Source of the DNA: Flavobacteriaceae bacterium
GTDB taxonomy: Bacteria; Bacteroidota; Bacteroidia; Flavobacteriales; Flavobacteriaceae
Assembly: GCA_002693605.1 (NCBI GenBank)
Contig: NZQO01000131.1
Coordinates: forward strand, 1-18,463
Reading direction: 5' to 3'
Length of the DNA stretch: 18,463 nucleotides
Position numbers and translations under genes: made by a program. The first letter of the stretch is position 1. Every line of letters begins with the position of its first letter. The notes under the pieces were generated by a model. It saw only the letters and a program-made list of their open reading frames with translations, did not search any database and had not been told where the DNA came from. Below, piece after piece: positions 1-18,463 of this stretch.

Positions 1-1105
1 CACTTCCCTTGTTGGTAAGCATAATGGAAACAGCCTTGGCGAGATCCAGAATGGTGCCCCCACCAATGCCAATAATTCCTGAGGGCTTATAGGTAAATTC
101 AGATTTTGTGTCCTTTACGATTGCGTCAACCTGCGAGGTCTTTGGCTCTTCGTCTGCGGAAACAAAAAGTAATTTGTCATTGAAGCGAAGGTTAATCCTG
201 TCAATTATTTCAGAATTGCCCTCGAAAACCTTGTCTACCACATAAATAAAAGGTGCCTTGTCCTTGCGCTGTGGTGCCAGTATGGACGAAAGCTGGTCGA
301 AACTGCCACTGCCAAACACCACTTTGGGAACCATCGGGAAATTTCGGTACCGGTTATTGACTGTATCCTTCTTTTCTTCCTTTAAAACTTTATTGGCCCT
401 TACCAAATCTTCGGGAGTGTCTATTTCAATTCCCTGGGTATTCGAAATAGCCATCTTGATGTTCTTTCCGTATTCCAAATAACGGATGCACTCAACTTTC
501 TCTGCCGCTTCCATAGAGCGCATGGGCAAGCGGTAGAAATCCATCAAGGCCTGCTTCCTAAAGGCGTAGATACCCTTGTGCTTGTAATATTGCACGGCGG
601 CGTTTTTATCGCGCGGATATGGGATGGGCGACCTGGAAAAATAGAGTGCAAAACTATCCTTATCTACAATTACCTTTACGCAGTTAGGATCACTTATTTC
701 TTTCCAGTCGTGTATCTCGGTCATTAAGGATGCGAGGTCGATTTTATCCGCATCGGCGCCCTCGAAAACCCGAAGTACCTGCTCGAGGCCCTCCCGGCTG
801 GTAAAAGGCTCATCTCCCTGCACGTTCACGACAATATCCACGTCCATAGACTCGACGGCCTCCGCAATACGGTCACTGCCGCAGTCATGTTCCTTTTGGC
901 TCATAATGGCCTTGCCCCCGTTCAATTCTATTTCGTTGAAAATTACGTCGCTATCGGTAACAACGTACACTTCATCAAACAGTTGGGTTGCTTTTGCGGC
1001 TTCGTAGGTACGGACGATCACAGGTTTTCCGCCGAGGTCCTGCATGAGTTTTCCCGGAAACCGGGAGGCGCCATAGCGCGCCGGAATCATTGCAATAATC
1101 TTCAA
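1..1105 (-). CDS. kdsB: Fused CMP-Kdo synthetase (KdsB) / KdnB-like iron-containing alcohol dehydrogenase, 3' end outside window
   Basis: 368 codons are visible and the frame stays open to the window edge. Residues 1-245 are a complete 3-deoxy-manno-octulosonate cytidylyltransferase, which activates Kdo-type sugars with CTP for LPS core synthesis in the cytoplasm: [13 protein letters not shown] at 7-19, [12 protein letters not shown] near 73-84, VNVQGDEPF near 93-101, IEIDTPEDL near 226-234. Known KdsB proteins end near residue 250. Here a short charged linker (about 241-256) leads, without a stop, into a second domain with VVFGSGSF (262-269) and the NAD-binding [13 protein letters not shown] (346-358) of iron-dependent alcohol dehydrogenases. 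KdnB, the Kdo 8-oxidase of the Kdo8N pathway of Shewanella, belongs to that family. I inspected all codons from 2 to 1105 and found no in-frame stop. The start is probably TTG at 1105, giving the family N-terminus (M)[10 protein letters not shown]; the first ATG is five codons further in. The KdsB call is firm. KdnB is inferred, because the metal-binding half lies outside the window. Confidence 0.88.
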
Positions 1106-1128
1106 AATATAGGTTGTTTTATCGCGTT

Positions 1129-1136
1129 CAAAAATA
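1129..1136 (-). promoter_or_regulatory. Candidate -7 box for the kdsB-kdnB gene
   Basis: On the minus strand TATTTTTG fits the Bacteroidota -7 consensus TAnnTTTG and lies 23 nt before the proposed TTG start. I see no TTTG at the -33 position, so this is weak. The gene may instead be read through from the helicase gene 99 bp upstream. Confidence 0.35.
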
Positions 1137-1204
1137 ATGGAAATATATGGTTTCACCGTTTTGGCGCCCCTATTTTCTTAAAGATGCTAATATAACCGAA
1201 AGGT

Positions 1205-2635
1205 TTACATTGGCTCCTCAAAAAACTCATTTTTAAAACCAATTAGGTATAGTTTATCCTTGGCACGGGTAATTGCGGTGTACAACCACCTGAGGTATTC
1301 CTTATCGACACCGTTGGGAAGGTAGGGTTGCTCGACAAACACCGTATCCCATTGACCTCCCTGCGACTTGTGGCACGTAATGGCATATGAAAATTTTACC
1401 TGGAGTGCGTTAAAATACTTGTTGTTCCTGATCGAGAGGAATTTTTTGTAGTTCGATTTTTCCTGGGCGTAATCTTTTTTTACTTCCTCATATAACCTAT
1501 TCGAGTCGTCGTAGGATAGCGAGGGCGTTTCCGAAGTAAGGGTGTCCAGTAGCAGGACCGTTTCAAACGGCTGCATCTTGGGGTAATCGACCATTTGTAC
1601 CCGCACCTCGGCGAATCGAAAGCCATACAGTTCCTTTATTCCGAAGATTTCCAAAACCTCTACGATATCGCCGTTGGCAATAAAGCCAGCCTCGGTATGC
1701 GGCTTGATCCAGAAATAATTGTTCTTGACCACCATGAGGTGATCGCCGGCCGAAAGCTCTTCGTCGTTAAAGAGGATGCGGCTCCTAATATTCTGGTTGT
1801 AGAGATTCGCCCGCTTGTTTGAGCGCACGATAATGACAGCGCCTTCATTTCCGAGGGTACTGTAGGCATCGTTAATGGCGTCCATAAGCTCCATTCCGTC
1901 CTCGGGCCGTACCACTTCCGGATAATTTTCGTGCCTGAACTTGAAGGAATCAAGAAATCCGTCGTCCAGGCACTGCCTGAGTTTGGTCGCATTGTACAAA
2001 ATGCCGCTATCCTGCTGTTGGCGCACCACTTCATCCAGTTCAATGGCAACTACGTTTTTATTATAGTGGTTTACAAGGGTGGGTTTATCGAGCGCGGGGC
2101 TTAAGTCCAACTTTACCGGGGGCAGCTGGGCCGTATCGCCAATAAGCAACAGCTTGCATTTATGGCCACTATATACGTAGTGAATTAGGTCGTCGAGCAG
2201 CGAGCCGTTTTCAAATAGCTTAGCATCTTGGTTTATATCGGGAATCATGGAAGCCTCGTCGACGATGAAAATTGTATTTCTATGCTTGTTTTTCTGAAGG
2301 GTGAAGGAGACGCCCCCGCCCTTTTGGCTCTTCGGGTAATATATTTTCTTATGAATGGTGAACGCCTCCTTGTTCGAGTAGTTGCTTATAACCTTGGCGG
2401 CGCGTCCCGTTGGCGCCAAGAGTATGGAAGAGGCCTTGATCTTCCAAAGGTTCTTTACGAGCGTGCCAATGATCGTGGTCTTCCCGGTACCCGCGTACCC
2501 CTTCAGCAGAAAAATTTGGTCGTTTTTTTCGTGTAGGGCAAATTGCGCTAAAAGCTGAAGCGTAACTGCCTGTTTATCGGTAGTGGTAAACGGAAAATCT
2601 TGCTGTAAAAGACTGTAAAATCGGGAGGGTTCCAT
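1205..2635 (-). CDS. RecD-like superfamily 1B DNA helicase / AAA family ATPase
   Basis: 476 aa. The motifs of an SF1B helicase of the RecD/Dda type appear in order: Walker A GYAGTGKTT near residues 46-54, motif Ia APTGRAAK, Walker B IVDEASM, motif III GDTAQLPPV, an arginine-containing VVRQQ motif, and a C-terminal UvrD_C_2-type module with YAITCHKSQGGQWD and YTAITRAKDKLYL. It lacks the long N-terminal region of RecD2 and carries no RecB or RecC partner nearby, so it is a stand-alone helicase of the kind common in Bacteroidota. The likely role is ATP-driven 5'-3' unwinding in repair or recombination, inferred from family. It starts with ATG at 2635, diverges from the gene at 2762, and is followed 99 bp later by kdsB-kdnB on the same strand. 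Family confidence is high; the exact cellular role is unknown. Confidence 0.9.
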   Translation of the reverse strand: MEPSRFYSLLQQDFPFTTTDKQAVTLQLLAQFALHEKNDQIFLLKGYAGTGKTTIIGTLVKNLWKIKASSILLAPTGRAAKVISNYSNKEAFTIHKKIYYPKSQKGGGVSFTLQKNKHRNTIFIVDEASMIPDINQDAKLFENGSLLDDLIHYVYSGHKCKLLLIGDTAQLPPVKLDLSPALDKPTLVNHYNKNVVAIELDEVVRQQQDSGILYNATKLRQCLDDGFLDSFKFRHENYPEVVRPEDGMELMDAINDAYSTLGNEGAVIIVRSNKRANLYNQNIRSRILFNDEELSAGDHLMVVKNNYFWIKPHTEAGFIANGDIVEVLEIFGIKELYGFRFAEVRVQMVDYPKMQPFETVLLLDTLTSETPSLSYDDSNRLYEEVKKDYAQEKSNYKKFLSIRNNKYFNALQVKFSYAITCHKSQGGQWDTVFVEQPYLPNGVDKEYLRWLYTAITRAKDKLYLIGFKNEFFEEPM

Positions 2636-2691
2636 ATATGAGAAAAGCGCTTGAGCGGCTAAAGATAGCTATGATTTTTTCGGATTATACT

Positions 2692-2720
2692 TTTGCGAAC
2701 AAAAAAAAATTGTAGATTTG
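2692..2720 (+). promoter_or_regulatory. Promoter of the 2762-5158 operon
   Basis: TTTG (2692-2695), a 17-nt spacer containing nine A, and TAGATTTG (2713-2720) match the Bacteroidota -33/-7 pattern TTTG...TAnnTTTG. Transcription would start near 2725, leaving a leader of about 36 nt. A second, overlapping -7-like box TACTTTTG lies at 2688-2695. Confidence 0.6.
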
Positions 2721-2761
2721 CGATGGACCTTAACAGTAAATAAAACTATAAACATTTACAA

Positions 2762-3436
2762 ATGAAAATTATACTTCAGTTAGTGCTTTGGGTGGTTATC
2801 ATCTTTTTAGGCTATAAACTTTATGATTCCGTAGTTGGCCCTGTAGAATTTAACGAAGAAAAGGAAATTCGCTATGCCAAGGTTATCAAGAAGCTAAAGG
2901 ACATTCGCGCTGCTGAAATGGCCCACCAGGAAATTACCGGTACTTTTACCGGAAGCTTCGATAGCTTGATCGCATTTATCGATACCGCGCAATTCGCCAT
3001 CACCGCGCGTCGCGATACTAGCTATGCCGATATCGAGAAAAACAAGGCCTATGGGCTAGACCCACAGGAAGGTGGTTATTATATTGAGTCAATTGTTGTA
3101 GATACACTGGGCTTTACACCGGTTAAGGACAGCTTGTACCAAGGTACAGACCGATATCGCAGTATGATGAACATACCTATAAAAGGCGTAGATGATAAAA
3201 TTGAACTAAGGGCAGGAAAGATCTCCAAGAACGATAAGCAATACGACGTGTTCGAGGCGCGCGTTCCTAAGGATATCATTCTATACGACTTGGACCGAGA
3301 CCTCTTGGCCCAGGAAAAGCAAGTAATTTCTGTAGATGGCGTTAATGGCCCCGTACTAAAGGTTGGATCTATGACAGAAGTGAATACTTCCGGAAACTGG
3401 CCAAAAATCTATGACTCAGCAAACGAAGACCAATAA
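2762..3436 (+). CDS. Membrane-anchored protein of unknown function, first gene of the rsmD operon
   Basis: 224 aa. I do not recognise a named family. A single hydrophobic segment at residues 4-21 has no lipobox or obvious cleavage site, so it is probably a membrane anchor with the rest outside the inner membrane. Residues 32-75 form a charged amphipathic stretch followed by a TGTFTGSFDSL segment. This arrangement of an N-terminal hydrophobic helix, an amphipathic helix and a 'tFtgsfdsL' turn recalls pseudopilins, but there is no prepilin-peptidase motif before the hydrophobic helix. The remainder is mixed and soluble-looking, with no cysteine. It leads the operon, with a good promoter upstream and an A-rich start context instead of a Shine-Dalgarno. 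It overlaps the DUF3822 gene by 26 bp, which suggests translational coupling. Confidence 0.85.
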   Translation: MKIILQLVLWVVIIFLGYKLYDSVVGPVEFNEEKEIRYAKVIKKLKDIRAAEMAHQEITGTFTGSFDSLIAFIDTAQFAITARRDTSYADIEKNKAYGLDPQEGGYYIESIVVDTLGFTPVKDSLYQGTDRYRSMMNIPIKGVDDKIELRAGKISKNDKQYDVFEARVPKDIILYDLDRDLLAQEKQVISVDGVNGPVLKVGSMTEVNTSGNWPKIYDSANEDQ

Positions 3437-4241
3437 TATTTCTTCTAAAACGCATAAAAGGCTGTCCGTTCAAGTTTCATTGACCGGACTTTCTTTTTTG
3501 GCGTATACCGAGGATAGGCAAATCGATGCTTTCATTGAAGTAGCTATAGGAAGGTCCGCCACCCCTGAGGAATTGCTCGATAACCTTCAGCAGACGCTTA
3601 TCGAACACAAGGAACTGCAAGGGCCCTTTGAAAAGGTTATGATAACCTACTCCACCAATATCTATACGATAGTCCCGGCCGCTCTCTTTGATGAAAGCAA
3701 GGCAAGCGATTACCTGAAATTCAATTCAAAGATCCTGGGCAACGATTATATTGCACACGATTGGGTAGAAAACCACGAGATGGTTACGGTTTACGTTCCG
3801 TTCATGAACATTAATAACTTTTTGTTCGAGCGATTTGGCAGTTTCGAATACTACCATTCAACCACCCATTTATTGCAGTACGTACTTCGGAAAAACAAGA
3901 ATACCGAAGTAGCCAATGTGTACATCCAGATTGAACAGGGCTTTTTCAACTTGGTGGTTACCAAAAGCGGAAAATTGCAGCTTTGCAATAGCTTCAGCTA
4001 CCATTCACCAGAAGATTTTTTATATTATATTTTGTTTGCGTTCGAACAGCTAGAACTGAACCCTGACACCGTTTCTACCTTTGTAATTGGGAATATTACC
4101 GATGAGCACGATTTGTACGAAATAGCGTATAAGTACATCCGAAACATAGCCTTTGTGGAAGATTCATGCATGCCTAGGATAGGCAACGACGTACCACCCC
4201 ATTTTAATTTCATTCAAAAGCTGGCACTACAATGCGTATAA
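3411..4241 (+). CDS. DUF3822 family protein (Bacteroidota-specific, ASKHA-like fold)
   Basis: 276 aa. Length and sequence, for example RLSVQVSLTGLSF near residues 18-30, LFERFGSFEYYHSTTHLLQ in the middle, and the central beta-rich block VYIQIEQGFFNLVV, are typical of DUF3822 proteins. From memory, one family structure has an actin-like ATPase fold, but I see no obvious phosphate-binding loops here, so catalytic activity is uncertain. The protein has no signal peptide and is probably cytoplasmic. The start at 3411 lies inside the preceding gene (26-bp overlap), and the 3' end overlaps rsmD by 10 bp. Close linkage to rsmD is usual for this family in Bacteroidota and hints at a link to ribosome biogenesis, but that is inference. 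Confidence 0.85.
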   Translation: MTQQTKTNNISSKTHKRLSVQVSLTGLSFLAYTEDRQIDAFIEVAIGRSATPEELLDNLQQTLIEHKELQGPFEKVMITYSTNIYTIVPAALFDESKASDYLKFNSKILGNDYIAHDWVENHEMVTVYVPFMNINNFLFERFGSFEYYHSTTHLLQYVLRKNKNTEVANVYIQIEQGFFNLVVTKSGKLQLCNSFSYHSPEDFLYYILFAFEQLELNPDTVSTFVIGNITDEHDLYEIAYKYIRNIAFVEDSCMPRIGNDVPPHFNFIQKLALQCV

Positions 4242-4765
4242 TTTCAGGAACCCATAAAGGCCGCCGCCTTACCGCCCCCAGAAACTTACCGGTTAGACCC
4301 ACGACCGATTTCGCCAAGGAAGGCCTGTTCAATATTCTGCGAAACAGACTAGATTTTAGCTCACTAAATGTGCTGGACCTGTACGCCGGTACGGGTAATA
4401 TAAGTTTCGAGTTTGCCTCGCGTGGGGTCCCGCGAATTGTCGCGGTAGATGCCCATTACGGCTGTGCACAGTATATCGAAAAGGTAGCGACAGATTTTGA
4501 ATTCCCGATCAAGGCCATTAAGGCCGAGGTGCTGAAGTACCTCGATAACGACACTACAACCTTTGATGTGATTTTTGCCGATCCACCCTATGATTTTGAC
4601 ATTCAGAAGCTAACAGAAGTTATAGGAAAAATCTTTCAAAACGAATTGCTAAGTGAAGAAGGAATCCTTATTATTGAACATTCAAAGCATATCGATCTAT
4701 CCAATACGGCCCGATTCCAGGAATCGAGAAAGTACGGTAACTCGGTGTTCAGTTTTTTTGCCTAA
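4232..4765 (+). CDS. rsmD: 16S rRNA (guanine(966)-N2)-methyltransferase RsmD
   Basis: 177 aa, the usual length for RsmD. It is a Rossmann-fold SAM-dependent methyltransferase that modifies the 2-amino group of a 16S rRNA guanine (G966 in E. coli numbering) during 30S assembly. The family N-terminus MRIISGTHKGRRL is present, with the RPTTDFAKEGLFN segment at 22-34, SAM motif I LDLYAGTGNIS at 48-58, and the catalytic DPPY tetrapeptide at 117-120. It overlaps the upstream DUF3822 gene by 10 bp and is followed after 6 bp by a small unknown gene, so the four genes form one operon. Confidence 0.95.
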   Translation: MRIISGTHKGRRLTAPRNLPVRPTTDFAKEGLFNILRNRLDFSSLNVLDLYAGTGNISFEFASRGVPRIVAVDAHYGCAQYIEKVATDFEFPIKAIKAEVLKYLDNDTTTFDVIFADPPYDFDIQKLTEVIGKIFQNELLSEEGILIIEHSKHIDLSNTARFQESRKYGNSVFSFFA

Positions 4766-4771
4766 TAACTT

Positions 4772-5158
4772 ATGAAACTCCCTTTTAAGACACTTCAACT
4801 TGAATTTGCCAACTTAGAGCTGTACGAGAATTATGTTGTCGCTACCATCGATGAAGGAATGTTAATTGACACTTTCGAAAAGCTGCAACTATATGAGATT
4901 TTCGACCAGTTTTACAGAAATCGCCCATTTGTATATATATCCAATAGAAAACACGATTATACGGTGAACCCGACCAGTTATCTTGGTAGTGAGGAGTACG
5001 ACCAACTGCGGGGAATGGCAGTAATATGCTATTCGGAAAGCAGCTACCAAAACGCACTTTTTGAAAAGGTTTTCTACAAACGACCCTTCCAAGTGTTTTA
5101 TTCGTTTCCAGAGTGCCAGAACTGGATTGACGAATTGCTTAGAACGGAAAAAAAATAA
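4772..5158 (+). CDS. Small conserved protein of unknown function, possibly STAS/SpoIIAA-like
   Basis: 128 aa, no signal peptide or membrane segment. The pattern of an N-terminal strand (LELYENYVVATIDEG, about 16-30), a helix (FEKLQLYEIFDQFYR), a strand (RPFVYISNRKHDYTVNP) and further alternating segments ending in a helix (CQNWIDELL) resembles the small STAS/SpoIIAA-like proteins common in flavobacteria. Function is not known and the fold is inferred by eye. It is the last gene of the operon, 6 bp after rsmD. Its stop codon (5156-5158) directly abuts the 3' end of the convergent rnpB gene, and the AAA-rich final lysine codons form the T tract of rnpB on the other strand. Confidence 0.8.
   Translation: MKLPFKTLQLEFANLELYENYVVATIDEGMLIDTFEKLQLYEIFDQFYRNRPFVYISNRKHDYTVNPTSYLGSEEYDQLRGMAVICYSESSYQNALFEKVFYKRPFQVFYSFPECQNWIDELLRTEKK
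5141..5158 (-). terminator. Probable rnpB transcription end (U tract)
   Basis: Reading on the minus strand, the RNase P RNA closing helix is followed at once by TTATTTTTTTTCC. The U tract lies inside the last codons of the convergent gene at 4772-5158. No separate hairpin is visible, so P1 itself may act as the terminator stem. Confidence 0.45.
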
Positions 5159-5472
5159 GCAGGCCTATAAGCCGGATTCTGTAATAGCGAAAGCTATCCC
5201 TTATCATTTATCTAGACGCACGGTTACCCGAACATTCCATCTGCCTACCCTCCAGCATCGGGCGGGCACCCTTAGTCGCTGGTATACGTGGCATTTCACC
5301 GCATAGAGTTTACCTGATTTCACTACAGCATTACCTGTACATCCTTTCTGTTGCACTGGTCCTTTTCGCCAAAGGCGAACGACGGCCGTTAGCCGCTATG
5401 CTTCCCTGTGGTGTCCGGACTTTCCTCCCCACGCGTCAATAAATCAACGCACTGGGCGATAAGGCGGCCTGC
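5159..5472 (-). ncRNA. rnpB: RNase P RNA component, bacterial class A
   Basis: The minus strand carries the hallmark conserved regions: GAGGAAAGTCCGGAC (5413-5427) followed by the ACCACAGGGAAG segment, a GGTGAAATG segment in the middle, and ACAGAATCCGGCTTAT (5167-5182) near the 3' end. The two ends pair perfectly as GCAGGCC (5466-5472) with GGCCTGC (5159-5165), which fixes helix P1 and the mature boundaries to within a few bases. The RNA of about 314 nt is compact for class A. It is the catalytic subunit that trims the 5' leader of tRNA precursors. It has its own promoter upstream and is convergent with the operon ending at 5158. Confidence 0.96.
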
Positions 5473-5476
5473 GGCA

Positions 5477-5509
5477 CAAAATTAAGCGAATGTTAATAAA
5501 AAGCGCAAA
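5477..5509 (-). promoter_or_regulatory. rnpB promoter
   Basis: On the minus strand TTTG (5506-5509), a 21-nt spacer and TAATTTTG (5477-5484) match the Bacteroidota -33/-7 pattern. The -7 box ends 5 nt before the 5' base of the RNase P P1 helix, so promoter and RNA start predict each other. Confidence 0.75.
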
Positions 5510-5518
5510 ATTGAACGG

Positions 5519-5540
5519 CCTATTTTTCAAAATAAATAGG
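5519..5540. repeat. Inverted repeat between the divergent rnpB and dnaX promoters
   Basis: CCTATTT (5519-5525) and AAATAGG (5534-5540) form perfect 7-bp arms around an 8-bp A/T-rich centre. It covers the place where a dnaX -33 element would lie and sits just upstream of the rnpB -33 box. It could be an operator or chance in an A/T-rich stretch. Confidence 0.35.
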
Positions 5541-5548
5541 TACATCGT

Positions 5549-5556
5549 TATCTTTG
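5549..5556 (+). promoter_or_regulatory. dnaX -7 promoter box
   Basis: TATCTTTG fits TAnnTTTG and ends only 10 nt before the dnaX ATG, which implies a nearly leaderless message of roughly 6 nt. Only a T-rich stretch (about 5524-5527) stands at the -33 position. Confidence 0.5.
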
Positions 5557-5566
5557 TTTCTCTTCT

Positions 5567-7357
5567 ATGGAACACTTTATCGTATCGGCCAGAAAGTACC
5601 GTCCTACCCAATTTAAAGATGTGGTAGGCCAACAGGCCATTACCAATACCCTGGACAATGCCATTGCCAATGACCACTTGGCCCAGGCGTTGCTGTTCAC
5701 CGGGCCACGGGGCGTGGGAAAGACTACGTGTGCGCGCATTTTAGCGAAAAAAATAAACCAAGATGGTACCGAGCGTGAAGATGAAGATTTCGCCTTCAAT
5801 ATATTTGAACTGGATGCGGCATCGAACAACTCTGTAGATGATATCCGGAACTTGATCGACCAGGTTCGTATTCCCCCACAAGTTGGCAATTACAAGGTCT
5901 ATATCATCGATGAGGTGCACATGCTATCCTCTGCGGCTTTCAACGCATTTCTGAAAACCTTGGAAGAGCCGCCAAAGCACGCCATATTTATCTTAGCGAC
6001 AACTGAGAAGCACAAAATCATACCCACTATTCTGTCCCGATGCCAGATTTTCGATTTCCGGCGGATTACCGTTCAGGACATTAAGTCGCATTTGGCCGAA
6101 GTAGCCAAATCTGAACATATCGAGGCCGAAGACGACGCCCTGCACATTATTGCGCAAAAGGCCGATGGCGCGCTACGGGATGCGCTTTCCATTTTTGACC
6201 GAGTGGTGAGTTTCTCGGGTAAAAACCTTACACGTGAGGCCGTAACCGAAAACTTGAACGTTCTCGATTATACCTATTTTTTCCACATTACCGAATTGCT
6301 CTTGGAAAACCAGATTTCCAAGGTACTTCTCGCTTTTAACGACATCTTGGCCAAGGGGTTCGACGGGCACCACTTTATAATGGGCTTAGCGTCGCATTTC
6401 CGCGACTTGCTCGTTTGCAAGCACCAAGAAACTATCTCACTTTTGGAGGTAGGCGAACAGATCAAGACAATGTATTTCCAACAAAGCCAAAAGGCAGATG
6501 TGACGTTTTTGGTAGCTGCCATAGAGCTTGCCAATAGCTGCGATCTTACCTACAAGACCAGTCGAAACCAGCGCCTTCTCGTCGAGCTTTGCTTAATGCA
6601 ACTGGCCTCCCTCACTGCGGTAGGCGAAAAAAAAAATGACCTACCCCAGCGTTCCCTAACCAAGCAGCCCTATATCCTTCCCCCGAGCCACGGTATGGGC
6701 AGCAAAAATAAGCAAGCAGAGTCTAGCGAAAAAAAACAGGAGCCTGCTACGCCTGAAGTGAAAAATGCCACTCCCTCCCCCTACACACAAGAGGCGGTCA
6801 AGAACGGTACCCATACCAATAATGAAACCCCAACTGCACCAGCTGCAACTGCCAACAAAGTAGCCGAACGACCGGTAGTACACACCGAACGGAATACAAA
6901 TCGTGTATCGGCCCTTTCGTTGAAGAGTATTAAGAAAAAACAGGAAATCAAAAACGAAAAGACGGCAAATTTGCTGGCTACCGAAGAGCTGCCCACCGAA
7001 CCTTTTACGGAAGAAGCAATGCGCCGTGCCTGGACCGAATATTCTAAGAAGGTCGAGGCAGACGGCCAGTTCAACTTACTTTCGCACCTAACAATGGGGA
7101 TTCCCAAGTTAGAAGGTACGCTCATTCACCTCGAATTTCCGAACAGTACCATCAAGCTGGAAGTGGAGCGCGCCAAATACGAATTGTTGGGTTTCCTGCG
7201 ATCTGAACTTCAAAATTACGACATCGATCTTTCCATTGAAGTGAATGAAACCGCCGTGAAACGATATGCCTATACCCCTCGGGAAAAATTCGAAAAGCTG
7301 AAGGAATCGAACCCGTTACTGGAAAAATTACGGAAGGAATTTGATTTGGATATCTAG
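5567..7357 (+). CDS. dnaX: DNA polymerase III subunit gamma/tau
   Basis: 596 aa. This is the ATPase of the replicative clamp loader, which opens the beta clamp and, through its tau C-terminus, ties the loader to the polymerase. AAA+ motifs: Walker A GPRGVGKTT at 46-54, Walker B VYIIDEVH at 111-118, sensor 1 ATTEKHK near 144-150, and the SRC arginine finger at 157-159. The four zinc-binding cysteines that normally follow Walker A are absent; residues 60-82 are charged instead, as I recall for other flavobacterial DnaX. Domain III ends near 350, then comes a low-complexity linker rich in P, T, A, N and K (about 357-460), and a C-terminal domain (about 474-596) ending NPLLEKLRKEFDLDI. A run of ten A at codons 354-357 could yield a short gamma form by slippage. 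miaE follows 20 bp later. Confidence 0.96.
   Translation: MEHFIVSARKYRPTQFKDVVGQQAITNTLDNAIANDHLAQALLFTGPRGVGKTTCARILAKKINQDGTEREDEDFAFNIFELDAASNNSVDDIRNLIDQVRIPPQVGNYKVYIIDEVHMLSSAAFNAFLKTLEEPPKHAIFILATTEKHKIIPTILSRCQIFDFRRITVQDIKSHLAEVAKSEHIEAEDDALHIIAQKADGALRDALSIFDRVVSFSGKNLTREAVTENLNVLDYTYFFHITELLLENQISKVLLAFNDILAKGFDGHHFIMGLASHFRDLLVCKHQETISLLEVGEQIKTMYFQQSQKADVTFLVAAIELANSCDLTYKTSRNQRLLVELCLMQLASLTAVGEKKNDLPQRSLTKQPYILPPSHGMGSKNKQAESSEKKQEPATPEVKNATPSPYTQEAVKNGTHTNNETPTAPAATANKVAERPVVHTERNTNRVSALSLKSIKKKQEIKNEKTANLLATEELPTEPFTEEAMRRAWTEYSKKVEADGQFNLLSHLTMGIPKLEGTLIHLEFPNSTIKLEVERAKYELLGFLRSELQNYDIDLSIEVNETAVKRYAYTPREKFEKLKESNPLLEKLRKEFDLDI
6627..6636 (+). other. A10 tract in dnaX: candidate slippage site for a gamma form
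   Basis: Ten consecutive A lie in the zero frame as GAA AAA AAA AAT (residues E354, K355, K356, N357), at the junction of clamp-loader domain III and the variable linker. One extra A in the transcript, or a -1 ribosomal slip, reads GAA AAA AAA AAA TGA and stops at once, giving a 357-aa protein. Loss of one A reaches TAA after seven more codons. Known precedents are transcriptional slippage on A9 in Thermus dnaX and -1 frameshifting at A AAA AAG in E. coli dnaX. Confidence 0.5.
6729..6736 (+). other. A8 tract in the dnaX linker, possible second slippage site
   Basis: Eight A read in frame as GAA AAA AAA CAG. A one-base insertion leads to TGA within about seven codons (…TGC TAC GCC TGA), and a one-base loss to TGA slightly later. 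It may act with the A10 tract about 100 bp upstream, or simply reflect lysine-rich linker composition. Confidence 0.25.
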
Positions 7358-7377
7358 ATTAAAAATTAGCACGTTTT

Positions 7378-7989
7378 ATGGACGCACAAAATCAACCTAG
7401 CATCAAAATGCTCGGACTTAAATTGCCCACCGACCCCCGTTGGGTAAATATTGTCGAGAAAAATATAGAGGAAATATTAACCGACCACGCCTATTGCGAG
7501 CAAAAAGCGGCCGCTACGGCTATCTCGCTGATTGTTAGCTTTCCGGAATATACCGATTTGGTACAGGAAATGACCGCATTGGTTAAGGAGGAAATGAGCC
7601 ATTTCAAATTAGTGCACGATAAGATAATCGAGCGCGGTTGGACCCTAGGTCGCGATAGGAAGGACGAATACGTGAACCAGCTTCTCCGGTTTTTTCCGAA
7701 GGGCGGTAGCAGGACAACGCAACTTGTGCATAGATTGCTTTATGCGGCCCTTATCGAGGCGCGAAGCTGTGAACGCTTCAGGTTGCTTAGCGAAGAACTA
7801 GAAGACATCGAACTGGCGACCTTTTATCGTAATTTAATGGTTAGTGAGGCCAACCATTATACTATGTTTCTAGGCTTTGCGCGCACTTACGGTAACCGAA
7901 AGGAAGTAGACGCAAAATGGAACGAGCTCTTGGCATTTGAGGCTGAAATCATGAAGGAGTTGGGCAAGAAAGAAACGATACACGGATAA
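7378..7989 (+). CDS. miaE: tRNA 2-methylthio-N6-isopentenyladenosine-37 hydroxylase
   Basis: 203 aa. MiaE is a non-haem di-iron enzyme that hydroxylates the isopentenyl group of ms2i6A at tRNA position 37, after MiaA and MiaB. The ferritin-like metal ligands are visible: E41 in YCEQKAA, E71/E72 and H75 in KEEMSHF, E127 with E132 in EARSCERF, and E157 with H160 in SEANHY. The family opening MLGLKLPTDPRWV begins at residue 11. Length is normal. The gene follows dnaX by 20 bp on the same strand, without a visible promoter, and is probably co-transcribed. It converges on ppx with a single base between the two stop codons. miaA and miaB are not in this window. Confidence 0.92.
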   Translation: MDAQNQPSIKMLGLKLPTDPRWVNIVEKNIEEILTDHAYCEQKAAATAISLIVSFPEYTDLVQEMTALVKEEMSHFKLVHDKIIERGWTLGRDRKDEYVNQLLRFFPKGGSRTTQLVHRLLYAALIEARSCERFRLLSEELEDIELATFYRNLMVSEANHYTMFLGFARTYGNRKEVDAKWNELLAFEAEIMKELGKKETIHG

Positions 7990-7990
7990 C

Positions 7991-8902
7991 CTACCTAACG
8001 TCTATCGATTCTGCTACCTTTTCATTGTAAAGGCTCTTCACGATCCCATCGGCCAAACCGATTTTGGGTACATAGATATTTTTAGCACCGCTCCATTTCA
8101 TAGCCGAAAGGTAAATCCTAGTTGCGGGAATAATTACGTCGGCCCGGTCTGGGTTCATGTTCATTTCGGTTATGCGCTCTTCGAAACTGTGGTTTTTAAT
8201 CAGCTCATAGTAAGACGCTAGATAGAAATACGTAAGTGGCTTGCCCAATTTCTTTCCGCTATTTTTGAAAATGTGGTTAATGTTTCCGCCAGAGCCAATG
8301 CAGTAAACCTTTCGGTATCCCTTGGTAAATTCCTTAATCCACGACTCCATTTGCTGCCACATCGTATCTTCCACCATATTATTGATAAGCCGTACCGTTC
8401 CCATCTTGAAGGAGCGCGAGGTAACCGTTTTACCATTTGCGAAAATGGTAAATTCGGTACTTCCTCCACCCACATCGATATAGAGGAATACCTTTTCGCC
8501 CTGTATGAGTGAATGTAGGTCGGTAGATGCTATGATAGCCGCCTCGTCGTTTCCGTCAATTATATTGATGGCCAGGCCCGTCTTCTCTTCCAATTGACGG
8601 GCAATATCGTTACCGTTGCGCGATTCTCGCATCGCAGATGTGGCACACGCCCTAAATCGGGTTACGTTATGCGCTTGCATCAGCAGCCGAAACGCGTTCA
8701 TGGTATCGAGCATGCGACGGTAATTGACTTCGGAAATCTTCCCTTCCAAAAAAACATCGGCTCCCAATCTAATGGGCACCCGTACCAGGGAGGTTTTCTT
8801 GAACAAGGTCTCTTTACCCTCGTTCTCTATTACCGACGCAATAAGCAGCCGGATGGCATTTGAGCCAATATCTACAGCACCGTATTTTTCAATTGATAGC
8901 AA
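7991..8902 (-). CDS. ppx: Ppx/GppA-type exopolyphosphatase / guanosine pentaphosphate phosphatase
   Basis: 303 aa, the short single-module form without the C-terminal HD-like domain of E. coli Ppx. It belongs to the ASKHA superfamily: phosphate 1 motif AVDIGSNAIRLL (9-20), ACATSAMRES (85-94), a catalytic-type acid in IIDGNDEAA (E120), phosphate 2 motif DVGGGSTEF (143-151), and a GSGGNI loop. The expected reaction is hydrolysis of terminal phosphates from polyphosphate, or of pppGpp; the sequence cannot decide between them. The start is TTG at 8902, one base after the ppk1 stop codon, and no ATG lies nearby that would keep the AVDIGSN motif intact. It is therefore probably translationally coupled to ppk1. 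Confidence 0.9.
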   Translation of the reverse strand: MLSIEKYGAVDIGSNAIRLLIASVIENEGKETLFKKTSLVRVPIRLGADVFLEGKISEVNYRRMLDTMNAFRLLMQAHNVTRFRACATSAMRESRNGNDIARQLEEKTGLAINIIDGNDEAAIIASTDLHSLIQGEKVFLYIDVGGGSTEFTIFANGKTVTSRSFKMGTVRLINNMVEDTMWQQMESWIKEFTKGYRKVYCIGSGGNINHIFKNSGKKLGKPLTYFYLASYYELIKNHSFEERITEMNMNPDRADVIIPATRIYLSAMKWSGAKNIYVPKIGLADGIVKSLYNEKVAESIDVR

Positions 8903-8903
8903 C

Positions 8904-10997
8904 CTATGCGTTTAGTTTGTTCTGGTAATAATCGTAAAGTTTAAATTGAGACCGGATCTTCTCTTTGTCATTTTTCCGATATGCATTTCTGGACTTTCCG
9001 GCAACGATTCTTGCCTTCACGTTGTCGTTCCAGCTAATTTCAAAGGTTTCATCAAGTTCCCTTTTAATTTCCGAATCGTATATAGGGCAAGTAATTTCAA
9101 CCCGATTGTCAAGATTTCGGCCCATAAAATCGGCCGAGGAAATGTACATCCTGGGGTCGCCCCCATTCTCAAAGATAAACAATCGAGGATGCTCCAAAAA
9201 TTTATCGACGATACTGATGGCCTCGATATTTTCGCTCATGCCGCGCACCCCTGGAATTAGGCAACAAATTCCGCGTATTATAAGCTTTATTCGCACTCCT
9301 GCCCTACTGGCCTCGTAGAGCTTGTCTATCATCTTAAAATCGGATAGGCTGTTTAACTTCAGTTTTATGCCACTTGGCAGGCCTTCGTGCTTGTTCCTTA
9401 TTTCGGTATCGATCAGGTTATAAAGAGCATTGCGGGTATAATGCGGAGAGACAATAAGGTGGCGGTATTTTTTTATCTTGTAATTCACCTCAAAAAAATC
9501 GAATACCTTATTTATTTCCTTGCATATTTTCTGATCGGAGGTAAAAAGGGTATAATCTGTATAGATGCGGGCAGTCGACTCGTTAAAGTTACCGGTACTT
9601 ATAATGGCATAACGCTTTATCTTGCCGTTCTCTACCCGTTCAACGATGCACGCCTTGCAATGCACCTTGAGCCCTGAAACGCCAAAAATTAAGTGTACGC
9701 CTTCGCTCTGCATCTGTTCGGCATAACTAATGTTGGCTTCTTCGTCGAACCGGGCCTGAAGCTCGATCTGCACCGTTACCTCCTTCCCGTTCTTCTTCGC
9801 ATTAATAAGGGAGCTTGCAATGTGCGATACCTGCGCCAAGCGGTATATGGTAATTTTAATCGATTTTACATTGGGGTCTAGCGCTGCTTCCCGCAAAAAT
9901 TTTACGACATAAGAGAAACTTTGGTACGGGGCGTATAACAGGTAATCTTTATGCGCTATCTTATCGAGTAGGCTTCCCTGTAGGCTCAACCCTACTATGG
10001 GCAGGGGTTCAATTTGCTCGTAGAGCAAATCGGCGCGGCCCAAGCTGGGAAAACCCATATAATCGCGTCTATTATGGTATCTTCCGCCGGGAATAATACT
10101 ATCGGTCTTATCGATCCCCATTTTATTTAATAGGAAATTGAGCGTTTTTTTATGGATGCTCTTATCGTAAACGAACCGCACCGGATCGCCCGTACTTCTA
10201 TTTTTTACGCTTTTTGAAATTTTATCAATAAAGCTTCGGCTCAGGTCGCTATCAATATCGAGTTCGGCATCTCTCGTAATCTTAATCATGTGTGCCGAAA
10301 TATTCTTGTACTTGAATATGCTGAAAATATTGTGCAGACAGTGCCGGATTAAGTCGTCAAGCAAGATAATATATTGCTTATCGCCATCGGGCGGGAGCAC
10401 CACAAAGCGATCTATCACCTTCGGGATTTCTATTAGGGCATAATTATTTTTCGTTTCAAAAGTTTTGTCCTCCTGGGACATTTCCATGGTTACGGCCAAA
10501 TAGGCCGCACTGTCCTTAAGCATGGGAAATTCCTCGAGTTCGCCAATCATAATCGTAACTAGGGCCGGACTCACCGTGCGTATGAAATAATCGGAAATAA
10601 ATTTGCCTTGTGCCGGGGTTACCTCGGTCTCATTGATAATGAAAATATTCTTCTTTTGAAGCTCTTCCTGTATCTTCCTGAGTATATTTAGGCTCGTTGA
10701 TTGTTGCTGGATAACGGTTTGGGTAATTTCCTCCAGTAGATCCTTAGCCGAGATCCCGCCCAAGAAACTACGGCCGCCCTTGCCCGCCTCAACGATGCGC
10801 TTTACGGTCGCGTACCGAACCTTGAAAAACTCATCAAGGTTATTCGAGAAAATACCTAAAAAACGTAAGCGCTCAATAAGTGGTACCGATTCGTCTTCGG
10901 CTTCCTGAAGTACACGGGCATTGAACTGAAGCCAGCTCAGTTCGCGGTTTCGGTATTGGTTTTGCACCAACAATGTTTTCTCTACTTTTTCGGTCAT
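8904..10997 (-). CDS. ppk1: Polyphosphate kinase 1
   Basis: 697 aa, close to E. coli Ppk (688). It makes long-chain polyphosphate reversibly from ATP, usually at the inner membrane. It has the N-terminal region (YRNRELSWLQFNARVL, 15-30; FSNNLDEFFKVR, 50-61) and two phospholipase-D-like halves. H446 in LKVHCKA corresponds to the autophosphorylated histidine of E. coli Ppk, followed by ISTGNFNESTARIYTDY (466-482). H603 in LEHPRLF matches the second essential histidine, with SSADFMGRNLDNRVEI at 620-635. The start ATG overlaps the stop of sixA (TAATG), and ppx follows with one base between, so the three genes look like one translationally coupled unit. Confidence 0.97.
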   Translation of the reverse strand: MTEKVEKTLLVQNQYRNRELSWLQFNARVLQEAEDESVPLIERLRFLGIFSNNLDEFFKVRYATVKRIVEAGKGGRSFLGGISAKDLLEEITQTVIQQQSTSLNILRKIQEELQKKNIFIINETEVTPAQGKFISDYFIRTVSPALVTIMIGELEEFPMLKDSAAYLAVTMEMSQEDKTFETKNNYALIEIPKVIDRFVVLPPDGDKQYIILLDDLIRHCLHNIFSIFKYKNISAHMIKITRDAELDIDSDLSRSFIDKISKSVKNRSTGDPVRFVYDKSIHKKTLNFLLNKMGIDKTDSIIPGGRYHNRRDYMGFPSLGRADLLYEQIEPLPIVGLSLQGSLLDKIAHKDYLLYAPYQSFSYVVKFLREAALDPNVKSIKITIYRLAQVSHIASSLINAKKNGKEVTVQIELQARFDEEANISYAEQMQSEGVHLIFGVSGLKVHCKACIVERVENGKIKRYAIISTGNFNESTARIYTDYTLFTSDQKICKEINKVFDFFEVNYKIKKYRHLIVSPHYTRNALYNLIDTEIRNKHEGLPSGIKLKLNSLSDFKMIDKLYEASRAGVRIKLIIRGICCLIPGVRGMSENIEAISIVDKFLEHPRLFIFENGGDPRMYISSADFMGRNLDNRVEITCPIYDSEIKRELDETFEISWNDNVKARIVAGKSRNAYRKNDKEKIRSQFKLYDYYQNKLNA

Positions 10998-11485
10998 TAG
11001 TCTTTTAGGTGTCTAGGAAATACTGCGTGTTTGGTAATTCCCGTTGAAATCTGGTCCCAAGAATCTTCCTCAAATTCAATAGCCACGAACCCGCAGGTGG
11101 GAAGATTTTCAATATATTGATTTCCCAGCATATTGACAATGGAGGTAAATGCGTGATTGTGACCAACAATCATAACGACATTTAGCGATTCGTCCAGCTT
11201 CTTCACACTCTTTATAACCTGTTGCCCACTAAAGTCGTATAGATCGTGATTCAGTTCAAAATCATCCTCTGCGACGTTAAAGGCATTCATGAAGTAAGAG
11301 GCTGTCGTACGTGCGCGGTTCGCATCGCTGCTCACGATGCGCTGTGGCGGTTTCACTAGGTTCTTTACGTGTTGCGACACCAAGGCTGCGTCGTTCTTGC
11401 CGCGGCCCTTTAGTGGGCGCTGGTGGTCTTCTACATCATATTTCCACGATGATTTGGCGTGCCGTACCATGTACAAAGTCTTCAT
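10997..11485 (-). CDS. sixA: SixA-like histidine phosphatase
   Basis: 162 aa, histidine phosphatase (phosphoglycerate mutase-like) superfamily. The catalytic RHA triad is in YMVRHAKSSW (R8, H9), LKGRGKNDA follows at 25-33, and the second catalytic histidine is H109 in IVGHNHAF. SixA of E. coli removes phosphate from phosphohistidine proteins. Here the true substrate is unknown, though its position directly upstream of ppk1, whose intermediate is a phosphohistidine, is suggestive (inference). The stop overlaps the ppk1 ATG, and pdxH lies 17 bp upstream, so all four genes pdxH-sixA-ppk1-ppx may share a transcript. Confidence 0.88.
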   Translation of the reverse strand: MKTLYMVRHAKSSWKYDVEDHQRPLKGRGKNDAALVSQHVKNLVKPPQRIVSSDANRARTTASYFMNAFNVAEDDFELNHDLYDFSGQQVIKSVKKLDESLNVVMIVGHNHAFTSIVNMLGNQYIENLPTCGFVAIEFEEDSWDQISTGITKHAVFPRHLKD

Positions 11486-11502
11486 ACGTATCTCTTTAAA
11501 TG

Positions 11503-12147
11503 CTAGGGCTGTAATCGGTTAATTGTCCAATCGAGCCCGTCTAGTTTATATTGTAGCCTATCGTGCAGGCGGTTGGGTCTTCCCTGCCAAAATTCAATTT
11601 CAACCGGCCGAACGAGATATCCGCCCCAATTTAAGGGACAAGGTATTTCCATATCGGCATATTGGCGTTCCAATTGCTGTAAGCGCCTTTCCATCTCTTC
11701 CCTGCTTTCTATCACGCTGCTCTGTTGCGAGACAAGAGCGCCCAGTTGGCTGCCCCTTGGCCGTGAATGGAAATAGTTCACCGAGTCTTCCCTACTCGTT
11801 TTCTCTGCCTTACCCTTTATGATAATTTGCCGCTCTAGGACCGGCCAGAAAAAGGAAAGACAAATATGTTTGTTATGGGTTAGGGAAGCTCCTTTTTCGC
11901 TCTCGTAATTCGTATAGAAATAAAAGCCGTTTTCATCATACTTTTTCAGCAATACTACCCTTCCACGCGGGAAACCGTCGACACCAATTGTGCTCACTGT
12001 CATTGCATTTGCCTCGTCTACCGTTCCCGACTCGCGAACCTCATAAAACCACCTTCTAAATTGCTGCATAGGGTTATCGTCTACATGGGTCTTCAGCAAT
12101 TCATCTTTCTCGTACGATTTACGGTAATGGTGGAGTTTTTCAGACAT
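11503..12147 (-). CDS. pdxH: Pyridoxamine 5'-phosphate oxidase
   Basis: 214 aa, normal length. This is the FMN-dependent oxidase that converts pyridoxine or pyridoxamine 5'-phosphate to pyridoxal 5'-phosphate with oxygen. Visible family features are DNPMQQFRRWF (24-34), the FMN-binding block GRVVLLKKYDENGFYFYTNYES, SRPRGSQLGALVS in the middle, and the C-terminal signature EFWQGRPNRLHDR (around residues 184-196). The start ATG at 12147 is 73 bp downstream of rnz. I see no convincing promoter in that gap, so it may belong to the pyrR-rnz transcript. Confidence 0.96.
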   Translation of the reverse strand: MSEKLHHYRKSYEKDELLKTHVDDNPMQQFRRWFYEVRESGTVDEANAMTVSTIGVDGFPRGRVVLLKKYDENGFYFYTNYESEKGASLTHNKHICLSFFWPVLERQIIIKGKAEKTSREDSVNYFHSRPRGSQLGALVSQQSSVIESREEMERRLQQLERQYADMEIPCPLNWGGYLVRPVEIEFWQGRPNRLHDRLQYKLDGLDWTINRLQP

Positions 12148-12220
12148 TCGCGAACTTTATTGCAAGGTACAAGATTTCAGAATGCTATAAAAAGCCTAGT
12201 GCTTAATTCTCTCTTAAAAA

Positions 12221-13126
12221 TTAGAGGTCGAAAACCTTGCCATCTTCGGCCAGTACTACGTTCGTAAATAATTCGCTTGCCTCTTTCCTGAAATTTTCGA
12301 GCGATCCGTACCTACCTGAATAATGCCCTAGTATTAACTGCCCGACCGCGGCTTTTTTGGCAATGGCACCAGCTTCCTTCGCCGTACTGTGCTTGGTTTT
12401 GACCGCTAAATGGTGGTGCTCGTCCAAAAAGGTAGCCTCGTGGTACAGGGACGTTACATTGGATATTTGCGAAACGATCTCCGGAAAGTAGGCGGTATCG
12501 CTACAATAGGCATAACTCTTCGGGGGGTCGGGGTCTTGGGTGACGGTAGCATTCGGTATAAGTTTCCCTTCCACGTTCTCCACATCGAAGCCCTGTTTAA
12601 GTTTTTGATAGTAGCTCACGTCAATACGGGCCTTGCCCGCGGCCTTTACGTCCAATTTGCGCTCGCCAATTTTCTCTCGAAAGAGAAACCCATTTGTATA
12701 TACCCTATGGTCCAACGGAATGGTAGTGACGGTTAACTTATCGTCATCGAAAATTACTTGTGGGTCCGTACTTTCCAACTCATGAAACAACAACGGATAA
12801 TTTGTGTAGCTCTTCCCTAATTTCAGTTGTAGCAATATTGCGTCCTTAATTCCCTTCGGGCCGTATATATGTAGCTCGGCCTCGCGGCCCAGCAACCGAA
12901 ATGTTGATATGAGCCCCACCAGACCGAAAAAATGGTCGCCGTGCAAATGCGAGATAAAGATATGGCGGAGTCTTGAAAATTTCACCTTAAATCGGCGAAG
13001 CTGCACCTGCGTTCCCTCCCCACAATCTATCAGGAAGAGATGTCCGCGAACCTCCAACACCTGTGCCGTAGGGTTCGAGTCCCATCGAGGGGTGGCAGAG
13101 TGGCAACCAAGAATGGTGAGTTTCAT
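12221..13126 (-). CDS. rnz: Ribonuclease Z (tRNA 3' endonuclease)
   Basis: 301 aa, the short tRNase Z form of the metallo-beta-lactamase superfamily. It cuts the 3' trailer from tRNA precursors. The zinc motif SHLHGDHFFGL is at 59-69 (H60, H62, D64, H65). Family motifs follow in order: LDHRVYTNGF, the AYCSDTAYF aspartate, HEATF, KHSTAKEAGAIA and GHYSGRY. The start MKLTILGCHSATP is the family N-terminus, so the ATG at 13126 is well supported. A small STAS-like gene lies 53 bp upstream. RNase P RNA, the enzyme for the other tRNA end, is encoded about 7 kb away in this window. Confidence 0.96.
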   Translation of the reverse strand: MKLTILGCHSATPRWDSNPTAQVLEVRGHLFLIDCGEGTQVQLRRFKVKFSRLRHIFISHLHGDHFFGLVGLISTFRLLGREAELHIYGPKGIKDAILLQLKLGKSYTNYPLLFHELESTDPQVIFDDDKLTVTTIPLDHRVYTNGFLFREKIGERKLDVKAAGKARIDVSYYQKLKQGFDVENVEGKLIPNATVTQDPDPPKSYAYCSDTAYFPEIVSQISNVTSLYHEATFLDEHHHLAVKTKHSTAKEAGAIAKKAAVGQLILGHYSGRYGSLENFRKEASELFTNVVLAEDGKVFDL

Positions 13127-13179
13127 GAGCTAATTTAGGTGAACTTCGGAAATAGGATAAATTTTAACTTATTCAATAA

Positions 13180-13515
13180 TTAGAAGCCGAGATCGCGCTC
13201 AATTTCCTCCATTTCAACGATATCTTCGCCTTCCTGTATGGTTGGCACCACGATCATTTCCATGGGAACGTCATCGGGATTTATGGAGTCGTTCACGAGC
13301 ACGAACGACTGCTTGGTCTTTCGGTGCAAATTGGAAGTCTTGAGGAACAACAGCAGCTCCTGAAGCCCCATATTGGTATATTGCAGTAAATCTACGATTA
13401 CATTCTGCCCCTTGTACTTGTTTGGAATTTGATATTCCAAAAAAGAGGCGAACTCGATTATATCGTCCTGCTCATCGGCCAGGACGACGAAATTGTCATG
13501 ATTTTTAATCTTCAT
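13180..13515 (-). CDS. Small conserved protein between pyrB and rnz, unknown function
   Basis: 111 aa. I chose the ATG at 13515 (MKIKNHDNFVVLAD); an upstream ATG at 13566 would add 17 residues deep inside pyrB and is unlikely. The chosen start overlaps the end of pyrB by 11 bp. No signal peptide or membrane segment is present. Alternating strands and helices (NFVVLADE, FASFLEY, GQNVIVDLLQYTNM, LQELLLFLKTSN, SFVLVNDS) suggest a small alpha/beta STAS-like fold. The C-terminus is very acidic (EGEDIVEMEEIERD). Such proteins may be labelled ribonuclease Z in databases because of their neighbour, but no nuclease motif is present. Function unknown. Confidence 0.8.
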   Translation of the reverse strand: MKIKNHDNFVVLADEQDDIIEFASFLEYQIPNKYKGQNVIVDLLQYTNMGLQELLLFLKTSNLHRKTKQSFVLVNDSINPDDVPMEMIVVPTIQEGEDIVEMEEIERDLGF

Positions 13516-14443
13516 CTCGCTGTATTTTTGAAGCCAACAAATAAAGCACGGCCATACGGATTGCAACTCCGTTTTGTACTTGTTCGAGAATTATTGCGTG
13601 ATCGCTATCGGCTACGTCGCTCGTTATTTCCACGCCTCTGTTTATGGGCCCGGGATGCATAAGTACGATTTCCTTGCCTAGGGAATCTAGCAATGCCTTA
13701 TTCACTCCGTATTGTTGGGTATATTCCCTTGTGGAGGGGAAATAGCTTATTTCCATACGTTCATTTTGAACCCGCAGCATATTGGCCACATCGCACCATT
13801 CCAAAGCTTTTTTCAGGGAAGATTCCACTTGTACCCCTAAGCTTTCTATGTGTTTCGGTATTAAGGTTTTAGGACCGCAAACCTTAACCATAGCTCCAAG
13901 CTTTTGCAGGGCAAAAATATTGCTCAACGCTACTCTAGAATGTAGAATATCTCCTACAATTACCACCTTTTTTCCGGCAACATCGCCCAATTTTTCACGA
14001 ATAGAATAACAGTCCAATAACGCCTGCGTTGGATGCTCGTGAGCGCCGTCGCCAGCATTAACGATACTCGCTTTTACGTGCTTAGATAAAAATATGCCCG
14101 CCCCCGGGTTGGGATGCCGCATCACTACCATGTCGACTTTCATCGACAAGATGTTATTGACTGTATCGATTAAAGTTTCCCCTTTTTTAACTGACGAAGA
14201 GGATGCCGAAAAATTGATCACATCGGCCGATAGCCGCTTTTCGGCCAGCTCGAACGACAGACGAGTGCGCGTACTGTTTTCAAAGAAGAGATTGGCAATG
14301 GTAATATCGCGTAGGGACGGTACTTTCTTTATCGGTCGGTTAATTACCTCCTTAAAATGGTCTGCCGTTTCGAAAATGAGCTGGATATCATCCTCGGTGA
14401 TGTATTTTATGCCCAGTAAGTGATCTACACTTAATTCGCTCAT
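13505..14443 (-). CDS. pyrB: Aspartate carbamoyltransferase, catalytic chain
   Basis: 312 aa. It catalyses the second step of de novo pyrimidine synthesis, carbamoyl phosphate plus aspartate to carbamoyl aspartate. The carbamoyl-phosphate loop FENSTRTRLSFE (54-65), the 80s loop SSSVKKGETL (82-91), GAHEHPTQALLD (133-144) and the C-terminal HPGPINRGVEI are all present. No pyrI regulatory chain is seen nearby. The gene sits 7 bp after pyrR and overlaps the next small gene by 11 bp, so pyrR-pyrB-small gene is an operon. Regulation may involve PyrR. Confidence 0.97.
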   Translation of the reverse strand: MSELSVDHLLGIKYITEDDIQLIFETADHFKEVINRPIKKVPSLRDITIANLFFENSTRTRLSFELAEKRLSADVINFSASSSSVKKGETLIDTVNNILSMKVDMVVMRHPNPGAGIFLSKHVKASIVNAGDGAHEHPTQALLDCYSIREKLGDVAGKKVVIVGDILHSRVALSNIFALQKLGAMVKVCGPKTLIPKHIESLGVQVESSLKKALEWCDVANMLRVQNERMEISYFPSTREYTQQYGVNKALLDSLGKEIVLMHPGPINRGVEITSDVADSDHAIILEQVQNGVAIRMAVLYLLASKIQRDED

Positions 14444-14450
14444 AGCTCGC

Positions 14451-14990
14451 TTAGTTCTTTATTAAATATACTGCGTCCTCGCCCTCATTTTCCTTCCAGC
14501 ATACCTTAACCTTTTCTTCGTTAATGGCGTCTACCTGTCGCCCGCGGTAATCGGGCTGTATGGGCAAGTGCCTACTAAAGCGCCTGTCGATCAACGTGAG
14601 CAACTCAATCTCGAGGGGCCTCCCAAACGACTGCACAGCGGTAAGGGCAGAGCGAATGCTGCGGCCCGTAAACAAAACATCATCGATAAAGACAACTTTT
14701 TTGTCCTCTACGATAAAATGGATTTTAGTTTTATTGGCCTCTAGCGGCTTTATGCTTCGGCGGAAATCGTCACGGTAGAAAGTAATGTCCAGGTATCCTA
14801 ACTTGATGTCCTTGATATGGTATTCGTTTTCTAGCAAATTTTTGAGCCGTTCGGCAAGGTAAACGCCCCTTGGCTGGATACCAAGCAAGACGGTATCCTT
14901 GAAGGTGTCGTGATTTTCAATAAGTTGACAGGCCAAGCGGTGGAGTGCAATGTGCATTTCGGTTGCGTTCAATAACACTTTTTGGCTCAT
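14451..14990 (-). CDS. pyrR: PyrR bifunctional regulator / uracil phosphoribosyltransferase
   Basis: 179 aa from the ATG at 14990, the usual PyrR length. A start further upstream would add 37 residues that do not fit the family and would pass through the -7 promoter box. The type I phosphoribosyltransferase fold shows the PRPP loop VVFIDDVLFTGRSIR (99-113) and the LGIQPRGVYLAERL segment (36-49). In Bacillus, PyrR binds UMP and attenuator RNA in pyr leaders; many PyrR proteins also have UPRTase activity. Here it is the first gene, 7 bp before pyrB. The apparent leader of about 25 nt is too short for a Bacillus-type attenuator, so RNA-based control of its own operon is doubtful. Confidence 0.94.
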   Translation of the reverse strand: MSQKVLLNATEMHIALHRLACQLIENHDTFKDTVLLGIQPRGVYLAERLKNLLENEYHIKDIKLGYLDITFYRDDFRRSIKPLEANKTKIHFIVEDKKVVFIDDVLFTGRSIRSALTAVQSFGRPLEIELLTLIDRRFSRHLPIQPDYRGRQVDAINEEKVKVCWKENEGEDAVYLIKN

Positions 14991-15019
14991 AGGGCAGATA
15001 CTGACACTTGTTTGGGAAA

Positions 15020-15027
15020 CAAAAGTA
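15020..15027 (-). promoter_or_regulatory. pyrR-pyrB operon -7 promoter box
   Basis: TACTTTTG on the minus strand fits TAnnTTTG and lies 29 nt before the pyrR ATG. No TTTG stands at -33; an A-rich run precedes the box. Confidence 0.5.
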
Positions 15028-15086
15028 CATATTTTTTGGGAATGGATTGCGTTTTGCGTTAGGGATTGAGCCGTTGTTGGAGCTAT

Positions 15087-15138
15087 TTGCGCTTGCCGCA
15101 AAAGCGATCGGCGAAAGCCCGCCCTGCCGTGGGCAGGG
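15087..15138. repeat. GC-rich palindromic patch between rpsA and pyrR
   Basis: Three small inverted repeats follow each other: TTGCG/CGCAA (15087-15091 with 15097-15101), GGC-GAAA-GCC (15110-15119), and CCCTGCC-GTG-GGCAGGG (15122-15138), the last with perfect 7-bp arms. The patch is clearly more GC-rich than the flanking intergenic sequence and encodes nothing evident. It could be a REP-like repeat. Confidence 0.45.
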
Positions 15139-15147
15139 AACGTCCAT

Positions 15148-15175
15148 AAAAAAAGCCCTTCATTGCTGAAGGGCT
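15148..15175 (-). terminator. Intrinsic terminator of rpsA
   Basis: On the minus strand AGCCCTTCA-GCAA-TGAAGGGCT (15154-15175) forms a perfect 9-bp stem with a GCAA (GNRA) tetraloop, followed by seven T (15148-15154). It begins 23 nt after the rpsA stop codon and is the only textbook terminator in the window. Confidence 0.93.
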
Positions 15176-15198
15176 CTTGTGTATGATGAAATGGGAGC

Positions 15199-17052
15199 TT
15201 ATTTCTTGCCGTCCATTCTATCTTTCAATTCCTGAAGTTTCTGATTGGCGTCCCCAAGGGTTGTCTTGGCTTCTTCAGCGGCATCGGCCTGTCTTTTGGC
15301 GGCTGCCTTTACAATCTTCGCTTCTTCTTCCTTGTGGATGGTCATATGCGACGCAACCACTTTCTTGAATTCTTTATTGAACTCGATGATCTGGAATTCG
15401 GCCTCTTCTCCTTTTTGAAGATCGGAACCGTCTTCTTTCTCTAGGTGGCGCTTAGGTACGAATGCGGTGATGTCGGCGTTGAACTGGATGGTGGCACCCT
15501 TGTCTACAATTTCATCAATTTTTGCGGTGTGCTTGCTGCCCACGGCAAATTCGTCTTCGTACTTATCCCAAGGATTTTCCTCGGTTTGCTTGTGACCTAG
15601 GCTCAATTTGCGGCCATCTACGTCCAATTCCAATACAACCACATCTAACTTGTCACCAATGTTGGTGAACTCGCTTGGGTGCTTGATTTTCTTGGTCCAA
15701 GATAGGTCGCTAATATATATTAACCCGTCGATTCCTTCTTCCAATTCAACGAACACGCCGAAATTGGTAAAGTTACGCACGATACCTGTGTGGCGCGAGC
15801 CAACTGGGTATTTGGTGGTAATGTCCGTCCAAGGATCTTGAGACAATTGCTTGATACCCAATGACATCTTGCGGTCTTCACGATCTAGAGTAAGGATTTG
15901 AGCTTCAATCTCGTCCCCTACGTTTACGAAGTCCTGAGCGCTACGCAAGTGCGTTGACCAAGACATTTCGCTAACATGGATAAGTCCTTCCACTCCTTCG
16001 GCCACTTCGATAAACGCACCGTAGTCTGCAATTACAACTACCCTACCTTTTACCTGGTCGCCTACCTTAAGCTCATCGCCAAGGGCATCCCATGGATGGG
16101 CCTTTAGTTGCTTAAGACCAAGTTGGATACGTGTCTTGTCTTCATCGAAATCAAGAATAACAACGTTCAGTTTTTGGTCTAGTTCTACGATCTCGTTCGG
16201 GTGGTTAATACGAGACCAGCTAAGGTCTGTAATGTGCACCAGTCCATCTACGCCGCCAAGGTCAACAAATACCCCGTATGAAGTGATGTTTTTAACAACA
16301 CCCTCAAGTACTTGGCCTTTTTCAAGCTGCCCAATGATTTCTTTTTTCTGTTCTTCGATATCTGCCTCGATAAGCGCCTTGTGAGATACCACAACGTTCT
16401 TGAATTCGTGGTTGATCTTTACGACCTTGAATTCCATTGTCTTTCCTACGTAGGCATCGTAGTCGCGAATTGGCTTCACATCAATTTGTGAACCTGGCAA
16501 GAATGCCTCGATACCGAACACGTCTACAATCATACCGCCTTTTGTACGGCACTTGATGTATCCGTTTACGATGGTACCATCGTCGTGTGATTTGTTTACG
16601 CGCTCCCAAGCCTTGATGGTTCTGGCCTTACGGTGAGAAAGAATTAACTGCCCGGTGCTGTCTTCACGCACGTCAATCAATACTTCTACCTTGTCGCCTT
16701 CCTTAAGATCTGGGTTGTAGCGGAACTCGTTCAATGAAATTACACCCTCGCTCTTGGCGTTGATGTCGATGATAGCGTCGCGATCGGTAATACTGATTAC
16801 CGTACCTTCCACTACCTCATCATCTAGGGTATCAACAAAGTTTTCCGATACCAGTTTCTCAAACTCCTCTAACTTGCCGTCGTCGATAGGGTCGATGCCC
16901 TCTTCGTAGTTGTGCCAGTTAAATTCTTCAAGGAACTTCTCAGGATTTTGTTGCTTCTTTGAAAGTTCTTCTTGGGATTGTGTAGCTTCCCCGTTTTGTG
17001 TTTGGGCAGTTGCTTCAGCTACTGCTTCTTCGTTGTTTGCTTTTTCAGCCAT
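15199..17052 (-). CDS. rpsA: 30S ribosomal protein S1
   Basis: 617 aa with six S1 (OB-fold) repeats at about 78-144, 158-226, 246-316, 331-402, 416-489 and 504-570. Repeats 3-5 carry the typical G-x-V-x2-DGLV/IH-I-S-D-L-SW pattern. An acidic, Q/N-rich N-terminal extension (1-45) and a charged alanine/lysine-rich tail (573-617), probably helical, make it longer than E. coli S1 (557 aa). S1 binds mRNA on the 30S subunit; in Bacteroidota, where Shine-Dalgarno pairing is largely unused, it is likely to matter for initiation. The gene is monocistronic: strong promoter (17212-17242), a leader of about 154 nt with hairpins next to the start, and its own terminator. Confidence 0.97.
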   Translation of the reverse strand: MAEKANNEEAVAEATAQTQNGEATQSQEELSKKQQNPEKFLEEFNWHNYEEGIDPIDDGKLEEFEKLVSENFVDTLDDEVVEGTVISITDRDAIIDINAKSEGVISLNEFRYNPDLKEGDKVEVLIDVREDSTGQLILSHRKARTIKAWERVNKSHDDGTIVNGYIKCRTKGGMIVDVFGIEAFLPGSQIDVKPIRDYDAYVGKTMEFKVVKINHEFKNVVVSHKALIEADIEEQKKEIIGQLEKGQVLEGVVKNITSYGVFVDLGGVDGLVHITDLSWSRINHPNEIVELDQKLNVVILDFDEDKTRIQLGLKQLKAHPWDALGDELKVGDQVKGRVVVIADYGAFIEVAEGVEGLIHVSEMSWSTHLRSAQDFVNVGDEIEAQILTLDREDRKMSLGIKQLSQDPWTDITTKYPVGSRHTGIVRNFTNFGVFVELEEGIDGLIYISDLSWTKKIKHPSEFTNIGDKLDVVVLELDVDGRKLSLGHKQTEENPWDKYEDEFAVGSKHTAKIDEIVDKGATIQFNADITAFVPKRHLEKEDGSDLQKGEEAEFQIIEFNKEFKKVVASHMTIHKEEEAKIVKAAAKRQADAAEEAKTTLGDANQKLQELKDRMDGKK

Positions 17053-17207
17053 TTAGATAAATTTCTTCTGAAATATCAGTTAAAAGTAACTGATGCTCAA
17101 AAGGTTTTGTATTCTGCGTTGTTACAAGAAGTTGCCGCGACGATCCCACAGAAGGGTTTGAATTTGATTTTGTTTAGTTCCTTTTATTCTTGATTGTCGC
17201 TAAAAGG
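17053..17207 (-). promoter_or_regulatory. Structured rpsA leader with two abutting hairpins
   Basis: The leader of about 154 nt, counted from the inferred start near 17207, holds two directly adjacent stem-loops before the ATG. In mRNA sense the first is ATCAGTTA-CTTT-TAACTGAT (17075-17094, 8 bp) and the second ATTTC-AGAA-GAAAT (17061-17074, 5 bp). No base separates them, and the second ends 8 nt before ATG. Upstream, TTCTG/CAGAA can enclose a GC-richer segment, and a CCTTTT/AAAAGG pairing is possible. By analogy with E. coli S1, this could be an autoregulatory site. Confidence 0.5.
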
Positions 17208-17211
17208 GGTG

Positions 17212-17242
17212 CAAAAATAACGTTTTTTATTTGATTTTCAAA
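17212..17242 (-). promoter_or_regulatory. rpsA promoter
   Basis: On the minus strand TTTG (17239-17242), a spacer of exactly 19 nt and TATTTTTG (17212-17219) form the best match to the Bacteroidota -33/-7 consensus in the window, as expected for a highly expressed ribosomal gene. Confidence 0.8.
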
Positions 17243-17298
17243 GAGATATTCAAAGTTTCAAATACCTTAAAAACATTCTTCTGCTTAGAAGTAGTTCA

Positions 17299-17994
17299 CT
17301 ACACGCGGCCCGCAATGCGGTCCTTCGCCAGCTGCAGTATGGTATGGAATTGGTCCTCGAGGTTCATTTCGCTATTGTCGATTTCGATGGCGTCATCGGC
17401 CTTGCGCAAGGGCGAATCCTCTCGGGTGGTGTCAATGCGGTCGCGCTCTACCACGTTGCGCAACACATCGTCGAAGGAGACGGTATCGCCGCGCCCCAAT
17501 AACTCTTCGTAGCGTCGTTTTGCGCGGGTCTCAGCGCTGGCGTTCATGAAGATCTTTAGCTCGGCACCGGGAAACACCACCGTGCCAATATCCCTACCAT
17601 CCATTACCACGCCCTTTTCCTTGCCAATTTCCTGCTGTTGCTGCACCAATTTTTTACGCACCTCTGGCACGGTGGCAATCGGGCTGACAAATTCTGAAAC
17701 TTCTAAGGTCCGTATTTCCCGTTCAACATTTTGGCCGTTCAGAAAAATCTCGGCATTCCCGGTGGCATTGTTTCGTTTAAATTCCACCGTAACGTTTGGC
17801 AACGTCTCAATAAGCCTTTCCACCTGGAAAGTTTCCGGAGCAATAATTTTGTTGCGCATTGCAAATAGCGTAATGGCGCGGTACATTGCGCCGGTATCGA
17901 CATAAATATATTCCAGCCAATCTGCCAATTGCTTGGCCACGGTACTTTTTCCGGTAGATGAATAGCCGTCTATGGCGATGGTTATCTTGCGCAT
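17299..17994 (-). CDS. cmk: Cytidylate kinase
   Basis: 231 aa, standard length. It phosphorylates CMP and dCMP with ATP, recycling CMP released for example by CMP-sugar use. The P-loop is GYSSTGKST at 10-18 within ITIAIDGYSSTGKST, followed by YVDTGAMYRAITLFA (31-45), the MDGRDIGTVVFPGAELKIF block (131-149) and RRYEELLGRG in the lid region (160-169). The start ATG overlaps the stop of porQ by one base (TAATG), so the two genes are co-translated. rpsA follows 246 bp downstream with its own promoter. The porQ-cmk pairing is, to my knowledge, common in flavobacteria. Confidence 0.96.
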   Translation of the reverse strand: MRKITIAIDGYSSTGKSTVAKQLADWLEYIYVDTGAMYRAITLFAMRNKIIAPETFQVERLIETLPNVTVEFKRNNATGNAEIFLNGQNVEREIRTLEVSEFVSPIATVPEVRKKLVQQQQEIGKEKGVVMDGRDIGTVVFPGAELKIFMNASAETRAKRRYEELLGRGDTVSFDDVLRNVVERDRIDTTREDSPLRKADDAIEIDNSEMNLEDQFHTILQLAKDRIAGRV

Positions 17995-18463
17995 TATTGA
18001 AGGTCTATGTTTAAGCCGAAATAGCTTGAGGTTGCCGCCGTACTGTACTGGGCATAGGTATAGCTAAGGCGAAGCTTGTTGAGTTTAACGGAGAAGCCAC
18101 CGCTAAGGCCGGCAAAGGCGCGTTGTTCAACAATGCGCAGCTCTTCAGACCGTCGTGGGTTGTACCCGAGGCGAATATTGAAACCGCCCTCGGGAAATAG
18201 TTCTACTCCAAAAATCATGTGCCTGAAGGCATTGTCCAGAAAACCAACATCCTCGCTCGTGGTGTTTCCCTCCAAATCGGTCTCATCGCGGTTGGGATTG
18301 GCAAATGCAACATTCCAGCGTTGCATATTTTCCAGGGTAAAGTGCCAGCGTATTGGGATATTCTGCAAGGTTTGGGAAATGCCAAGGATTACCTCAAAGG
18401 GAAGTTTTTCGTAGGTGTCCTCGTAAGCCGTAATCTGCGTGCCCAAGTTTCTACCCACCGCCG
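17994..18463 (-). CDS. porQ: Type IX secretion system protein PorQ, C-terminal part only
   Basis: The last 156 codons are visible and the 5' end lies beyond the right edge. The sequence alternates amphipathic beta strands ending in an aromatic or hydrophobic residue (IRWHFTLENM, HMIFGVELFPEGGFNIRLGYNPRR, FAGLSGGFSVKLNKLRLSYTYAQY, SSYFGLNIDL), as expected for an outer-membrane beta-barrel. GYNPRRSEELR and AGLSGGFSVK are features I associate with PorQ. PorQ works with PorV, PorU and PorZ in the attachment complex that processes type IX cargo at the cell surface. The name rests on recognition and on the cmk neighbour. The frame is still open at the edge, so the internal GTG near 18458 is not the true start. 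Confidence 0.8.
   Translation of the reverse strand, partial: AVGRNLGTQITAYEDTYEKLPFEVILGISQTLQNIPIRWHFTLENMQRWNVAFANPNRDETDLEGNTTSEDVGFLDNAFRHMIFGVELFPEGGFNIRLGYNPRRSEELRIVEQRAFAGLSGGFSVKLNKLRLSYTYAQYSTAATSSYFGLNIDLQ

Follow-up and report, generated by a model that had tools for sequence, protein, structure and literature searches.

The window, the whole 18,463-nucleotide stretch of DNA that was analysed, has a GC content of 45.5% and carries dnaX on its plus strand. The open reading frame occupies positions 5567–7357, stop codon included, begins with the ATG at 5567 and encodes a protein of 596 aa, the full-length tau subunit of the DNA polymerase III clamp loader. In addition to the list of open reading frames, the assignment is based on the NCBIfam gamma/tau model NF011531 (738 bits against a cut-off of 685), on Pfam matches to the AAA, ATPase lid, and domain III families (the last, PF12169, at residues 222–355), and on a match to the E. 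coli tau/gamma chains in the PDB. An RNase P RNA (RF00010, 175 bits) is found directly upstream of dnaX, at 5152–5475 on the minus strand.

Given the extent of the PF12169 match, a run of A's in dnaX coincides with the end of domain III. The run begins after a G at 6626, comprises exactly ten A's (6627–6636), and leads into TGACC; in frame with the ATG, codons 354–358 read GAA AAA AAA AAT GAC, and the run falls within codons 354–357. Recomputation of bases and codons reproduced exactly the ten-A run that the original prediction had placed after domain III. Ahead of this predicted slippage site lies the gamma part (codons 1–353, 5567–6625, delimited by the reading frame and by the domain III match to residue 355), and behind it the part confined to tau, a linker and the C-terminal region (6638–7354). 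Both other frames are closed nearby: the −1 frame ends after one codon at the TGA at 6637–6639, and the +1 frame after seven codons at the TAA at 6656–6658, all on the plus strand.

The products of slipped messages were computed. A message with one added A (A11) is read into the TGA, as after a −1 ribosomal slip, and gives a protein of 357 aa and 40.2 kDa with the C terminus EKKK. Loss of one A (A9) leads through seven extra codons to the TAA and gives 363 aa; addition of two (A12) leads to the same stop and gives 364 aa, and A8 gives 356 aa. Tau is retained with A7 (595 aa), A10 (596 aa), and A13 (597 aa), and any slip by a number of bases not divisible by three removes its distinctive part. 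The earlier arithmetic for both single-base slips was right, and the claim that a slip truncates DnaX where gamma ends holds for all such slips, with products of 356–364 aa. The 357-aa gamma foreseen originally was likewise obtained by computation, but slippage would be expected to yield the three other lengths as well.

Conservation of the A-Run

Homology searches gathered 568 genomes, and the dnaX junction was read in 298 of them. The best-scoring and listed stretches were chosen before the junction had been seen, with the exception of 20 loci; most of these were chosen for a prematurely ending match, and the sample is therefore biased toward split genes. The search for runs extended from 60 bases before the expected place to 260 bases beyond it, a span in which runs elsewhere in the linker were also counted. 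The longest run in the 298 junctions was A10 in 187, A9 in 36, A11 in 23, A12 in five, and A13 in two; it was A8 in four and shorter in 41. A run of nine or more A's is thus present in 253/298 genes across the phylum, and all three codon phases are represented. All 68 genes of the window's own family have it, the window included, as do 65 of 72 in other families of the order, 99 of 118 in other orders of the class, and 21 of 40 in other classes of the phylum. The uninterrupted run that had been anticipated in related genomes is indeed conserved; relatives in which AAG codons break the run, proposed as contrary evidence, were not encountered in the family, none of the 67 family relatives having a run below A9.

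Of 80 named loci, 78 were readable and 58 have at least A9. Tau is in frame with the run in, for example, Aequorivita viscosa, Aquimarina mytili, Pedobacter, and Hymenobacter polaris, and gamma is in frame in Flavobacterium denitrificans, Chryseobacterium lathyri, and Leeuwenhoekiella polynyae. The run is absent from one Bacteroides and three Prevotella records among the named loci. The nearest named relatives point to Flavobacteriaceae as the probable family of the window. A further 42 genomes, chosen by likeness to a runless gene, contained a run of at least A9 in 16 cases.

Two Arrangements of dnaX

Arrangements were counted at runs of at least eight A's, which allowed 249 of the 298 genes to be classified. 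Tau is in frame in 167; gamma is in frame in 72 genes with tau in the −1 frame and in ten with tau in the +1 frame, so that tau can be reached only by a shift in 82 of the 249. The remainder comprises eight genes of undecided class, several at contig ends, and 41 without a run. In the window's family, with the 20 specially chosen loci left out, 39 genes have tau and nine have gamma in frame (n = 48). The run is A10 in 54 of the 72 split genes with tau in the −1 frame; since it mostly has the same length in both arrangements, the flanking bases set the frame.

Stops close to the run are a feature of both arrangements. Both other frames are shut within 15 codons in 162/165 tau-in-frame genes, and in 77/82 gamma-in-frame genes the farther closed frame also stops within this distance. 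At control positions in the same genes closure within 15 codons was observed in 42.5% (downstream) and 53.9% (upstream), and in runless genes in 8/41 (per-gene median). The median distance to the closing stop is five codons in the +1 frame and two in the −1 frame.

A tree of the 298 DnaX N-terminal parts was built with FastTree, the sequences being cut before the run. It requires at least 40 switches between arrangements, at least 22 changes in run presence, and at least 26 in codon phase, figures that tree error may inflate.

In two genomes of 0.6 Mb (L187 and L188), probably of insect endosymbionts on size alone, gamma is in frame ahead of an A11 run and tau lies in the +1 frame. In two of 0.3 and 0.5 Mb (L182 and L267) the dnaX frame stops at 345–353 aa with no tau match downstream, and gamma alone may have been kept.

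Proposed Mechanism and Alternative Explanations

We consider it likely, with a probability of roughly 0.8, that the A10 run is a programmed transcriptional slippage site from which both tau and gamma are made. RNA polymerase would gain or lose A's on transcribing the run. Messages with ten A's, or ten plus or minus a multiple of three, would be translated into tau (596 aa); translation of the others would end a few codons further on and yield a gamma of about 357 aa, with domains I–III and without the tau part. The conservation in three phases, the closing stops, and the repeated swapping of frames support the programmed slippage that had been predicted, as far as sequence comparison reaches. 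The occurrence and level of slippage in the cell, and a function of gamma, are inferred.

The original prediction had allowed either an added A or a −1 ribosomal slip as the route to the 357-aa product, and the two do not fit the relatives equally well. In the second, programmed −1 ribosomal frameshifting on the run would produce gamma, as well as the tau of the split genes, in the manner of E. coli dnaX. Selection on codons would by itself look alike for the two mechanisms. The window offers in-frame A_AAA_AAA and A_AAA_AAT heptamers with the TGA immediately behind them, and tau is in the −1 frame in 72 of the 82 gamma-in-frame genes. In the other ten, however, tau requires a +1 shift and is out of reach of −1 frameshifting, whereas RNA polymerase slippage could serve all 82. 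Likewise, a −1 shift leaves unexplained why the +1 frame is also shut nearby, at a median of five codons against two, and an unbroken ten-A run exceeds what a heptamer requires. The E. coli heptamer A_AAA_AAG is absent in frame from the window's dnaX; it occurs in frame at the run in 41/167 tau-in-frame and 24/72 gamma-in-frame (−1) genes but is missing from most. The 84 nucleotides 3′ of the window's run do not fold better than shuffled sequences (z 0.60) and give no indication of a downstream stem-loop, and in six stretches near the run, three from the window and three from relatives, no fold was better than shuffles (z −0.38 to 1.02). Stimulators of the E. coli type found no support in this folding or in the heptamer survey. 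By eye, the 32 bases 5′ of the run contain only an AGG immediately before it and no AGGAG-like stretch. Because both shift directions are needed and the RNA structure is unremarkable, slippage of RNA polymerase is favored, and −1 frameshifting as the general explanation appears improbable. The presence of A_AAA_AAG in some relatives indicates that ribosomal slippage may add to transcriptional slippage, or act alone, in some species.

A run without any role, explained by an A-rich sequence or by a requirement for Glu-Lys-Lys here, is much less probable still. The chance of a run of at least A9 at the run site was estimated by sampling synonymous codons from each gene's own usage. For the dnaX of the window, a stretch of 45.5% GC, it is 0.128, which is not negligible for a single gene. 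In the 165 tau-in-frame genes, however, 63.2 would be expected to retain such a run and all 165 do; since these genes were preselected for the run, the sampling tests codon choice only. The run is present even in three frames of 66%–69% GC in which its chance is 0.0005–0.0035, and 11 other runs of at least A9 occur elsewhere in the 165 frames. Runs in other phases encode different residues and lie at different distances, which a peptide constraint does not accommodate; nor would a run without a role be accompanied by paired closing stops in both other frames, or have the tau of 82 genes depend on a shift within it. A-richness or a peptide constraint alone was rejected on the closing stops, the frame swapping, and the codon sampling.

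Although errors are common in homopolymers and draft assemblies are numerous among the genomes, a reading of the split relatives as sequencing or assembly errors, and so as uninformative, can practically be dismissed, given that the splits recur in related genomes and in single-contig genomes rated 99%–100% complete (for example G239, G290, and G224; loci L060, L065, and L143) and that their runs mostly have the A10 length.

Long runs in the window's own assembly (2.19 Mb) were also counted. There are 12 A/T runs of at least ten (18 overlapping matches), and, apart from the one in dnaX, two A-runs of this length are contained in frames longer than 200 codons, of which one is ligD-like and the other spans 370 codons (named by eye). 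An A10 (L309:1501–1510, contig C4:6081–6090) stands at the crossing of two ligD-like frames, a 231-aa open reading frame that ends 52 codons after the run and a 519-aa open frame that leaves the locus in another frame. Either a further gene with slippage or an indel would account for it.

Runless Genes and In-Frame UAG Codons

The absence of a run of eight or more A's from 41/298 genes indicates that gamma made by slippage is dispensable for part of the phylum. A full-length dnaX frame without the run is seen at L110, L190, L196, L197, L352, L356, L377, L380, and L396, Bacteroides and Prevotella records among them. In such lineages gamma, if made, must arise in another way, and some may make none. 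In one genome (L371) a runless frame ends at codon 383 with TGC TAA and a tau-like frame continues in +1, possibly by a +1 shift, possibly through an assembly error.

A different arrangement was found in a family of rumen Bacteroidales. At L391:2599–2601 and L386:2602–2604 an in-frame TAG stands directly after domain III of a runless dnaX, and tau continues in the same frame. Among the best 120 of 8000 scored homologues of the L391 gamma (366 aa), lengths range from 348 to 426 aa, and 66 are exactly 366 aa. Searches of the class and order with the UAG gene gave no close relative among the matches listed, the best reaching 50% over most of the query. Close relatives did appear in the family of the L391 genome, of which 190 genomes were searched; one TAG inside the match was seen by eye in at least 100 listed matches; no TAA or TGA was found within a match among those listed, and others listed have no internal stop and are full length, such as L489, L493, and L496.

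In 33 distinct genes the TAG is followed by AT(T/A) GC(A/T) AG(A/G) and then mostly by TCG CCN NNG GCG GA(G/A) CA(C/T). Where third codon bases would fall within a putative CGCC–GGCG stem, G is found at codon +4 in 32, at +6 in 30, and at +7 in 32 of the 33 genes, even though the residues encoded at +4 and +6 vary; among codons for such residues in the remainder of tau, those ending in G make up 23%, 51%, and 20%. The hairpin hardly varies, and therefore no covariation was detected in the element; the stem stays putative. A model of the element matched 112/190 genomes at E up to 0.01, weak matches included, and its 30 best matches are all dnaX TAG sites.

These genes are candidates for programmed readthrough that would make both gamma and tau, and the tau tail may instead be a separately started product. 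Restart at an ATG is unsupported, as 24/33 genes lack an in-frame ATG within 60 codons (ATG starts only were considered). General recoding of UAG is unsupported by rpoC, which has no internal stop in two such genomes. Pyrrolysine is similarly unsupported: PylS scored above the cut-off in 0/15 genomes, with weak matches below it in six; among control genomes it exceeded the cut-off in 1/14.

Discussion

The run in the window's dnaX is very probably a working switch of the kind known from Thermus, judged from the sequence evidence. Many dnaX genes that a plain ORF caller would report as split or truncated are accordingly likely to be intact. With less assurance, although we lean toward it, a broader reading may be offered for the Bacteroidota: gamma and tau would be maintained by decoding tricks that can replace one another at a single site, either length-constrained A10 slippage, with free frame flips, or, in one runless family of rumen Bacteroidales, UAG readthrough with a conserved element of about 30 nucleotides. 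If true, the UAG route would add a further means of producing both proteins and would constitute a dedicated signal for UAG readthrough in bacteria. An independent role of gamma has long been debated. One account speaks of "considerable controversy" (PMC5009743). A slippage site kept over at least 40 flips, together with a UAG at the same place in a runless family, would be strong comparative evidence for selection on both proteins. Among the top matches in the open-licence literature, which leaves most subscription journals outside, no publication was found on dnaX slippage in Flavobacteriaceae or on dnaX stop-codon readthrough, and no earlier report of a phylum survey, of both shift directions, or of a flip number.

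For the dnaX of Thermus thermophilus, Larsen in 2000 reportedly described transcriptional slippage on a run of nine A's. Two papers state that slippage at these nine A's produces gamma as about half of the product (PMC1088944, PMC5009743). Shared with the window are a tau encoded in one frame, an A-run, stops nearby in both other frames, and gamma from slipped messages, the last predicted here. The window has a clamp-loader gene, an uninterrupted run of nine or more A's beyond the gamma domains, and stops close by in both non-zero frames; the Thermus run is A9 with slippage measured, whereas that of the window is A10 with slippage predicted. In E. coli dnaX, according to PMC5009743 and PMC3711429, −1 ribosomal frameshifting makes gamma. 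The outcome predicted for the window is the same, a tau-frame gene with a gamma ending after the clamp-loader domains, but in contrast to E. coli the window lacks A_AAA_AAG and an unusual downstream fold, and its relatives need both directions. Antonov 2013 (PMC3711429) reports 17 two-ORF dnaX genes from 12 genera, nine of them with ten A's, for which realignment was inferred, and applies the shift-direction criterion for mechanism that is used here. Run length and kind of place in those genes are as in the window, and their arrangement recurs in 82/249 classified relatives; the window's dnaX is a single tau frame, whereas the two-ORF type needs a shift for the longer product. The dnaX of the window thus joins a known kind, that of Thermus dnaX and the two-ORF dnaX genes of Antonov 2013.
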